In this document: piece by piece, positions 1 through 64,000 of the stretch
Layout of the letters: the number at the start of each line of letters is the position of its first letter
How positions within the stretch are numbered: the stretch's first letter is position 1
DNA from: Massilia antarctica
GTDB lineage: Bacteria; Pseudomonadota; Gammaproteobacteria; Burkholderiales; Burkholderiaceae_D
Length of the DNA stretch: 64,000 bases
NCBI RefSeq assembly: GCF_015689335.1
Contig: NZ_CP065053.1
Location: forward strand, 6,510,001-6,574,000
Direction of reading: 5' to 3'
Program-made: the position numbers and the translations under genes
Notes under the pieces: generated by a model
Told to the model about the DNA's origin: nothing
The model's input: only the letters and a program-made list of their open reading frames with translations
The model's database searches: none

Positions 1-395
1 AACCGCACGGCGGCATCGACCCTTTCCTGGGGATGAACCAGCGCCGGATCGACGGCGCCCTTCTGCTTTGGCGTCAAGCTTGCGTAAGCGCTATCGTAGA
101 TATCGTATTTCCGCGGTACTACCCCTGTCTGGGCAAACCCGCCTCCGGCCACATCGGCGATGCCTGTACCGGTCAATTTCTTACTCAAGGCATCGAGTTT
201 GTCGAACCTCACCCAATATGAACCAGAAACCGACACGAACCCGCCACGGCCATCGAAGTCGACCATGAAGTCCTGGGACGCCGGTCCGGCATGACGCAGG
301 AAAGAATGGTTCTTCTTTCGGTACTTATAGCCCTTCTCGACCATGATGGGAACAAGCTGGTCGAGTACCGCTTGAGATGGTCCTGCTTTTGCCAT
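1..395 (-). CDS. hypothetical protein, 3' end beyond window
   Basis: An open reading frame runs leftwards from ATG at 393-395 to the window edge, so about 131 N-terminal residues are visible and the C-terminus is missing. It begins MAKAGPSQAVLDQLVPIMVE, with no signal peptide or membrane segment. The opening pattern (helix, then KGYKYRKKNHSFLR) loosely resembles DUF4304-type proteins, but this is weak. No function is assigned. The upstream sequence has only a poor ribosome binding site. It lies downstream of the LysR gene on the same strand, 74 bases away. Confidence 0.6.
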   Translation of the reverse strand, partial: MAKAGPSQAVLDQLVPIMVEKGYKYRKKNHSFLRHAGPASQDFMVDFDGRGGFVSVSGSYWVRFDKLDALSKKLTGTGIADVAGGGFAQTGVVPRKYDIYDSAYASLTPKQKGAVDPALVHPQERVDAAVR

Positions 396-469
396 GTGGA
401 GACAACCCTTTTTTTGCGTGAACGTGGACAGACGGGATGCCATCGTACAGCAGCGAGGATGCGGCCGGG

Positions 470-1408
470 CTAACTGGCGCTGCGCTGGTAAAACCCTTCC
501 AGCTCGCTGCGCACCAGCTCCTGCCCATGTTCGATCACGAAATCCTGGAACGCGGCGGCCACCTTGGGGATCGGCTGGCCGGCCAGGTGCATCACCTGCC
601 AGTCGGCGTCGACCGGATTGCCCTTGAGCGGGAGCATGCGCAGCAAGCCCGATTTGAATTCGAGCGCGCAGGCGTGCACCGACAAAAAGCCGACCCCCAG
701 GCCGGCCGACACCATGCGCTTGATCGCCTCATTGGACGACACTTCGGACCCGAAATTGAGCGCGTGCCCGCCCTCCTTGAACAGCCGTTCGACGGCGGTG
801 CGCGTGCCCGACCCGCGCTCGCGCACCAGCAGGTTGGCGCCCACCACATCGGCCAGGGTCAGCTTCCTCTTTTTCATCAAAGGATGGTCGGCGGCGGCCA
901 CGAAGCCCATCGGATGGCGCGCGAAGCGGGCCGCGTTGGTGCGCAGTTCGCGCGGCGGCGTGCCCATGATGGCCACGTCGATCTCTTGGCGCGCCAGCAT
1001 GTTGACGATTTCAACCCGGTTGCCCACCTGGAGTTTCAGGCGCACGTCGGGCCGCTCCAGGGTGAACGGCACCAGCAGCGGCGGCAGCAAATGCTCGGCC
1101 GTGGTGACCGCGCCGATGCGCAGGGTGCCGCTGGTGACGCCCTGCAGCGCCGACAGCTCGTCGCCGGCATGCTCCCACAGGCGCAGGATGCGTTCGGCGA
1201 AATCGACCAGCACTTCGCCGGCGGCGGTCAGCTGGATACCGCGCCCGTCCTTGCGCACCAGCGCCACGCCGGTAATGCTTTCCAAGGTGCGCAGTTGCAG
1301 CGATACCGCCGGCTGCGTCACATGCATGGCCTCCGCCGCCTTCGACACGCTCTCGTGGCGGGCCACGAGCACCAGCGACTGGAGCTGGCGAAAGCTGGCG
1401 TGATACAT
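470..1408 (-). CDS. LysR-family transcriptional regulator, CbbR-like
   Basis: 312 residues, normal for LysR regulators. The N-terminal winged helix-turn-helix (about residues 5-65) carries AMHVTQPAVSLQLRTLE, followed by the linker helix and a two-lobed effector domain (about 95-300). The run GTLRIGAVTTAEHLLPPLL and the overall pattern are closest to CbbR/RuBisCO-operon regulators. There are no Calvin-cycle genes nearby, so the target cannot be read from context. It may act on its own promoter or on the MipA/OmpV gene upstream in the same orientation. The family is secure; the CbbR subgroup is inference. Confidence 0.9.
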   Translation of the reverse strand: MYHASFRQLQSLVLVARHESVSKAAEAMHVTQPAVSLQLRTLESITGVALVRKDGRGIQLTAAGEVLVDFAERILRLWEHAGDELSALQGVTSGTLRIGAVTTAEHLLPPLLVPFTLERPDVRLKLQVGNRVEIVNMLARQEIDVAIMGTPPRELRTNAARFARHPMGFVAAADHPLMKKRKLTLADVVGANLLVRERGSGTRTAVERLFKEGGHALNFGSEVSSNEAIKRMVSAGLGVGFLSVHACALEFKSGLLRMLPLKGNPVDADWQVMHLAGQPIPKVAAAFQDFVIEHGQELVRSELEGFYQRSAS

Positions 1409-1489
1409 AAGCTATTCCCTATCGATTGGTGGATGACGCGATCAAACTGCAACGGCCACGCCATGATAGACCAGTCGGCGCAACCTGGT

Positions 1490-2284
1490 TCAGAATGCGT
1501 AATTGACCGTCACCGCCAGCACCGGCGCCGTCTTGCGCTTGACGATCGGGCTGTCCGCGGCGTCGCCCACGACGCCAACCACGCCCGCCATGGTGTTGAC
1601 CGACCATTCCTTGTTCAGCTTATGGTTCCAGTTGGCGCCCGCGCTCACGCGCGAGAAGCCGGCCTTGGTGTCATAGCGCTTGTAGCCGGAGCTCAGGCTC
1701 TGGGCCGCGGTCACGCCGTAAAACGCCTGCATGTTCTTTTTGTCGCTGTAGGTGGCCGACATGTACACGCCCACCTGATCGGCTTCGCTCTTGATCAGGG
1801 CCCTCTGCACGCCCAGCTCATAACTGTTGCCGCGCTCGCGGTTCGTCAGCGCCATCATGGCGCGCAGGCCCACGCCGAAGCCGCTATCGAACTCGTACCC
1901 GACACCGAACACGCCCAGCGCCGACGATTTGATGTCGCCCATGCCCGCGAGCGCGTCCGATCCTTGCGAGAAGCGGTGATCGCGGTCGCTGCGCCGGCCG
2001 GCGAAGCCGAGCGCGCCGCTCAGGGAGACCGGTCCGACCTTGGTCTTGTAGCCGATGCCGCTCACCGTGCTGGCGAAAAAGCCGCTGGCGTGCTGGTAGT
2101 CCGCCACCACGATGGGCAGCGCCCGCACCTTGTCGCTGCCGGAATACTCGGGCAGGACGGCCGCGCCCAGGCCTACGGTCATGGTCGATTCGCCCGGTTT
2201 GGCGGCAATGCCCATGTCGGCGGCGTGAAGGGCGGGAGCAAGTGTGCTCAGCAAGAAGATGGCGGCGTGGCGAAAACGTAACAT
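1490..2284 (-). CDS. MipA/OmpV family outer membrane protein
   Basis: 264 residues with a cleavable signal peptide (about 1-21, ending ALHA before AD). Alternating beta-strand segments follow, and the protein ends in the aromatic C-terminal pattern VNYAF expected for insertion by the BAM complex. The MipA/OmpV family forms outer membrane barrels; E. coli MipA scaffolds murein synthases, and other members bind osmolytes or antibiotics. The GSDKVRALPIVVADYQ stretch is typical of the family. The gene lies 81 bases upstream of the LysR gene on the same strand. Substrate or partner is not visible from sequence. Confidence 0.88.
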   Translation of the reverse strand: MLRFRHAAIFLLSTLAPALHAADMGIAAKPGESTMTVGLGAAVLPEYSGSDKVRALPIVVADYQHASGFFASTVSGIGYKTKVGPVSLSGALGFAGRRSDRDHRFSQGSDALAGMGDIKSSALGVFGVGYEFDSGFGVGLRAMMALTNRERGNSYELGVQRALIKSEADQVGVYMSATYSDKKNMQAFYGVTAAQSLSSGYKRYDTKAGFSRVSAGANWNHKLNKEWSVNTMAGVVGVVGDAADSPIVKRKTAPVLAVTVNYAF

Positions 2285-2594
2285 GACGGTGTCCTTGAAG
2301 TAGTGGTGGGCGGCGTTTGCTTGAGATATTGAAACGACGGGCCGGAGTGTCGCAATGTTTTCAAAGCAGCACCACGGAATCCTCCGGCGTACCGGACGAC
2401 GGTCTCAAACGTAGCGCCAGGAGATACTTTCAGCCCCTGTCCCTGATACCGCCCGTGCCGCCGGCGCATGCATACGTATAAGGAACGCCTTATGAATATC
2501 GGCAAATGTCTGATTTTTCTTTTGTTGCGTGCGCCTCTATATTGACATCCGGTCAACGCCCTTTCACATCGCGACACCTACAGGAGGAGACACC
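2285..2594. promoter_or_regulatory. divergent control region with two inverted repeats
   Basis: This 310-base gap separates the MipA/OmpV gene (minus) from the NADH dehydrogenase-like gene (plus). It holds two perfect inverted repeats: ATAAGG-N4-CCTTAT at 2478-2493 and TTGAC-N5-GTCAA at 2542-2556. The second repeat contains TTGACA (2542-2547), which could be a -35 box, but no good -10 box follows. A strong ribosome binding site, AGGAGG, lies at 2582-2587. No other gene is seen in the gap. Confidence 0.45.
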
Positions 2595-3893
2595 ATGGAA
2601 ACCATCGTCATCGTCGGCGGCGGCGCCGGAGGACTGGAACTGGCCACCCGGCTCGGTAACAGCGCCGGCAAGGCAGGCCGCGCAAGAGTCGTTCTGGTCG
2701 ACCGCTGGCCCACCCATTTCTGGAAGCCCCTGCTGCACACGGTCGCCTCGGGCAAGCACGATCCCCAGGTGATGGCAATCGACTATGCAGCGCAGGCGTC
2801 CGAACACGGCTTCGAGTTCGCACGCGGCGAAGTGCTTTGTGTGGACCGTGAAGCGCGGCGCGTGTCGCTGGCGCCGTGGATCGCCGACGACGGCGCCGAA
2901 GTACTGCCAGCGCGTTCGGTCGGCTACGACAAGCTGGTGCTGGCGCTCGGGTCGGTCACCAATTTTTTCGGCGTGCCCGGCGCCGAGCAGCACGTGCTGA
3001 CCCTGGACGACGTGGTGCAGGCCGAAACGTTCCGCCAGCGCTTCGTGGACGGCTGCATTCAGGCCAGCGCGCGCCAGGCCGCCGGCGGCCAGCACAATCC
3101 CGGCATCGACATCGTGATCGTCGGCGGCGGCGCCACCGGCGTGGAGCTGGCGGCCGAATTGAGCCATAGCGCGCGCACCCTGGCCAAATACAATGTGCAC
3201 GCGCTCGACCCGGTGCGCCATGTGCGCATCCGCATCCTGGAGCGCGGTTCGCTGCTGCTGCCACACCTGCATCCACGCCAGTCCAAACGCGCCGCGCGCC
3301 ACCTGCGCGCGCTCGGCATCAAGGTGCTGACCGACACCGCCGTGGCGCGCGTCGATGCCGGCGCGGTGCTCGATACGGAGGGCTGCATCTATCCCTCGGC
3401 CATCACCCTGTGGGCTGCGGGGGTGGAAGCGCCGCCGCTGTGCGCTACCCTGGGCTTGACCACCAACGCCCTGCGCCAGATCGCGGTGGCGCCCTCGCTG
3501 CAGGCGCTCGACGATCCGGACGTGTACGCGATCGGCGACTGCGCCAATTTCGTGTGCCCGGTCATGGGCAAGGTACCGCCGCGCGCGCAGGCCGCGCACC
3601 AGCAGGCCATGTACCTGGCGCAGGTGCTGGGGCAGGCGTCGCCCCTCAAGGGGCCGTTTGCCTACCGCGATTACGGCTCGCTGGTGTCGCTCGGCCCACT
3701 GGCGGCGGTCGGAGTGCTCACGCGCACGGCGGGCGGACGCAAATACGCCGTAGGCGGCCCGCTGGCCAGGGTGCTGTATGCGCTGATGTACCGCAAGCAC
3801 CAGATGGCACTGCACGGGGTGGTGAGGATGTCGGCGCAGACGGTGGCGGACTGGATCCGCAAAAAGCTGTCGCCGGCGGTCAAGCTGCATTAG
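2595..3893 (+). CDS. ndh: type II NADH dehydrogenase-like FAD oxidoreductase
   Basis: 432 residues. The start at 2595 is chosen because AGGAGG precedes it by a good spacing and METIVIVGGG opens directly into the FAD Rossmann fold. GGGAGG (8-13) binds FAD, a second GGGATG (about 177-182) binds NAD(P)H, and YAIGDC is the usual second FAD contact. The segment HFWKPLLHTVASG is characteristic of NDH-2 enzymes, which pass electrons from NADH to quinone at the inner membrane without pumping protons. A C-terminal amphipathic region would suit membrane attachment. Other quinone-reducing members of the family cannot be excluded. Confidence 0.85.
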   Translation: METIVIVGGGAGGLELATRLGNSAGKAGRARVVLVDRWPTHFWKPLLHTVASGKHDPQVMAIDYAAQASEHGFEFARGEVLCVDREARRVSLAPWIADDGAEVLPARSVGYDKLVLALGSVTNFFGVPGAEQHVLTLDDVVQAETFRQRFVDGCIQASARQAAGGQHNPGIDIVIVGGGATGVELAAELSHSARTLAKYNVHALDPVRHVRIRILERGSLLLPHLHPRQSKRAARHLRALGIKVLTDTAVARVDAGAVLDTEGCIYPSAITLWAAGVEAPPLCATLGLTTNALRQIAVAPSLQALDDPDVYAIGDCANFVCPVMGKVPPRAQAAHQQAMYLAQVLGQASPLKGPFAYRDYGSLVSLGPLAAVGVLTRTAGGRKYAVGGPLARVLYALMYRKHQMALHGVVRMSAQTVADWIRKKLSPAVKLH

Positions 3894-3986
3894 GGCGCGC
3901 GTGGCGATTGCGGGCCTGCGTCGCCTGGGTTTATAGTCAGGCCTGGTGTTCAAGATCATTGACATGCACGGACCAAGGAGATCGCC

Positions 3987-5465
3987 ATGCCGCATCTGCC
4001 ACCCCTCGGCCTGCCCGCGCGCAGGCGCCTCGCCGGCGCGCTCTGCGCCCTCTTCGCTACCGCTACAGCCCACGCGGGCGGCTGGGAGACCGTTTCGGCG
4101 TCGCGCACCTACAACACCATTCCGGTGGATAGCGACGATACCGTCAACCCCCTGCGCGGCTACCACCGCTGGCAAAACCAGGAACTGGTGCCGCAGGCGG
4201 CGCCCGCCCTCGACGCCTTCCGCCGCTACCACTGGCGCGACCTGGAAAGCGTGCAAGGCCAGTACACCTTCGGCGCGATCCTGGCCGATCTGAAAGCGGC
4301 GCGCGACCAGGGCCGCAAATACGCCTTCCGCCTGCGCATGATGGCCGGCTATGACGACGGCCAGCTGTACGCCCCGGCCTACCTGGCCGGCAACGCATCC
4401 TGCCTGCACGGCTGCGGCTTCTGGGCCGATTCCGGCGCCGCTTCCGGTAAGACCTGGGTCCCCGACTGGAACGATCCTTTCGTGCTGGCGCGTTCGCGCG
4501 CGCTGCTGCAAGCGCTGGCGCAAGCGATCGCCGCCTCCGGCAACGGCGCCAGCATCGCCTGGATCGATGTCGGCTTGTACGGCCAGTACGGCGAATGGGC
4601 GATGCGCAAGAGCGTCTACGCCAACCGTCCGGCCGGCATCGAGGAAGCCGGCACGGACACCCGGCGCGCGATCGCGCAGATGCATTTCGAGGCCTTCCCC
4701 GACCAGCAATTCGTCATGTTCATCCCGTACGCGAACCGCGACGCGCTGCACTACGCCCTGCTGGAACAGGCCATCACCAGCAAACCGGTGGGCCTGCGCG
4801 CCGATTGCCTGGCCCAGGCGGGCTACTTCAGGCAGTGGACCGACCACCCGGACGACTGGCGCCAGTTCGCCGACCAATGGCGCAAGGCGCCCTTCGTCGC
4901 CGAATTCTGCCCGTTCGACAGCGGCCAGGCCGGCCCGGCGACGGCGCGCGCCCAGGCCAGCGAATTTCACATCTCTTCGGTGGGCAACGCCAATTTCGCC
5001 CTGCCCAAGCCGGATAATCAGCGCTGGCTCTCGCTCAGCGAGCCGGAACGGCACGACATGCTAATGCTGGGCCGCGAAGCGGGCTACCGCTATGGCGTCG
5101 ACAGCACCTGGGTGAGCCTCACGGCCGATGGCCAGCTGACCCTCGCGGCCACCTTCCGCAACAGCGGCAACGCGCCCACTTACGAGCCGTGGAAGGTCAG
5201 ACTGGAGATCGTCGACGCCGGCGGCGTGGCACGCTGGTCGGCTAGCGTGCCGGTGGACTTGAACAGCCTGGCGGGCGGCGCCGTCACCACGTCGGTGCAG
5301 TCGAGCTGGCGGGTGCCGGCGCTGGCGGCCGGCAGCTATGGCCTGCGCCTGGTCGCGCGCGACACCAGCTCGGCCGATGGCCAGCAGCGCCGCCCGCTGG
5401 CATGGGTGTCGGGTGAACGCGACGCCGACGGCGGCCTGACCTTGCTCAACTTGCGCAGCCGATAA
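3987..5465 (+). CDS. secreted DUF4832 domain protein
   Basis: 492 residues, preceded by an AGGAG ribosome binding site. An arginine-rich n-region and hydrophobic core (about 8-28, cleavage near THA-HAGG) form a signal peptide. The body shows the DUF4874/DUF4832 pattern: NPLRGYHRW near the start of the mature chain, then a barrel-like region with WIDVGLYGQYGEW and a C-terminal beta-sandwich (about 370-490) with FRNSGNAPTYEPW. The family resembles glycoside hydrolase barrels, but its activity is not established, so only secretion and fold are claimed. Confidence 0.82.
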   Translation: MPHLPPLGLPARRRLAGALCALFATATAHAGGWETVSASRTYNTIPVDSDDTVNPLRGYHRWQNQELVPQAAPALDAFRRYHWRDLESVQGQYTFGAILADLKAARDQGRKYAFRLRMMAGYDDGQLYAPAYLAGNASCLHGCGFWADSGAASGKTWVPDWNDPFVLARSRALLQALAQAIAASGNGASIAWIDVGLYGQYGEWAMRKSVYANRPAGIEEAGTDTRRAIAQMHFEAFPDQQFVMFIPYANRDALHYALLEQAITSKPVGLRADCLAQAGYFRQWTDHPDDWRQFADQWRKAPFVAEFCPFDSGQAGPATARAQASEFHISSVGNANFALPKPDNQRWLSLSEPERHDMLMLGREAGYRYGVDSTWVSLTADGQLTLAATFRNSGNAPTYEPWKVRLEIVDAGGVARWSASVPVDLNSLAGGAVTTSVQSSWRVPALAAGSYGLRLVARDTSSADGQQRRPLAWVSGERDADGGLTLLNLRSR

Positions 5466-5517
5466 AATGTGGCGGCCCCATGGTAGCATCGGTTTCGGGC
5501 GACAACTTGCGAGGGCA

Positions 5518-6132
5518 ATGATGAAAAAGAACATGATTGGGCCATTGGCCGCACTGCTGGCGGGGGCGCTGCTGTCGGGCTGCGACACGATGACGCCGGA
5601 CGAGTGCAGATCCGCGAACTGGAACGATATCGGCCTGCGCGACGGCAGCGCCGGAAAACCCATGTACCTGCTTGAAGAACGCGCCAAGGCGTGCTCCAAG
5701 GCCGGCACCACGGTCGATTCGGCCAGCTACATCGCCGGCCGGGAACGGGGCTTGCGCAGCTTTTGCCGGCTGGAGAATGCCGCCCCGCTCGGCCTGAACG
5801 GCACCGCCTACGCGGGAGTCTGTCCGGCGCCGATCGACTTCGAGTTCCGCCGCCGCCATCAAGCCGGATTCGCCGTGTACACCTTGCGCAGCGAGATCAG
5901 CGGGCTCGATAACCGTAGCGAGCGTTTGCAACGCAAGCTGCGCGAAGCCGACAATGACGAATCGAAGCAACTGGCGGCCACCGACAAGGACGATGAGCGC
6001 AAGCGCATTCGCCGCGAGTTCGATGAGCGCCGCCGCAATCTGCGCAACGAATTGCGCGATATCGACCGCTCGGTGCAAAGCGCCCGCGACGCCCTGCGCT
6101 CGGCCGAATACACGCTCGACACCCTGCGCTGA
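5518..6132 (+). CDS. DUF2799 lipoprotein
   Basis: 204 residues. The start is ATG at 5518 or 5521, behind GAGGG. A short basic n-region, a hydrophobic core and the lipobox LLSGC predict lipidation on the cysteine. The mature part carries the DUF2799 pattern (WNDIGLRDGSAG, followed by repeated cysteine and ERG motifs). The second half (about 120-204) is a charged, Arg/Glu-rich coiled coil. Function is unknown. It starts 52 bases after the DUF4832 gene and may be read through from it. Confidence 0.85.
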   Translation: MMKKNMIGPLAALLAGALLSGCDTMTPDECRSANWNDIGLRDGSAGKPMYLLEERAKACSKAGTTVDSASYIAGRERGLRSFCRLENAAPLGLNGTAYAGVCPAPIDFEFRRRHQAGFAVYTLRSEISGLDNRSERLQRKLREADNDESKQLAATDKDDERKRIRREFDERRRNLRNELRDIDRSVQSARDALRSAEYTLDTLR

Positions 6133-6300
6133 GCATCGCTCCACGCGCCGCCGGGCCCGCAATCCGGCCGGCGCGCCGCAGTTCGCGCCGCCCCGCTGCA
6201 TTTGGCGCCGTTTTCCCGCATCTCGTCGCATGTCCCCCTGGCCCCGGTTGCTTGTCGATAAAGTCACCTCATCGACACCACAAACCAACCGGAGAACACC

Positions 6301-6723
6301 ATGCACCACCTGCTCGCCATCGCCTTCTGCAGCGCCGCCCTGCTGACAGCCTCCCTGGCCGGCGCCGCCGACCTCACCATCCGCATCGACGACGTGCGCA
6401 GCGACGACGGCACGGTCATGCTGGCCCTGTACAACTCGGCCGGCGGCTTCCTCAAGCACGCCATGGGCAGCGCCGACGCAAAAGCCGCCAAGGGCAGCAC
6501 CACCATCGTCGTCAAGGATCTGCCGGCCGGCCCCTACGCCTTCGCCATCTACCACGATGCCAACGGCAATGGCAAAATGGATGCCAATATGATGGGCATG
6601 CCGACCGAGGACTACGCATTCAGTAACAACGCCCTCGGTAAAATGGGGCCGCCCAAATTCGACGACGCCATGTTCACCCTTCCAGCGACTGGCCTGAACG
6701 CCACCGTCAGCCTGAAACACTAA
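6301..6723 (+). CDS. DUF2141 domain secreted protein
   Basis: 140 residues with a signal peptide ending near LAGAAD. The mature domain has the DUF2141 signatures: beta-strand start LTIRIDDVRSDDGTVMLALYN, the central YAFAIYHDANGNGKMD (a calcium-loop-like DxNxNGKxD), and the conserved ending MPTEDYAFSNNA with KFDDA. Its ribosome binding site is ACCGGAG. It is the first gene of a tight cluster with the carotenoid oxygenase 13 bases downstream. DUF2141 proteins are often found beside carotenoid or sterol genes; no biochemical function is fixed. Confidence 0.88.
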   Translation: MHHLLAIAFCSAALLTASLAGAADLTIRIDDVRSDDGTVMLALYNSAGGFLKHAMGSADAKAAKGSTTIVVKDLPAGPYAFAIYHDANGNGKMDANMMGMPTEDYAFSNNALGKMGPPKFDDAMFTLPATGLNATVSLKH

Positions 6724-6736
6724 GCCGGAGACCGCC

Positions 6737-8233
6737 ATGCAACGCCGTACCTTCCTCACTTGCGCCGCCAGCCTGGCCGCCCTCGGCCTCGTTCCCGGCA
6801 GCGCCATGGCCGATGCCGCCACCTTCGGCCGCTTCCACGCGGCGCTCGAACGCGATCCCACCCTGGCGGTGTACGCCAACACGGTCGGCCAGCAGGCCGG
6901 CGCGGCGCGCATCACGGGGCGCATCCCGTCGGACCTGAACGGCGTCTTCTTCCGCAACGGACCCGGACGTTTTGAACTGGGCGGCGAACGCCATCACCAC
7001 TGGTTCGACGGCGACGGTTTCGCCCAGCGCTGGCAGGTCGGCGGCGGAAAAGTAAGCCACATCGGCAAATTCGTCGACACCGAACGCTACACCGAAGAAA
7101 ACGCCGCCGGCCAGTTCCTCTACCCGTCCTTCGGCACGTACGTCGGCCGGCGCGGCGTCAAGACCAACGACACCATGAACGCGGCCAATACCAACCTGCT
7201 GCCCTTCAACGGCCGCCTGTACGCCCTGTGGGAAGGCGGCTCGGCCACCGAGGTCGATGCGCGGACCCTGGCCACGGTCGGCATCAAGACCTGGAACGAG
7301 GACATGAAATCGATGCCGTTTTCGGCCCACCCCAAGATCGAGCCAAACGGCGGCATGTGGAATTTCGGCGTCCTGCCCGGGGGCGACAGCCTGGCCCTGT
7401 ACCGCATCGGCGCCGATGGCCAGGTGCAGAGGACGGCCATGGTCAAGGTGACCCAACTGGGCATGGTGCACGACTTCGCGGTCAGCGAGAAGCACCTGAT
7501 CTTCCTCATTCCGCCGTATGACGTGATCAAGGCCGACGACCAGAGCTTCGCCGAACAGCACCACTGGGCCGGCAGCGGCGCCAATGCGCGGCCGTTGCGG
7601 GTGGTGGTGGTGTCCAAGGAGAGCATGGAAATCCGCCAGGTTTTCGAGCTGCCGCCGCATATGGTTTTCCACTTCGGCAATGCCTTCGACGACGGCGCCA
7701 CCACCCGCTTCGACGTGGTGCTGCACGAGGGCGATGCGCTGGCCCAGGTCGGCCGCGTGATGCGCGGCGAGCGCCAGAAAAATTCGTCCGCGCGCGGCTT
7801 CGCGGCCCAGGTCACGCTCGATTACGCGAGCGGCCAGGCCACCACCGCGCGCCTGTTCGGCGCCAGCGAATTCCCGCGCGTGATGCCGCAGGTGGTATCG
7901 CGGCGCCACCGCCAGCTTGCGCTATTGAGCAGTTCGTCCCGCAATGCCGATATCTTCCTCGACACCGTCAACCTGGTCGCCACCGACACCGGCAAGGCCG
8001 ACAGCTACCGCTTCGATACGGGCTGGCAGGTGGAAGAACACGTGCTGGTCCCGCGCGCCAACGCCCGCTCGGAAACCGACGGCTACCTGGTCGGCGTGGC
8101 GCAGGACACCAAACGCGGGCACACCGTGATGACGGTCTTCGACGCCGCCCATGTCAAGGCCGGCCCGCTGGCGCTGGCGCGCCTGCCCTACCGCGCGCCG
8201 CACTGCTTCCACGGTAATTTTCTGGCGGCTTGA
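6737..8233 (+). CDS. carotenoid oxygenase family protein with Tat signal
   Basis: 498 residues of the RPE65/carotenoid cleavage dioxygenase family. These enzymes cleave polyene or stilbene double bonds with O2 using a four-histidine iron centre. Four candidate histidine ligands stand in family contexts: SAHPK, MVHDFA, VFHFGN and CFHGNF near the C-terminus. The N-terminus QRRTFLTCAASLAALG, cleaving near AMA-DA, is a twin-arginine export signal, so the folded iron enzyme is predicted to work in the periplasm. The stop overlaps the start of the sensor kinase gene by one base (TGATG), implying translational coupling. The natural substrate is unknown. Confidence 0.9.
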   Translation: MQRRTFLTCAASLAALGLVPGSAMADAATFGRFHAALERDPTLAVYANTVGQQAGAARITGRIPSDLNGVFFRNGPGRFELGGERHHHWFDGDGFAQRWQVGGGKVSHIGKFVDTERYTEENAAGQFLYPSFGTYVGRRGVKTNDTMNAANTNLLPFNGRLYALWEGGSATEVDARTLATVGIKTWNEDMKSMPFSAHPKIEPNGGMWNFGVLPGGDSLALYRIGADGQVQRTAMVKVTQLGMVHDFAVSEKHLIFLIPPYDVIKADDQSFAEQHHWAGSGANARPLRVVVVSKESMEIRQVFELPPHMVFHFGNAFDDGATTRFDVVLHEGDALAQVGRVMRGERQKNSSARGFAAQVTLDYASGQATTARLFGASEFPRVMPQVVSRRHRQLALLSSSSRNADIFLDTVNLVATDTGKADSYRFDTGWQVEEHVLVPRANARSETDGYLVGVAQDTKRGHTVMTVFDAAHVKAGPLALARLPYRAPHCFHGNFLAA

Positions 8234-9399
8234 TGAACGCGATTCCACCACCGTCGCACACCTCGTCGCACCCGCTCGACATGATCCCGCTGTTCCGGCG
8301 CTGGCGCGGTTCGGCGTGGCGCGACGTGCTCTATACCGGTATCTGGAACCTGCTGATCGCCCTGTTCCTGGCGGCGGCGAACATGCTGTTCAGCGGCGAC
8401 AGCCGCGGCTTCCCCGCTTTTTTCGGGCCGACCCTGGTGATCTCGAACGTGATCGGCTACCTGATTCACGCGGTTTTGAGCGGCGGCGACTGGCTGCTGC
8501 GCGGCTGGCCGTCGCGCCTCACCGGACTGCCGCGCATGCTGTACTTCCTCACCACGGTCTCGCTGTGCGTGGTGGCGGGCCTCCTCCTTGGGAACGCGCT
8601 GCTCAGGGGCGTCAATCCGATGCGCTACCTGAGCGGCGCAGCGAGCCTGGCGCCGCTGCTGCCGTTTGCCCTGTTCGCGGCCCTGATCATGGCCATCGTG
8701 CTGGTCAGCGGCGAGCGCCGCATCGCCACCGAGACCCTGGCCGCGCGCCAGGGCGAGCAGATCGCCAGCGCCGCCCAGCAGCTGGCCGAAGCCCGCCTGC
8801 GCGCGCTGCAAGCCCAGATCGAGCCGCATTTTTTGTACAACACCTTGGCCAATGTGGTGGGCCTGATCGACACCGATCCCGCCCAGGCGCGTCACATGCT
8901 GGAACGCTTCATCGACTACCTGCGCGCCAGCCTGGCCGCCAGCCGCGCCGACCAGGCCACCCTGGGCGCGGAACTCGACCTGGTGGCCGCCTACCTCGAC
9001 GTGCTGGCGGTGCGCATGGGCGCGCGCCTGTCGTACCGCATCGAAGCCGACGGCTGCCGCGACATCGCCATGCCGCCCATGCTGCTGCAGCCGGTCGTTG
9101 AAAACGCCGTCTCGCACGGGCTCGAACCGAAGGTCGAGGGCGGCCAGATCGTCATCCGCGCGGCCTTCCGCGACGCTCAGCTGTGCATCGAAGTGAGCGA
9201 CACCGGCGCGGGACTGGGCAATGCCCCACCCAAACCGGGCGGCGGGGTCGGGCTGTCCAACCTGCGTTCGCGCCTGCGCAGTGTTTATGGTCCCGGAGCT
9301 CAGGTACAATTGCTCGAAAATGAACCGTGCGGGATTACCGTGCGACTGCTGCTGCCCTTGAAAGACACACTGCCATCGACCATCCACGCGCCCTCCTAG
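8233..9399 (+). CDS. LytS/YehU-type sensor histidine kinase
   Basis: 388 residues. ATG at 8233 overlaps the carotenoid oxygenase stop. Four hydrophobic segments (about 25-45, 55-75, 95-115, 130-150) make a membrane sensor with no large periplasmic domain. The His_kinase domain has QIEPHFLYNTL (H-box, near residue 197), and the HATPase has PVVENAVSHG (N-box, near 286) and DTGAGLGN. This is the LytS/YehU/AlgZ class, which phosphorylates LytTR response regulators. The next gene is its partner, overlapping the 3' end by about 70 bases. The signal is unknown; the operon position suggests a link with carotenoid-derived compounds. Confidence 0.92.
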   Translation: MNAIPPPSHTSSHPLDMIPLFRRWRGSAWRDVLYTGIWNLLIALFLAAANMLFSGDSRGFPAFFGPTLVISNVIGYLIHAVLSGGDWLLRGWPSRLTGLPRMLYFLTTVSLCVVAGLLLGNALLRGVNPMRYLSGAASLAPLLPFALFAALIMAIVLVSGERRIATETLAARQGEQIASAAQQLAEARLRALQAQIEPHFLYNTLANVVGLIDTDPAQARHMLERFIDYLRASLAASRADQATLGAELDLVAAYLDVLAVRMGARLSYRIEADGCRDIAMPPMLLQPVVENAVSHGLEPKVEGGQIVIRAAFRDAQLCIEVSDTGAGLGNAPPKPGGGVGLSNLRSRLRSVYGPGAQVQLLENEPCGITVRLLLPLKDTLPSTIHAPS

Positions 9400-10163
9400 C
9401 GGACGACGAACCGCACCTGCTCGACTACCTGCAAACGCAGCTGGCCGCCGCGTGGCCGCAGCTGCGCATCGTCGGCAAGGCCGGCAATGGCATCGAAGCG
9501 CTACGCCTGATCGACGAACTGGCGCCGGACGTGGTCTTCCTCGATATCCAGATGCCCGGCCTGAACGGCCTCGCGCTGGCCGAGCGCCTGGCGACGGACG
9601 GCAAGGCGCCGCACATCGTCTTCGTCACCGCCCACCACGAGTACGCGGTCGACGCTTTCGAGCATGCGGCGCTCGACTACCTGCTCAAGCCGACCACGCC
9701 GGAACGGCTGGCCAAGACGGTCGCCAAGCTCCAGCTGGCGCTGCGCGCGGCGGCGAGCGCGCCGGCGGTGCCACCCGAGGCCCTGCGCGCGCTGCTGCAG
9801 CAGCTGGCCGCGCCGCTGCCCGCCGCGCCGGCGGCCGCGCCGCTGCAATGGATACGCGCCGCCCATGGCGACGAGACGCGCCTGATCGCCATCGATGAAG
9901 TGATTTACTTCCAGAGCAACGACAAATACACCAGCGTGTTCTTGCAGGAAGGCGAATGCCTGATCCGCACGCCGCTCAGCAAACTGCGCGAGCAGCTCGA
10001 CGAGGCGCGTTTCTGGCAGATTCACCGCAGCGTGATCGTCGCCGCCAAGTCGGTGGCCGGCACCCACACCGATTTTCGCGGCCGCCTCGTGGTCAAGCTC
10101 AAGGAGCGGCGCGAGCAGCTGACCGTCAGCCGCAATTACGCCGAGCAGTTCAAGCAGATGTAG
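9327..10163 (+). CDS. LytTR-family response regulator
   Basis: Up to 278 residues. The receiver domain begins at ALLADDEPHLLDYL, with phospho-acceptor Asp in VVFLDIQMPG. A Pro/Ala-rich linker follows, then a C-terminal LytTR DNA-binding domain (about 178-278: EVIYFQSNDKYTSV, FWQIHRSVIV). The start is uncertain. The only standard initiation codon ahead of the receiver in frame is GTG at 9327, which adds about 18 residues and overlaps the kinase gene by 73 bases. The position where relatives start has ATC (9375) instead of ATG. Translation is probably coupled to the kinase. It is the cognate regulator of the upstream kinase. Confidence 0.9.
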   Translation: MRDYRATAAALERHTAIDHPRALLADDEPHLLDYLQTQLAAAWPQLRIVGKAGNGIEALRLIDELAPDVVFLDIQMPGLNGLALAERLATDGKAPHIVFVTAHHEYAVDAFEHAALDYLLKPTTPERLAKTVAKLQLALRAAASAPAVPPEALRALLQQLAAPLPAAPAAAPLQWIRAAHGDETRLIAIDEVIYFQSNDKYTSVFLQEGECLIRTPLSKLREQLDEARFWQIHRSVIVAAKSVAGTHTDFRGRLVVKLKERREQLTVSRNYAEQFKQM

Positions 10164-10175
10164 GGCTGCGATGGC

Positions 10176-10553
10176 TCAGCGAGCACGCTCGGCGAAGACT
10201 TCCCTGGCCGCGAACAGGCCGTTGAGCGCCGCCGGAAAGCCGGCGTACAGGGCCATCTGCATCATCACTTCCACGATCTCTTCGCGGGTGCAGCCGACAT
10301 TGAGCGCGCCGTGGAGATGCACGCGCAGCTGCGGCGCCGCCGTGCCGAGCGCGCACAGGGCGGCGATCGTGGCGATCTCGCGCGAGCGCAAATCCAGCCC
10401 CGGACGCGAATAGATATCGCCAAAGCCGAATTCAATCAGCAGCCGGCCGAAATCGGGCGCAATGCCGGCCAGGCTGGCGATCACTCTTTCGCCCTGTTCG
10501 CCATCGATTTCCTTCAGCTTGGCCCAGCCGCGCGTGTAACGGTCTTGCTCCAT
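10176..10553 (-). CDS. carboxymuconolactone decarboxylase family protein
   Basis: 125 residues. The start at 10553 has AAAGGAG eight bases ahead. The all-helical CMD fold is indicated by ERVIASLAGIAPDFGRLLIEF, the core helix RSREIATIAALCALGTAAPQLRVHLHGALNVG and the ending EVMMQMALYAGFPAALNGL. This matches gamma-carboxymuconolactone decarboxylase relatives. It has the decarboxylase-type histidines (LRVHLHGAL) rather than the CxxC of AhpD peroxidases. No other protocatechuate genes are nearby, so the pathway is uncertain. It is convergent with the two-component operon and divergent from the LysE gene. Confidence 0.87.
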   Translation of the reverse strand: MEQDRYTRGWAKLKEIDGEQGERVIASLAGIAPDFGRLLIEFGFGDIYSRPGLDLRSREIATIAALCALGTAAPQLRVHLHGALNVGCTREEIVEVMMQMALYAGFPAALNGLFAAREVFAERAR

Positions 10554-10661
10554 CGTGTTCTCCTTTGGGGTGGTTGATGGAGCCACTGTAGGGCCGCGCG
10601 GCACGGCGGTCCAATACCGTTTCCGTGATACCTTTTGGGTATTGTTTATCTGGAAAATCCC

Positions 10662-11282
10662 ATGGACGCCGCTACCCTGACCCTGTTTGTTCCCGCCTGC
10701 TTTGCGCTGAATATGGCGCCCGGCCCCAACAACCTGCTCTCGCTGAGCAACGCGACGCGCTACGGCTTTGGCCGCTCATGCGCCGCGGGATTGGGCAGGC
10801 TGGTGGCATTCGCGGGCATGCTGTGCCTCGCCTCCGCCGGCCTGGCGGTCATCCTGCACACGTCCGAACTGCTGTTTTACGCAATCAAAATCGTCGGCGC
10901 GGCCTATCTGTTTTACCTGGCTGTACAACTGTGGCGTGCGCCGGCGACAACGCAGGAAGCCGCGCCGCCCCCAGCGGCCGGATTGTTCGCCCTTGCGCGC
11001 CAGGAGTTCCTGGTCGCCGCCGGCAACCCCAAGGCAATCCTGATCTTCACCGCCTTCCTGCCGCAGTTCGTCAGCCCCGCCGAAGCAACCGCACCGCAGT
11101 TCGCCGTGCTGGGCATCCTGTTCCTGACGCTCGAACTGGTGGCGATTGCCGCCTACGCATACATGGGCGTGCATCTGCGCCGCTGGTTTGCCCGGCCGCG
11201 CGGGCAGCGGCTTTTCAACCGTGGCTGCGCCGTGCTGCTGGCGGGGGCCGGGGCTGGTCTGCTGGCGGCGCGGCGCGCCTGA
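10662..11282 (+). CDS. LysE/RhtB-family amino acid exporter
   Basis: 206 residues. The start at 10662 is chosen because MDAATLTLFVPACFALNMAP is the usual beginning. The family signature is NMAPGPNNLLSLSNATRYG (GPN motif), with about six hydrophobic segments and AAGNPKAILIFTAFLPQF in the middle. LysE/RhtB proteins export amino acids or homoserine lactone-like compounds through the inner membrane. The cargo cannot be predicted. It is divergent from the carboxymuconolactone decarboxylase-like gene, sharing about 108 bases of control region. Confidence 0.9.
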   Translation: MDAATLTLFVPACFALNMAPGPNNLLSLSNATRYGFGRSCAAGLGRLVAFAGMLCLASAGLAVILHTSELLFYAIKIVGAAYLFYLAVQLWRAPATTQEAAPPPAAGLFALARQEFLVAAGNPKAILIFTAFLPQFVSPAEATAPQFAVLGILFLTLELVAIAAYAYMGVHLRRWFARPRGQRLFNRGCAVLLAGAGAGLLAARRA

Positions 11283-11353
11283 GTCAATGCCGCGCGCCGC
11301 TTGCCGGAACGCTGCGCTGACATCGAGGATGCAGCGCTGCCCGAACCGGCCGT

Positions 11354-11548
11354 TCAGTCGGTGCCGACGACCGGTATGCCCAAAAATCTCTGCAAGTCCA
11401 CCACGCGCGGGCCGACCTGTTCGATCGCTTCGGCCAGGCGTGCGCGGGTAACGCCGAACTGCGCGGCCCAATAGGCCAGCTCCGCCTCCACATTGACGTT
11501 GATGCGGTCGTAGTCCTGCGGATTCGGTTCGAGGGGATTGTCGGACAT
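11354..11548 (-). CDS. small DUF3606 protein
   Basis: 64 residues from ATG at 11548, behind CGGAG. The pattern PQDYDRINVNVEAELAYWAA followed by GVTRARLAEAIEQVG is that of DUF3606, a small helical family common in proteobacteria and of unknown function. No signal peptide. It follows the broken lyase gene 63 bases away on the opposite side of that gene's stop, and is convergent with the LysE gene. Confidence 0.8.
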   Translation of the reverse strand: MSDNPLEPNPQDYDRINVNVEAELAYWAAQFGVTRARLAEAIEQVGPRVVDLQRFLGIPVVGTD

Positions 11549-11611
11549 GGTGTGCTCCGGTGCGGCGCGGCATGCGCCCAAGCCCCGCAGCTTGTCATGG
11601 CTGCGCTGCGG

Positions 11612-13866
11612 TCAGTACAAGCGCAGCGGCTGGCCGTCGATCGTGACGACCGGCGCGGCCGGGGTACCGCCCAGGACCGCAACGTTGCCTTTGCAACCGA
11701 TGTCGAGCAGCACGATGAATTCGGCGCTGGAGGTCAGCGCCAGGCTCTTGAACGCGGCGTGGAACTGTTTCGGCCCGACTGCAATCGGCGGCGCAGGGAA
11801 GGTCTCGAAGTTGGAGCCGGTCAGGGAGAGCAGGCACAGCTTGCTGCGATCGCCCGTGATCCGCACCTTCCCGTTGCCGTCGATGAGCATCTCTTTGAGC
11901 GAATGCATATTCCATTCGAAGATGCGCGGCACGGGCGAACTGAGCTTGTCGCGCACGACCACCACGTTTTTCTCGCGCAGGTACCACACCTGGCGCACAG
12001 CGACGCTCAGCGCGCCCTTGTAGGCGGCGGTGGCGGTACCGGTCACGGTGTCGAGCGTGGGCGAGGTGCCGAAGTTGGAAATGGCGCCATTCCAGCCGAG
12101 CGACGCCACTTCGTCGCCGATGCCCAGTTCCTGGCCGATCCCGCCGTCGTAGGTGATCGCATTATGCGCCCGGGTCTGGCGATACCAGGCTTTGGCCTGC
12201 TCCGAACCATAGTAGTCCGCCTTGCCCGCCTCCACCAGCAACTGCCCGCCGCCGCTGTTGATCACCAGGCTGTTCTGGTCGGCATGGCCATGGTTGTACG
12301 ATCCGTAAGGGCTCGACTTGAAATACACCGAGGCCAGCTTATCCGCCGGGTCCGTGATCTTGCTGTGCATGGCGACCCAGCCGATGCTCGGATATTGCGC
12401 GGCATCGGCCGGCGCGGCCGGTGTGACCCCAGCGCCCTCGATGACCGGTGCGTGCAAGCCGAACAGCGCATTTTCCTTGCCGGCCAGGCTATTTGCATAC
12501 CACAGGGACACTGGCGACTGCACGCTCTTGCCGTAGGAAATCGAGCGCTGGGTGACCGGCACGACATCATGTTCGTCGCCGAACACATGGGTTGGCGAAC
12601 CTGGCTGGTCGAAGTGGGCCATGAACTGGGCGAATTTGATGGCCCACGGCTTGCGGAACAGGTTCACGCCGGTGGCGGCGGCGATGGGCTGCCACAGCTG
12701 GCCGTAAATCTCTTCGGAATATTCGGCATACGCGGTGCCGTTGGCGAAACCGCCATCGTCGCCGCCCCATGGCGAGAGCGAGTTGGCGTAGCCGCGCAAG
12801 CTGAAATCGAACCAAGTCCCGGCATCGGGGACGCGGTCCAGCCCCAAGGTGGCGATGGTGGCGAGCATGCCATAGTTGGTGCCGCCGTGCGAGTCGAAGG
12901 GGTACTGGTCGATCTTGCCGTTGCTGCCCAAAATGCTGTCGTAGATGGCTTTGCCGCGCCGCTGCACCGCATCGAGCCAGACCTTGCGGTATTTTTCCTC
13001 GACGGCCGGCCCGAGCAGGTCGATCGCCTTGATCAGCGACAGCGCAATGACGCGCGTGGCCTGGTCCTGTTCCCGGTAACTGGTGGGGCCGTCGGGATGG
13101 AGGGCGGCCAGCTGGTTGCCGCGCCGGATGGCTTCTTGCAGGTTGAGGTCGATGATGTCGGGCTTGTCGGTGGCGTGCAGGCGCCACAGCAGTGCCGCCG
13201 ATTCCAGCTGGCGGGCCAGCGGCGTGATGGTATTGCGGATAACGCCGGCCTGGGCGATGTACGCTTTCGTGTCCACGTTGATGGAACGCAGCGGCCAGTT
13301 CGCGTCCGCCGGCACGGGCAGGTTTGTCGTGTTCCTTGTCACTTCCTCTTACAGCCGGACGCGCAGCTTCATGCGCTCTTCCGACAGCTGGGCGTTGGGA
13401 TTGGCGAGCAGCTCGGGCGGCAGGGAGCGCACCGCGCCGCGTGCGCTGATGAATTTCTTGAGGTCGGTTTCGGAAGGCACAACGAACGGCAACGATCGGC
13501 TCGCGTCGATCCTGAACTTGCGCGCATCGGTCCATTCCGTGTGTTCAAGGGCGCGCACGCGCCAGGTGTAGCTGCCCGGGGCGAAGGTTTTTCCGGCAGC
13601 AGTCAGTTGCGGCTGACCTGGAAGCGCTGCGTCGCACCGTCCGGCCCCGTGACTTCCACCTCGTAGCCGGAGGCGGGTTGACTGTTGATCGTTTTCTGCG
13701 ACCAGGCAAACCCCGGCGGATTCTGGCCCTGGACCTGGTCGCCTGCCGGCGCCGGCCGTACCACCGACAAGGCGGTGCTGGCAGCCCAGTCGGCATGCGC
13801 GGGGGCGCCGATGAGACCCGCGCAGAACAGCAGGCAGGGCAAAGGACGTACGGAAAATAAGGACAT
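11612..13866 (-). pseudogene. heparinase II/III-type polysaccharide lyase (DUF4962), broken by three lesions
   Basis: Read leftwards from ATG 13866 there is a signal peptide (MSLFSVRPLPCLLFCAG..., cleaving near AHA-DWAA), a DUF4962-type N-terminal sandwich, a toroid domain and a C-terminal heparinase II/III beta-sandwich with NHGHADQNS and RAHNAITYDGG. The frame is interrupted three times: TGA at 13603-13605 where relatives seem to have Trp (SRN-W), a one-base loss in the T5 run at 13588-13592 (A5 on the coding strand), and TAA at 13349-13351 between KLRVRL and EEVTRN. Undoing the three changes gives about 751 residues, a full-length enzyme. The downstream 576-codon segment could be made alone from GTG 13342 but lacks a signal peptide and the N-terminal domain. 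Confidence 0.85.
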
Positions 13867-14033
13867 GCATCACTCCATCCAACAGATAAACCGGCAACAT
13901 TGCGCATGCATCTAATTGCAAAAATAGTCATGTTGAATATTTATTAATTAAAACAGCTCCTCTAGAACCATTGCACGCTTCGCCGGCGCGCACTCGGTTA
14001 AGATACTGCTCACCTCATGCAACGACGATAACC

Positions 14034-14819
14034 ATGCCTCGCCCACGCTCGCTACTACTCTGTCTTCTCGCGCTGCTGATGCTGCGGGTCGACAGCAGCG
14101 CCAGCGGCCGGCCGCCCGTCCATCCGACACTGGCCGCCCTGCCCGCCGAGCTGGTCTGGGCGTGGGAACGGCCGGAAGACTTGCGCTGGCTGCCCGCCGG
14201 GGTTGGCGTGGCCTATGTCGCCTCGACCGTGCTGCTGCGGGGCGAGCAGGCGCTGGCCTACCGGCGCGCGGCGCCGCTGCTGCTGGCGCCCGGCGCGGCG
14301 CGGGTGCCGGTGCTGCACGTGGATATGTCGTGGCGCCAGCCGCCGGCGCTGAGCGAGACCCAGAGCCGGCGCGTCGCCGACGAACTGCTGCGCCTGGCCG
14401 GACGCGCCAACCGCCAGGTGGTGCAGCTCGACTTCGAGGTGCGCCGCTCGCAGCGCCCCTTCCTGGCACGCACCATCGGCGCCATCCGGGCCCGCCTCGA
14501 CCCCGCCATCGCGCTGTCAGTCACGGCGCTGGCCTCGTGGTGCCTGGACGATTACTGGCTGCACGATACGGCCGCCGACGAAGTGGTGCCGATGGCCTTT
14601 CGCATGGGCGGCGAGCAGCACGCCCTGCGCGCCCGCTTGCTGCAACAGCGCGGTTTTACGCGCGCGCGCTGCGGCGCGGCCATCGGCTTTTCCACCGACG
14701 AACCCATGATCGCGGTCAGTGAAGCCCGCCACTATTATTTTTCGCCGCAAGCCTGGAGCGCCGCCCGCTGGCAAGCAGTGCGCAGCGCCCCCCGTTCATC
14801 CATTCCAACGAGACCATAA
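14034..14819 (+). CDS. DUF3142 domain protein
   Basis: 261 residues. The start at 14034 opens MPRPRSLLLCLLALLMLRVD, a signal peptide or anchor. The rest follows DUF3142: ELVWAWERPEDLRWLP, the barrel strands VPVLHVDMSW and VVQLDFEVRRSQRPFL, LSVTALASWC, and VVPMAFRMG. The fold resembles a glycosidase-like TIM barrel, with candidate acidic residues in LDFE, but no activity is proven. The stop is 3 bases ahead of the next start, so the two form one operon. Confidence 0.82.
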   Translation: MPRPRSLLLCLLALLMLRVDSSASGRPPVHPTLAALPAELVWAWERPEDLRWLPAGVGVAYVASTVLLRGEQALAYRRAAPLLLAPGAARVPVLHVDMSWRQPPALSETQSRRVADELLRLAGRANRQVVQLDFEVRRSQRPFLARTIGAIRARLDPAIALSVTALASWCLDDYWLHDTAADEVVPMAFRMGGEQHALRARLLQQRGFTRARCGAAIGFSTDEPMIAVSEARHYYFSPQAWSAARWQAVRSAPRSSIPTRP

Positions 14820-14822
14820 ACC

Positions 14823-17099
14823 ATGCGCCTGACCCGCACCTGTTCCCTGCTCGCTTCCGCCCTCCTGTGGATGGCGGCCCTGCCCGCCTCCGCCAGCGGC
14901 GGCGACGGTTACCAGACCAACCGCTTCGCCTCCGAATTCCAGCCCGCCAACGCCGAGCTGTTCGCCTCCGGCAATCTGGGCGTGCTGCCGGGCAGTTACT
15001 GGCGCGTGTATCACTACCTGGCCTACCAGGCCGCGCGCGGACGCCCGCTGAACAAGGAACAGGTGGCGGCGCTGGACCTCAATACCTGGCATGTGGGCAG
15101 CGCCAGCGAATGGGCCGGGGTGGATCCGGAGAAAAACAGCGCGGACACCTGGCTGGCCGCGCGCGCGCCGTACGCGGCGCAGGCGGGGCTGGCGGCCGCT
15201 ATCCGGATCGACGCCAGCGCCGACACCGGCGACAGCGAGAGCTATCTGAATTGCCATTCCGATGCGTTCAGGCAGGCCGGCGCCACCATGAGCGCCCGCG
15301 CGCGCCTCGGTGCGGGCGCCAAGCCCGATGCCTGGTTCAAGCTATGGCTGCAGGGACAGGACGCGGTGTTCGCGAACTGCGAAGAACCGCCACACAAGTT
15401 CGGCGAACCGCTGCCGAAACGCGTGGTCAAGCTGCCACCGCCACTGCCGGCCAACGCCCCCGACTGGCTCAGGGACGACCACGCCTACCAGACGGCCGCC
15501 GCCAATTTCTATGCGCGCAATTTCGATCTGGCGCGTACGCAATTCCAGGCCATCGGGCGCCAGCCCAAGTCAGCGTGGCAGGCGCTGGCGCCCTACCTGG
15601 CCGCGCGCACCTTGATACGCAAGGCCATGCTCGACTATCCGCTGCGCGAAAAGCAGCCGGCCGCGCGCGAGCGAATCGAGGCGCTGGCGCAGGCCAGGCA
15701 GGAGCTCGATGCACTGGCCAAGACTTCCGCCCCTGCGCGGCACATGGCAACCCTGGTCGAGGCGCGCATGAACCCGGCCGAACGCCTGGCCGCGCTGGCG
15801 CGTGCGCTCGACAAGGAACCGTTCGGTCCGGATACCCCGCGCATGCTGCACGACTATCTGGTGTTGATGGACAAGATGATGGATGCGCAGCCGGACAGCG
15901 CCCGCGCGGCCAAGGAAGCGATGACGGTCTGGATCGCCAGCATGCAGGCCGGGCTCGGGGCCGGCGACGTGCCGGGGGACCCGGGCCAGCAAGCGCGGCG
16001 CGCGGACGCCATCGAGATCCTGCGCAAGAGCTGGCTCAAGCAGGGAGATTCGCTCTGGCTGGCGCCGCTGCTCGCCATGGCCCACGCCAACGAATTGACG
16101 GCGACCGAGCGCAAGGCAGCCGCCGCCGTAGCGGCCACGCATCCGCTGTACCAGACGCTGCAATACCACCTGGCGCGCCTGGCCCTGCTCGAACAGCAGG
16201 CCGAGCGGGCCGACAAGGAGATCGACCGCCTGCTGTCGGCCTACGGCAAGCAGATGTCGGTGGCCACCACCAACCGTTTTCTCGCGCTCAAGATGGTGTC
16301 GGCCGGCACGGTGGACGACTTCCTCAAGGCCGCGCCGCGCCGTCCCGATCCGGTCGAGCGAGGCGCGGCCATCGACGCGCAGGCCAAGGCCGACGCCACC
16401 GAGACCGACGAGGACTTCGGCATCGCCATCTCGCGCCATCTGCCGATGGCCGAACTGAAGATACTGCTCAAGCATCCGCTGCTGCCGCCGGGGTGGAAAT
16501 CGATGCTGCAGGAAACCGTGTTCACGCGCGCGCTCATCTTCAACGACGAAGAAACCGCGCTCGGGCTGCTCGATGCGGTGGCCAGGACGCGCAAGAGCAC
16601 CGCGCATTTGTACGCGCGCTACCGCAAGGCGGCGAGCGGCGCCGAACGCAAGCTTGCCGGTGCGCTGATTCTGGTGAATACGCCGGAACTGCAGCCGGCG
16701 GTGGTCGACAAGAACGACAAGGCAAGGGTCTGGGGCTGCTCCGGCGCGGAGGGCCAGCCGCCGGCGATGGCGCATTTGGTGATGCCGGCGCCGCGTTTTC
16801 TCAGTGCGCAGCTGACGGCGCAAGCGCTCAAGGAGCAGGAAACCCTGCTGCGCCTGCCCCTGCGCACCGAGTTCCTGGCGCCCACCCTGCTGGAATGGGC
16901 GCGCACCAAGCCGGCGGACGAGGAGGCGCCGAAAGCGCTGCACTTCCTGGTAGGGTCGACCCGCATGGAGTGCCCGTACGGCCGCGCCGAGCCCGAGGAG
17001 AAGCAGTTGCGCGCCCGCTATTCGCGCGAGGCGTATGAAGTGGCGCACAAGCTGTATCCGGCGAGTAAATGGACCAAGGCGACCAAGTACTACTATTGA
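14823..17099 (+). CDS. large secreted protein of unknown function
   Basis: 758 residues, with signal peptide MRLTRTCSLLASALLWMAAL cleaving near ASA-SGG. The mature chain is almost wholly helical, Ala/Leu/Arg-rich and TPR-like (for example NFYARNFDLARTQFQAIGR followed by PYLAARTLIRKAM). Six or more cysteines include pairs in YLNCHSD and FANCEEPP, suggesting periplasmic disulfides. The C-terminus ends ASKWTKATKYYY. I recognise no named domain. Similar long solenoid proteins next to DUF3142 genes occur in related bacteria, as far as I recall. It is likely co-translated with the DUF3142 gene, so the two may act together on a cell-surface substrate. Confidence 0.75.
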   Translation: MRLTRTCSLLASALLWMAALPASASGGDGYQTNRFASEFQPANAELFASGNLGVLPGSYWRVYHYLAYQAARGRPLNKEQVAALDLNTWHVGSASEWAGVDPEKNSADTWLAARAPYAAQAGLAAAIRIDASADTGDSESYLNCHSDAFRQAGATMSARARLGAGAKPDAWFKLWLQGQDAVFANCEEPPHKFGEPLPKRVVKLPPPLPANAPDWLRDDHAYQTAAANFYARNFDLARTQFQAIGRQPKSAWQALAPYLAARTLIRKAMLDYPLREKQPAARERIEALAQARQELDALAKTSAPARHMATLVEARMNPAERLAALARALDKEPFGPDTPRMLHDYLVLMDKMMDAQPDSARAAKEAMTVWIASMQAGLGAGDVPGDPGQQARRADAIEILRKSWLKQGDSLWLAPLLAMAHANELTATERKAAAAVAATHPLYQTLQYHLARLALLEQQAERADKEIDRLLSAYGKQMSVATTNRFLALKMVSAGTVDDFLKAAPRRPDPVERGAAIDAQAKADATETDEDFGIAISRHLPMAELKILLKHPLLPPGWKSMLQETVFTRALIFNDEETALGLLDAVARTRKSTAHLYARYRKAASGAERKLAGALILVNTPELQPAVVDKNDKARVWGCSGAEGQPPAMAHLVMPAPRFLSAQLTAQALKEQETLLRLPLRTEFLAPTLLEWARTKPADEEAPKALHFLVGSTRMECPYGRAEPEEKQLRARYSREAYEVAHKLYPASKWTKATKYYY

Positions 17100-17119
17100 G
17101 GCGACCTGGTCGGGACGGG

Positions 17120-17593
17120 TCAGGAGGTGAAGTCGCCGCCGGCAGTGGTGAAGTGGATGTTGGCGTCATTAGTGAAGCGCACAAAGATGGAAACGCCGAT
17201 GCCCCAGAATACTTCGCCGCCGCCACCGGCCCAGCTGTTCTTGGCGTCGATGCCGCTGCCGTGGGCGCCGGTGTTGGACAGGCCGTCATAGCGCCGCACG
17301 TTGTTCGGGCCATCCCAGATATGCGCCGATTCCACGCGTGCGCCAGCGTCGGCGTTGTAGAGCACGAAAACACGTTCGAGGCGCACCCGTTTGCCGTCGG
17401 TGATCACAGGCGAGGGAATGGCGAAGTGAAACCAGTTGCCCTGTCCCCCGATGCCCCGGAAGATGGCGCCATAGCCGACGCGCAGGCCGGTGACGTCGGT
17501 CCAGGGAATGCCGTTGACCAGACGTAAACGCGTGTTGCCGGGAATTTCGACCTGGGCGACGTAGCCAGGTACCCACATTGCTTGCAGTGCCAT
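17120..17593 (-). CDS. DUF6623 family protein
   Basis: 157 residues. The start at 17593 is fixed by GAGGAG six bases ahead; the frame stays open further upstream but without a good start. The sequence MALQAMWVPGYVAQVE, then WTDVTGLRVGYGAIFRG, GNWFHFAIPSPV and the ending GVSIFVRFT, is a compact beta-rich protein of the DUF6623 type. No signal peptide. The pattern of aromatic residues and the HFAIPSPVI motif are family hallmarks; function is unknown. Confidence 0.78.
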   Translation of the reverse strand: MALQAMWVPGYVAQVEIPGNTRLRLVNGIPWTDVTGLRVGYGAIFRGIGGQGNWFHFAIPSPVITDGKRVRLERVFVLYNADAGARVESAHIWDGPNNVRRYDGLSNTGAHGSGIDAKNSWAGGGGEVFWGIGVSIFVRFTNDANIHFTTAGGDFTS

Positions 17594-17898
17594 TTCGTTC
17601 TCCTCGTACTCGTTCAAAGTGGAGGCAGGAACGCGCGGCGGCGTCACCTGGACCTGGTTTGAGCGTACGGGACAACGCATGCGGATCGTTTGGCCGGCAT
17701 CAGCAAGCCGCCTGCGCCCGGACAGCACCGCCGTGGTGTGCCGCAGGGCATGCTCATGCGCGGACCGATCTGCCGCAACAACGTGGGATTGGATCGATGT
17801 GATTGTCGATGCCGGAGGTGGCGGGCCAGCCGGCGACGGCGCAAGCCGGGCGACGGAGAAAGCCGGGCGGCGCGGCTGAAGCGTGGCCGGCACAGGAG
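17594..17898. other. intergenic stretch without a gene
   Basis: 305 bases between the DUF6623 and LprI-like genes. I see no convincing coding frame, terminator or promoter. A short direct repeat AAGCCGGGCG occurs twice close together near 17852-17875. The sequence is otherwise ordinary GC-rich DNA that should contain the DUF6623 promoter. Confidence 0.4.
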
Positions 17899-18405
17899 CT
17901 ATCTGCGCGGCAATGTGCCCGTATCGCGTTCCAGTTCCATCGCGCGCCGCGCATTCAGGTCGGTCACACAAGCAAGCCGGCGGATCTCGTGCGAATTGCC
18001 GATGCCGCCGCCAATGAGCGCATCGGCCAAGGCGCACTGCGCCCGGCGGTAGCTCGCGAAGGCCGCGTTCGATTCCCGCAGCCTGGCCCTCGCCACCTTG
18101 ACATACTTGGCGTTTTCGTCCCATCTGGAAATCGCACCGGACGCCTTGGCCTCGGCTTTTTTCAGCGTCGCTGCGCTGTCCGCGGCCTTTTTGGCCATGC
18201 AGTCGCGTATGCCGGCCTGGGAAAATTCGCTGCAGTCCTCGGCCGCATCGAAGGGGCGCGCCGGTTCTGCTGCCAGGGCCTGTACGGCGAGGAGTGCCGA
18301 TGCGAACAGCGCCGCCCGGGCGATCCTGCGCAGGCCGCAGTGGTCCAACACCGCGTCGCAAGACGAATTTGCAAGCCCTTGCGGCCGATTTCCGGACAAG
18401 CCCAT
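17899..18405 (-). CDS. LprI/DUF1311-like secreted protein
   Basis: 168 residues from ATG 18405, behind AAGGAG. There is an unusually long n-region of about 28 residues before the hydrophobic core ARAALFASALLAVQALA and cleavage near LAAEP. The mature part has FDAAEDCSEFSQAGIRDCMA, a Lys/Ala-rich helix, RESNAAFASYRRAQCALAD and ACVTDLNARRAMELE. This is the four-cysteine pattern of DUF1311 (LprI), some members of which inhibit lysozyme. The start could be further inside, given the long n-region. Confidence 0.78.
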   Translation of the reverse strand: MGLSGNRPQGLANSSCDAVLDHCGLRRIARAALFASALLAVQALAAEPARPFDAAEDCSEFSQAGIRDCMAKKAADSAATLKKAEAKASGAISRWDENAKYVKVARARLRESNAAFASYRRAQCALADALIGGGIGNSHEIRRLACVTDLNARRAMELERDTGTLPRR

Positions 18406-18492
18406 TGGTCTCCTTGTGAATGGTCGTTGAAACGCCAACGCACGTAAAAGGATACCACCGCGCATGATATGAATGCCAACAGTGAATATGGA

Positions 18493-18840
18493 TCAGTCGG
18501 ATCCGGTCCAGGCATCGATCAGCGGCCCGACCACGACGTCCTCAAGCAAAGCTTGATTCTCCAGCCAGGCGCCGACCGACGCACGGTGACACTCGCCTAA
18601 GGGAGCGAACCTCACGCCCGAGGAGACAACGCCGTGAAACGCCTCAGTGCCGCCGCCGCCGAACACAAGGCCTTGCCCCTCGATCGCAACGTCGATGAAC
18701 TCGTCCAGCATTGCATACAGCGCGGGCCGGGCCGGCGCGCCGCGATAACGGGCGTTGACGGCGAAGCTGAACTCCTGAAACTCGCCGACATGCTTTTTCT
18801 TCCGTTGGCGCCGGTTCAAGCGGTGCGTTGCGCGGGTCAT
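18493..18840 (-). CDS. YggL family (DUF469) ribosome-associated protein
   Basis: 115 residues. The opening RLNRRQRKKKHVGEFQE is the YggL signature, and the rest fits: FEFSFAV strand, ALYAMLDEFIDVAIEGQGL, and the acidic C-terminal half. E. coli YggL binds the 50S subunit. Start at 18840. It is followed on the left by the LprI-like gene. Family assignment is firm; its role here is inferred from E. coli. Confidence 0.87.
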   Translation of the reverse strand: MTRATHRLNRRQRKKKHVGEFQEFSFAVNARYRGAPARPALYAMLDEFIDVAIEGQGLVFGGGGTEAFHGVVSSGVRFAPLGECHRASVGAWLENQALLEDVVVGPLIDAWTGSD

Positions 18841-19065
18841 CGTGTTTTCTCCATTCGTCCTTCATCTGCCATGCGATCAATATTGATATCTTGCAATCCA
18901 CGCGTCTGTCGCGTATTCCCCACGATAATGTTGTATTTCTGCCTAAAAAAATGCTTAGAGGCACATTGCTCAATCACATCGATCATTGCTCATTGAATAA
19001 TACGCAAAGACAAGCCATACTTCTTGTCCGCCCGTACCGCAGGCGACTTAATGATTGGAGAGAGC

Positions 19066-19686
19066 ATGTTGATTGTATGGGGTAAGCGTACGTATGGCGC
19101 AGTGTACAAGGTCGGTGACACGTCGGTGAAAACCGTCTTTGGACACTTGTGGTATCTGCCTCTGTTCCCGATGAGCAGCCATTATGTCGACGGCAAGACT
19201 GGCGCTTCGTTCGAACTCAACGGCATGAATGGCCGCTCGGTACTGTGCGGCTACATGCGCGTCTGGCTCCCGCTGGTGTTCGTGTCCTTCCTGATGAGCT
19301 TTCAGGCCGACCACAGCGGCGTCAAGATGTTCTCGGGGCTGGCGATGTTTCTGCTGGCCGCGCTCGTGATCGGTTCCTATGTGTTCGACAAAAAAGTCGT
19401 CAGCCCGTCAACCGTCCAGGTGCGCAGTATGATGAAGCGGCATTTCGGCGTGGCCGTCGATCCGTACGAGTGCCTGACCAGCCTGCAGATGGAAATCGAT
19501 GAGCGGATGCGCGCGCACAGCGCCGGCTCGCTGGACGCTTTCTGGTACAAAAATCTGCTCAACTCGCCTTCCGCCCAGCCGGAAATCGTCGAGCTGGCCG
19601 TCCTGCGCGCGCGCTGCGACCAGCACGACAAGCCGCTGCAACAGCTCGCCCTGCGAAAACTGCCTGGCGCGCGTACGGTGGCGTAA
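19066..19686 (+). CDS. hypothetical membrane protein
   Basis: 206 residues from ATG 19066, behind GGAGAG. It begins MLIVWGKRTYGAVYKVGDTS, followed by VFGHLWYLPLFPMSSHYV, a pattern seen in small bacterial membrane proteins that start with a zinc-ribbon-like segment, though here the cysteines are absent. Two adjacent membrane helices (about 78-98 and 103-125) lie between an N-terminal and a C-terminal soluble domain of about 80 residues. No family name is assigned. The upstream 225 bases are AT-richer than the surroundings and should hold its promoter. Confidence 0.7.
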   Translation: MLIVWGKRTYGAVYKVGDTSVKTVFGHLWYLPLFPMSSHYVDGKTGASFELNGMNGRSVLCGYMRVWLPLVFVSFLMSFQADHSGVKMFSGLAMFLLAALVIGSYVFDKKVVSPSTVQVRSMMKRHFGVAVDPYECLTSLQMEIDERMRAHSAGSLDAFWYKNLLNSPSAQPEIVELAVLRARCDQHDKPLQQLALRKLPGARTVA

Positions 19687-19771
19687 ATCGCGCGATTCGC
19701 TGGCGGCATGTGACCATGCGCCCGTGCCGCCAGCCCCCGCCCTTCACTGCCTGCCTTGTTGACGCAGGTCT

Positions 19772-19800
19772 AACCCCGTTTTCCTCATCGCTCCGTTTAA
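19772..19800 (+). promoter_or_regulatory. ECF-like promoter, copy in front of DUF4349 gene
   Basis: AACCCCG (19772-19778), 15 bases, then CGTTTAA (19794-19800), ending 89 bases ahead of the DUF4349 start. The same two boxes with the same 15-base spacing precede three of the cysteine-rich paralogs downstream, which is why this is called as a promoter. The AAC and CGT cores are typical of ECF sigma factor promoters. No sigma factor gene is in the window. Confidence 0.6.
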
Positions 19801-19889
19801 AGAACGAGGGCAAGCTATTTGTCCCTCTTGCCGCAGCCTCCAATTCGCCGGACCGCTGCCTTCTTCGATCGACAAACGCAAGGATTGCC

Positions 19890-20966
19890 ATGATGGACCT
19901 GAAACCTGTGACGCGCGCCGCCGGCTGCATCACCCTGCTCGCCTTGATGGCGGCATGTTCAAAAAAAGAAGCGATGGTGGCACCGCAGGGAAGCCCTGCC
20001 GCCATGATGGCGGCCGATACAGCCGCGGCGCCGGCTGCGGCTGAGTCCGCGGCGCCCGCCGCGCCGGCACCACCGCCACCACCGCCGCCAACGGAGAGTC
20101 GACGCGCGGCGAGCAAGCCAAGCCCTGTCCTCCAGGGCAAGGCACTCACCACGGCAAGCGCCGCCCAGCAGATGGCTGGAGGCGCAGGCATGGGCGCCAA
20201 CACCGATGGCGAGCGCAAGTTCATCCGCTCCGCGAGCGCGCACTTTCGGGTCAAGGACGTGTATGTGGCCGCGCTCGGCATTGAAGACACCGTTGCCGGC
20301 CATGGCGGTTTCGTCGTCAAGAACGATATCCGTACCGAAAGCGTGAATACCCAGCGCCATCCGGCCGGCGAGGGCAAGTTGATCGAGCTGAACGAATATA
20401 CCGTGCAGGGGCATCTGATCGTGCGCGTGCCAAGTTCCAAGACGCAGGAGTTCCTGCGCGCGATTGCCGCTCATGTGGTGTTTTTGGACGAGCGCACCTA
20501 CGCGGCCCACGACGCGCAATTCGACCTGCTGCGCCAGCAGTTGCAAGCCATGCGCGAGCAGGAAACGCAAAACGAGCTGGGCGACGCCGTCCGGGATGGC
20601 GGCAAGCTGGTGCAAAAAACGGACGCGATTGCCATGCGCAACGATGTCAAGGGCGCGCGCGATGCCGCCATTCTCGCGAAGAAGGAATTCGAGGACCAGG
20701 TGGCGTTCAGCACCATTGACCTGACCCTGATCCAGCCATCACGCGTGCTGCAAAGCGAGCGGATCGATCTAAACAGCGTGTCGCGCCAGTTCCGTCCCGG
20801 CTTCGCCAGCCAGCTGCGCGAGCAGTTGCGCGGCGGCTGGGAAGGTGCGCAGGCATTCTTCCTGGCCTTGGCCGGGCTGTGGCCGCTATTGCTGATCGCC
20901 GCTGCAAGCACTCTGGTGCTGCGGCGCGTGCTGCGGCGTCAGAAAAAAACCGTCGCGCCGGAGTAA
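19890..20966 (+). CDS. DUF4349 lipoprotein
   Basis: 358 residues from ATG 19890 (behind AAGGA). The signal peptide ends in LMAAC, a lipobox, so the protein is probably lipid-anchored. A low-complexity Ala/Pro linker (about 30-75) includes a run of seven prolines. The DUF4349 domain follows (IRSASAHFRVKDVYVAALGI, GHLIVRVPSSKTQEFLRAI), then a long coiled coil (about 205-270). A C-terminal membrane helix (about 320-345) is followed by basic residues. DUF4349 proteins are envelope proteins of unknown function. A shared ECF-like promoter ties it to the cysteine-rich paralogs. Confidence 0.88.
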   Translation: MMDLKPVTRAAGCITLLALMAACSKKEAMVAPQGSPAAMMAADTAAAPAAAESAAPAAPAPPPPPPPTESRRAASKPSPVLQGKALTTASAAQQMAGGAGMGANTDGERKFIRSASAHFRVKDVYVAALGIEDTVAGHGGFVVKNDIRTESVNTQRHPAGEGKLIELNEYTVQGHLIVRVPSSKTQEFLRAIAAHVVFLDERTYAAHDAQFDLLRQQLQAMREQETQNELGDAVRDGGKLVQKTDAIAMRNDVKGARDAAILAKKEFEDQVAFSTIDLTLIQPSRVLQSERIDLNSVSRQFRPGFASQLREQLRGGWEGAQAFFLALAGLWPLLLIAAASTLVLRRVLRRQKKTVAPE

Positions 20967-21045
20967 GGGCTGGCGCAGCGGCAGCGCTGCGGGTCCGTTG
21001 GTGCGGGCAGCGCGCCCGATGTCATGCGCCGGACGTTACGCGGGC

Positions 21046-21558
21046 TCAGGCCACGCTCTGATCGCGCCGCGGCAGGCGCCAGTCCTTGCGGATGAAGTGG
21101 CAGGTGTAGCCGGACGGATTGCGCACCAGATAGTCCTGGTGCTCCGGTTCGGCTTCCCAGAACGGCCCTGCCGGCGCCAGCTCGGTGACGACTTTTCCGG
21201 GCCACATGCCGGAGGCGTCGACGTCGGCGATGGTGTCGAGCGCGCTCGCCTTCTGCGCGTTGTTGGTGTAGAAAATGGCCGAGCGGTAACTCATGCCGGT
21301 ATCGTTGCCTTGGCGGTTGACGGTGGAGGGATCATGGATCTGGAAAAAAAATTCCAGCAATTGGCGGTAACTGAGCACGTCAGGATCGAACACGATGTCG
21401 ATGGCTTCCGCGTGCGTGCCGTGGTTGCGGTAGGTGGCGTTGGGCACGTCGCCGCCCGAGTAACCGACGCGGGTGGACGTGACGCCGGGCATTTTACGAA
21501 TCAAGTCTTGCATGCCCCAAAAACATCCGCCGGCCAGGATTGCTTGTTCTGATTTCAT
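21046..21558 (-). CDS. msrA: peptide methionine sulfoxide reductase MsrA
   Basis: 170 residues. [10 protein letters not shown] carries the catalytic cysteine of MsrA, and the rest fits the fold: [41 protein letters not shown], and [10 protein letters not shown]. It reduces methionine-S-sulfoxide in proteins and free methionine, protecting against oxidative damage. No signal peptide, so cytoplasmic. It has no fused MsrB domain. It lies between the DUF4349 gene (convergent) and the cysteine-rich array. Confidence 0.95.
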
Positions 21559-21782
21559 GTGTGCCTTTCGTTGTCACCGCTGCGCGGCATCGGCAATAGA
21601 TGGGACGCGAAAGGGTAATTGCAATAGAGCGGCGGAAACGACCGGCCGATCAATCTCCCGATTTGTACAATCAAGGTGCGCATCTTCACTATGCAGCACG
21701 AGAGCGAACAATGACACAACAAGAACAAGTCAGCCAGGCACAAGCCGCGCCGGATGCAGGCCCGTTCCAGCGCATGTTCGCT

Positions 21783-22292
21783 TTACTCCACCGCAGGGCC
21801 AGAGGATGCCGGTGACGGATCCAATTCCGGATGGGCGGGGGGCGGCATCTCGCCCATGACAAACATGCCAGGAGCTGGAGGCTTGACCGCCGCGTCGGTG
21901 CTATCGATTGAAACGCGCTGCTCATCGCCACCGGTACAGCCGATAGCGGACAACGCGAGCAGCGCCGCGCCGGCAATGCCTGGCAGTTTGCGCCACGCCT
22001 GGCGCACCGCGGCGCGCGGGCTGTCGCCGCAATCGCCGCAATCGCCGCTCATCACGGTCCCATCCGGGCGCCTGTAAAAGCGCACGCACAGCTCACCCCT
22101 ACTGTTTTCCGCCATCAGCGCAGCCGCTTGCGTGGCGGGCATGGCGGACAGGTTGAATACGCTCTTGTTGCAGTCGTTGCAGTGACGTACACGATCATCG
22201 CCCTTCATCTTGTCCCATGACGCCGTGCAGGGCGATGCGATCTCGATACGCTGCAGGGTAATCGGCTGGTCGTGCGCGCGGGTTTGTTTCAT
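21783..22292 (-). CDS. cysteine-rich membrane protein, paralog 1 of 4
   Basis: 169 residues. The start at 22292 is chosen by matching the other paralogs. The N-terminal domain has Cys22 (SPCTASW), Cys38 and Cys41 (RHCNDC), the motif NLSAM and Cys69 (LCVRFYRR), then DGTVM and a further CGDCG. The four spaced cysteines look like a metal-binding ribbon. A basic stretch and one hydrophobic helix ending SAIGC (Cys119) follow, then a Pro-rich tail. The domain resembles one I recall at the N-terminus of Bacteroidetes and myxobacterial proteins (CxxxW...CxxC...LSxM...CVR); function unknown. An ECF-like promoter lies 65 bases upstream. Confidence 0.75.
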   Translation of the reverse strand: MKQTRAHDQPITLQRIEIASPCTASWDKMKGDDRVRHCNDCNKSVFNLSAMPATQAAALMAENSRGELCVRFYRRPDGTVMSGDCGDCGDSPRAAVRQAWRKLPGIAGAALLALSAIGCTGGDEQRVSIDSTDAAVKPPAPGMFVMGEMPPPAHPELDPSPASSGPAVE

Positions 22293-22357
22293 GATGAAGT
22301 CCATTTCTATTCGATAAATCAGGAGGGCCGACTGAACATGTGCATATCGGCTACTTC

Positions 22358-22386
22358 TTGAACGGCCTTCCCGTGCGCACGGGGTC
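22358..22386 (-). promoter_or_regulatory. ECF-like promoter of cysteine-rich paralog 1
   Basis: On the minus strand GACCCCG (22386-22380), 15 bases, then CGTTCAA (22364-22358). It ends 65 bases before the start codon at 22292, almost the same distance as in paralogs 2 and 4. The sequence between promoter and start is also similar to that of paralog 4 (shared GTAGCCGA and CAGTCGG blocks). Confidence 0.6.
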
Positions 22387-22491
22387 AAACACGTCCGAAT
22401 CATTTTCCTGTTGCGGGCATCGCATGGCAGCGGCGCACATGCACTACATGTTTGCTAAAATCGGCTGATTGTTTTTCAAGGTTGCACCGTC

Positions 22492-22509
22492 AGGCCTCGG
22501 GCGAGGCCT
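22492..22509. repeat. inverted repeat AGGCCTC-N4-GAGGCCT
   Basis: A perfect 7-base inverted repeat with a GGGC loop lies 27 bases ahead of the DUF6585 start. There is no T-run, so it is more likely an operator or mRNA hairpin than a terminator. Confidence 0.35.
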
Positions 22510-22536
22510 ATTCACCATCGATGACGAAAGCGAGCG

Positions 22537-23349
22537 ATGACACACATTGAACAGGCAAGCGGTGCGCAAGAGCTGGGCCCATTGATGGCCACCTACGGCA
22601 AAAGCCGCTCATTCCTGTTCGTTGGCTGGTTCATGGCGGCGCTGTTCGCCCTGGTCGGGCTCTTTGTGCTGTGGCTGACCACCCGGATTGGGCCGAATTT
22701 CCGCTTCGGTGGCGATGTATCGCTGCTGTATGCAGTCGGATTTGGCGCGCTGGCGCTTGGCGCGGCGATTGCGTTCTTTATCTGGCGCCTGGCCGCGTCA
22801 CAGCCGGTTTTCCAGCTGTTCGACAATGGCATCCGCGCGAGCGGACCGGATGGCGATCATGTCACCCTGTACCGCGATCTGGAAGACCTGTACACCTTCT
22901 TTTATGGTGGCATCGGCTATCGCGCCGCGGCGAATGCGCCGTGGACGTTTATCGGCAGCCGCATCCACAAGTTCGGCGAATTGAGCGAGCGTTTGCGCGC
23001 CCTTCAGGTGGCGCACCGGGGCGAAGTATTGCACCAGCAGCTACAGGCGGGAAAGCCGGTGACCTTCCGCTATCTTGAGGACAGCGTGGCCCAATCAAAA
23101 AGCATGGTCGCTTCGCGCAATATGAACTTCCCCACCTTCGAGATGGCCCTGACCGCGCATCGGTTGCAGATCGGGCAGAAAAGCATCGATATCGGCCGCA
23201 TCGCCAACATCAACACCAATGTGTGGACCGAGACATCGAGCATCATGGACGTCGATGGCAAGGTGTTTCACAAGGTTCATCCGAGTTCGATCCTGTCGTT
23301 TGATCTGCTATGCGCACTGATCGCGCGGCAGCAGCAAGCGATGCGGTAG
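22537..23349 (+). CDS. DUF6585-like membrane protein
   Basis: 270 residues. Two membrane helices (about 28-50 and 63-86) are followed by a soluble domain: FQLFDNGIRASGPDGDHVTLYRDL, a Tyr/Phe-rich loop, RIHKFGELSERLRAL, and a final VFHKVHPSSILSFDLLCALI. This matches the DUF6585 pattern, a family with a PH-like domain of unknown role. It is divergent from paralog 1 and convergent with paralog 2 of the cysteine-rich array. Confidence 0.7.
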   Translation: MTHIEQASGAQELGPLMATYGKSRSFLFVGWFMAALFALVGLFVLWLTTRIGPNFRFGGDVSLLYAVGFGALALGAAIAFFIWRLAASQPVFQLFDNGIRASGPDGDHVTLYRDLEDLYTFFYGGIGYRAAANAPWTFIGSRIHKFGELSERLRALQVAHRGEVLHQQLQAGKPVTFRYLEDSVAQSKSMVASRNMNFPTFEMALTAHRLQIGQKSIDIGRIANINTNVWTETSSIMDVDGKVFHKVHPSSILSFDLLCALIARQQQAMR

Positions 23350-23391
23350 CAAGCACTCACGCTCCAGGCGGGAGATGCGCCGCCGGTCCGA

Positions 23392-24003
23392 TTAACGGGT
23401 ACAGATGCCTTTACTGTCCACGAGTACATGCGGCATCGAGTGTCCCGCTTGAGGCTTTCCGATCAGTTGCTGTACCTGAGCATCCTTTTCACACTGCCGC
23501 GCGCCCTTGGGGGACGATGCCGTTGGCGCAATGACCGCCGGGGCAGGAGCTGGAGCGCTCGGAGGCAGCGCGCCCATCAGAACCGTCATTGGCGGTTCAG
23601 GGTTGACCGTTGCGCCGGCAGTCACTGCCGGTACGGGCTGGCTTTCGCGCGTGGAACAGCCGGCTGCGGACAAGGCGAGCACCGCGGCGCCCGCAATACC
23701 GGGCAATCTGCGCCATGGCTGGCGCGCCACGGGGCGCACGCTGTCGCCGCCATCGCTGGACACAACGCTGCCGTCCTGGCGCTTGTCCATCCGCACACAC
23801 AAATCGCCATCGACGTTGCCCGCGATGAGCGCGGCCGCTTCCGCGGCGGGCATGGCGGAGAGATTGACGACGTTCTTGTTGCAATCCTTGCAGTGACGAA
23901 CACGATGATCGCCCGTCATGGCGTCCCATGACGCGCTACACGGCAAGGGAATCTCGATACGGTGCAGTTCGATTGGCTGGTGCTGCGCGCGCGGTGGTTT
24001 CAT
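23392..24003 (-). CDS. cysteine-rich membrane protein, paralog 2 of 4
   Basis: 203 residues from ATG 24003. It has the same plan as its paralogs: Cys22, Cys38/Cys41 (RHCKDC), NLSAM and Cys69 (DLCVRM), then DGSVV. The extra cysteine seen in the other three (DCG) is replaced here (SDGGDS). The hydrophobic helix (GIAGAAVLALSAAGC) is followed by a Pro/Ala-rich stretch. Unlike its paralogs it has a C-terminal extension of about 40 residues with two cysteines (QCEKDAQ...GICTR), so it has diverged. An ECF-like promoter lies 63 bases upstream. Confidence 0.75.
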   Translation of the reverse strand: MKPPRAQHQPIELHRIEIPLPCSASWDAMTGDHRVRHCKDCNKNVVNLSAMPAAEAAALIAGNVDGDLCVRMDKRQDGSVVSSDGGDSVRPVARQPWRRLPGIAGAAVLALSAAGCSTRESQPVPAVTAGATVNPEPPMTVLMGALPPSAPAPAPAVIAPTASSPKGARQCEKDAQVQQLIGKPQAGHSMPHVLVDSKGICTR

Positions 24004-24066
24004 GGTGACATCCGTTTCGTTGAATGGGTCAGAGGCCGGGATGGATATCTCCACATCCGTACAGGG

Positions 24067-24095
24067 TGAAACGGCCGAGCCAGGCAAACGGGGTT
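24067..24095 (-). promoter_or_regulatory. ECF-like promoter of cysteine-rich paralog 2
   Basis: On the minus strand AACCCCG (24095-24089), 15 bases, then CGTTTCA (24073-24067), ending 63 bases before the start codon. Same boxes and spacing as at 19772, 22358 and 26768. Confidence 0.62.
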
Positions 24096-24254
24096 CATTT
24101 TGTCGAAAGAATTTCCGGCATCGGCGGCAGCACTGGCATGACCGTTGTTCTGAATAATGCGACACGGAAGGCCGCGAGCATGGCGCCCGCTCCGATTATC
24201 AGCATTGTCTCCACGCCCGGAGCGCCGCACGGCCAGCTTGCCGACGGCCTTGGC

Positions 24255-24908
24255 TTACGCGTGGGTGCCGGAATCGGCGCTGCTGCCAAGGTCCCGATTG
24301 GCCGGCTGAGCATCCTTGTCGACTTTCTGGCCAGGCAAGGGCTCGCTTGTCGGCGCGGGTTCCACCTCGTCCGGCACGGCTTGCGGCGCTTCCGCTTGTC
24401 GACCGGGCGCGTGCGTGCGCGGCGCTTTGCGCCCTGTCGGTGGCTTGGGTACCTCCTCCACGATCATCGCGCCGACCATCAGTTCCATCTCGGGCGCTAC
24501 CATATCGAGCGCGACGGTAACCACGTTTTCCTTCGGCGCCGTCTCGCCGGTGCTACAAGCGGCCGCGGAGAGGGCCAGGACTGCAGCGCCCACCAAGCGC
24601 GGCAGCGAGCGCGCCGGTGGGCGCCCGGACGACTCCGGGACTGCGCCGCAATCGCTGGTCATGACCGTGCCATCCCGGCGGCGGTAAAACTTGACGCACA
24701 GCTCGCCCTTCAGATTGCCGGCGACAAGGGCCGCCGCTTCGGATTCGGTCATGGCGGACAGGTCGAACACATTCTTTTTACAATCACCGCAATACCGCAC
24801 GCGGGCGTCGCCCGCCATCTCGTCCCACGATGACACGCATGGCACGGGAATGCTGAAACGATGCAGTGCAAGCGTGCTGGTAAGCTTCGCGGGGTGTGTC
24901 GTGGTCAT
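24255..24908 (-). CDS. cysteine-rich membrane protein, paralog 3 of 4
   Basis: 217 residues from ATG 24908. Cys24 (VPCVSSW), Cys40/Cys43 (RYCGDC), DLSAM, Cys71 (ELCVKFYRR) and DCG are kept, shifted by two residues relative to the other copies. The hydrophobic helix ends LSAAACSTGE. The tail is longer and charged (KPPTGRKAPRTHAPGRQ). This is the most divergent copy. I find no AACCCCG/CGTTT promoter in the 91 bases between it and the RNA ligase gene upstream on the same strand, so it may be co-transcribed with that gene. Confidence 0.74.
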   Translation of the reverse strand: MTTTHPAKLTSTLALHRFSIPVPCVSSWDEMAGDARVRYCGDCKKNVFDLSAMTESEAAALVAGNLKGELCVKFYRRRDGTVMTSDCGAVPESSGRPPARSLPRLVGAAVLALSAAACSTGETAPKENVVTVALDMVAPEMELMVGAMIVEEVPKPPTGRKAPRTHAPGRQAEAPQAVPDEVEPAPTSEPLPGQKVDKDAQPANRDLGSSADSGTHA

Positions 24909-24999
24909 ATTTCTTTCTGTGCAGTGATTGCTTGATCCGACGGTGGAACGTCCGGATCATGATAACAACGCCAAGAAACGCCTTCAGCCCAGTCCGCTG

Positions 25000-25983
25000 C
25001 TACTTTTCGCCCAGCAGAAACTTGTTGCTGATGGCCTTGAAACTGACATCCGCACCCAGGCACTTGAATACCAGCCCTTCACGCTCGGTGCTTGCATTGA
25101 GCGCACTCTTGGCTTCCGCGCTGGCCAGCAGCGATGCGACGGTCGCGCCGGCCAGGTTTTGACTGTCCAGCACGGGGCAATGCCGGATGCCGGCACCGTC
25201 GAGGAAAGCCATCCGTTCAGCGGGCTTGAGGTAGCGGCCGCTGTCGATATCGTAGACATCGAACACGTGCAGTTGCGGCGCGCCGACGCCGTAGGGATTG
25301 CCCTGGACGCCAGGCCCGATCAGCTCGCCTTGCACGGCCAGATTGCGCCCGCTGGCGCGCAGCAGCGCTTCGAGCTTGTGGTCGCGCGCGGCCTTCCAAT
25401 AGGAATTGCCCTCGGTTTCCAACAAATCCAGATTGCGGCTGCAAACACCAAATTCGCCTTGGAACAGATAAGCGGTCAGGCTGGAGCCGTCGAGCTTTTC
25501 GCTCACTTCCCACTCCAGGCCGGCGCCCACCCATTCTTCGAGCTCATCCACGAGGTTCTGGATGCGCTCCTGATTGGTTTTCCGTACAAACGAAGGAAAC
25601 GGCCCTTTCACGATGCCCTGGAGCTCGGCGGGAACCGGCGGCTCGTACTTTTGAATGCCCAGCGCATCGGTGAGGTCATCGCCATCGTTGGCGCCGTCTG
25701 GCGCGGGCAGCAACAGGCCCTGGCTGATCTGTCCGCGCAATTTGATGGTGCGCAGCCGCGCGCCGGCGACGCCATTGAACTCGCGCTTGTCCTTGCACAG
25801 GAAAGGCGCGAGCGCTTCGGGCACCCAGGAATCGACTTCCAGATACAGGGCGTTGCCGCCAATCTGACATTCGCCCTTCTTCGAGACGACCTTCCAGCCG
25901 TCGACCGTGACGCATTCGATCGCATCCGCGCCCGGAATCGGCGCAATATCGATGACCTTGCGAACGGTTGCTAATTTACGCAT
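25000..25983 (-). CDS. RNA ligase (ATP), DRB0094/Rnl5 type
   Basis: 327 residues. An N-terminal OB-like domain (about 1-120, starting MRKLATVRKVIDIAPIPGAD) is joined to a nucleotidyltransferase domain. The latter has motif I EKLDGSS (Lys163, the residue expected to carry AMP), later EGLVFK (motif IV) and SFKAISNKFLL (motif V). This arrangement is that of Deinococcus DraRnl, which seals 3'-OH/5'-phosphate nicks in RNA-containing duplexes. It would act in RNA repair. The gene sits between paralogs 3 and 4 of the cysteine-rich array on the same strand, 124 bases after paralog 4. No companion end-healing enzyme is seen nearby. Confidence 0.9.
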   Translation of the reverse strand: MRKLATVRKVIDIAPIPGADAIECVTVDGWKVVSKKGECQIGGNALYLEVDSWVPEALAPFLCKDKREFNGVAGARLRTIKLRGQISQGLLLPAPDGANDGDDLTDALGIQKYEPPVPAELQGIVKGPFPSFVRKTNQERIQNLVDELEEWVGAGLEWEVSEKLDGSSLTAYLFQGEFGVCSRNLDLLETEGNSYWKAARDHKLEALLRASGRNLAVQGELIGPGVQGNPYGVGAPQLHVFDVYDIDSGRYLKPAERMAFLDGAGIRHCPVLDSQNLAGATVASLLASAEAKSALNASTEREGLVFKCLGADVSFKAISNKFLLGEK

Positions 25984-26107
25984 GTATTATTCCTGATTGG
26001 TTCACTATCATTAACTTGGTCCTGACGCATTTTTTCAGCGACGATTTCTCCGATCTCGGCATGCCCCGCCCAGGCATCTCCACGGCCCGCTCCGCTCCGC
26101 TCGCCAC

Positions 26108-26704
26108 TTATCGTGCGCGCCGCTTGGCGCTTTTGTTCGCTTGCTTGACGGGTTGCCGCGGTGCCGCAGCGTTACCCAGCCATTCCACCGGCTTGGCGTC
26201 TTTTGCTTGCTGCCCACCTTGTCCGGCAGGCTTCGCGTCGTCGGCAACGTCCCGCATCGTCGGCGGCGGTGCGCCCATCATCACCATCATCGGCGGTGGA
26301 GGCACCGTCGGCGCGGGGGCATCAACCGTGGAGACAGGCACAGGGTCGCTCACGGCGCAGCCAGCGGCGGATAAAGCCAGCATGGCCGCACCTGCCATGA
26401 AAGGCAGCTTGCGCCACGCCTGGCGGACGGCGGCGCGCGGGCTATCGCCGCAGTCGCTGGTCATGACCGTGCCGTCCTGGCGTTGATAAAACCGCACGCA
26501 CAGCTTGCCATCATGGTTGTCCGCCAGCAGCGCGGCCGCGTCGGCTTGCGCCATGGCCGAGAGATTGAACACGTTCTTGTTACAGTCCTTGCAATGGCGG
26601 ACGCGATCGTCGCCTTTCATCTTGTCCCATGACGCCGTGCAGGGAGAAGCGATGTCGATGTGCCGCAGTGCGATCGACTGCTGGTGGACGCTGGATTGCT
26701 GCAT
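26108..26704 (-). CDS. cysteine-rich membrane protein, paralog 4 of 4
   Basis: 198 residues from ATG 26704. Cys22 (SPCTASWDKMKGDDRVRH), Cys38/Cys41, NLSAM, Cys69 (KLCVRFYQR) and DCG match paralog 1 almost exactly over the first 100 residues. The hydrophobic helix (FMAGAAMLALSAAGC) is followed by a Pro/Met-rich segment and a basic C-terminus (KQANKSAKRRAR). Paralogs 1 and 4 also share upstream sequence, so they are probably the most recent duplicates although they lie furthest apart. An ECF-like promoter lies 63 bases upstream. Confidence 0.75.
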   Translation of the reverse strand: MQQSSVHQQSIALRHIDIASPCTASWDKMKGDDRVRHCKDCNKNVFNLSAMAQADAAALLADNHDGKLCVRFYQRQDGTVMTSDCGDSPRAAVRQAWRKLPFMAGAAMLALSAAGCAVSDPVPVSTVDAPAPTVPPPPMMVMMGAPPPTMRDVADDAKPAGQGGQQAKDAKPVEWLGNAAAPRQPVKQANKSAKRRAR

Positions 26705-26767
26705 GTGGAAATCCGTTTCTGATAATTGGAGGGATCCGACTGGAGATAGCGACGTCGGCTACATCAT

Positions 26768-26796
26768 GAAACGGACCCGGCGTGCAAGCGGGGTTA
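26768..26796 (-). promoter_or_regulatory. ECF-like promoter of cysteine-rich paralog 4
   Basis: On the minus strand AACCCCG (26796-26790), 15 bases, then CGTTTCA (26774-26768), ending 63 bases before the start codon. Identical boxes and spacing to the paralog 2 promoter. Confidence 0.62.
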
Positions 26797-26832
26797 AACG
26801 TGGAAAATATGTCGTTTCGCCAGCGGCGGACG

Positions 26833-26861
26833 AAAAAAAAGCTCCTTGCGGGAGCTTTTTT
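26833..26861 (-). terminator. intrinsic terminator, probably the original one of the tRNA-Ser gene
   Basis: GCTCC-N5-GGAGC with runs of A and T on both sides, so it could act in both directions. On the minus strand it reads GCTCC CGCAA GGAGC then T8. It starts 8 bases beyond the displaced copy of the tRNA-Ser 3' end at 26870-26883, exactly where a tRNA terminator would lie if the intervening 11 kb were removed. Confidence 0.8.
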
Positions 26862-26869
26862 CCTGATGC

Positions 26870-26883
26870 TGGCGGAAAGGGTG
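26870..26883 (-). repeat. att-like direct repeat, left end (attL candidate)
   Basis: TGGCGGAAAGGGTG, identical to the 3' end of the tRNA-Ser(CGA) gene at 38221-38234. The match stops on both sides (T before it at both sites is not shared beyond one base, and TCC versus AGA follows). Confidence 0.7.
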
Positions 26884-26940
26884 TCCTTCATACTGAGCGC
26901 CGCGCCGCCGGTACCGGGCGAGAATTATGCCCGCACCGGC

Positions 26941-26964
26941 AAAAATGCCCCCAAAAATGCCCCC
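26941..26964 (-). repeat. tandem AAAAATGCCCCC repeats, possible integrase arm sites
   Basis: Two perfect 12-base tandem copies lie 57 bases inside the left island end. The same motif on the other strand (TTTTGGGGGCA) occurs at 38056-38067 and 38072-38082, just inside the right end, with partial copies at 38043-38050 and 38101-38110. Arm-type binding sites for a tyrosine integrase or its accessory protein would be placed like this. Confidence 0.5.
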
Positions 26965-27490
26965 AAATTGATAGCATTGAAGCTTCCAGCCCCGGCATCA
27001 CGATTCCTTTACGAAAATCAATAAAGTTGACATCGCGCCCGAGCACGACAGCAACACCATTTTGACAGGCCGTGACCGGCAAAGTTGCACCTCGATGTCC
27101 CACGAAAAACGCGTGTGCTGCCGGCAGCGCAAACAGCGCAGGCCAGAATGCCCACCGCGTCATCCGCATTCAGGGCGCCGGTCACGTTCGACGTCCATCT
27201 TCGCTTTGCCCTCACTAGCGACGGCAAGCCTTTTGTCTTCCTCGGTATGGACGCGATCCCGAGCTTGAGCAGACGTAGCAGGTCTGCCTGAAGGATTGGG
27301 GATGTCTCGGCAAACCTCAGTCTAGACTTCTGATCAGCGCCCCCTGCCGGTGTCTTATCGTAAAGGGATAGGTTGTCGACTTGCTGCGCAGATACTAGGC
27401 AATGCAACGCTGAACAGGCCTGGGCGAGCGCTGTACGCCATTGTTATACACCAGTCTGGCTGCACGATCCCTTGCCCAAGCAGCGCCGTA

Positions 27491-27775
27491 GATGGCCCGC
27501 GCTTCCACGTCCATTTCACACCAACGTCAGCCTCGTGGCTCAATCAGGTCGAACGTTGGTTCCCCACTCTGACCGAGCGACAGATCAGGCGCGGCACACA
27601 TCGCTCGACACGCCAGTTGGAAGACGCCATCCGCGCCTATCTCAAGATCAATAACGCCGAACCGAAGCCATTCATCTGGACAAAATCCGCCGACGCGATC
27701 CTCGCGAGCATTGAGCGATCTTGTCTGCGAACTTCTAACTCACCACACGAGGTGTCGCCAGCGCCATTTGCCTAA
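27491..27775 (+). pseudogene. IS630-family transposase, C-terminal remnant
   Basis: About 90 codons match the end of IS630 transposases: FHVHFTPTSASWLNQVERWF, LTERQIRRGTHRSTRQLE, DAIRAYLKINNAEPKPFIW and TKSADAILASIER. The last catalytic acidic region and the C-terminal arm are present, but the N-terminal helix-turn-helix and first two catalytic residues are absent, so it cannot be active. The sequence ahead of it in the same frame does not look like transposase. No clear terminal inverted repeats were found. Confidence 0.8.
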
Positions 27776-27905
27776 CACTTCAGGAAAGAGGCGCTGGCTG
27801 CTTGAAACGGATATGTCCACTATCGACAGTACACCTCACCCATAATTTCGGGACGATTAAGGACGCAGGGCGCTGGCCAAGTGCGGCTCGCGAAGCGCAA
27901 ATTGG

Positions 27906-29102
<1,197 letters not shown>

Positions 29103-29316
29103 TCACGCTGACCTGCAAAGTCGTGGGCGGCACACGACGTACCTCCGCACTTACTTTGCGCACGTACTTTGCGTTAATAGGCAGCAGTCGCCGGTCTTGG
29201 TACCGCTGCCACGGATGAGAAGAGAAGCGGAAACGCCACCGGTGAGCGCAAGCGGCCGGCGCGCCGGCTCCATGGAGGCGGCGGCCGCAAGACCCCATGC
29301 GCCCCCAGTCCGCTTT

Positions 29317-30624
29317 CTATTTGGCGCTGGCAGTGCTCAAGACCTCGGCCTCGGCCCGCTTGGCCATGATGGCGTCCAGTGCCATCGTCGGCTTCTTGAG
29401 CGCCGCAGCGCACGCCGACGGACGCAACCCGCGCAGATGCGCCGGGATCGCAGTTTCGCGAGCCAAGGCATCGTTGGCCGTCTGCTGCGCCTGCATCAAC
29501 TGGTGCATGCTGTCGGCAGTGGCGTCCCAGGACGTCGCTTGCACGACATCACGCATGGCATCGATCATTGTTTGCTTTGCTTCCGGCGACATTGCCAGTG
29601 CTGCTTCGCAGGCCGCGATAAACTGTTCCGGCGAATGCGCGATGCTGACGATGTTCCCGTACGGTTGACTGACGTCGGTGATGTCGGTGCTGACGATCGG
29701 CAGTTCGGCCGCCATGTACTCCAGTACCTTGGTCGGGCTGATGAACTTGGTCGATTCGTTCAGGGCGAACGGCATCAGGCAGACCTGCCAGCCGGCCAGG
29801 TACTCCGGCAATTCCTCGTACTTTGCCTGACCCATGTAGTGGATGTTCGGGCTGCGCGGCAGGCTGGCAGGATCGATCTTGACTACCGGGCCGACCATGA
29901 TCAGTTGCCATTCCGGACGGGCCTCGGCCACGGCACGCAGCAAGTCGGTATCAAAACGCTCGTCGATGACCCCGTAGAAACCCAGGCGCGGCTGCGGCAG
30001 TGCCCGTTGCGACGGATGGGCGCGCGCACGGTCGAGCGCCTTGGAAAAATGCGCGAGGTCGACACTGCTCGAAAAACAGTGGGCGTTGGCATGGCGTTCG
30101 CGCTTGGCCTGGTACAGGCTCGGCCCGCCGGTGAAGACGATGTCGGCCGTCTTGAGCAAGGCGCTTTCGCGCTGCAGCAGCTGCGGCGGTGCGTTCTTGA
30201 ACGCCGACAGTTCATCCATGCAATCGTACACCACCAGGCTCGGATGAACCGTTTGCAACAGCGGCAGGGCCAGCGGCGTATAAAACCAGACCACCGGGTC
30301 TTCGTCCTGCGGCAGGAAAGCGCTCAGCAATGGCTGGAGCACGGCAATCTGCTCGTCATGGAAGCCCGGCGCATGAACCGGTGTGTGCGGCTGCACCACG
30401 GTAATGTTGGCGCATGGACTGTAGGTCTTGAGAAAGCTTTCGCCTTCATGGAAAAAGGGTTCTTCCACGACCACGATGCGGTAGAACTGCGCCAGGCGCG
30501 ACATCAGCTGCTGCGGGCGTTGATACACGAAGTCCCAGCGCAGGTGGCAAAAGACAACCATGGTCGGCAGGACGTTGGCATCGGCGGCGAGTGCGGCGGG
30601 CACGTGGTTTTTTTGGATACTCAT
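29317..30624 (-). CDS. glycosyltransferase, GT-B fold
   Basis: 435 residues. The C-terminal GT4-like domain (about 215-370) has RLGFYGVIDERFD, NIHYMGQAKYEELPEYLAGW and the donor-site SPTKVLEYMAAELPIVST. The N-terminal domain opens VVFCHLRWDFVYQRPQQLMS, a pattern typical of cytoplasmic glycosyltransferases in exopolysaccharide clusters. No signal peptide or membrane helix. It follows the GH2 gene by 10 bases on the same strand, so the two are probably co-transcribed. With glf next to it, galactofuranose transfer is possible but unproven. Confidence 0.87.
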   Translation of the reverse strand: MSIQKNHVPAALAADANVLPTMVVFCHLRWDFVYQRPQQLMSRLAQFYRIVVVEEPFFHEGESFLKTYSPCANITVVQPHTPVHAPGFHDEQIAVLQPLLSAFLPQDEDPVVWFYTPLALPLLQTVHPSLVVYDCMDELSAFKNAPPQLLQRESALLKTADIVFTGGPSLYQAKRERHANAHCFSSSVDLAHFSKALDRARAHPSQRALPQPRLGFYGVIDERFDTDLLRAVAEARPEWQLIMVGPVVKIDPASLPRSPNIHYMGQAKYEELPEYLAGWQVCLMPFALNESTKFISPTKVLEYMAAELPIVSTDITDVSQPYGNIVSIAHSPEQFIAACEAALAMSPEAKQTMIDAMRDVVQATSWDATADSMHQLMQAQQTANDALARETAIPAHLRGLRPSACAAALKKPTMALDAIMAKRAEAEVLSTASAK

Positions 30625-30634
30625 TGTTTTCCCC

Positions 30635-32392
30635 TCAGGTTATATTGCGCGTTGCAGCGCTGATTTCTTCCAAGGCAACCTTGGGAGTGCGGTCTGCGTT
30701 CAGCAGACCATTTGTTTCTTGAAACGTATCGGCAAACTGGGTATAGCAAAATCCGCTGAACAGCAGCGTTGTGTTCGCAACGTGGAGCAGGCGCCGGTAA
30801 TGGTCGAGATACGCCGCTTGCGTTGCGGCCCGCGAGTAGCCCCAGGTGCCCTCTTTTTCCGCGCCCGGATCGTAGGCAATCCCGCCGAATTCGGTGAGCA
30901 CGATCGGCTGGCCGCGATGCGGAAAACCATCCAGGGTCAGGATGCGTCCGGCCGGGCGGCGCTGGTCGAACAGGGTGCGCTGTGGTTCGGTCGTTTCGTA
31001 GCGCGAACGCAGCTTTTCCGGATCGGCGTCGTAGTCGTGGATGCCGAGAATATCCGTGGCAGAGGCTTCCCAGCCATCGTTGCCGATCACCGGACGGGTG
31101 CTGTCGAGCGTTTTGGTCAGGTGGTACAGCGCTTCGACCGCGTTGCGGTGGGCCTGGGTCGAGGTCAGGTTGGGCACGCCCCACGATTCATTGAACGGCA
31201 CCCACACGATGATGCAGGGGTGGCTGTAATCGCGATCGATGGCTTCGCTCCATTCGCGCACGATGCGAGTGATGGCTTTGGGACTGAAGCGGTAGGCCGA
31301 CGGCATTTCTTCCCACACCAGCAGGCCCAGCCTGTCGGCCCAGTACAGATAGCGCGGATCTTCGATCTTCTGGTGCTTGCGCACGCCGTTAAAGCCCATC
31401 GCCTTGGCCAGCTCGACATCCTTGCGCAGCGCATCGTCCGACGGCGCCGTCATCAGCGAGTCCGGCCAGTAGCCCTGGTCGAGCACCAGCCGCAAGGGGT
31501 AGGGCCGGCCGTTCAGCATGAAGCGATCACGCGTTATTGCCACCGAGCGCAGCGCCGTGTACGAACGCACGGTATCGAGCACGCGGCCGCGGTGATGCAG
31601 AGTCAGTTCGGCCGAGAGCAGGGTCGGGCGCTCCGGGCTCCACAGCAGCTCGTTGCGCGAGTCGTCGATGCCGGGGTCGGACAGGGAAATCTTGCGGTTC
31701 GCTTCATGGCCCATCAGCTTGTAGTGGTCATCGGCCAGCAGGTTGTCTCCATGCCAGATCTTGACCTCGACAAACAAGTCCTCCATGATGTCGCCGGCGG
31801 CGAAAATCTCGCAGCCGATCTCGAACACGTCGAACACCGGCGTCCAGCGCAGCTTCTGGATGTAGGTGGTGGCCACGCGTTCGATCCAGACCGTCTGCCA
31901 GATGCCGGTGGTGCGCGGATACCAGATCGAATGGGGCTCGGCCAGCCAGTCCTGCTTGCCACGCGGCTTGGCCAGGTCGTGCGGATCGTCGAGCGCGTGC
32001 ACCACGATGGTTTGCGCTCCCTCAGCCTTGAGGGAGTCGGTGATGTTGGCCGAAAACGGGGTGTGGCCGCCTTCGTGCTCGGCCACCAGATTGCCGTTGA
32101 CCCAGACCCGCGCCGCATAGTCGACCGCTCCCAGATGCAAGATGACGCTGCCCTCCCCCGGCGCGACGTCGAACTCGCGCCGGTACCAGCAGGCCCGGTG
32201 AAAGCCCCGGTCGCCAACGCCGCTGGCGGCCGACTCCGGCGCAAAGGGAACGGTAATGGTGCGGTCCCAGGCGATCGGATCGGACGGCACCTTGAACCTG
32301 GCCTCATCGTCGAACGCAAAGTCCCACTGGCCGTTCAACGACTGCCAGTCGGCACGTACCAGTTGCGGTCGTGGATACATAAAATCGCTCAT
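30635..32392 (-). CDS. glycoside hydrolase family 2 protein
   Basis: 585 residues with the GH2 order: sugar-binding sandwich (about 1-180, with [18 protein letters not shown]), immunoglobulin-like domain (about 185-275), TIM barrel (about 280-570). The acid/base is Glu in [10 protein letters not shown] and the nucleophile is Glu in [11 protein letters not shown]. Likely substrates are beta-galactosides, glucuronides or mannosides; the company of galK and galT favours beta-galactosides. No signal peptide, so it acts on imported oligosaccharides. It starts 4 bases after the galK stop. Confidence 0.9.
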
Positions 32393-32396
32393 GTGG

Positions 32397-33473
32397 TCAT
32401 TCCTGGGTCAGTGGTTGTGGCATCAGCACGCGGCCCGCGCGCCCGCCACTGTTGTAGCGTGCGATCACGGCTTGGCCCGCAACCTGCGCGGCGCCGGCGT
32501 CGCACAAGGCCACGCAGGCGCCGCCGAAGCCGGCGCCAGTCAGGCGCGCACCGAGCACGCCGGGGGTATCGCGCATGAGCTCGCATAAAATATCGAGTTC
32601 CACGGTCGACACTTCGTAGTCGTCGCGCAGGCTAGCGTGCGACTGGTTCATCAGCATGCCGAACTGAACTGCGCTACAGCCACGGGCGGCGCGCTCGGTG
32701 CGCGCATTTTCCGAAAACACATGTTGGGCACGGCGCCGGTAGGGTTGATCAAGCCGTTCGAGCAGCGCCGCCCCGCTCAGTTCGCGCAGCGAGCCCAGGC
32801 CGAGCGCATGCGCGGCGGTCCGGCACTCGGCACGGCGCTCGTTGTACTTGCTCGTGGCAAGCGTGCGCGGCACGCCACTGTCGATGACCAGCACTTCCGA
32901 GCCGGGCGGCAATGGCAGCACGGTGGTGTCCAGCGAACGGGTATCGAGGAACAACATGTGCTGCGCGTTGCACAGGCTGGCCGCCATCTGGTCCATGATC
33001 CCGCACTGAACCCCGGCATACGCCACTTCGGCCTTCTGGGCCAGTTTTGCGAGATCGATGTCGCTCAATGACAGGCCGAGCAATTGGCGCAGCGCGCGCA
33101 GGGCCGCCACTTCCAGCGCCGCGCTGGAAGACAGCCCGGCGCCGACCGGCACACTCGAACGCACATACATGCGCACCGGCGGAACCGGATGGCCATGCTG
33201 CTCGAGCAAGCGAATGCAGCCTTCGAGGTAACGGCCAAAGCCGGAACCGAGATGCCCGCGCCGTGCCAGCAAAACATGCTCGTTCAATTCTTCGGAGTAA
33301 AAGTGAAACGCATCGTCCTTGCTCGGCGCTACGAACACGCTGGTACGCATCGGCGTGGCGATGGGCAGCACGAAGCCATCGTTGTAGTCGGTATGCTCGC
33401 CCAGCAGATTGACGCGGCCGGGCGCAGAGGCTTCCACCGGCACGCTGCCGGAAAAGAACTGATCAAAGTCCAT
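32397..33473 (-). CDS. galK: galactokinase
   Basis: 358 residues from ATG 33473, chosen because MDFDQFFSG leads into [20 protein letters not shown], the galactokinase signature. The GHMP ATP loop is [19 protein letters not shown], and the C-terminal GHMP motif is [14 protein letters not shown]. It phosphorylates galactose to galactose-1-phosphate. The start lies within the last 11 bases of galT, so translation is coupled. It is the second gene of galT-galK-GH2-glycosyltransferase. Confidence 0.96.
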
Positions 33474-34569
33474 GGGATACTTGTCCTTCCAGATCGATAC
33501 TGACCATGCGCAACTCCTCCGCTGTGTTTTCGGGGAGCACATCCATCGCAAACATGCCGGCCCCGATTTCGGTACCCGCGAGGTATTTGAGCCTGTCGCG
33601 CGAGCGGTACGGCGGGTAGAACTGCGCATGCAGCTGGGTTTCCGAATGGGGCAAGCCGTCGGTGGGCGCCTGGTACCACGCCATCAGGTACGGGAAAGGC
33701 CGCTGCCACAGCCCCTCGTACTTGAGCAGCACGGCTTTGACGCACAGCGCCAGGTCGTGCTTCTGTTCGGCCGACAGCGCAGCGAAATTCTCCACCGGCG
33801 CGAGCGGCATGACCCACACTTCGTACGGGTAGCGCGCGCACACTGGCACGAACGCGACGGCATGGGCGTTCCGGTAAACGATGCGGCGCCCGTCCGTCAG
33901 TTCGCTCCGCGCCATGTCGCACAGCAGGCTTGTCTTGTGCTGCATGAAGTAGGCATGTTCGTTGTCGAGCATGCGTTCGGGAACTGGCGGAATAAAAGGA
34001 TAGGCGTAGATTTGCCCATGAGGATGGTGCAAGGTCACGCCCACTTCCGCGCCGCGGTTTTCGAACGGGAGCACGTAGCCGATGACGCCCGTTTCGGCCG
34101 CGCGCCGGGTGCGATCGGCCCAGACGTCGAACAGCAGCGCGATGCGCTCCACGGGCAGGCTGTGCAAGGCGGCATGCGGATCTTGCGTGAAGACGACTAC
34201 CTCGCAACGGCCGGTCGCCGGCGCGGTTTCGACGTGCAGCGCGGGCGGCGCGCTCGATCCAAGTGCCAGCGACGGAAAGCGATTGTCGAACACCGCCATT
34301 TCATAATCGCCGACCGGCAACTCGGTTGGGTTGGCCGGGTCGATACACACTGCGAGGGGATTGTATTCGCGCGGCGGCAGAAAGGGCCGGTTTTGACGGA
34401 AAGCGGCATAGGCGACCCATTCACCGCGCAGCGGATGCCACCTGAGGTGCGGATTCGGATTGGTCGATTCGTTGGTGGGGCTGGGCGCGCGCGCGTAGTG
34501 GGTGATCGGTTTTTGACTGTACAGGGTCAAGGATCTTCCATCTGGCTTGGTAAGGTCGACGCTGTACAT
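33463..34569 (-). CDS. galT: galactose-1-phosphate uridylyltransferase
   Basis: 368 residues. The active-site motif HPHGQIYAYPF carries the histidine that becomes uridylylated, ahead of a C-terminal half with VWVMPLAPVENFAALS and ETQLHAQFYPPYRS. The N-terminal HLRWHPLRGEWVAYAAFRQN is typical. The first zinc-site cysteine pair is not evident, as in many bacterial forms. It exchanges UMP between UDP-glucose and galactose-1-phosphate in the Leloir pathway. First gene of the minus-strand operon, divergent from the GH1-RmlD gene. No galE is in the window. Confidence 0.95.
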   Translation of the reverse strand: MYSVDLTKPDGRSLTLYSQKPITHYARAPSPTNESTNPNPHLRWHPLRGEWVAYAAFRQNRPFLPPREYNPLAVCIDPANPTELPVGDYEMAVFDNRFPSLALGSSAPPALHVETAPATGRCEVVVFTQDPHAALHSLPVERIALLFDVWADRTRRAAETGVIGYVLPFENRGAEVGVTLHHPHGQIYAYPFIPPVPERMLDNEHAYFMQHKTSLLCDMARSELTDGRRIVYRNAHAVAFVPVCARYPYEVWVMPLAPVENFAALSAEQKHDLALCVKAVLLKYEGLWQRPFPYLMAWYQAPTDGLPHSETQLHAQFYPPYRSRDRLKYLAGTEIGAGMFAMDVLPENTAEELRMVSIDLEGQVSHGL

Positions 34570-34891
34570 GGGAATTTTCGGTATCAGATGAGATAAATTA
34601 TTTTCGTTATTAAAATCTTACCAGTTCACAATTGAGACAACATCCCGCACGCGTCAGATATCCACGGCAGTGCCCGTAAGACCTTTCCTACGCGGCGTCA
34701 AAGCCGGCGATCCCACCGCTACAAAGGGCCAAGTGCGCGTGGTGCGGACGCGCGGCGACTTCAAGCTAGCGCTACCGGAAGTCGAGGAAAGGTAAAATTC
34801 TTCGAGATATCATTTACCCAACTACTCGTTATCACAAGCGCCCCGCGCCGGACCAATTGCGCCGGTGTAGGCAAGAACCGAAGAGCGACCC
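34570..34891. promoter_or_regulatory. divergent control region galT / GH1-RmlD
   Basis: 322 bases. The part next to galT (34590-34650) is strikingly AT-rich and probably holds its promoter, though no clear -35/-10 pair stands out. A 41-codon frame from GTG 34670 to TAA 34795 exists but has no ribosome binding site. No repeat or riboswitch fold was recognised. Confidence 0.4.
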
Positions 34892-37141
34892 ATGCACAGC
34901 AAGGCTAAAACACCCGACACCGACATGCTTCAACTATGGGGAGGACTCGAATGCACCATCAACCGTGTCCACGACCGCTACCATTCGCAACTGGACCAGA
35001 ATGGCCACGCCCGGCGTGCCGACGACATCGACCGCTTCGCCTCGCTCGGCATCCGCGCCATCCGCTACCCGGTTTTATGGGAGCAGATCGCACCTGCGGG
35101 GCTGGAGCGCGCCGACTGGTCGATGAGCGATGAACGGCTGCAAGCGCTGCGCGACAGGAACGTCACGCCGATTCTCGGCTTGGTGCACCACGGCAGTGGC
35201 CCGCGCCATACCAGCCTGGTCGACCCGGACTTCGCCACCGGCCTGGCCCGGTACGCAGCTGCGCTTGCCGCACGCTATCCTTGGGCCGAGTACTACACCG
35301 TTGTCAACGAACCACTGACCACCGCCCGCTTCGCCTGCCTATACGGGCTGTGGTACCCCCATGCCCGCAGCGACACAGCATTTCTGCGCGCCCTGCTGGT
35401 GCAGTGCAAGGCCACGGTGTTATCGATGCAGGCCATCCGCGCCGTCAACCCCGCTGCGAAACTGGTGCAAACGGACGACCTCGGTAAAACATACGGCACG
35501 CCGGCAATGCAGGCGACCACGGAGTTCTATAACCAGCGCCGATGGCTGGGATGGGATCTGTTGTGCGGCATGGTCGGGCCGACGCATGCGCTATGGTCCT
35601 ACCTCATTGACAATGGCATCGCTCCCGAGGAATTGGCCTGGTTCAGCGCCAACGCCTGCCCGCCCGATCTCATCGGGGTCAATTACTATGTGACCAGCGA
35701 ACGCTGGCTCGACCATCGGCCCGAGAACTACCCGCCCTGTTACCGCGGTATCGCGGGCAACCTTCCTTGCGCCGACATCGAAGCTTCGCGCGTGCTGGCG
35801 GCGCCGACCGGCGGTATCGGCCCGTTGCTCGACGAGGCATGGTCGCGCTACCGGATTCCAATCGCGGTGACGGAAGTCCACATCGATGCCAATCGGGAAG
35901 ACCAGCTGCGTTGGCTGATGGAGGTGTGGGAGGCGAGCATGCAGGCGCGTGTCAATGGCGTGGACGTGCGCGCCGTCACGGTCTGGTCGCTGCTTGGCGC
36001 CTTCGACTGGAACAGCCTGGTAACCGCCCAACACGGCTACTACGAATCGGGGGCATTCGATCTGCGCGGAGCCGCGCCAAGGCCGACCGCCATCGCCGCG
36101 ATCATGCGTCAACTTGCCGTGGGGGACACGCCGGATCATCCTGCGCTGCACGGCAGCGGATGGTGGCGCCGGCCGGCGCGCTTGCTGGCCGCGCCGGTAG
36201 CGGCGCCCGAAGCGCTCGCCTCCATCAGTGCCGACCGCCACGGCGCTTGGCGCGGCACCCCGGCGCCTATCCTCATTACCGGGGCCAGCGGCACATTGGG
36301 CCGCGCCTTTGCCCGGATCTGCAAGGAGCGCCACCTCGCTTACCGTCTGCTTGGCCGCGATGAGATGGACATTGCCGATCTTGCCTCGGTGGAGGCTGCT
36401 GTCGCGCGTTTCAAGCCATGGGCGCTGATCAATGCCAGCGGCTACGTGCGGGTCGACGAGGCGGAGCACGATGCAGAGCGCTGCATGCGTGAAAACACGG
36501 CAGGGCCGGCCATCCTGGCGGCAGTGTGCGCGCGCCAGGGGATTCATTTGACGACATTTTCGAGTGACCTGGTGTTCGACGGTCGCCAGAACACCCCGTA
36601 TGTCGAGACCGACGCGACCAGCCCCCTCAATGTGTATGGGCTCAGCAAGGCCATGGCCGAGCAACAGGTGCTGCAAGCGCACCCCGGCGCGCTGGTCGTG
36701 CGCACGAGCGCGTTTTTTGGGCCGTGGGACGCGCACAATTTCGTGACCCAGGCGCTGGCGCAGCTGGGCCGCGGCGAGGTCTTCCGGGCGTCCGACGACG
36801 TCACAATTGCGCCGACGTACGTACCCGACCTGGTGAACTGTTGCCTCGATTTGATTATCGATGGCGAGCGTGGGATCTGGCACTTGAGCAACGGGACCGC
36901 GATCACTTGGCTCGCTCTGGCGAGAAAGGCAAGCGAGATGGCGGGAATCGATACACCCGGTTTGCAAGCGCAGGCGTGCGACCAATCGGGCCAAATCGCG
37001 GCGCGTCCCAGGTACAGCGCATTGGGGAGCACGAGGGGACACCTGCTCCCCTCACTGGAGAGCGCGCTGGAGCGATTTGCCGAGGCGCGGCGGGCCGCCT
37101 TGGCGGCTGCGGAAACGTGGTGCGTGAAGAGCGGTAGTTAA
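34892..37141 (+). CDS. GH1-like glycosidase fused to RmlD-like reductase
   Basis: 749 residues, two domains. The first (about 10-420) is a GH1-type barrel: LQLWGGLECTINRV, acid/base Glu in TVVNEPLTTARF and a nucleophile-like Glu in AVTEVHID, where classic GH1 has TENG. The second (about 455-745) is an RmlD/SDR domain: ILITGASGTLGRAF, FSSDLVFDGRQNTPYVE, the catalytic YGLSK, and a C-terminal part with YVPDLVNCCLDLI. RmlD makes dTDP-rhamnose, but such fusions have not, to my knowledge, been characterised. No signal peptide. ATG 34892 is used; an internal ATG at residue 12 is possible. It is divergent from galT. Confidence 0.88.
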   Translation: MHSKAKTPDTDMLQLWGGLECTINRVHDRYHSQLDQNGHARRADDIDRFASLGIRAIRYPVLWEQIAPAGLERADWSMSDERLQALRDRNVTPILGLVHHGSGPRHTSLVDPDFATGLARYAAALAARYPWAEYYTVVNEPLTTARFACLYGLWYPHARSDTAFLRALLVQCKATVLSMQAIRAVNPAAKLVQTDDLGKTYGTPAMQATTEFYNQRRWLGWDLLCGMVGPTHALWSYLIDNGIAPEELAWFSANACPPDLIGVNYYVTSERWLDHRPENYPPCYRGIAGNLPCADIEASRVLAAPTGGIGPLLDEAWSRYRIPIAVTEVHIDANREDQLRWLMEVWEASMQARVNGVDVRAVTVWSLLGAFDWNSLVTAQHGYYESGAFDLRGAAPRPTAIAAIMRQLAVGDTPDHPALHGSGWWRRPARLLAAPVAAPEALASISADRHGAWRGTPAPILITGASGTLGRAFARICKERHLAYRLLGRDEMDIADLASVEAAVARFKPWALINASGYVRVDEAEHDAERCMRENTAGPAILAAVCARQGIHLTTFSSDLVFDGRQNTPYVETDATSPLNVYGLSKAMAEQQVLQAHPGALVVRTSAFFGPWDAHNFVTQALAQLGRGEVFRASDDVTIAPTYVPDLVNCCLDLIIDGERGIWHLSNGTAITWLALARKASEMAGIDTPGLQAQACDQSGQIAARPRYSALGSTRGHLLPSLESALERFAEARRAALAAAETWCVKSGS

Positions 37142-37524
37142 GCTGCGCAGGCGGTTTGGCGGTTCGGCCGCGCTGCCCGCCGGCATTTGGTTCACCCCGG
37201 CATAATGCGATCGGTCCGATGTGAAATCAACCGGCAAGCGCTCACTGCGCCGCGGCCGTCATTGTTGCGCGACCTGTACCGCCGCGCATGTCGCGTTGCT
37301 TGGCGCTGCAAACACTCGCCATGCTGCGCAATGGGGGCGGAAAAAAAGCCGTTGAAGCCAGAGGCTTATTTACCGCAAAATGCATAAGCCTGCCAGTTCC
37401 GGCATCGCTCCCATAGCATTGCGCCATGCAGTTGATAGCTGCCTTAAAACACGCCGCTTCCCGGCGGTGTAACGCTATCATTAATCAATTCGACAGCGCT
37501 CTGAAGACGGCGACCGGTCGACGC
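37142..37524. other. intergenic stretch inside the island
   Basis: 383 bases between the GH1-RmlD gene and the integrase remnant. No gene seen. A small hairpin CCGC-N6-GCGG lies near 37450-37465. The stretch is AT-richer than the genes around it and is probably island debris. Confidence 0.4.
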
Positions 37525-38037
37525 TTACGAAAACGCCACTGCGCCGTGAGCTTGAACAGCCTTGGTACATGCAGGAACGTCTTTGCGATGAATGTCCGTG
37601 ATCGGCACGCGACCAAGCAGGGGAAAGACGTCCGCTTCCATGCGGTGCTAAATGTTTTTAGCCGTCTGAGGTTGCCAGGATTCGACGAACGTGTGGTGCC
37701 ATTCACGTGCAACGCGTTCGAAAGTATTGGCGGCGACGTGCGACGCGCTGGCAGCCGCGACATCGCGTTCGCGACCGGGATCGGCCCCAGCGGCCAAGTG
37801 CGCACGTGCGGCAGCGCGCTTCGCGCGCGCGTCGGCGAGTGATATCTCGGGGTAGCTGCCAAAACTCAACCGGTTTTCTTTGCCATTAAGCTGCCGGTAC
37901 TTCATACGCCATAGCTTGGAGCCGCCGGGCATGACTTCAAGGTACAGCCCGCCGCCGTCGAACCTCTTCAGTGACTTCTCCCCCGGCTTGGCGTTTCGGA
38001 TAGTCAGGTCAGTCAAAGGAGCAATTTGCTTAGCCAT
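37525..38037 (-). pseudogene. P4-type tyrosine integrase, N-terminal part, decayed
   Basis: From ATG 38037 the DUF4102 arm-binding domain of P4-like integrases is intact: MAKQIAPLTDLTIRNAKPGE, DGGGLYLEVMPGGSKLWRMKY, SFGSYPEISLADARAKRA. The core-binding domain begins (FERVAREWHHTFVESWQPQ), but TAG at 37648-37650 interrupts it between KNI and HRMEADVFPLLGRVPITDIH. After a second stop at 37525 the catalytic domain (R-H-R-Y) is absent. It is therefore inactive. It reads away from the tRNA-Ser gene 184 bases upstream, the normal layout for tRNA-targeting islands. Confidence 0.88.
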
Positions 38038-38042
38038 GATGG

Positions 38043-38110
38043 TGGGGGCATGACGTTTTGGGGGCATGGGCTTTTGGGGGCACGGAATCTGGCCCCAAAC
38101 ATGCCCCCAA
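38043..38110. repeat. GGGGGCA-type repeats upstream of the integrase, possible arm sites
   Basis: TGGGGGCA (38043-38050), TTTTGGGGGCAT (38056-38067), TTTTGGGGGCA (38072-38082) and, inverted, ATGCCCCCAA (38101-38110). They match the tandem pair just inside the left end of the island. They lie between the integrase start and the tRNA gene. Confidence 0.5.
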
Positions 38111-38150
38111 GTGGAGAAGACATAGCTGGACAAAGCTGGACCATAAAAAC

Positions 38151-38187
38151 AAAAAACCCGGAGCCTCACAATAGAGACTACGGGTTC
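38151..38187 (-). terminator. terminator after tRNA-Ser, supplied by the island
   Basis: On the minus strand AACCCGTAG, a 14-base loop, CTCCGGGTT then TTTT. One mismatch in a 9-base stem. It lies about 34 bases past the tRNA end and replaces the displaced original terminator. Confidence 0.65.
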
Positions 38188-38220
38188 TTTGACAGTCCAG
38201 GACGAGCTTGGACAATGTTT

Positions 38221-38311
38221 TGGCGGAAAGGGTGAGATTCGAACTCACGGTACACCAAAGATGTACACTGGATTTCGAGTCCAGCGCATTCGACCACTCT
38301 GCCACCTTTCC
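38221..38311 (-). tRNA. tRNA-Ser (CGA), island attachment site
   Basis: 91 bases including encoded CCA. Acceptor GGAAAGG/CCTTTCC, anticodon stem CTGGA/TCCAG around loop CTCGAAA (anticodon CGA, codon UCG), a long variable arm (GTACA/TGTAC) typical of serine tRNA, and T-arm GTGAGTTCGAATCTCAC. The last 14 bases are repeated at 26870-26883. Confidence 0.96.
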
Positions 38312-38323
38312 TGGTCTTGCTTC

Positions 38324-38355
38324 AAAAAAAATCCCCAAATAGCGGGGATTTTTTT
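38324..38355 (-). terminator. terminator between the two tRNA-Ser genes
   Basis: ATCCCC-N7-GGGGAT flanked by A8 and T7, so it can work in both directions. It shows that the two tRNA genes are separate transcription units. Confidence 0.85.
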
Positions 38356-38364
38356 CTTTATTCA

Positions 38365-38454
38365 TGGCGGAGAGGGTGGGATTCGAACCCACGGATGGGT
38401 CGCCCCATCGCTTGATTTCGAGTCAAGTACATTCGACCACTCTGCCACCTCTCC
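38365..38454 (-). tRNA. tRNA-Ser (CGA), second gene
   Basis: 90 bases including CCA. Acceptor GGAGAGG/CCTCTCC, anticodon stem CTTGA/TCAAG with loop CTCGAAA (anticodon CGA), variable arm GATGGG-GCGA-CCCATC, T-arm GTGGGTTCGAATCCCAC. Same anticodon as the neighbouring gene but a clearly different body, so it is not a recent tandem copy. Confidence 0.96.
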
Positions 38455-38518
38455 TTTCTCACATTCCTGCGAGAAGGCAAGATTATAGCACCCGTCAAAA
38501 AAAAGGCAAAGACTATTT

Positions 38519-40024
<1,506 letters not shown>

Positions 40025-40107
40025 TCAATGAGCAGTTTAACCGATTCCCCGCACAATCGCACCTTGTCGGGCCTGCGTCGCGCCCGCCATGCGGTGGGCA
40101 ATCGGCA

Positions 40108-40824
40108 TTAATGTCCGGAGATCATGCTGAGCAGCTTGCGGTCCGCCTGCGCGACCTCGGCGCTCTTGGCGTTGAGCTCCTTCATGCGCACAGTGGCCTC
40201 GTCGAGGACTTTCGGGTCGTCGATCTGGGCCATGACCCCGCTGAACTTGACTTGATCCTTGTGGGTATCGAGAAAATCGGCCATGTTTTCGGCATTGGTC
40301 AGCATGCCCTCCATCACGACGAGAAATTCCTTGAAGTTATTTCCCGGATCGGTGACCGCACGGGCGTACGCCTTGTCGAAAACCGGTTTCAGGTCGTCCG
40401 GCTGCTTGAGCGCAACGCGCCTGGTGCTGGCCGCCGCCTGTTCGGTGTCGATCAGCGCCCGCAGCTGCGCACTGGTCTTGTGCAAGGCGACCACGTCGGC
40501 CCGGCGCGCCACCAGCTCGGACATGGTGATCACCATGTTCTTGGACATCATATCGCGCAGCGGTTGCTGGACTTTCGCATCCATCGACTTGTTGTAGTCG
40601 GTGATCACGGCGAAATGCTTGGCGTAATCGCCAAACGATTTTTCTTCTTGCCGGGTCAAGATGGGTACATGCAGCCCGGGCTTATCGACGATGCGCGCTT
40701 GCAGAAACGCGATGAACGCCGCGCGCTCCTTTGGTTCCGAACTGCAGCCGGCGATGCCGAGGGCAAGAACGCCACCCAGGGCCCACATCAGGGCACGTTG
40801 TGAAAAGCTCACGACTGTTTGCAT
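40108..40824 (-). CDS. DUF3053 lipoprotein (YiaF-like)
   Basis: 238 residues from ATG 40824, behind GAGGAG. The signal peptide ends GIAGC, so it is lipidated on Cys. The mature chain is helical with the DUF3053 signatures SSEPKERAAFIAFLQARIV, GLHVPILTRQEEKSFGDYAKHF and a long coiled region. Members such as YiaF are envelope lipoproteins of unknown role. Monocistronic by appearance. Confidence 0.86.
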   Translation of the reverse strand: MQTVVSFSQRALMWALGGVLALGIAGCSSEPKERAAFIAFLQARIVDKPGLHVPILTRQEEKSFGDYAKHFAVITDYNKSMDAKVQQPLRDMMSKNMVITMSELVARRADVVALHKTSAQLRALIDTEQAAASTRRVALKQPDDLKPVFDKAYARAVTDPGNNFKEFLVVMEGMLTNAENMADFLDTHKDQVKFSGVMAQIDDPKVLDEATVRMKELNAKSAEVAQADRKLLSMISGH

Positions 40825-40962
40825 AAACGACTCCTCTATGATCAGCGCTGGATCATAGTGCAAACATGCAAAACTGACAGCAATAGAATGTGCTTTTTTT
40901 GCTATGTACGTGCGTGTGAGCAACTGACAGGCACGCTGAGGGCTGGTTTGCCCGCCCCGGAC

Positions 40963-41163
40963 TTACTGTTGTGCGGCTTTTTCGGCGGCGGTCAGGCGCT
41001 TTGCGCTGACCACGACGACGGTCACATTGCTGTCGGCAGCAGCAGCGGCGTGGGTTGGCGCGGCGCTCGCATGCAGCGGTACTTCGGCGGTGGCGTAGGC
41101 GGCAAACGTGGCCATGACGGCGGCGGCGAGGAAGACGGCTTCGAGGTTTTTACGGACTTTCAT
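40963..41163 (-). CDS. small exported protein of unknown function
   Basis: 66 residues from ATG 41163 with GGAGAAG ahead of it. A basic start (MKVRKNLEAV), a hydrophobic core and a cleavage site near ATA-EV leave a mature peptide of about 40 residues, Ala-rich with SNVTVVVVSAKRLTAAEKAA. No family recognised. The good ribosome binding site and signal peptide support it as real. Confidence 0.6.
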   Translation of the reverse strand: MKVRKNLEAVFLAAAVMATFAAYATAEVPLHASAAPTHAAAAADSNVTVVVVSAKRLTAAEKAAQQ

Positions 41164-41425
41164 GATCTTCTCCAGTGGGTGAGGCGAGTTGGTATGGTGG
41201 TACTTTACCCACTCGTCCCCTGCCCTTCCACCGGCTTGCGATGAAGCGCAGGAAATCTGGAACAGGATGCGGAAAAACGCGACGACCAGTTATCGGCATG
41301 CAAGAACACCCGCCGTTGCAGGCGAACGCCGCGCAGCTGGCAATGTCCCGCGCAGCGGACCACCGGCCCTGTCCGCCACACGCCGCCGGCGCCACCGGCG
41401 TGTGCGCCGTACGCGCGTCTCAGTC

Positions 41426-42727
41426 TCAGTTACCAGCGTCCTCGTCGAGCCCGCGCAACCAGGCCAGCTTTTCGGCAATCTTGGCTTCGATCCCGCGCGG
41501 CACCGGCTCGTACCAGCGCGGCTCGACCATGCCTTCGGGCAGATAGGTTTCCCCGGCCGCATAGGCATTTGGTTCGTCATGCGCGTAGCGGTACTCGTGG
41601 CCGTAGCCGAGCTCCTTCATCAGCTTGGTCGGCGCATTGCGCAGGTGCACCGGCACCTCGCGCGACTTGTCCTTTTTGACGAAGGCTACCGCGCGGTTGT
41701 ACGCGTTGTAGCCGGCATTGCTCTTGGCCGCGATGGCCAGGTAGATGACCGCCTGCCCCAGCGCCAGTTCGCCTTCCGGCGAGCCGAGCCGCTCGTAGGT
41801 GGCGGCGGCATCGTTGGCGATCTGGATCGCACGCGGGTCGGCAATGCCGATATCTTCCCACGCCATGCGCACGATGCGCCGCAGCAGGTATTGCGGATCG
41901 GCACCGCCATCGAGCATGCGGCACAGCCAGTACAGCGCCGCGTCTGGATGCGAGCCGCGCACCGATTTGTGCAGCGCCGAAATCTGGTCGTAGAAATTGT
42001 CGCCGCCCTTGTCGAAACGGCGCGAATTGAGGGTCAGCGCATTGTCGACGAATTCGCCCGTGATGTGCGTGAGGTCGGACGTTTCGGCCGAGGTCTTGGT
42101 CTGTTCGAGCAGGTTGAGGAAGCGGCGCGCATCGCCGTCGGCGTAGCCGATCAGGGTGGCGATGGCGACTTCGTCGAACGTCAGCTGGCCCAGCACTTTC
42201 TCTTGGGCGCGCTTGAGCAATTGCAGCAGCTCCGTGTCGGTCAACGCCTTGAGCACGTACACCTGCGAGCGCGACAGCAGCGCCGAATTGACCTCGAACG
42301 ACGGGTTTTCGGTGGTCGCGCCAATCAAGGTCACCAGGCCCGACTCGACGAACGGCAGCAAGGCATCCTGCTGGGACTTGTTGAAGCGGTGGATCTCGTC
42401 GATGAACAGGATCGTGTGCTTGCCCGTTGCCAGGTGATGTTCGGCCTGTTCGATGGCGGCGCGGATATCCTTCACACCCGACAGCACGGCCGACAAGGCG
42501 ATGAATTCGCAGCCGAAGGCATTGGCCGTCAGGCGCGCCAGGGTGGTCTTGCCGACCCCGGGCGGGCCCCACAAAATCATCGAATGCGGCTTGCCCGACT
42601 TGAATACGAGACGCAAGGGCTTGCCTTCGCCCAGCAAATGGCTCTGGCCGATGACCTCGTCAATTGTTGCCGGACGCAGCGCTTCGGCGAGGGGCGCGGC
42701 TGGTTCGGTCTTGAACAAATCGTCCAT
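41426..42727 (-). CDS. rarA: replication-associated recombination protein A
   Basis: 433 residues. AAA+ ATPase: Walker A GPPGVGKTTLAR, Walker B ILFIDEIHRFNK, sensor 1 LIGATTENPSFEVN, sensor 2 in GDARRFLNLLEQ. The C-terminal MgsA tetramerisation domain follows (FYDQISALHKSVRGSHPDAA, YGHEYRYAHDEPNAY). RarA/MgsA acts at stalled replication forks and gaps. It sits in the classic lolA-rarA-serS neighbourhood, same strand. Confidence 0.97.
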   Translation of the reverse strand: MDDLFKTEPAAPLAEALRPATIDEVIGQSHLLGEGKPLRLVFKSGKPHSMILWGPPGVGKTTLARLTANAFGCEFIALSAVLSGVKDIRAAIEQAEHHLATGKHTILFIDEIHRFNKSQQDALLPFVESGLVTLIGATTENPSFEVNSALLSRSQVYVLKALTDTELLQLLKRAQEKVLGQLTFDEVAIATLIGYADGDARRFLNLLEQTKTSAETSDLTHITGEFVDNALTLNSRRFDKGGDNFYDQISALHKSVRGSHPDAALYWLCRMLDGGADPQYLLRRIVRMAWEDIGIADPRAIQIANDAAATYERLGSPEGELALGQAVIYLAIAAKSNAGYNAYNRAVAFVKKDKSREVPVHLRNAPTKLMKELGYGHEYRYAHDEPNAYAAGETYLPEGMVEPRWYEPVPRGIEAKIAEKLAWLRGLDEDAGN

Positions 42728-42846
42728 GCGACCTCTTCATTAATAGGAAGCGCGTAGTCTAGCGCATGGCGCGAATCGGCGTTCAAGATAAGACCCGCGC
42801 GCTGCGCGACAGTTCCCGTATCACGCGAAAATACCCTCGCCAATCC

Positions 42847-43236
42847 CTACGCGGCGCCAACGCCGCGCACCTTGCCGGCATCCACCCGCACTGCGCTCTT
42901 GCGCAGCAAAATGGCAAACGCTGGCGGAAACACCAGCCAGAAGCCCGAGTCCGGCATCAGCACCACACCCAGCGCGGCCATCCCGAGCAAGCCCCAGCCG
43001 ATCGGCTTGGGCAACGCGGTACCGGCCTTTTCGAGCGCATGCACCGGAATCGCGAACAAGGCCAGCAGAAGGCCGAACAGGAAGAACCAGGTGGTCGCGG
43101 CTTCGGTCATCCCCTTGGCTGTATTGAACAAGCCGCTGCGCAACATCCGCAGCATGACCGGCCCCATGACGATGACAGCGAACACGGTGTGAAGTAACGC
43201 AACTCCTGCCAACCAACGGCTGATCCAATGCTTCAT
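42847..43236 (-). CDS. DUF6463-like membrane protein
   Basis: 129 residues from ATG 43236, behind GGGAGAG. Four hydrophobic segments (about 8-30, 48-66, 76-94, 97-113), opening MKHWISRWLAGVALLHTVF, a pattern I associate with DUF6463. Small integral membrane protein of unknown function, between rarA and the TonB-domain gene. Confidence 0.72.
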   Translation of the reverse strand: MKHWISRWLAGVALLHTVFAVIVMGPVMLRMLRSGLFNTAKGMTEAATTWFFLFGLLLALFAIPVHALEKAGTALPKPIGWGLLGMAALGVVLMPDSGFWLVFPPAFAILLRKSAVRVDAGKVRGVGAA

Positions 43237-43322
43237 GAAGCTCTCCCGATGACCCGGCCCCGGCGGGACCGACGCCCGATCATATACCCGAAAAAGCAAT
43301 ATTGCCAGATATGCATGCCTGA

Positions 43323-43985
43323 TTATTTACCGGCCGGCGGCGGCACGAGCAGCACCCGCCCATACACCGCATCGGTCTTGGGCCCTGGCGCATTGGCGGC
43401 GACGAAACGGCAGCTTTGCACGTAATGCCTGATGTGCTCCGCGAGCGCGGCGTCGCGCACATGCCCTTCGAGCCGGATGTTGAATGGTTCGCCGCGGCCA
43501 TTGGTCAGGAAGCGCACCAGCACGCCATCGTGCGCGGTCGGGGTCCTGTCGAGCGGTACGAAGCCACTGAACAGCCGGGACGCCATGCAACTGTCGGCAT
43601 GCAGTTGCGGCCGCGCCGACGGTCCGCCGGACGTTGCCCACACGTAGTCGACCGAGCGCACGGCGTGCTCGCGCGGCTGGGCGGCATCGGTTTTCGGCTT
43701 GCATGCGTGCAGACTGCGCACCGCAGCGGCGTCGAGAATCGGCCAGCCGCTGCTCTTGCGCACCTTCACATCGGCGATGCGCCACTCCCTGATCCGGTAG
43801 TCGAGCACGGTCGTGCCCTCCAGATCGTAGCGCCTGGCCTCGGGAGGCCAGTCGGGCCGGGTGCAGGCCGAGGGCAGCTGGTGGGCCGTGGACGACGGCG
43901 CCCTGGTCTGCGCCAGCGCGGAACCCATCGTGGTACCAGTCAAAAACGTTACAGCCAGTGCAATACCGATTGTTCGCAAATTCAA
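43323..43985 (-). CDS. secreted protein with TonB C-terminal-like domains
   Basis: 220 residues. The signal peptide cleaves near ALA-QT. Two segments follow the TonB_C pattern: RPDWPPEARRYDLEGTTVLDYRI...GWPILDAAAVRSLHAC, and a second half with VLVRFLTNGRGEPFNIRLEG...ALAEHIRHYVQSCRF. There is no N-terminal TonB membrane anchor or proline linker, so it is not a full energy transducer. Four cysteines could form disulfides. Role unknown. Confidence 0.72.
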   Translation of the reverse strand: MNLRTIGIALAVTFLTGTTMGSALAQTRAPSSTAHQLPSACTRPDWPPEARRYDLEGTTVLDYRIREWRIADVKVRKSSGWPILDAAAVRSLHACKPKTDAAQPREHAVRSVDYVWATSGGPSARPQLHADSCMASRLFSGFVPLDRTPTAHDGVLVRFLTNGRGEPFNIRLEGHVRDAALAEHIRHYVQSCRFVAANAPGPKTDAVYGRVLLVPPPAGK

Positions 43986-44008
43986 GTGTGCTCCACGAGG
44001 AAGAGGGA

Positions 44009-44641
44009 TCAGTTATTGACGACGTCAGCGCCTTTCGGGATGACGAATTTGAACTGGGTCGCCGTCAATGGCGGGTTTTTCTCGAATTTCTTGAACGCCA
44101 GTATCGAGGTCTGGCCGAAGGCATCGCGCAGCTCCATCGCTTCCGGCGTGCCATTGCGCAAGCCGATGCTGATCTGCTCGAACTGCGAATCCTTGCCTTT
44201 GGGCGCGGCGTTGAGCCACTCCAGGCCGTCGCGCGTGCCCGCTTCGGTCAGGGTGAAGTTCTTTTCCAGGTCGTTGCTGCCGAACAGGATGGCAGCCGGC
44301 GAGGAACCGAGTGCGTCGCCCAGTTTCTTGGTCGTCACCTGGTTCAAGTCCTTGTCGTAGATATACAGTTGCTCGCCGTCGGCCTGGAGCAATTGCTCGT
44401 ACGGCTTCACGTAGGTCCAGATGAACTTGCCCGGACGGGCGAACACGAAGGTGCCCGACGAGGGCGCAGCCGCCTTGCCGGCATCGGCTTTCTTGACCTG
44501 GCGTTGGGTAAACTCGCCGCGCGCGGCCTTGGTGCCGGCCACGAAGGCTTTGAATTGATCGAGCGCGGTAGCGTGGGCCAGGCCGGCGCAAGCCAGGCTC
44601 AGGGCCAGCACGGCCGTCGTTTTAGTCAGTAAAAATCGCAT
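44009..44641 (-). CDS. lolA: outer membrane lipoprotein chaperone LolA
   Basis: 210 residues with a signal peptide (cleaving near AHA-TALD). Family motifs: [20 protein letters not shown], the [22 protein letters not shown] region, [18 protein letters not shown] and [20 protein letters not shown]. LolA carries lipoproteins across the periplasm from LolCDE to LolB. It lies 97 bases after ftsK on the same strand. Confidence 0.96.
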
Positions 44642-44738
44642 GAATGTCCTTATGTTGGGGTCGCGTAGGCATGGTCATGCCCGGGAACCGGTCCATCCAG
44701 TAACGGATGAGCGGGCTACCCGGTGCACAGGCGACGGT

Positions 44739-47096
44739 TTATTCCGCGCTGGCAGCCGGGACCAGGATGTCGCGGTTGCCGTTCGATTGCATCGGCGAGA
44801 CGACGCCGCTGTTTTCCATCTGTTCCAGCAAACGCGCCGCGCGGTTGTAGCCGATGCGCAGATGACGCTGCACCAGCGAGATCGAGGCGCGCCGGTTCTT
44901 GAGCACCACCTGCACCGCCTGGTCGTACATCGGATCGGCTTCGCCGCCGGCCTCGCCAGCCGCGCCACCTTCCGCTCCGCCGCCCTCGCCTTCGAGCGTG
45001 CCGCCTTCGAGTATGCCTTCAATATAATTCGGTTCGCCCGACAGCTTGAGGTGGGCCACCACCCGGTGCACTTCCTCGTCGGACACAAACGCACCGTGCA
45101 CCCGCACCGGCAAACCGGTACCGGGCGGCATGTACAGCATGTCGCCCATGCCCAGCAGCGCTTCCGCGCCCATCTGGTCGAGAATGGTGCGCGAGTCGAT
45201 CTTGGACGACACCTGGAAGGCGATCCGGGTCGGAATATTCGCCTTGATCAAGCCGGTGATCACGTCCACCGACGGCCGCTGCGTCGCCAGGATCAGGTGC
45301 AAACCGGCCGCGCGCGCCTTTTGCGCGATACGGGCGATCAATTCCTCGACCTTTTTGCCGACCACCATCATCAGGTCGGCCAGCTCGTCGATGATGATGA
45401 CGATGGTCGGCAGTTTTTCCAGCGGCTCCGGCGAGTCCGGCGTCAGGCTGAACGGATTCGGAATATGTTCCTCGCGCTTGGCCGCCTCGGCGATTTTGGC
45501 GTTATAGCCGGCCAGGTTACGCACCCCCAGCTTACTCATCAGCTTATAGCGGCGCTCCATCTCGTTGACCGCCCAGTTCAGCGCATGGCCGGCCTGGCGC
45601 ATGTCGGTCACCACGGGCGCCAGCAAGTGCGGAATGCCTTCGTACACCGACATTTCCAGCATCTTCGGATCGATCAGGATCATGCGCACATCGGCCGGGT
45701 CGGATTTATACAGCAGCGACAGGATGGTCGCATTGATGCCCACCGATTTACCCGAACCGGTGGTACCGGCCACCAGCAAGTGCGGCATCTTGGCCAGGTC
45801 GGCGATGACGGCCTTGCCGGCGATATCCTTGCCCAGCGCCACGGTCAGCTGGGAAGCGCTATCGTTATAGATCTTGGAACCGACGATTTCGGTCAGGCGC
45901 ACGATCTGGCGCTTAGGATTGGGCAACTCCAAGGCCATGAAATTCTTGCCGGGAATGGTTTCGACCACCCGGATCGAAGTCAGCGACAGCGAACGCGCCA
46001 GGTCGCGCGCCAGGCCGACAATCTGGCTGCCCTTGACCCCCGTGGCCGGCTCGATTTCGTAGCGCGTCACCACCGGGCCCGGATACGCCGCCACCACCTT
46101 GGCATCGACCCCGAAGTCCGACAATTTCTTTTCGATCAGGCGGCTGGTGAATTCCAGGGTTTCCACCGATACCGTTTCCTGCACCTCGGGCGCATCATCC
46201 AGCAAGGACAGCGGCGGCAAGGACGAATCGCCCGGCAAGTCGCGGAACAGCGGCGCCTGCTTCTCCTTCTGCACGCGCTCGGACTTGACCACCTCCATCA
46301 CCTGCGGCTCGATCTTGACCGGCGGCGCCGTCACGTGCTTTTCCACGTGCTTGGCGCGCTCGTGCACCACCACTTCATCGCGCTTGACGGCCGCCACTTC
46401 GCCCTGCTTGCGGTCTTCACGGTCCTGGTAGCGCAGGCGGAACCAGTCGATCGCGTTTTCGATGGCGCCGCCGATGCGCTCGGCCACATTCAGCCAAGAC
46501 ACATGGAAAAACAGGCTGAACCCAAGCCCGAACAGCAGCAACAGCAGCAAGGTGGCGCCGGTAAACCCGAACGCCGAATGGGCCGCGTGGCCGATCAACT
46601 GGCCCAGCACCCCGCCCGGCGCCCGCGGCAACTGCACCGACAGCGACCACATGCGCAAGTATTCCAGGCCCAGGCTGCCGACGAACAGCACCGCGAAGCC
46701 GATCCAGCGGATGAGCGCTTCCTGCTGGTGTTCAGGATCTTCCTCGGTTTCCAGCACAAATTTCTGATTGAGCGAGCGATAACCCTTCCACAGCATGCGC
46801 AGGAAACAGACGCACCACCACCAGGCCGAAAAGCCGAAGATAAACAGCAGCAAGTCGGCCAGATACGCGCCCGCGCGCCCGCCCAGGTTGCTTACCTGGG
46901 ACACCTGCACCTCGTGCGACCAGCCGGGATCGCCCTTGTTATAGCTGAGCAAGATCATCACGAAGTACAGGAACATCACGCCCAGCGCGATCCAGCGCGC
47001 CTCGGACAGCAGGCGCACCACGCGGTTCGGCAGGGGTTGCCGCATGGCGGGCTTGCGGGTGTAACTGGCGTTGGAAGGTTGGCTTGTCTTAGTCAT
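44739..47096 (-). CDS. ftsK: DNA translocase FtsK
   Basis: 785 residues. Four to five membrane helices (first ~200 residues), a rather short linker (about 215-290), then the motor: Walker [14 protein letters not shown], Walker [17 protein letters not shown], and [15 protein letters not shown]. The C-terminal gamma winged helix ([21 protein letters not shown]) reads KOPS sequences and activates XerCD. A Gly/Glu-rich stretch ([11 protein letters not shown]) precedes the gamma domain. It pumps chromosomal DNA at the septum and stabilises the divisome. It is divergent from trxB. Confidence 0.97.
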
Positions 47097-47192
47097 TCTT
47101 GTTGCTTACAGTGCTGCCGTGGCTGGCGATCATTGTTGCGATGTTGACGATGCGCTCATTCTAAGCCATCCGGCGTGCATCGGCCCCATGAT

Positions 47193-47221
47193 TCATGCCA
47201 GGTCGCATCATGGACTATAAT
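47193..47221 (+). promoter_or_regulatory. candidate sigma-70 promoter of trxB
   Basis: TATAAT at 47216-47221 is a perfect -10 box; the sequence 17 bases ahead of it (TTCATG, 47193-47198) is a weak -35 match. It lies 90 bases before the trxB start. Confidence 0.5.
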
Positions 47222-47254
47222 CGGGGGTGCGCAAGCGAATGTTCGCGCACTTGA

Positions 47255-48268
<1,014 letters not shown>

Positions 48269-48280
48269 TAAAGTAGAGCG

Positions 48281-48946
48281 ATGCCGATGAAAGACTTTTC
48301 CGATCTGAAATCCCTGCGCGAACAGCTCAAGGGCCAGGACGAAGCGCGCGCCCGCGACAAAGCCGAGCGCGAAGAACGCGAACGGGTGGCCGTGCAAGAG
48401 GCCAACCTGTTTACGAGCGCCATCGGCGGCGTGCGCAAGATGCCCGAATCGAACCGTTTCGTGCCCAATGCGCCGCCCGGCATCAACGTCAAGGTCAAGC
48501 CGGCCAAGGTATTTCGCAACCAGGCCGAGGATGATGCGGCGGTGCTGCGCGAATCGCTGTCGGACCAGTTCGAGGTCGATCACCTGCTCGAGGACGACCC
48601 CAGCCTGAGTTTTTCGCGCGCCGGCATCGGCACCGACGTGGTGCGCAAGCTGCGCAAGGGCCACTGGCCGGTCCAGGACGAACTCGACCTGCACGGCTTG
48701 CGCCGCGATGGCGCGCGCGAAGCCATCGGCGAATTCCTGCACAATGCCGGCAAGCGCAAGCTGCGCTGCGTGTGCGTGATTCACGGCAAGGGCCTCGGTT
48801 CGGCCGGCGGCGAACCGGTGCTGCGCTCGATGGTGCACAGCTGGCTCGAACAGAAGGATGAAGTGATCGCCTTCTGCGCCGCCAACGTGGACGGGCGCAG
48901 CCATGGCGCCCTGATCGTCCTGCTCAAATCAGCCATCGCGCTTTGA
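48281..48946 (+). CDS. Smr domain protein
   Basis: 221 residues. A charged helical N-terminal half (RARDKAEREERERVAVQ) is followed by an Smr domain (about 135-218) with ELDLHGLRRDGAREAI, VCVIHGKGLGSAGGEPVL and a hydrophobic ending. The LDLHG and HGKG motifs are those of stand-alone Smr endonuclease-like proteins (SmrA/SmrB); E. coli SmrB cuts mRNA at collided ribosomes. The N-terminal extension here is shaped like that of SmrB relatives, but the exact subgroup is uncertain. Confidence 0.9.
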   Translation: MPMKDFSDLKSLREQLKGQDEARARDKAEREERERVAVQEANLFTSAIGGVRKMPESNRFVPNAPPGINVKVKPAKVFRNQAEDDAAVLRESLSDQFEVDHLLEDDPSLSFSRAGIGTDVVRKLRKGHWPVQDELDLHGLRRDGAREAIGEFLHNAGKRKLRCVCVIHGKGLGSAGGEPVLRSMVHSWLEQKDEVIAFCAANVDGRSHGALIVLLKSAIAL

Positions 48947-48951
48947 CCATC

Positions 48952-48974
48952 GCGCCCGGTATTTTCCCGGGCGC
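48952..48974 (+). terminator. hairpin after the Smr gene, possible terminator
   Basis: GCGCCCGG-N7-CCGGGCGC starts 5 bases after the stop codon. The stem is strong, but only a weak T-rich tail follows (ACTCCTTAC), so termination is likely but not certain. Confidence 0.5.
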
Positions 48975-49045
48975 ACTCCTTACACTGTCCATCATGCCTT
49001 ACCGCATGTTAGGCTAGCCATATTCGCCACCGTACAGTGCACCGC

Positions 49046-49654
49046 ATGTCCCTCATCACGCTCATTGAAATCATGGCGATCCTGGTTGGCGCCTTCTCCG
49101 GCTTCATCGAAGCGCGCCGCAAGCGCATGGATCTGGTCGGCGTATTTACCGTGGCCTTCATCACCGCGTTCGGCGGCGGCACCCTGCGCGACATCCTGCT
49201 CGACCGGCGGCCGCTGTTCTGGGTCACGCATCAGGAATACGCGATTCTCATTTTTGTTCTGGCCCTGATGGCCGCGCCCCTGATCCGGACCCTGCGCCAG
49301 ATCGTATCGGAACGCCTGATCGTGGTGGCCGATGCGGTGGGGCTGGGATTGTTCTCGATTGCCGGGGTGGCATCGGCGCTCGAAGCGCACATGCCGATCT
49401 TCATCGCCTCGATGATGGGCGTGATTACGGGGATTTTTGGCGGGGTGCTGCGCGACATCGTCTGCAACGAAGTACCGATGGTGTTTCGCGATGGGAAACC
49501 TTACGCGATCTGCGCCTTCATCGGCAGCTGGATGTACCTGTTGATGAAAAAATTCGGCGCCGACCCCGACCTGGCGCTATGGACCAGTGCCACGGTCATC
49601 AGCGGCCTGCGCCTGCTCACATGGAAATTCGACATGCGCATGGGGCGCTCGTAA
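49046..49654 (+). CDS. TRIC-type cation channel family protein (UPF0126)
   Basis: 202 residues from ATG 49046; GTG nine bases earlier is possible. About seven membrane helices in two related halves, each with a conserved loop: GTLRDILLDRRPLFWV in the first and GVLRDIVCNEVPMVF in the second. The family (YicG/UPF0126) is the prokaryotic relative of trimeric intracellular cation channels. Inner membrane protein; physiological ion unknown. Confidence 0.9.
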   Translation: MSLITLIEIMAILVGAFSGFIEARRKRMDLVGVFTVAFITAFGGGTLRDILLDRRPLFWVTHQEYAILIFVLALMAAPLIRTLRQIVSERLIVVADAVGLGLFSIAGVASALEAHMPIFIASMMGVITGIFGGVLRDIVCNEVPMVFRDGKPYAICAFIGSWMYLLMKKFGADPDLALWTSATVISGLRLLTWKFDMRMGRS

Positions 49655-49691
49655 CATTTCCCTACCGGGGCCAGGCCTCCAAAGCGAACAT

Positions 49692-49780
49692 CGTCGCCCC
49701 CGCGCAGGCGGGGGCCCAAGTTCGCAGCTCAGTCGTTGGCTACGGAACCAACTTGGGCCCCCGCCTGCGCGGGGGCGACG
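49692..49780. repeat. palindromic intergenic element A (31-base perfect arms)
   Basis: Arms 49692-49722 and 49750-49780 are perfectly complementary over 31 bases around a 27-base loop. They contain GTCGCCCCCGCGCAGGCGG. It lies between convergent genes (TRIC-like and glnB) and may also end transcription. Element B at 57737-57862 is related. Confidence 0.85.
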
Positions 49781-49827
49781 GCTCATAGGTTAACGCTACG
49801 GATTTTCCTCAAACTACGGCGAACTTC

Positions 49828-50178
<351 letters not shown>

Positions 50179-50248
50179 TTAGTTGCTCGTCACGCGATGG
50201 AATTGCTGTTGCCACTATTCTAAACGAGCGGCCGTGCCATAGGCAGTG

Positions 50249-52318
50249 CTATTTCCCGACTTCATCCGGAATCCTGGCCAGATCGGCCTGCCACACGACC
50301 GCCTCGGCATCGCTCGGCGCGCGCCAGTCGCCGCGCGGCGACAGCGAGCCGCCATTGCCGACCTTCGGCCCGTTCGGCACGCACGAGCGCTTGAACTGGC
50401 TGGTCTTGAAGAAGCGGTACACGAATGTGGCCAGATGTTTCTTGATATCGGCCAGCGCATACTGGTTGCGGCTGGCGTGCAGTGCATCCGGCCACGCCCC
50501 CTGCTCGCGGTCCTGCCACGCCGACCAGGACAGAAACGCCACCTTCGATGGCGCAAACCCGTAGCGCAGGATGTAGTACAGATTGAAATCCTGCAGCTCA
50601 TACGGCCCGATCGAACTTTCCGTGCTCTGCGCCGGCTTGTCTTCCCCGGCCTTGCCCGGCACCAGCTCGGGGCTGATTTCGGTCGCCAGCACTTGCAGCA
50701 GCACGTCCGAACCATCGGTGCCGATCACACCCGACTCGGCCACCCAGCGCACCAGATGGCTGATCAGGGTCTTGGGCACGCTGGCGTTGACGTTGTAGTG
50801 CGACATATGGTCGCCCACCCCGTAGGTACACCAGCCCAGCGCCAGCTCGCTCAGGTCGCCCGTGCCGATCACGATCCCGTTGTGGAAATTCGCCAGCCGG
50901 AACAGATGACTGGTGCGCTCGCCCGCCTGCACGTTTTCGAACGTGATGTCGTACGTCTCCTGCCCTTGCGCATACGGATGGCCGAGGTCCTTGAGCATCT
51001 GGATGCAGCTTGGCCGGATATCGATTTCGTGCGCTTCGCAGCCCACCGCTTCCATCAGCGCGCGCGCCTGGCGCAGGGTGCGCTCGCTGGTGGCAAAGCC
51101 CGGCATGGTGTAGGCCAGGATATTTGTGCGCGGCAGCTTCAGGTGGTCCATCGCCTTGGCGCACACCAGCAGCGCGTGGGTCGAATCGAGCCCGCCCGAC
51201 ACGCCGATGATCACCTTCTGCATGCCGCTTTGGGACAAGCGCTGCACCAGCGCCTGCACCTGGATGTGATATACCTCGGTGCAGCGCTCGTCGCGCCGCT
51301 GCGGGTCGGACGGCACGTACGGAAAGCGCTCGACCGCGCGCTTCAAGGCCAGACTCTCGCCGCCGCCCGGCGCGCCCGGCAAGGCGAAACGCACCACCCG
51401 GAACGCCGCCACCTGCTGCGCATGGTGCCGCACCTGCTGCGCAAAAGTGGTGGTGTGCATGCGCTCGCGCGACAGGCGCTCCAGGTCCACATCGCCGTAA
51501 ATGATGTGCGAGTCGTCCTGGAAGCGCTCGGCCTCGGCCAGCAAGTCGCCTTTTTCGTAGATCAGGGTCTGGCCATCCCACGCCATGTCGGTCGACGATT
51601 CGCCGCGTCCGGCCGAGGTGTAAAGATACGCCGCCAGGCAGCGCGCCGACTGTTGCGACACCAGCTGGTGGCGGTAGCCGCTCTTGCCCACCAAAACGTT
51701 CGACGCCGACAGGTTGACCAGCACCGTGGCCCCGGCCAGCGCCGCGAACGACGATGGCGGAATCGGCACCCACACGTCCTCGCAGATCTCCACGTGAAAG
51801 CGCAGCAGCGCCACGCCCTCGACCTCGAACAGCAGGCCGGCGCCGAACGGCACGCTCTGCCCCAGCAGATCGATCTGGCTGCACGGCGCGCTGTCGGCGG
51901 CGCTGAACTGGCGCGCTTCGTAAAATTCGCCGTAGTTCGGCAGATAGCTTTTCGGGACCACGCCGAGGATTTTGCCGCCCGCGACCACCACCCCGCAGTT
52001 GAATAGCTGATGCCCGACCCGCAGCGGCAGGCCGACCACCAGCGCCAGCGGCAGGTGCGCGCTCGCTTCCATCACTGTGCGCAAACCCGCCTCGCAGGCG
52101 TCCAGCAGCGCGGCCTGGTGAAACAGGTCGTCGCAACTGTAGGCCGACAATCCCAGCTCGGGAAACGCCACCAGCGCCGCGCCCTCCTTTGCCGCCGCTT
52201 CGGCCAGCGCGATGGTCTGGGCCGCGTTGAAGACGGGATCGGCGATCTTGCAGCGTGGCGTGGCCACCGCGACCCGGGCGAAACCGTGCGAATAGAGGTT
52301 GAAGAAGTCGTTCTGCAT
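50249..52318 (-). CDS. nadE: NAD+ synthase, glutamine-hydrolysing
   Basis: 689 residues from ATG 52318, leaving [20 protein letters not shown] as the usual beginning. The N-terminal nitrilase-type glutaminase has its Glu-Lys-Cys triad in [25 protein letters not shown] and [10 protein letters not shown]. The C-terminal synthetase has the ATP loop [13 protein letters not shown]. The enzyme makes NAD+ from deamido-NAD+, with ammonia channelled from glutamine. The neighbouring glnB on the same strand fits nitrogen sensing. Confidence 0.96.
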
Positions 52319-52467
52319 GCAGTGTCTTTCGTAGGGTGGCGGCACGCGCGGCGCGGCGTGCGGCCGTCTTGCGCCTCCTTACGCTAATGTGCGTAGAATG
52401 CAATGGACCGCCTGCATCACAGCCAAGGTCGCCCGCCAAAAATAATGGAATAGCCGATTCGACAAGA

Positions 52468-53607
52468 ATGAATTATCGCACGCATATCGTATCCTCCCTG
52501 AGCGAGATCGGCCAACCCGCCTGGGACGCCCTGGCGTCCACCCAGGCCGAGACCAATCCCTTCCTCTCCTTCGCGTTTCTCGACGCCTTGCACGAATCGG
52601 GCAGCGCCTGTCTTGACACCGGCTGGCAGCCGCAGTTCCTGGCCCTGTACGACGGCCCGGAACTGGCCGCCGCCATGCCGCTGTACGTCAAGATGCACTC
52701 TTACGGCGAGTACGTGTTCGACTGGGCCTGGGCCGACGCTTACCAACGCAACGGCGTCGATTACTATCCCAAGCTGCTGTCGGCGATTCCGTTCACGCCG
52801 GTGACCGGCCCACGGCTGCTGGCGCGCGACGGCGCCGCCCGCAGCGCGCTCCTGGCGGCGCTGGTGTCGACCCAAAAGGCGTCCGACGTCTCCTCGACCC
52901 ACATCCTGTATCCGCCCGAAGACCAGGTCAGGCAGCTGGAAGCAGCCGGCTTCATGCTGCGCAGCGGGGTGCAGTTCCACTGGTTGAACGCCGGCTACCG
53001 CGATTTCGATGACTTCCTCGCGACCCTGGAGCAAAAGAAGCGCAAGAACATCCGCGCCGAGCGGCGCAAGGTGCGCGAGGCCGGCGTGATGCTGCGCCGC
53101 GTGCGCGGAGCCGACGCGACGGACGCCGACTGGCGCCTGTTCAACTGCTGCTACCAGCGCACTTACGCGGCGCACCGTTCCTCGCCTTACCTGAACCTGG
53201 ATTTTTTCCAGCGCATCGGGCGCACCATGCCGGACAATATCCTGCTGGTGATCGCCGAGCGCAAAGGCGAGCCAATCGCCGCCTCGCTCGTGATCCACAG
53301 CGCCGACACCCTGTTCGGGCGCTACTGGGGTGAACTCGAACACGTGCCCTGCCTGCATTTCGAAACCGCCTACTACCAGCCGCTTGAATTCTGCATCGAG
53401 CAAAAAATCAAGGTGTTCGAGGGCGGCGCCCAGGGCGAGCATAAAATGGCGCGCGGCTTCCTGCCGACCCGCACCTGGTCGGCGCACTGGCTGGCCCACC
53501 CCGCATTTTCGGACGCCATCGAGCGCTTCCTGGAACGCGAAAGCGGCGGCATCGACGAATACATCGATGAACTGAACGACCGCAATCCCTTCAAGGACCC
53601 GGCATGA
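52468..53607 (+). CDS. GNAT-superfamily protein (PF04339-like)
   Basis: 379 residues from ATG 52468. It starts NYRTHIVSSLSEIGQPAWDAL and NPFLSFAFLDALHESGSA, with the conserved EYVFDWAWADAYQRNGVDYYPKL region and, later, LNLDFFQRIGRTMPDNILLV and QGEHKMARGFLPTRTWSAHW. This is the PF04339 (peptidoglycan biosynthesis/recognition, GNAT-like) family. Substrate unknown. Its stop overlaps the start of the VOC gene (ATGA), so they are translationally coupled. Confidence 0.88.
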   Translation: MNYRTHIVSSLSEIGQPAWDALASTQAETNPFLSFAFLDALHESGSACLDTGWQPQFLALYDGPELAAAMPLYVKMHSYGEYVFDWAWADAYQRNGVDYYPKLLSAIPFTPVTGPRLLARDGAARSALLAALVSTQKASDVSSTHILYPPEDQVRQLEAAGFMLRSGVQFHWLNAGYRDFDDFLATLEQKKRKNIRAERRKVREAGVMLRRVRGADATDADWRLFNCCYQRTYAAHRSSPYLNLDFFQRIGRTMPDNILLVIAERKGEPIAASLVIHSADTLFGRYWGELEHVPCLHFETAYYQPLEFCIEQKIKVFEGGAQGEHKMARGFLPTRTWSAHWLAHPAFSDAIERFLERESGGIDEYIDELNDRNPFKDPA

Positions 53608-53987
53608 TCTCGCATGTCTTCATCGGCGTGAGCGACTTCGCGCGCGCCTTCGATTTTTACGCGGCCCTGATGCCCGAACTGGGCCTGGCGCTCAAGTTCA
53701 GCGAACCGGCCAAGCCGTGGGCCGGCTGGATGAAGCCCGACAGCCCGCGCCCGCTATTGCTGATCGGCCACCCGTTCGCCGGTCCTCACAGCGCCGGCAA
53801 CGGCCAGATGAGCGCCCTGCTCGCGCCCTCGCGCGCGGCGGTGGAGCGCGCCCACGCCACCGCCCTCGCCCACGGCGCCACCTGCGAAGGCGCGCCCGGC
53901 CTGCGGCCCGAGTATCACGCGAACTATTACGGCGCCTACTTCCGTGATCCGGATGGCAACAAGCTGTGCGTCGTCTGCCACGAATAA
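53604..53987 (+). CDS. VOC family (glyoxalase/bleomycin resistance-like) protein
   Basis: 127 residues. One VOC domain made of two beta-alpha-beta-beta-beta modules: ISHVFIGVSDFARAFDFYAAL in the first and NYYGAYFRDPDGNKLCVVCHE in the second. Metal-ligand positions include His4 and Glu at the end. VOC proteins include glyoxalases and dioxygenases; the substrate is unknown. Coupled to the upstream GNAT-like gene by a 4-base overlap. Confidence 0.9.
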   Translation: MISHVFIGVSDFARAFDFYAALMPELGLALKFSEPAKPWAGWMKPDSPRPLLLIGHPFAGPHSAGNGQMSALLAPSRAAVERAHATALAHGATCEGAPGLRPEYHANYYGAYFRDPDGNKLCVVCHE

Positions 53988-54011
53988 AGAGACGTATAGG
54001 TTACTTTTTGT

Positions 54012-54051
54012 CCGGATCATGATACATTTCGCACATACCAACCTGATCCGG
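54012..54051. promoter_or_regulatory. inverted repeat upstream of the membrane/XRE pair, possible operator
   Basis: CCGGATCA (54012-54019) is matched by TGATCCGG (54044-54051), with ATCATGAT (54016-54023) as an internal palindrome. It ends 7 bases before the start of the membrane protein gene, overlapping its ribosome binding site, so a bound regulator would block expression. The XRE protein encoded next is a candidate. Confidence 0.45.
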
Positions 54052-54058
54052 AGCCAGC

Positions 54059-54508
54059 ATGAACAGCACCACACCTCCGATTGACGATTGCGCCCGCCAA
54101 GGCCGCGCCGTGCTGATGACCGTCCTCGCCGCGCTGCTGCTGGTGGCCACGCTCGCCCTGGCCGCCGCCGTCGGCACCCTTGGCCCGTGGAGCGATCGCC
54201 TGCAGCGCGCCGCGCCCATGGCGCCGCTGGCCATCATCGTGTTCTGCGCGTGGGCGCGGCGGCGCCAGCACAACGCCGGTGCCGGCGCGTGGCAAGCCCT
54301 GTTCCGGGACGAATTCCGCCAGCAAAGCATCACCCGCGCCGTGCGCGCCGCCTTCATCTTCCTGCTGCTCGCGCAAATTCCGCTGGCCTGGCTGCTGGAG
54401 AGCCAGGCAGCGCCACCGCACCCGCTGGCGATGGCTTGCCTGAACATGCTCGCCGGCGCCATCGCCTTCCTCGGCGCCTTCCTGTACTTCGAGCGGCCGT
54501 CCGCATGA
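54059..54508 (+). CDS. small membrane protein paired with XRE regulator
   Basis: 149 residues with four hydrophobic segments (about 18-40, 53-65, 99-118, 124-144). No family recognised. The start has CCGGAG ahead of it. Its stop overlaps the next start (ATGA). Membrane protein plus small XRE regulator is a common arrangement in which the two are co-regulated; the function is unknown. Confidence 0.75.
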   Translation: MNSTTPPIDDCARQGRAVLMTVLAALLLVATLALAAAVGTLGPWSDRLQRAAPMAPLAIIVFCAWARRRQHNAGAGAWQALFRDEFRQQSITRAVRAAFIFLLLAQIPLAWLLESQAAPPHPLAMACLNMLAGAIAFLGAFLYFERPSA

Positions 54509-54726
54509 GCATGACGCCAGCGCTGCGCAATACGCTCAAGGTGCAACGGGCAATCCATCATCTCACCCAGGCCGGCCTGGCCGAACGCATCAATGTCAGC
54601 CGCAAAAGCATCAATGCCATCGAAACCGGCAACATGGTGCCCTCGATCGTGCTGGCCTTGAAACTGGCGGCGACTTTCAATGTCCCTGTCGAAACCTTGT
54701 TCCAGCTGGAAGCGGAAAACCCGTAA
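54505..54726 (+). CDS. small XRE-family transcriptional regulator
   Basis: 73 residues, a single Cro/CI-type helix-turn-helix: HLTQAGLAERINVSRKSINA then IETGNMVPSIVLALKLAATFN and VPVETLFQLE. This is the stand-alone YozG-like type. ATG 54505 overlaps the upstream stop. The 949-residue gene follows 127 bases later, with repeated TGACGCA motifs in the gap. Confidence 0.9.
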   Translation: MSMTPALRNTLKVQRAIHHLTQAGLAERINVSRKSINAIETGNMVPSIVLALKLAATFNVPVETLFQLEAENP

Positions 54727-54728
54727 CA

Positions 54729-54794
54729 CTTGCGTCGCGACATTTTAAACATCCTTCAGCTTGACGCAGCTCGGTTTTAACACTGACGCAAGCT
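54729..54794. promoter_or_regulatory. three TGACGCA-type motifs ahead of the 949-residue gene
   Basis: CTTGCGTC (54729-54736, inverted), TTGACGCAGCT (54761-54771) and CTGACGCAAGCT (54783-54794). The outer two form an inverted repeat CTTGCGTC/GACGCAAG, and the second and third a direct repeat 22 bases apart, about two helical turns. They are likely operators; the XRE regulator just upstream is the obvious candidate binder. Confidence 0.5.
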
Positions 54795-54853
54795 GGACTC
54801 TGGCCGGCCATCGCGCGCCATGATGAACTTCCACCTCATCACCGGGAGATATC

Positions 54854-57703
54854 ATGACGCAAGCTACCGCCAATGCCGAGGAACTGTTTCGCTTCGCCAG
54901 CATTCGGGCACCCAACCCCACGCCGGCGCCAGCGGGACTCCTTGAACTGCCGGATCAATCGAACGTCGCGGCGTGGATCGCCTCCGCCGCCGAGCAAGAC
55001 TTCGCGGCCTGGATCGATGCCCTGACGGCACGCTGGACCGCCCTGGCCCAGCGCACGCCGGAGGCCATCGAAGCCGATCTCAACGCCGCGCGCGAGGGCC
55101 GGCTGACCTTGGCCGCCGAAACCCTGTTCCCCATCACCCAGAGCGCACCGGCCGCGATCACGCCCTTGCAAAGCGACCTCTGGCAGTTCTACCTGCAAGG
55201 CATCGCCTCCGGCAAAGCCGGCAACACCGAGTTGCAGCGCGCACGCCAGTTGCTGGGCCAGATCACCCTGCTGCAAAAACTCCTGGGCGGCGAGCAGGAC
55301 GCGCTCTCGCCCGCTTCCTTGCAAGCCGCGCTCGCGCCCGCGCTCAAACTGCCGGCCGCCTTCGAGGAACAGATGCGCCTGCGCCGCGAACAGCAAGGTG
55401 CCCAGCACAGCGCCGCCGGGGAAGAAGACCCGGCCCTGCGCGACCTGCTCAAGCAGATCGATACCCTGGTCCAGCTCGAACAGCGCCTGGCGGCGGCACT
55501 CGACCAGATGGCCGCCGGCGGCGCCCACGCACCCGGCATGCCTGGCACGGGCAGCCCCGCCGAGCAGCAAAAAGTGTTCCGCACCCAGCCCGCCGCCGAC
55601 ATCCATGCCCAGTTCCGCGCCGACAATGCGAACCTGCTGCAAGAGCTGGCCGATGCCCACGTCCCCACCGACACCTTGAGCACCTATGAACTGCTGGACG
55701 ACGTGCGGCGCCGCATTTCGAGCGGTGTCGCCAGCGCCGCCAGCGCGCCCGCCACTGGCCCGGAAGCGGCAGCCATGCTGGCCGCCAGTGCGGAACTGGG
55801 CAAGCTGCTGCCCAATGCGCCGGTCTCCAAACCAGCGCCGGCACCAAGCATGAAGTTCGGCATCCGCCCGGTCGGCGTGGCCGACCTGCGCGTGGTGCGC
55901 CAGGTGCTGGTCGCTTACGAAAAGGGAGAACTGGCCACGATCCAGAATATCCTGCAGGGTGAGGAGCACGAGCACTTCCGCTCGCGCCTGAGCCGCGCCG
56001 AAGCCAGCCAGGGCAATGATGACGATGGCGAGGCCGAAGTGTCGCAGGAAGAAACGGGGTTCGACCGCATCGAGCTGGGCCAGTCGGCCTTCCAGACCGC
56101 GCGCACCCAGCTGGACCGCAACGCCAGCATCAACCTGACCTCCAACTACGGCACCGTCAACGCGCAGGCATCGACCTTCATGAACAGCTCGAAAGGCGGC
56201 GACCAGTCGCGCGGCAACGACCTGCGCCAGTCGCGCGAGCTGGTCGAACGCGCCGTGGCGGTGGTGCGCGAACGGGTCGGGCGCCAGCGTTACCTTACGC
56301 GCAGCGCCGAAGTGTACGAAAGCGATGTGGTGCGCCACAGCGCGCCGGCGGCCAACCTGCGCGCCCAGTACCGCTGGGTCGACAAGGTCTACCAGGCGCA
56401 GGTGTTTACCTACGGCGCGCGCGCCATGTACGAGGTCATGGTGCCGGCGCCGGCGGCCATGTTCCGTCACCTGCTGGCCCAGCAGCCCGGCTTCGGCGGG
56501 CATGCCGGTCCGGCCCCGCTGAAACCCACCCTTCGCCCGGCCGAGATTACCGACGCCAGCTGGCTGGCAATCGCCGAACGCTTCGGCGTGACCCTGCCGC
56601 CGCCGCCGACGGCCGCCATCACCGAGTACGCCAGCCTGAGCTACCCCAGCGGCGGCAGCGGAACGTCCAGCGCCAGCGGCGTGTTCAATTCGCCCAAGGC
56701 GCTGGAACAGGGCTATGCGGCCGCCGCGGCCGGGGTGTCGATGGCTTGGTACGGGGTCGACAACCAGTCCGGCGTCAGCGCCAGCGTCGGCACCCGGCTG
56801 TTTTCGAGCAGCCCGGCCGGCGCCACGCCGATCGCGGCCCAGGCCATCGGCACCAACAGCGGCGCGGTCAGCTACAACGCCAGCAGCTGGGGCGCGCTGG
56901 ACCAGTTCACGGTCAATTTCTACCTGGTCTGGACCCGCACCACGGTCGCGCTCGAGAAGTGGCAGCTGGCCTGCCACCAGATCATCATGGACCAGTACGA
57001 AAGCGAGCTGAAAGCGCACCATGCCCTGCTGGCCGCGGCGCGCGCCGATGAAGACGGTCCGTACGCGCCGCTCGCCGAAGAGCAGATGCGCACCATCGAA
57101 CGTACCGAGCTCAAGCGTGCAGTGCTGGAAATCGTGCGCAGCGGCGGCGGCCAGCCGGTGCCGGCCTCGCCCATCGTCATCGGCAGCGCCCCGGCCATCG
57201 CGCCGGAGCGGCTGGAGCAGGCCGCGCGCGAAGTGCGTTTCTTCGAGTATGCCTTCGAGTGGGACCAGATGACCTACAGCTTCTTCCCCTACTTCTGGAG
57301 CGAGGGTGCGCCGCAGTGGGCCGCCGCCAGGTTCGAGCAGCAGGGCGACAGCGTGTTCACGGCCTTCCTCAATGCCGGTTTCGCCTCGGTGATCCTGCCG
57401 GTGCGCAGCGGGTATGAGGATGCCGCCGCGCTGTACCTGCAGACCGGGATCGTATCCGACATCGCGGTGGTGCCGGCCGACCGGGTGCTCGCCGACCTGA
57501 ACCGCGAAGTCCAGATGGTCAACCAGTCCACGCCGATGGAAGGAACGCCCGAAGGCGCGGCATGGACCTATCGCGTACCGACCACCTTGATGGTGCTCGA
57601 TGACGGTACCGACATCGCCTTTCCCAAACTGGCTGTGCCGGCGGACCAGGAGGAAACCATCCTGATGCCACCGCTGCTGATTGATGAAAAGCCGGAGAAC
57701 TAA
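54854..57703 (+). CDS. 949-residue protein of unknown function
   Basis: 949 residues, behind GGGAG, with no signal peptide or membrane helix. A helical N-terminal third (about 1-300) is followed by the block LRVVRQVLVAYEKGELATIQNILQGE (in two parts: residues near 345-370), a charged stretch EHEHFRSRLSRAE, and a helical region with RELVERAVAVVRERVGRQRY. A Gly/Ser/Ala beta-rich part (about 600-680) comes next, and last a conserved-looking block FFEYAFEWDQMTYSFFPYFW with FTAFLNAGFASVILPVRSGYE. I recall similar blocks in large uncharacterised bacterial proteins but know no name or function. Upstream repeats and an XRE gene suggest tight control. Confidence 0.75.
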   Translation: MTQATANAEELFRFASIRAPNPTPAPAGLLELPDQSNVAAWIASAAEQDFAAWIDALTARWTALAQRTPEAIEADLNAAREGRLTLAAETLFPITQSAPAAITPLQSDLWQFYLQGIASGKAGNTELQRARQLLGQITLLQKLLGGEQDALSPASLQAALAPALKLPAAFEEQMRLRREQQGAQHSAAGEEDPALRDLLKQIDTLVQLEQRLAAALDQMAAGGAHAPGMPGTGSPAEQQKVFRTQPAADIHAQFRADNANLLQELADAHVPTDTLSTYELLDDVRRRISSGVASAASAPATGPEAAAMLAASAELGKLLPNAPVSKPAPAPSMKFGIRPVGVADLRVVRQVLVAYEKGELATIQNILQGEEHEHFRSRLSRAEASQGNDDDGEAEVSQEETGFDRIELGQSAFQTARTQLDRNASINLTSNYGTVNAQASTFMNSSKGGDQSRGNDLRQSRELVERAVAVVRERVGRQRYLTRSAEVYESDVVRHSAPAANLRAQYRWVDKVYQAQVFTYGARAMYEVMVPAPAAMFRHLLAQQPGFGGHAGPAPLKPTLRPAEITDASWLAIAERFGVTLPPPPTAAITEYASLSYPSGGSGTSSASGVFNSPKALEQGYAAAAAGVSMAWYGVDNQSGVSASVGTRLFSSSPAGATPIAAQAIGTNSGAVSYNASSWGALDQFTVNFYLVWTRTTVALEKWQLACHQIIMDQYESELKAHHALLAAARADEDGPYAPLAEEQMRTIERTELKRAVLEIVRSGGGQPVPASPIVIGSAPAIAPERLEQAAREVRFFEYAFEWDQMTYSFFPYFWSEGAPQWAAARFEQQGDSVFTAFLNAGFASVILPVRSGYEDAAALYLQTGIVSDIAVVPADRVLADLNREVQMVNQSTPMEGTPEGAAWTYRVPTTLMVLDDGTDIAFPKLAVPADQEETILMPPLLIDEKPEN

Positions 57704-57736
57704 GGCCACCCCAGCGTGCTTTCCGCGCTAACCGAA

Positions 57737-57862
57737 AAACCGTCGCCCCCGCGAAGGCGGGAACGCATGCGTTCCCGCCAAGTTCGCTCCGCAGCCAACA
57801 ACTGATCGGCAAATTCCCCCCCCCGCCAAGGGCCGCCTTTGCGGGAGGGAGGGCGACGGTTT
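57737..57862. repeat. palindromic intergenic element B
   Basis: Outer arms AAACCGTCGCCC (57737-57748) and GGGCGACGGTTT (57851-57862) are perfectly inverted. Inside is a 24-base perfect palindrome (57756-57779, GGCGGGAACGCA and its complement). On the minus strand the run CAGTTGTTGGCTGCGGAGCG-AACTTGG parallels CAGTCGTTGGCTACGGAACC-AACTTGG of element A. It lies between convergent genes. Confidence 0.75.
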
Positions 57863-57884
57863 GCAGGTCAGCGATTTCGACAAT

Positions 57885-58799
57885 TCACCGCCGCTCCTCC
57901 CGCCCGTGTACGAACAGCGAGGGCTGCCGGTCCGAATACTCCCTCAGCAAATTCCACACGGCGCGCACCCGCTGCAAGCGATACAAATCGGTCGGCGCGG
58001 CCAGCCAGAACGAGCGCTCCGCGAAGAACTGGTCGAGCACCGGCACCAGCCGTCCATCGTCCGGCACCGCATACGGCGGCGCCATGATCAGCCCCATCCC
58101 CAGCGCTGCCGCCTCAACCTGTGCGGTCATCCCGGTGCAGCACAAGCGGCGCCTTGGCGTGAACCCGAGTTCATTGAGATAACTGAGCTCGCGGCTGGCC
58201 AGCCGGTCCTGCACGTAATCGACGAAATCGTGGCGCGCCAGGTCGGCATGCTCGCGGATCGGCGGATGGCGCGCCAGGTACGCGGGCGATGCGTACAAAT
58301 AGAAACGGAACGAGGCCAGCCGCGTGATCATGTAGCGCCCGGTGCTGGGCGGATCGAGCATCACGCCAAGGTCGGCCTCGCGGTTGGCCAGGTTGGCGAA
58401 GCGCGGCAGCACCAGCAGGTCGATGCTCAGGTCGGGATGGGTCTGCAGCAGCCCGACCAGCAGCGGCGCCACCACGCGCACGCCGAACACTTCCGGCACC
58501 CCCAGCCGCACCACGCCGTGCGCCGCCACTTCGGTGCCGCCCAGCTGCTCGGTGGCGGCCAGCGCCGCGCTTTCCATCGCTTCGGCGTGCGGCAGCAGCG
58601 CCTGGCCCATCTCGGTCAGCTCATAGCCCTCGCGGCTGCGGTCGAACAAGGTGGTGGCGAGCTGGATTTCAAGGCGGTCGATGCGGCGCGCCACCGTGGT
58701 GTGCTCCACCTCCAGCCGGCGCGACGCCCCCGACAAGGTACCGGCGCGCGCCAGCTCCAGGAAGAACCGCAGGTCTGTCCATTCAGGAAAGGTATTCAT
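57885..58799 (-). CDS. LysR-family transcriptional regulator
   Basis: 304 residues from ATG 58799; GTG at 58814 is an alternative. The winged helix region reads LRFFLELARAGTLSGASRRL, EVEHTTVARRIDRLE, followed by the effector domain (about 90-290). This is the subgroup with WTDLRFFLELAR and TVARRIDRLE at the N-terminus. It is divergent from the TonB-dependent receptor operon, which it most likely controls through the palindromes in the shared region. Confidence 0.93.
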   Translation of the reverse strand: MNTFPEWTDLRFFLELARAGTLSGASRRLEVEHTTVARRIDRLEIQLATTLFDRSREGYELTEMGQALLPHAEAMESAALAATEQLGGTEVAAHGVVRLGVPEVFGVRVVAPLLVGLLQTHPDLSIDLLVLPRFANLANREADLGVMLDPPSTGRYMITRLASFRFYLYASPAYLARHPPIREHADLARHDFVDYVQDRLASRELSYLNELGFTPRRRLCCTGMTAQVEAAALGMGLIMAPPYAVPDDGRLVPVLDQFFAERSFWLAAPTDLYRLQRVRAVWNLLREYSDRQPSLFVHGREERR

Positions 58800-58830
58800 G
58801 AAATCGATATCCACTATTCATCGTGGATAT

Positions 58831-58958
58831 TGTGCACCAGTGCACATGGCCGACACAAACATTTTATTTTTAAGCATTAATAAAATGCAAAGTGTCACTC
58901 GAGCTAGCCTGCGCGGAAACAAAGAGTTGTACAAACCATACCTGTGCATTTTTGCACA
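58831..58958. promoter_or_regulatory. two TGTGCA-N4-TGCACA palindromes between LysR gene and receptor operon
   Basis: Site 1 is 58831-58846 (loop CCAG), site 2 is 58943-58958 (loop TTTT). Both have perfect identical 6-base arms with centres 112 bases apart. The DNA between and around them is AT-rich, and GCATT-N5-AATGC lies at 58874-58888. They are candidate operators for the LysR regulator or another factor, placed to allow looping. Confidence 0.65.
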
Positions 58959-59064
58959 GTGGGTGGGCGTTTCGTTATCTTTCGCGCAAATTTAAATGGG
59001 GGCACACTGCATGACTTCTTTGCCGGCTTCCCGCATTGTCCAAAAAATCCCAGGAGACAACACC

Positions 59065-61371
59065 ATGCGCCCGACCACCGTCCGACACTTTCCCTTACAT
59101 CGTATTGCCGCTGCCGTGCTGGCCCTGTCGGGTGGCGCGCTGGGCACGGCCCAGGCGCAGACCGAGTCGGGCGCCCCCGCCGCCGGCCCCATCCAGGATG
59201 CCGGCGTCGTGACGGTGAGCGCGCGCCGCCGCCCGGAAAACCTGCAGGACGTACCGGTGTCGGTCACCGCCTTCGGCGGCGACCAGCTATCCAAACAGGG
59301 CACACCAGACATCACCGCCCTGGCCCTGTCGATACCGAACACCACGCTCAAGGCCTCGCGCGCCACCAACTCGACCCTGACCGCATTCATCCGCGGCGTT
59401 GGCCAGCAAGACCCGCTGGCCGGCTTCGAAGCCGGCGTCGGCATCTACCTCGACGATATCTACCTCGCGCGCCCGCAGGCCGCCGTTACCGACATCTACG
59501 ACGTCGAGCGCATCGAAGTGCTGCGCGGCCCGCAAGGCACCCTGTACGGCCGCAACACCATCGGCGGCGCGGTCAAGTACGTCACGCGCAAGCTCGGCTC
59601 GAAAACCGACATCCGCGGCCGCATCACCCTGGGCGACTATAGCCAGCGCGAAGCGGTGCTCACCGCCAGCACTCCGCTCTCCGACACGGTGCGGTTGGGA
59701 GGTTCGATCGCCCGCTTCAAGCACGACGGCTACGGGCGCAACCTCGTCACCGGCGCCCAAAATTACGACAAGGACATGACGGCGGCGCGCCTGTCGGCCG
59801 AATTCACGCCCACGCCGGAACTGTTCATCCGCCTCGCGGCCGACGCCACCGACGACGACTCCAGTGCGCGCAACGGCCACCGCGTGACCGTCGGGCGCAC
59901 CAGCGGCGCGCCCATCCTGTCGAACGTGTACGATACCCGCGCCAACCTGACCCGCGCGCTCGGGCACGAGCAGGAAGTGAAGGCCCACGGCTGGTCGGCG
60001 CTGCTCGAATACACCGTCAACCCGCAACTGAGCGTCAAGTCGGTGACCGCCGCGCGGCGCGACAAATCGTATGCGCCGATCGACTTCGATTCGCTGCAGG
60101 TGGTCGACTTCGAAGTGCCCGCGCTGTACAAGAACAAGCAGTTCAGCCAGGAATTCCAGCTCACCTACACCGGCGACAAAGTGCAGGGCGTGGCCGGCGT
60201 GTACTACATCGACGCCAACGCCTACAACATTTTCGACACCGTCCTGGCCGGCGCCTTCCCCAGTTCGACCTTTACCCTGGGCGACATCGATACCAAGGCC
60301 TGGGCCGTATTCGCCGACGCCAACTACAAGGTCGATGACGCGCTGAGTTTTTCGCTGGGCGGGCGCTACACGGTCGACAAGCGCGAAGCGAAGGTGCTGC
60401 GCCAGATCTACCTAGGCCTGAACGGCACGCCGGCGATGGGCAATCCCAACGCCGTGCTGTTTCGCACCGATACCGACTTCACCCACGGCGAACTGGAGAG
60501 GGAAGACAAGAAGTTCACGCCCAAGCTCGGCCTGGCATACAAGGCCAGCGCCAACCAGAACATCTACGCCAGCTGGGCGCGTGGTTTCAAGGGCGGCGGC
60601 TTCGACCCGCGCATGAACGTGGCCGGCACCAAGATCAGCGAGGCCACCGCGCGCGCCGGCTTCCTTCCCGAAACCATCGACTCACTCGAACTGGGCCTGA
60701 AATCGTCCTACAACAACAAGCGCATCCTGACCAATATCGCCCTGTTCGACAGCAAATACAAGAATGTGCAGATTCCCGGCTCGGTGGAGGTCGACACCAA
60801 CGGCGACGGCCGCCCCGACAGCTTCGCCGGCGTGACCACCAACGCCGGCAAGGCCAAGATCCGCGGCCTCGAACTCGAAGCGAGCGCCAAGCTGACCAAC
60901 GCCCTGAGCGTCACCGGCATGGTTAGCCACATCAACGCCAGGTACACCCAGTTCCTGACCTCGCAACTGGTCGGCGGCGTGCCGGCCCTGGTCAACGTGG
61001 CCAGCGAGCGCTATTTCCAGAACACGCCGAAGAACTCGGCCAACCTGCGCGCCACCTACGACCTCGGCATGCCGGTGATGGGCCGCAGCGGCACCTTCAG
61101 CATCAGCGGCAGCGCCTCCTACAAGGACGACACCACCCAGTTCGAATACGCCTCGGTGCTCGACCAGCCGGCCTACACCTTGTACGACCTGAGCCTGACC
61201 TGGACCAGCGCCGACAACCGCATCCGCGCCGGCCTGCACGGCAAGAACCTGGGCGACAAGCGCTACCGCACCGGCGGCTACGTGTTCCCGAACCTCGGCA
61301 AAGAGGGCGTGCTGACGGCCTTCTACGGCGCCCCGCGCACCGTCTCGGCCACCTTCGAGTACCGGTTCTGA
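59065..61371 (+). CDS. TonB-dependent outer membrane receptor
   Basis: 768 residues from ATG 59065, behind AGGAGA. The signal peptide ends near AQA-QT. A TonB-box-like DAGVVTVSARRRPENLQDVP opens the plug domain (about 55-165, with VERIEVLRGPQGTLYGRNTIGG). The 22-strand barrel follows and ends TVSATFEYRF with terminal Phe. The RRRPENLQDVPVSVTAF pattern is that of the broad class seen in sphingomonads and xanthomonads for complex organic substrates. It starts the operon with the hydrolase and ABC transporter genes. Confidence 0.95.
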   Translation: MRPTTVRHFPLHRIAAAVLALSGGALGTAQAQTESGAPAAGPIQDAGVVTVSARRRPENLQDVPVSVTAFGGDQLSKQGTPDITALALSIPNTTLKASRATNSTLTAFIRGVGQQDPLAGFEAGVGIYLDDIYLARPQAAVTDIYDVERIEVLRGPQGTLYGRNTIGGAVKYVTRKLGSKTDIRGRITLGDYSQREAVLTASTPLSDTVRLGGSIARFKHDGYGRNLVTGAQNYDKDMTAARLSAEFTPTPELFIRLAADATDDDSSARNGHRVTVGRTSGAPILSNVYDTRANLTRALGHEQEVKAHGWSALLEYTVNPQLSVKSVTAARRDKSYAPIDFDSLQVVDFEVPALYKNKQFSQEFQLTYTGDKVQGVAGVYYIDANAYNIFDTVLAGAFPSSTFTLGDIDTKAWAVFADANYKVDDALSFSLGGRYTVDKREAKVLRQIYLGLNGTPAMGNPNAVLFRTDTDFTHGELEREDKKFTPKLGLAYKASANQNIYASWARGFKGGGFDPRMNVAGTKISEATARAGFLPETIDSLELGLKSSYNNKRILTNIALFDSKYKNVQIPGSVEVDTNGDGRPDSFAGVTTNAGKAKIRGLELEASAKLTNALSVTGMVSHINARYTQFLTSQLVGGVPALVNVASERYFQNTPKNSANLRATYDLGMPVMGRSGTFSISGSASYKDDTTQFEYASVLDQPAYTLYDLSLTWTSADNRIRAGLHGKNLGDKRYRTGGYVFPNLGKEGVLTAFYGAPRTVSATFEYRF

Positions 61372-61373
61372 GC

Positions 61374-62321
61374 ATGACGGTACACGTACAGGAACACGAT
61401 GGCGCGCAAGCCGCGCGCCACCTGCACGCCAATGGCGCAGGGGGCGCGGCCAGGCCGTTCAACGACATCAGCTACACCAGCGACGACGGCCTGACCCTGT
61501 ACGCGCGCGACTATCCGGGCCATAGCGGACCGGCGCGCCTGCCCGTCATCTGCCTGCATGGGCTCACGCGCAATTCTGGCGACTTCGACGAACTGGCGCC
61601 GTGGATCGCCGCCCAGGGGCGCAGAGTGCTGGCGCTGGACGTGCGCGGGCGCGGCCAGTCGGCGCACGACCCCGACCCGGCCCACTACAACCCGGCGGTC
61701 TACGCCGGCGACGTCATCAAGCTGGCGCGCGACCTGGGCATCGAGCGCGCCGTGTTCGTCGGCACCTCGATGGGCGGCATCATCACCATGACCCTGGCGC
61801 TGCGCCGCCTGAACCTGATCGCCGCCGCCGTGCTCAACGACGTCGGCCCGGTGATCTCGCAAAAAGGCTTGTCGCGCATCGCCACCTATGCCGGCAAGGG
61901 CACCACCATGCTGACGTGGGAACAGGCCGCCGAATACATGCGCGACATCAACCAGCCCGCCTTTCCGTCGAACGACATGGCCGAATGGAACAAGTGGGCG
62001 CGCCGCGCGTTCAGTGAAAACGATGCCGGCCAGCTGGTGCTGCACTACGACCCCAACATCGCCCTGCCCCTGCAAAGCGGCAAGCTCAAACCGTCGTCGT
62101 GGATGTCGCGCCTTGCGTTCCGGCGCCTGGCGCGCAACCGCCCCACCCTGCTGGTGCGCGGCAGCCTGTCCGACCTGGTCGAGCAGGAACAGGCCAGTTA
62201 CATGCAGCGCGCCGCGCCGGCCATGCAGTATGCCGAGGTGCCCGGCGTCGGCCACGCGCCGATGTTGACCGAAGCGCCGGCCCGGAAAGCGATCGAACGC
62301 TTCCTGAGCCAGGTAGACTGA
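61374..62321 (+). CDS. alpha/beta hydrolase
   Basis: 315 residues. Nucleophile elbow GTSMGG, oxyanion region ICLHGLTRNSGDFDEL, acid in LVRGSLSDLVE and His in VPGVGHAPML complete the triad. No signal peptide, so cytoplasmic. The stop of the receptor is only 2 bases ahead, so the genes are co-translated. Together with the receptor and the ABC transporter it probably hydrolyses an imported ester or similar substrate. Confidence 0.92.
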   Translation: MTVHVQEHDGAQAARHLHANGAGGAARPFNDISYTSDDGLTLYARDYPGHSGPARLPVICLHGLTRNSGDFDELAPWIAAQGRRVLALDVRGRGQSAHDPDPAHYNPAVYAGDVIKLARDLGIERAVFVGTSMGGIITMTLALRRLNLIAAAVLNDVGPVISQKGLSRIATYAGKGTTMLTWEQAAEYMRDINQPAFPSNDMAEWNKWARRAFSENDAGQLVLHYDPNIALPLQSGKLKPSSWMSRLAFRRLARNRPTLLVRGSLSDLVEQEQASYMQRAAPAMQYAEVPGVGHAPMLTEAPARKAIERFLSQVD

Positions 62322-62376
62322 ACCGTATCAGCCCCACCATATAAATATAAAGCAGCCATCCCAACGAGGAGACACG

Positions 62377-63570
62377 ATGTACAAACTGAACACCCTGACA
62401 GGCGCCGTCCTGGCCACCCTGGCCACCGCGCTGGCAACGCCGGCCATGGCCGCGCCCGACCTGAAAATCGCCCTCATCGCCGGCAAGACCGGGATTCTCG
62501 AAACCTATGCCAAGGAAACCGAAACCGGCTTCATGATGGGTCTGGAGTATCTGACCGGCGGCAAGATGGAAATCAACGGGCGCAAACTCAAGGTGATCGT
62601 CAAGGATGACCAGAGCAAGCCCGACCTGGGGCGCACCCTGCTGGCCGAAGCCTACGGCGACGACAAGGCCGATATCGCGGTCGGCACCACCTCGTCCGGC
62701 TCGGCCATCGCCATGCTGCCGGTGGCGCTGGAGTACAAGAAAATCCTGATCGTCGAGCCGGCCGTGGCCGACGCCATCACCGGCGAGAAATGGAACCGCT
62801 ACATCTTCCGCACCGCGCGCAGTTCGATGCAGGATGCCCTGGCCGCCGCCAGCACCCTCAAGGCCGGCAGCGTGGCCTTCCTGGCGCAGGACTACGCCTT
62901 CGGCAAGGATGCGGTCAAGGCCGGCAAGGAAGCGCTGACGGCGACCGGCAGCAAGGCCCAGGTGGTGCACGAGGAATACGCGCCCCAGGGCACCACCGAT
63001 TTCACGGCGCCGGCCCAGCGCATCTTCGACGCCCTGAAGAACAAGCCCGAGCCGCGCCTGCTGCAAATCGTCTGGGCCGGGCCGAACCCGATGAACAAGC
63101 TGGCCGACATGAAACCCGAGCGCTACGGCGTCGTTCTCGCGCCGGGCGGCAATATTTTGCCGGTGATGAAAACCTGGAAAAATTTCGCCGGCACCCAGGG
63201 CACCATCTATTACTACCACGGCTTCCCGAAAAACAAGATGAACGACTGGTTCGTGGCCGAGCACAGCAAGCGCTTCAAGGCCCCGCCCGACATGTTCACC
63301 GCCGGCGGTTTCGCGGCCGCCAGCGCGGTCGTCACGGCATTGACCAAGGCCAATTCGGGCGATACCGAAAAGCTGATCGCGGCCATGGAAGGCATGGACT
63401 TCGACACGCCCAAGGGCAAGATGACCTTCCGCAAGGAAGACCACCAGGCGCTGCAGCCGATGTACCATTTCCGCATCAAGAAAGAGCAGAAGAACGAGTG
63501 GGACTTGCTGGAACTGGTGCGCGAAATCCCGGCCAGCGAACTGCCGCTACCGGTGAGGAACAAGCGGTGA
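62377..63570 (+). CDS. ABC transporter substrate-binding protein, branched-chain amino acid type
   Basis: 397 residues with signal peptide MYKLNTLTGAVLATLATALA cleaving near AMA-AP. The LivJ-type Peripla_BP_6 domain begins LKIALIAGKTGILETYAKET and has KVIVKDDQSKPDLGRTLLAEA and the substrate-pocket run GTTSSGSAIAMLPVALEYKK. Such proteins often bind aromatic acids or amides rather than leucine. The next gene starts at its stop (GTGA overlap). Ligand unknown. Confidence 0.93.
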   Translation: MYKLNTLTGAVLATLATALATPAMAAPDLKIALIAGKTGILETYAKETETGFMMGLEYLTGGKMEINGRKLKVIVKDDQSKPDLGRTLLAEAYGDDKADIAVGTTSSGSAIAMLPVALEYKKILIVEPAVADAITGEKWNRYIFRTARSSMQDALAAASTLKAGSVAFLAQDYAFGKDAVKAGKEALTATGSKAQVVHEEYAPQGTTDFTAPAQRIFDALKNKPEPRLLQIVWAGPNPMNKLADMKPERYGVVLAPGGNILPVMKTWKNFAGTQGTIYYYHGFPKNKMNDWFVAEHSKRFKAPPDMFTAGGFAAASAVVTALTKANSGDTEKLIAAMEGMDFDTPKGKMTFRKEDHQALQPMYHFRIKKEQKNEWDLLELVREIPASELPLPVRNKR

Positions 63571-64000
63571 CGCCGGCGGCAATGCCATCCTTGTCGACGC
63601 GCGAACTGAGCATCCGCTTCGGCGGGCATGTGGCGGTGAACCGGGTCAGCGCCGATTTCTATCCAGGCACCCTGACCGTGATCGTCGGCCCCAACGGCGC
63701 CGGCAAGACCACCTATTTCAATCTGATGTCGGGCCAGTTGCCGGCCACCTCAGGCACGGTCTTGCTCGAAGGCGCAGACATCACCCGCCATGGCGCGGCC
63801 CGGCGTACCGCGCTCGGCATCGGCCGCGCCTTCCAGCTGACCAATCTGTTTCCGCACCTGACGGTGAGCGAAAACGTGCGCCTGGCCGTGCAAAGCCGCG
63901 CGCGCATCGGCATGAATATGTTCTCGCGCTGGTCCAGCCACGCCGACCTGATCGTGCGCGCCGACCATTACCTGGAGCGGGTGTCGATGGCCAGCCGGCG
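63567..64000 (+). CDS. ABC transporter ATP-binding protein, LivG type (cut by window end)
   Basis: About 144 residues are visible. GTG 63567 overlaps the upstream stop; ATG 63582 is an alternative start. The sequence STRELSIRFGGHVAVNRVS leads into Walker A GPNGAGKTTYFNLM, then IGRAFQLTNLFPHLTVSENV (Q-loop). It is the ATPase of a branched-chain-type importer whose permease and second ATPase should follow beyond the window. Confidence 0.93.
   Translation, partial: MTPAAMPSLSTRELSIRFGGHVAVNRVSADFYPGTLTVIVGPNGAGKTTYFNLMSGQLPATSGTVLLEGADITRHGAARRTALGIGRAFQLTNLFPHLTVSENVRLAVQSRARIGMNMFSRWSSHADLIVRADHYLERVSMASR

Follow-up and report, generated by a model that had tools for sequence, protein, structure and literature searches.

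A promoter motif in two parts, TTAACCCCKTTT-N11-CCGTTTCA, of a class other than that of sigma-70, precedes its target genes in Massilia antarctica and very probably serves as the promoter for a single ECF sigma factor, which would control a small set of envelope genes. The candidate ECF gene is located at G000:C1:5805699-5806274, beyond the window, i.e., the whole 64-kb stretch of DNA that was analysed. The motif has a rigid spacing and a typical position ahead of its genes, and it both co-occurs with the candidate ECF gene and adjoins it in many genomes; direct recognition of the motif by the candidate ECF would fit these sequence patterns. Five such promoters were found in the M. antarctica genome, which makes for a compact regulon.

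Motif sites and genes in the window

A pattern scan of the window for RACCCCG-N15-CGTTYMA recovered, with 0 mismatches each, all four sites that an earlier note on this DNA had reported, whilst none of 100 dinucleotide shuffles of the window contained a match. The reported coordinates were exact for three of them, but the fourth is off by one, i.e., 26767-26795 on the minus strand instead of 26768-26796. In the motif scan, the site on the plus strand (CTAACCCCGTTTTCCTCATCGCTCCGTTTAA; 19770-19800, or 19772-19800 in the short form reported earlier) constitutes the putative ECF-type promoter of a gene for a DUF4349 lipoprotein (19890-20966, plus strand; 358 aa; Pfam PF14257, E 2.4e-14). Its -10 element ends 89 nt before the ATG, and hydropathy revealed one strong hydrophobic stretch close to the C-terminus of the protein.

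The three putative ECF-type promoters on the minus strand precede genes for paralogous proteins with a cysteine domain. The first (22358-22388; 22358-22386 in the earlier note) is degenerate, with 5 mismatches relative to the refined consensus described below, and leads paralog 1 (21783-22292, minus strand). The second (24067-24097; earlier 24067-24095) leads paralog 2 (23392-24003, minus strand), which is devoid of the last conserved cysteine, and the third (26767-26797) leads paralog 4 (26108-26704, minus strand). The distances from the end of the -10 element to the ATG are 65, 63, and 62 nt, respectively. The number of cysteine-rich paralogs had been put at three, but four are present. The additional one, paralog 3 (24255-24908, minus strand), has no motif of its own; it is located downstream of a motif-led paralog and is possibly a member of an operon. 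Between paralogs 4 and 3 lies a co-directional RNA ligase gene (25000-25983, minus strand; Pfam RNA_ligase and PHA02142 OB-fold), which may be transcribed from the promoter of paralog 4. The cysteine domain of the paralogs is not represented in Pfam, and its conserved cysteines look more like a metal-binding module than like a sign of the redox role that the earlier note had raised as a possibility.

The refined motif and its specificity

The short core of the motif is weak by itself. When one mismatch was allowed, RACCCCG-N15-CGTT was found four times in the window with 3.0 matches expected, which is not above chance. The genome-wide scan for the short core that the earlier note had called for gave a poor result: exact RACCCCG-N15-CGTT occurs 14 times in the whole genome vs. 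6 times for the reversed control, and nine of the ten matches beyond the window overlap an ORF of at least 150 codons on any strand, which is a weak criterion in G+C-rich DNA. Two of the matches beyond the window (L003 and L004) have a GGTCTGACCCCGGTT repeat in common. The specificity of the motif resides in the flanking bases, i.e., TTA..., TTT, and ...TTTCA.

Comparison of relatives yielded a refined motif with -35 element TTAACCCC(G/T)TTT, a spacer of 11 nt, and -10 element CCGTTTCA. The gap was identical in all 45 distinct sites from 111 loci that had been retrieved by protein search, with gaps of 8-29 nt permitted, and in 81 of 82 sites across all loci, many of which had been retrieved with a fixed-spacing pattern. 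Conserved halves with a free spacer in between are a feature of the motif across many genera, and it is mostly positioned 30-90 nt upstream of start codons. This rigid architecture supports the earlier suggestion of an ECF promoter. In the whole genome, one more strong site is found, upstream of a MuiA-family gene identified by TIGR02231. In ECF promoters of the RpoE, EcfG, and SigR types, the -35 element has an AAC core and the -10 element a CGT core. The cores of the motif are ECF-like in this respect, as was noted before, but its AACCCC segment is C-rich and the AAC-CGT gap of 19 nt is slightly longer than the usual ECF spacing.

An ECF sigma factor gene that tracks the motif

ECF sigma factors (group 4 of the sigma-70 family) contain only regions 2 and 4 of sigma-70 and are about 190 aa long. 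The product of the candidate gene, whose presence tracks the motif, is 192 aa long and contains these two regions only (PF04542, E 1.6e-14; PF08281, E 6.7e-12). Its best NCBIfam match is the PRK12513-type ECF (NF009166), at 190.6 bits, which is below the curated cut-off of 206 bits. PF08281, which represents sigma-70 region 4, matches at 24 loci in the genome and at none in the window, in agreement with the earlier statement that the window encodes no ECF sigma factor.

Within the genus, the ECF gene is present in 12 of 17 genomes, and regulon sites were found in exactly those 12. Relatives of MuiA and the DUF4349 lipoprotein (E cut-offs of 1e-20 and 1e-10, respectively), which were found without using the motif, occur in the same ten genomes, and VIT relatives (E cut-off 1e-20; likewise found without the motif) in 10 of the 17; all of these genomes are ECF-positive. 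A site precedes all ten muiA genes (at most 2 mismatches), all ten DUF4349 genes (at most 3 mismatches), and 12 of 13 VIT genes (at most 4 mismatches), the remaining VIT gene being located at a contig end. Among the 21 cysteine-domain paralogs, three have no upstream site.

The correlation extends to the family, as the earlier note had proposed to examine. Among 245 family genomes, a site was present in 47 of 58 with the ECF gene and in 8 of 187 without it (Fisher p 2.6e-31, a value that overstates independence because the genomes share kinship); beyond the genus, these figures were 35 of 46 and 7 of 182. The ECF-positive genomes contain 84 sites vs. 10 for a reversed-pattern control, and the ECF-negative genomes 9 vs. 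7. Almost half of the family sites (43/93) are located at most 20 kb from the ECF gene. At 2 mismatches, 11 of the 58 ECF-positive genomes have no site; three of these 11 were examined and carry core-only sites, with 5-6 mismatches, in the ECF locus. The refined motif also did well when its position relative to genes was considered: out of the 30 sites outside the genus for which loci were returned (47 sites in total), 25 are located ahead of genes of the VIT, Beta_propel, or YfbK families or of one additional conserved family.

A scan of 84,980 species, with one genome each, revealed 28 stretches with the motif, of which 22 lead genes for cysteine-domain, YfbK, VIT, MuiA or beta-propeller proteins, five are located before one conserved Pfam-less family, and one belongs to neither group. 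An ECF relative is encoded in the 8 kb of sequence covered in 11 of these stretches. All 11 match the candidate best among the 24 PF08281 loci of the M. antarctica genome, a test that is biased by the use of the candidate as query in finding them; eight of them share only 37-44% identity with the candidate and come from Xanthomonadales and, in one case, from Polaromonas. These comparisons support the earlier predictions of an ECF gene elsewhere in the genome and of a regulon extending beyond the window. In relatives, the motif is also found upstream of VIT, YfbK/VWA, and Beta_propel genes.

The ECF gene itself is not preceded by the motif in any of nine upstream regions in the genus (all at least 9 mismatches); thus, autoregulation, which is common among ECF sigma factors but not universal, is absent there. 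A sigma-70-like TACAAT is located 8 nt before the ATG and is kept in all 11 genus regions inspected. In Xanthomonas, Luteibacter, and Frateuria, the order is motif, YfbK gene, ECF gene. The gene downstream overlaps the ECF stop codon. An ECF pattern matched 20 of 41 loci, and in 17 of these 20 the products of the next genes looked alike by eye in their N-terminal portion, their Pro-rich central segment, and their C-terminus; in other genera an ORF overlaps the ECF gene in 10 of 11 cases. A clear hydrophobic stretch is present in four of six partner proteins scanned, the M. antarctica partner being one without it, and no Pfam or NCBIfam match was found for the partner. It is probably a membrane anti-sigma factor.

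Possible mechanism, alternatives, and related systems

The sigma-70-like promoter conserved in the genus suggests that the ECF sigma factor is probably produced constitutively and kept inactive. An envelope signal would then cause the partner to let go of the sigma factor, which would bind the -35 and -10 elements of the refined motif and switch on a few envelope genes. The outputs would be MuiA, the DUF4349 lipoprotein, and the cysteine-domain proteins here, and also VIT, YfbK/VWA, and beta-propeller proteins in relatives. A role in the envelope is plausible given the target families MuiA, DUF4349 lipoprotein, VIT, and YfbK.

The motif might instead be an operator for a DNA-binding activator or repressor, with an ordinary promoter elsewhere. 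The upstream half is rich in C and exceeds the length expected of a -35 element, and the promoter reading is based on sequence rather than on mapped 5' ends. However, the halves are non-symmetric and at a fixed spacing, the sites are on the coding strand ahead of starts in the loci read, and the motif is linked to an ECF gene, the regulator gene for which linkage was examined; an operator is thus very improbable. It is likewise very improbable that the promoter is served by a different ECF sigma factor and that the link to the candidate reflects only shared ancestry or co-location. There are many PF08281 loci to choose from, a second ECF gene is located ~5 kb from the muiA gene, and the co-occurrence test covered the candidate only, but presence, absence, and adjacency fit the candidate, as does the query-biased best-match result, and the best site score in the 24 loci was 12.5, with an altered gap, vs. 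25-43 for the four window sites. That the common upstream sequence is a functionless leftover of gene duplication can practically be dismissed: whereas the three paralogs with sites have related 5' leaders, the motif also precedes the unrelated DUF4349, MuiA, VIT, YfbK, and Beta_propel families in many genera, and its halves are conserved while the spacer is free, so that the species-wide and family scans contradict such an origin.

With the ECF promoter as the preferred reading, the closest known system is SbrI/SbrR with muiA in Pseudomonas aeruginosa (PA2896/PA2895), in which an ECF sigma factor is paired with an anti-sigma gene and targets muiA in cell-envelope stress and surface growth, according to PMC10418997. 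Features of the SbrI system are a response to stress on the cell wall and the control of swarming and biofilm. muiA is a target in both systems, here at the level of promoter sequence, but DUF4349, VIT, YfbK, beta-propeller, and cysteine-domain genes are added here. Furthermore, sbrI and sbrR are themselves tabulated under SbrI in a portion of PMC9602442, unlike the ECF gene of the genus, which is not motif-led. The likeness is based on the target gene and on a literature link via RpoE6 of Xanthomonas campestris, an ECF described in a section of PMC6085468 as a PA2896 homologue at 38.2%, and not on the sequence of SbrI. A little-described ECF group of Massilia and Xanthomonas might be connected to the Pseudomonas SbrI response.

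Tentatively, and with somewhat less than even confidence, one ECF lineage with an almost invariant promoter may run a surface-protein module of Burkholderiales and Xanthomonadales, in which VIT-TPR-DUF2135, YfbK/VWA, MuiA, Beta_propel, and DUF4349 proteins would act in one envelope pathway, the conserved C-terminal end of the partner would sense the state of that pathway, and genera would add outputs of their own, of which the Massilia cysteine-domain family would be an example. Families without a known function, i.e., DUF4349, DUF4139/4140, VIT-DUF2135, YfbK, and the Pfam-less cysteine domain, can now be placed in a co-regulated set with its promoter and probable sigma factor, and their common role can be tested by removal of one gene. 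The promoter rule is legible straight from the sequence across many genera. Literature searches for an ECF sigma factor together with DUF4349, and for vault protein inter-alpha-trypsin together with a sigma factor, gave no match among the papers covered. MuiA and an ECF sigma factor occur together in one paper, and YfbK, a sigma factor, and von Willebrand do so in another (PMC3973600).

Putative promoter sites and their targets in Massilia

The earlier note had described four promoter sites of the form RACCCCG-N15-CGTTYMA, with cores typical of ECF sigma factors, ahead of a DUF4349 lipoprotein gene (19890-20966, +) and cysteine-domain paralogs. All four are present without mismatches, and none was obtained in 100 shuffles. 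Exact matches lie at 19772-19800 (+), 22358-22386 (-), and 24067-24095 (-); the fourth site exists as well, but its coordinate had been given one base off, its true place being 26767-26795 (-). When one mismatch was allowed, the window count of the short core RACCCCG-N15-CGTT was not above chance. The core also fared poorly in the whole-genome scan that the note had itself suggested: 14 exact matches were found vs. 6 for the reversed pattern, which served as background, and 9 of the 10 matches outside the window overlap an open frame of at least 150 codons on some strand. Thus, the signal is real, but the core as it had been written is too weak. Two of these 10 matches (loci L003 and L004) have a repeat in common; GAGGTCTGACCCCGGTTRGGAAA is repeated at these two places, at 2.63 and 2.92 Mb.

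One cysteine-domain paralog was used as the query in a search of 60 genomes (M. antarctica and 59 relatives). Ten gave matches: M. antarctica itself, 8 of the other 16 genomes in the genus, and, weakly, one of another genus. The same motif lies upstream of the matching genes, with more conserved flanking sequence. The genus pattern TTAACCCCGNTTG-N10-CCGTTTCA, with up to three mismatches allowed, matched 49 sites, spread over 14 of the 17 genomes, vs. 4 for the reversed control. The gap between AACCCC(G/T) and CGTTT(C/A)A was 15 nt in 81 of 82 distinct sites from all collected loci, many of which had been retrieved using a fixed-spacing pattern; it was identical in all 45 distinct sites from 111 loci retrieved by protein search alone, with gaps of 8-29 nt permitted. 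A gap this fixed is what would be needed by a sigma factor that contacts two elements.

A relaxed search of the M. antarctica genome (at most one mismatch) gave four sites vs. two control matches. One more strong site, at G000:C1:1653176-1653206, lies upstream of a MuiA-family gene, identified by matches to DUF4139, DUF4140, and TIGR02231. Together with a degenerate site at paralog 1, the four relaxed-search sites make up five promoters in this genome. Across the genus, sites are also found ahead of VIT-TPR-DUF2135 genes and, in a single genome, ahead of the gene for a YfbK-type VWA lipoprotein. In larger fetched regions, many of which had been picked because of the motif, a site was found for 10/10 DUF4349 genes, 9/9 MuiA loci, 10/10 VIT genes, 1/1 YfbK gene, and 18/21 cysteine paralogs (17 at three mismatches or fewer, one at five), and for none of 14 ECF rows (nine of the ECF sigma factor discussed below, five of another); best matches in the null were mostly at 8-11 mismatches. 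The count was redone on genes of the genus found via protein search, and an upstream site was present for 10/10 MuiA, 10/10 DUF4349, and 12/13 VIT genes. Upstream of each of the three site-less paralogs, and with the same orientation, is a motif-led paralog with which it may be co-transcribed in an operon.

The candidate sigma factor and its partner

In relatives, the VIT genes have as neighbors an ECF gene and, overlapping it, a partner gene. The ortholog in M. antarctica is located at G000:C1:5805699-5806274, with its partner at approximately 5804636-5805709. This ECF is present in 12 of the 17 genomes of the genus, and the motif precedes regulon genes in the same 12. Two ECF-negative genomes matched the genus pattern (G003 and G009), with single three-mismatch sites that do not look regulon-like; G003 also has a two-mismatch site in the family scan. 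At the cut-offs used, relatives of MuiA, DUF4349, and VIT proteins were found in the genus only in ECF-positive genomes.

The family was examined in 245 genomes, with the ECF scored at E <=1e-30 and the motif at two mismatches or fewer. The ECF was found in 58 and the motif in 55: 47 genomes have both, 11 the ECF only, 8 the motif only, and 179 neither (outside the genus 35, 11, 7, and 175, respectively). ECF-positive genomes contain 84 sites vs. 10 reversed-pattern matches, whereas the 9 sites in ECF-negative genomes, vs. 7 reversed matches, are at chance level. For 43 of the 93 sites, this ECF is no more than 20 kb away. Outside the genus, 30 of 47 sites were read, and 25 of them precede VIT (6), Beta_propel (17), YfbK (1), or a Pfam-less family (1); these targets were named by sequence similarity, with Pfam run on L160 (a beta-propeller relative) and L205. 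Five of the eight ECF-negative genomes with sites were read, and a regulon-like target was seen in one, G075, where an ECF relative of 27% identity, under the cut-off, lies directly downstream.

TACAAT is conserved 8 nt ahead of the ATG of this ECF in all 11 upstream regions displayed from the genus, and the motif is absent upstream of the gene (0/9 upstream regions). This suggests that, in the genus, expression of the sigma factor is probably constitutive and its activity held in check by the partner, which we infer to be an anti-sigma factor. By eye, the partners in 17 loci resemble one another in their N-terminal part, are rich in Pro in the middle, and end in a conserved C-terminal segment; of six partners scanned, four have a clear hydrophobic stretch, and the M. 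antarctica partner is not one of them.

Occurrence beyond the family and likeness to SbrI

A scan for TTAACCCCKTTT-N11-CCGTTTCA across 84,980 species, each represented by a single genome, gave 28 stretches, where about two were expected by chance according to our own estimate. They belong to Massilia, Duganella, Janthinobacterium, Rugamonas, Polaromonas, Rhodoferax, Xanthomonas, Luteibacter, Dyella, Frateuria, and some MAGs. The genes that follow encode YfbK (8), VIT (6), cysteine-domain (5), MuiA (2), and beta-propeller (1) proteins, a Pfam-less family (5), and one other; Pfam was run on nine of them. Within the 8 kb examined, 11 of the 28 stretches have an ECF relative: seven of these relatives follow YfbK, two follow other motif-led genes, and two lie beside motif-led genes. 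All 11, which were found with this ECF as the query, match it best among the 24 PF08281 loci of the M. antarctica genome, and an overlapping ORF follows 10 of them. Among 368 other genomes sampled at the class level, 8 had a site, vs. 6 control matches. A family with no Pfam match, whose members are probably secreted (AIGRLADVTVVDR...), comes after the motif in Polaromonas, Rhodoferax, and others (L144, 6957-7844; L143, L141, L158, L159, and L205); in L143, L159, and L205, an ECF relative is found nearby.

In Pseudomonas aeruginosa, the ECF SbrI, paired with the anti-sigma factor SbrR, activates muiA in response to envelope stress, with effects on swarming and biofilm formation (PMC10418997). 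RpoE6 of Xanthomonas campestris is tabulated as a homologue of PA2896 (SbrI), at 38.2% (PMC6085468). As muiA is a target of SbrI, so a MuiA-family gene lies behind the motif in Massilia. By analogy, the Massilia system would be another ECF regulon that works like that of SbrI, the two sigma factors being at most putative orthologs. A search of largely open-access literature found no paper that links DUF4349 with "ECF sigma factor," and none that links "vault protein inter-alpha-trypsin" with "sigma factor."

Cysteine-domain proteins and neighboring genes

A Pfam-less five-cysteine domain, with the pattern PC...RVRxCxxCxxxV...LCVRFY.R.DGTV.T.DC, heads the paralogs (21783-26704, -) and their relatives in L037-L045. 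Among 41 sequences, C22, C38-x2-C41, and C69 are common to all and C85 is nearly always present. The domain has 307 database relatives at E <=0.001 (120 of the 307 among the matches listed); some of nine that were read have an extra N-terminal stretch and a different tail. Its predicted structure is fairly good, and a structural search with this model gave no informative match; our guess is that it is a metal-binding module. In the paralogs at 26108-26704 and 21783-22292 (both -), a hydrophobic stretch after the domain ends in lipobox-like LSAAGC or LSAIGC, as though an internal lipoprotein signal came after a cytoplasmic domain.

In G006, a relative's genome that is 48% complete, none of the ECF, MuiA, DUF4349, and VIT genes is intact, each being broken or split, while their motifs remain; either the module as a whole is decaying or the sequence contains errors. 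A gene for the peptide methionine sulfoxide reductase MsrA (21046-21558, -) lies between the paralogs and the DUF4349 gene, and, judged by sequence, has the same setting in relatives L037-L041. Embedded among the paralogs is a gene (25000-25983, -) for an RNA ligase that has a PHA02142 OB-fold domain; judged in the same way, its counterparts in L039 and L040 are placed likewise.
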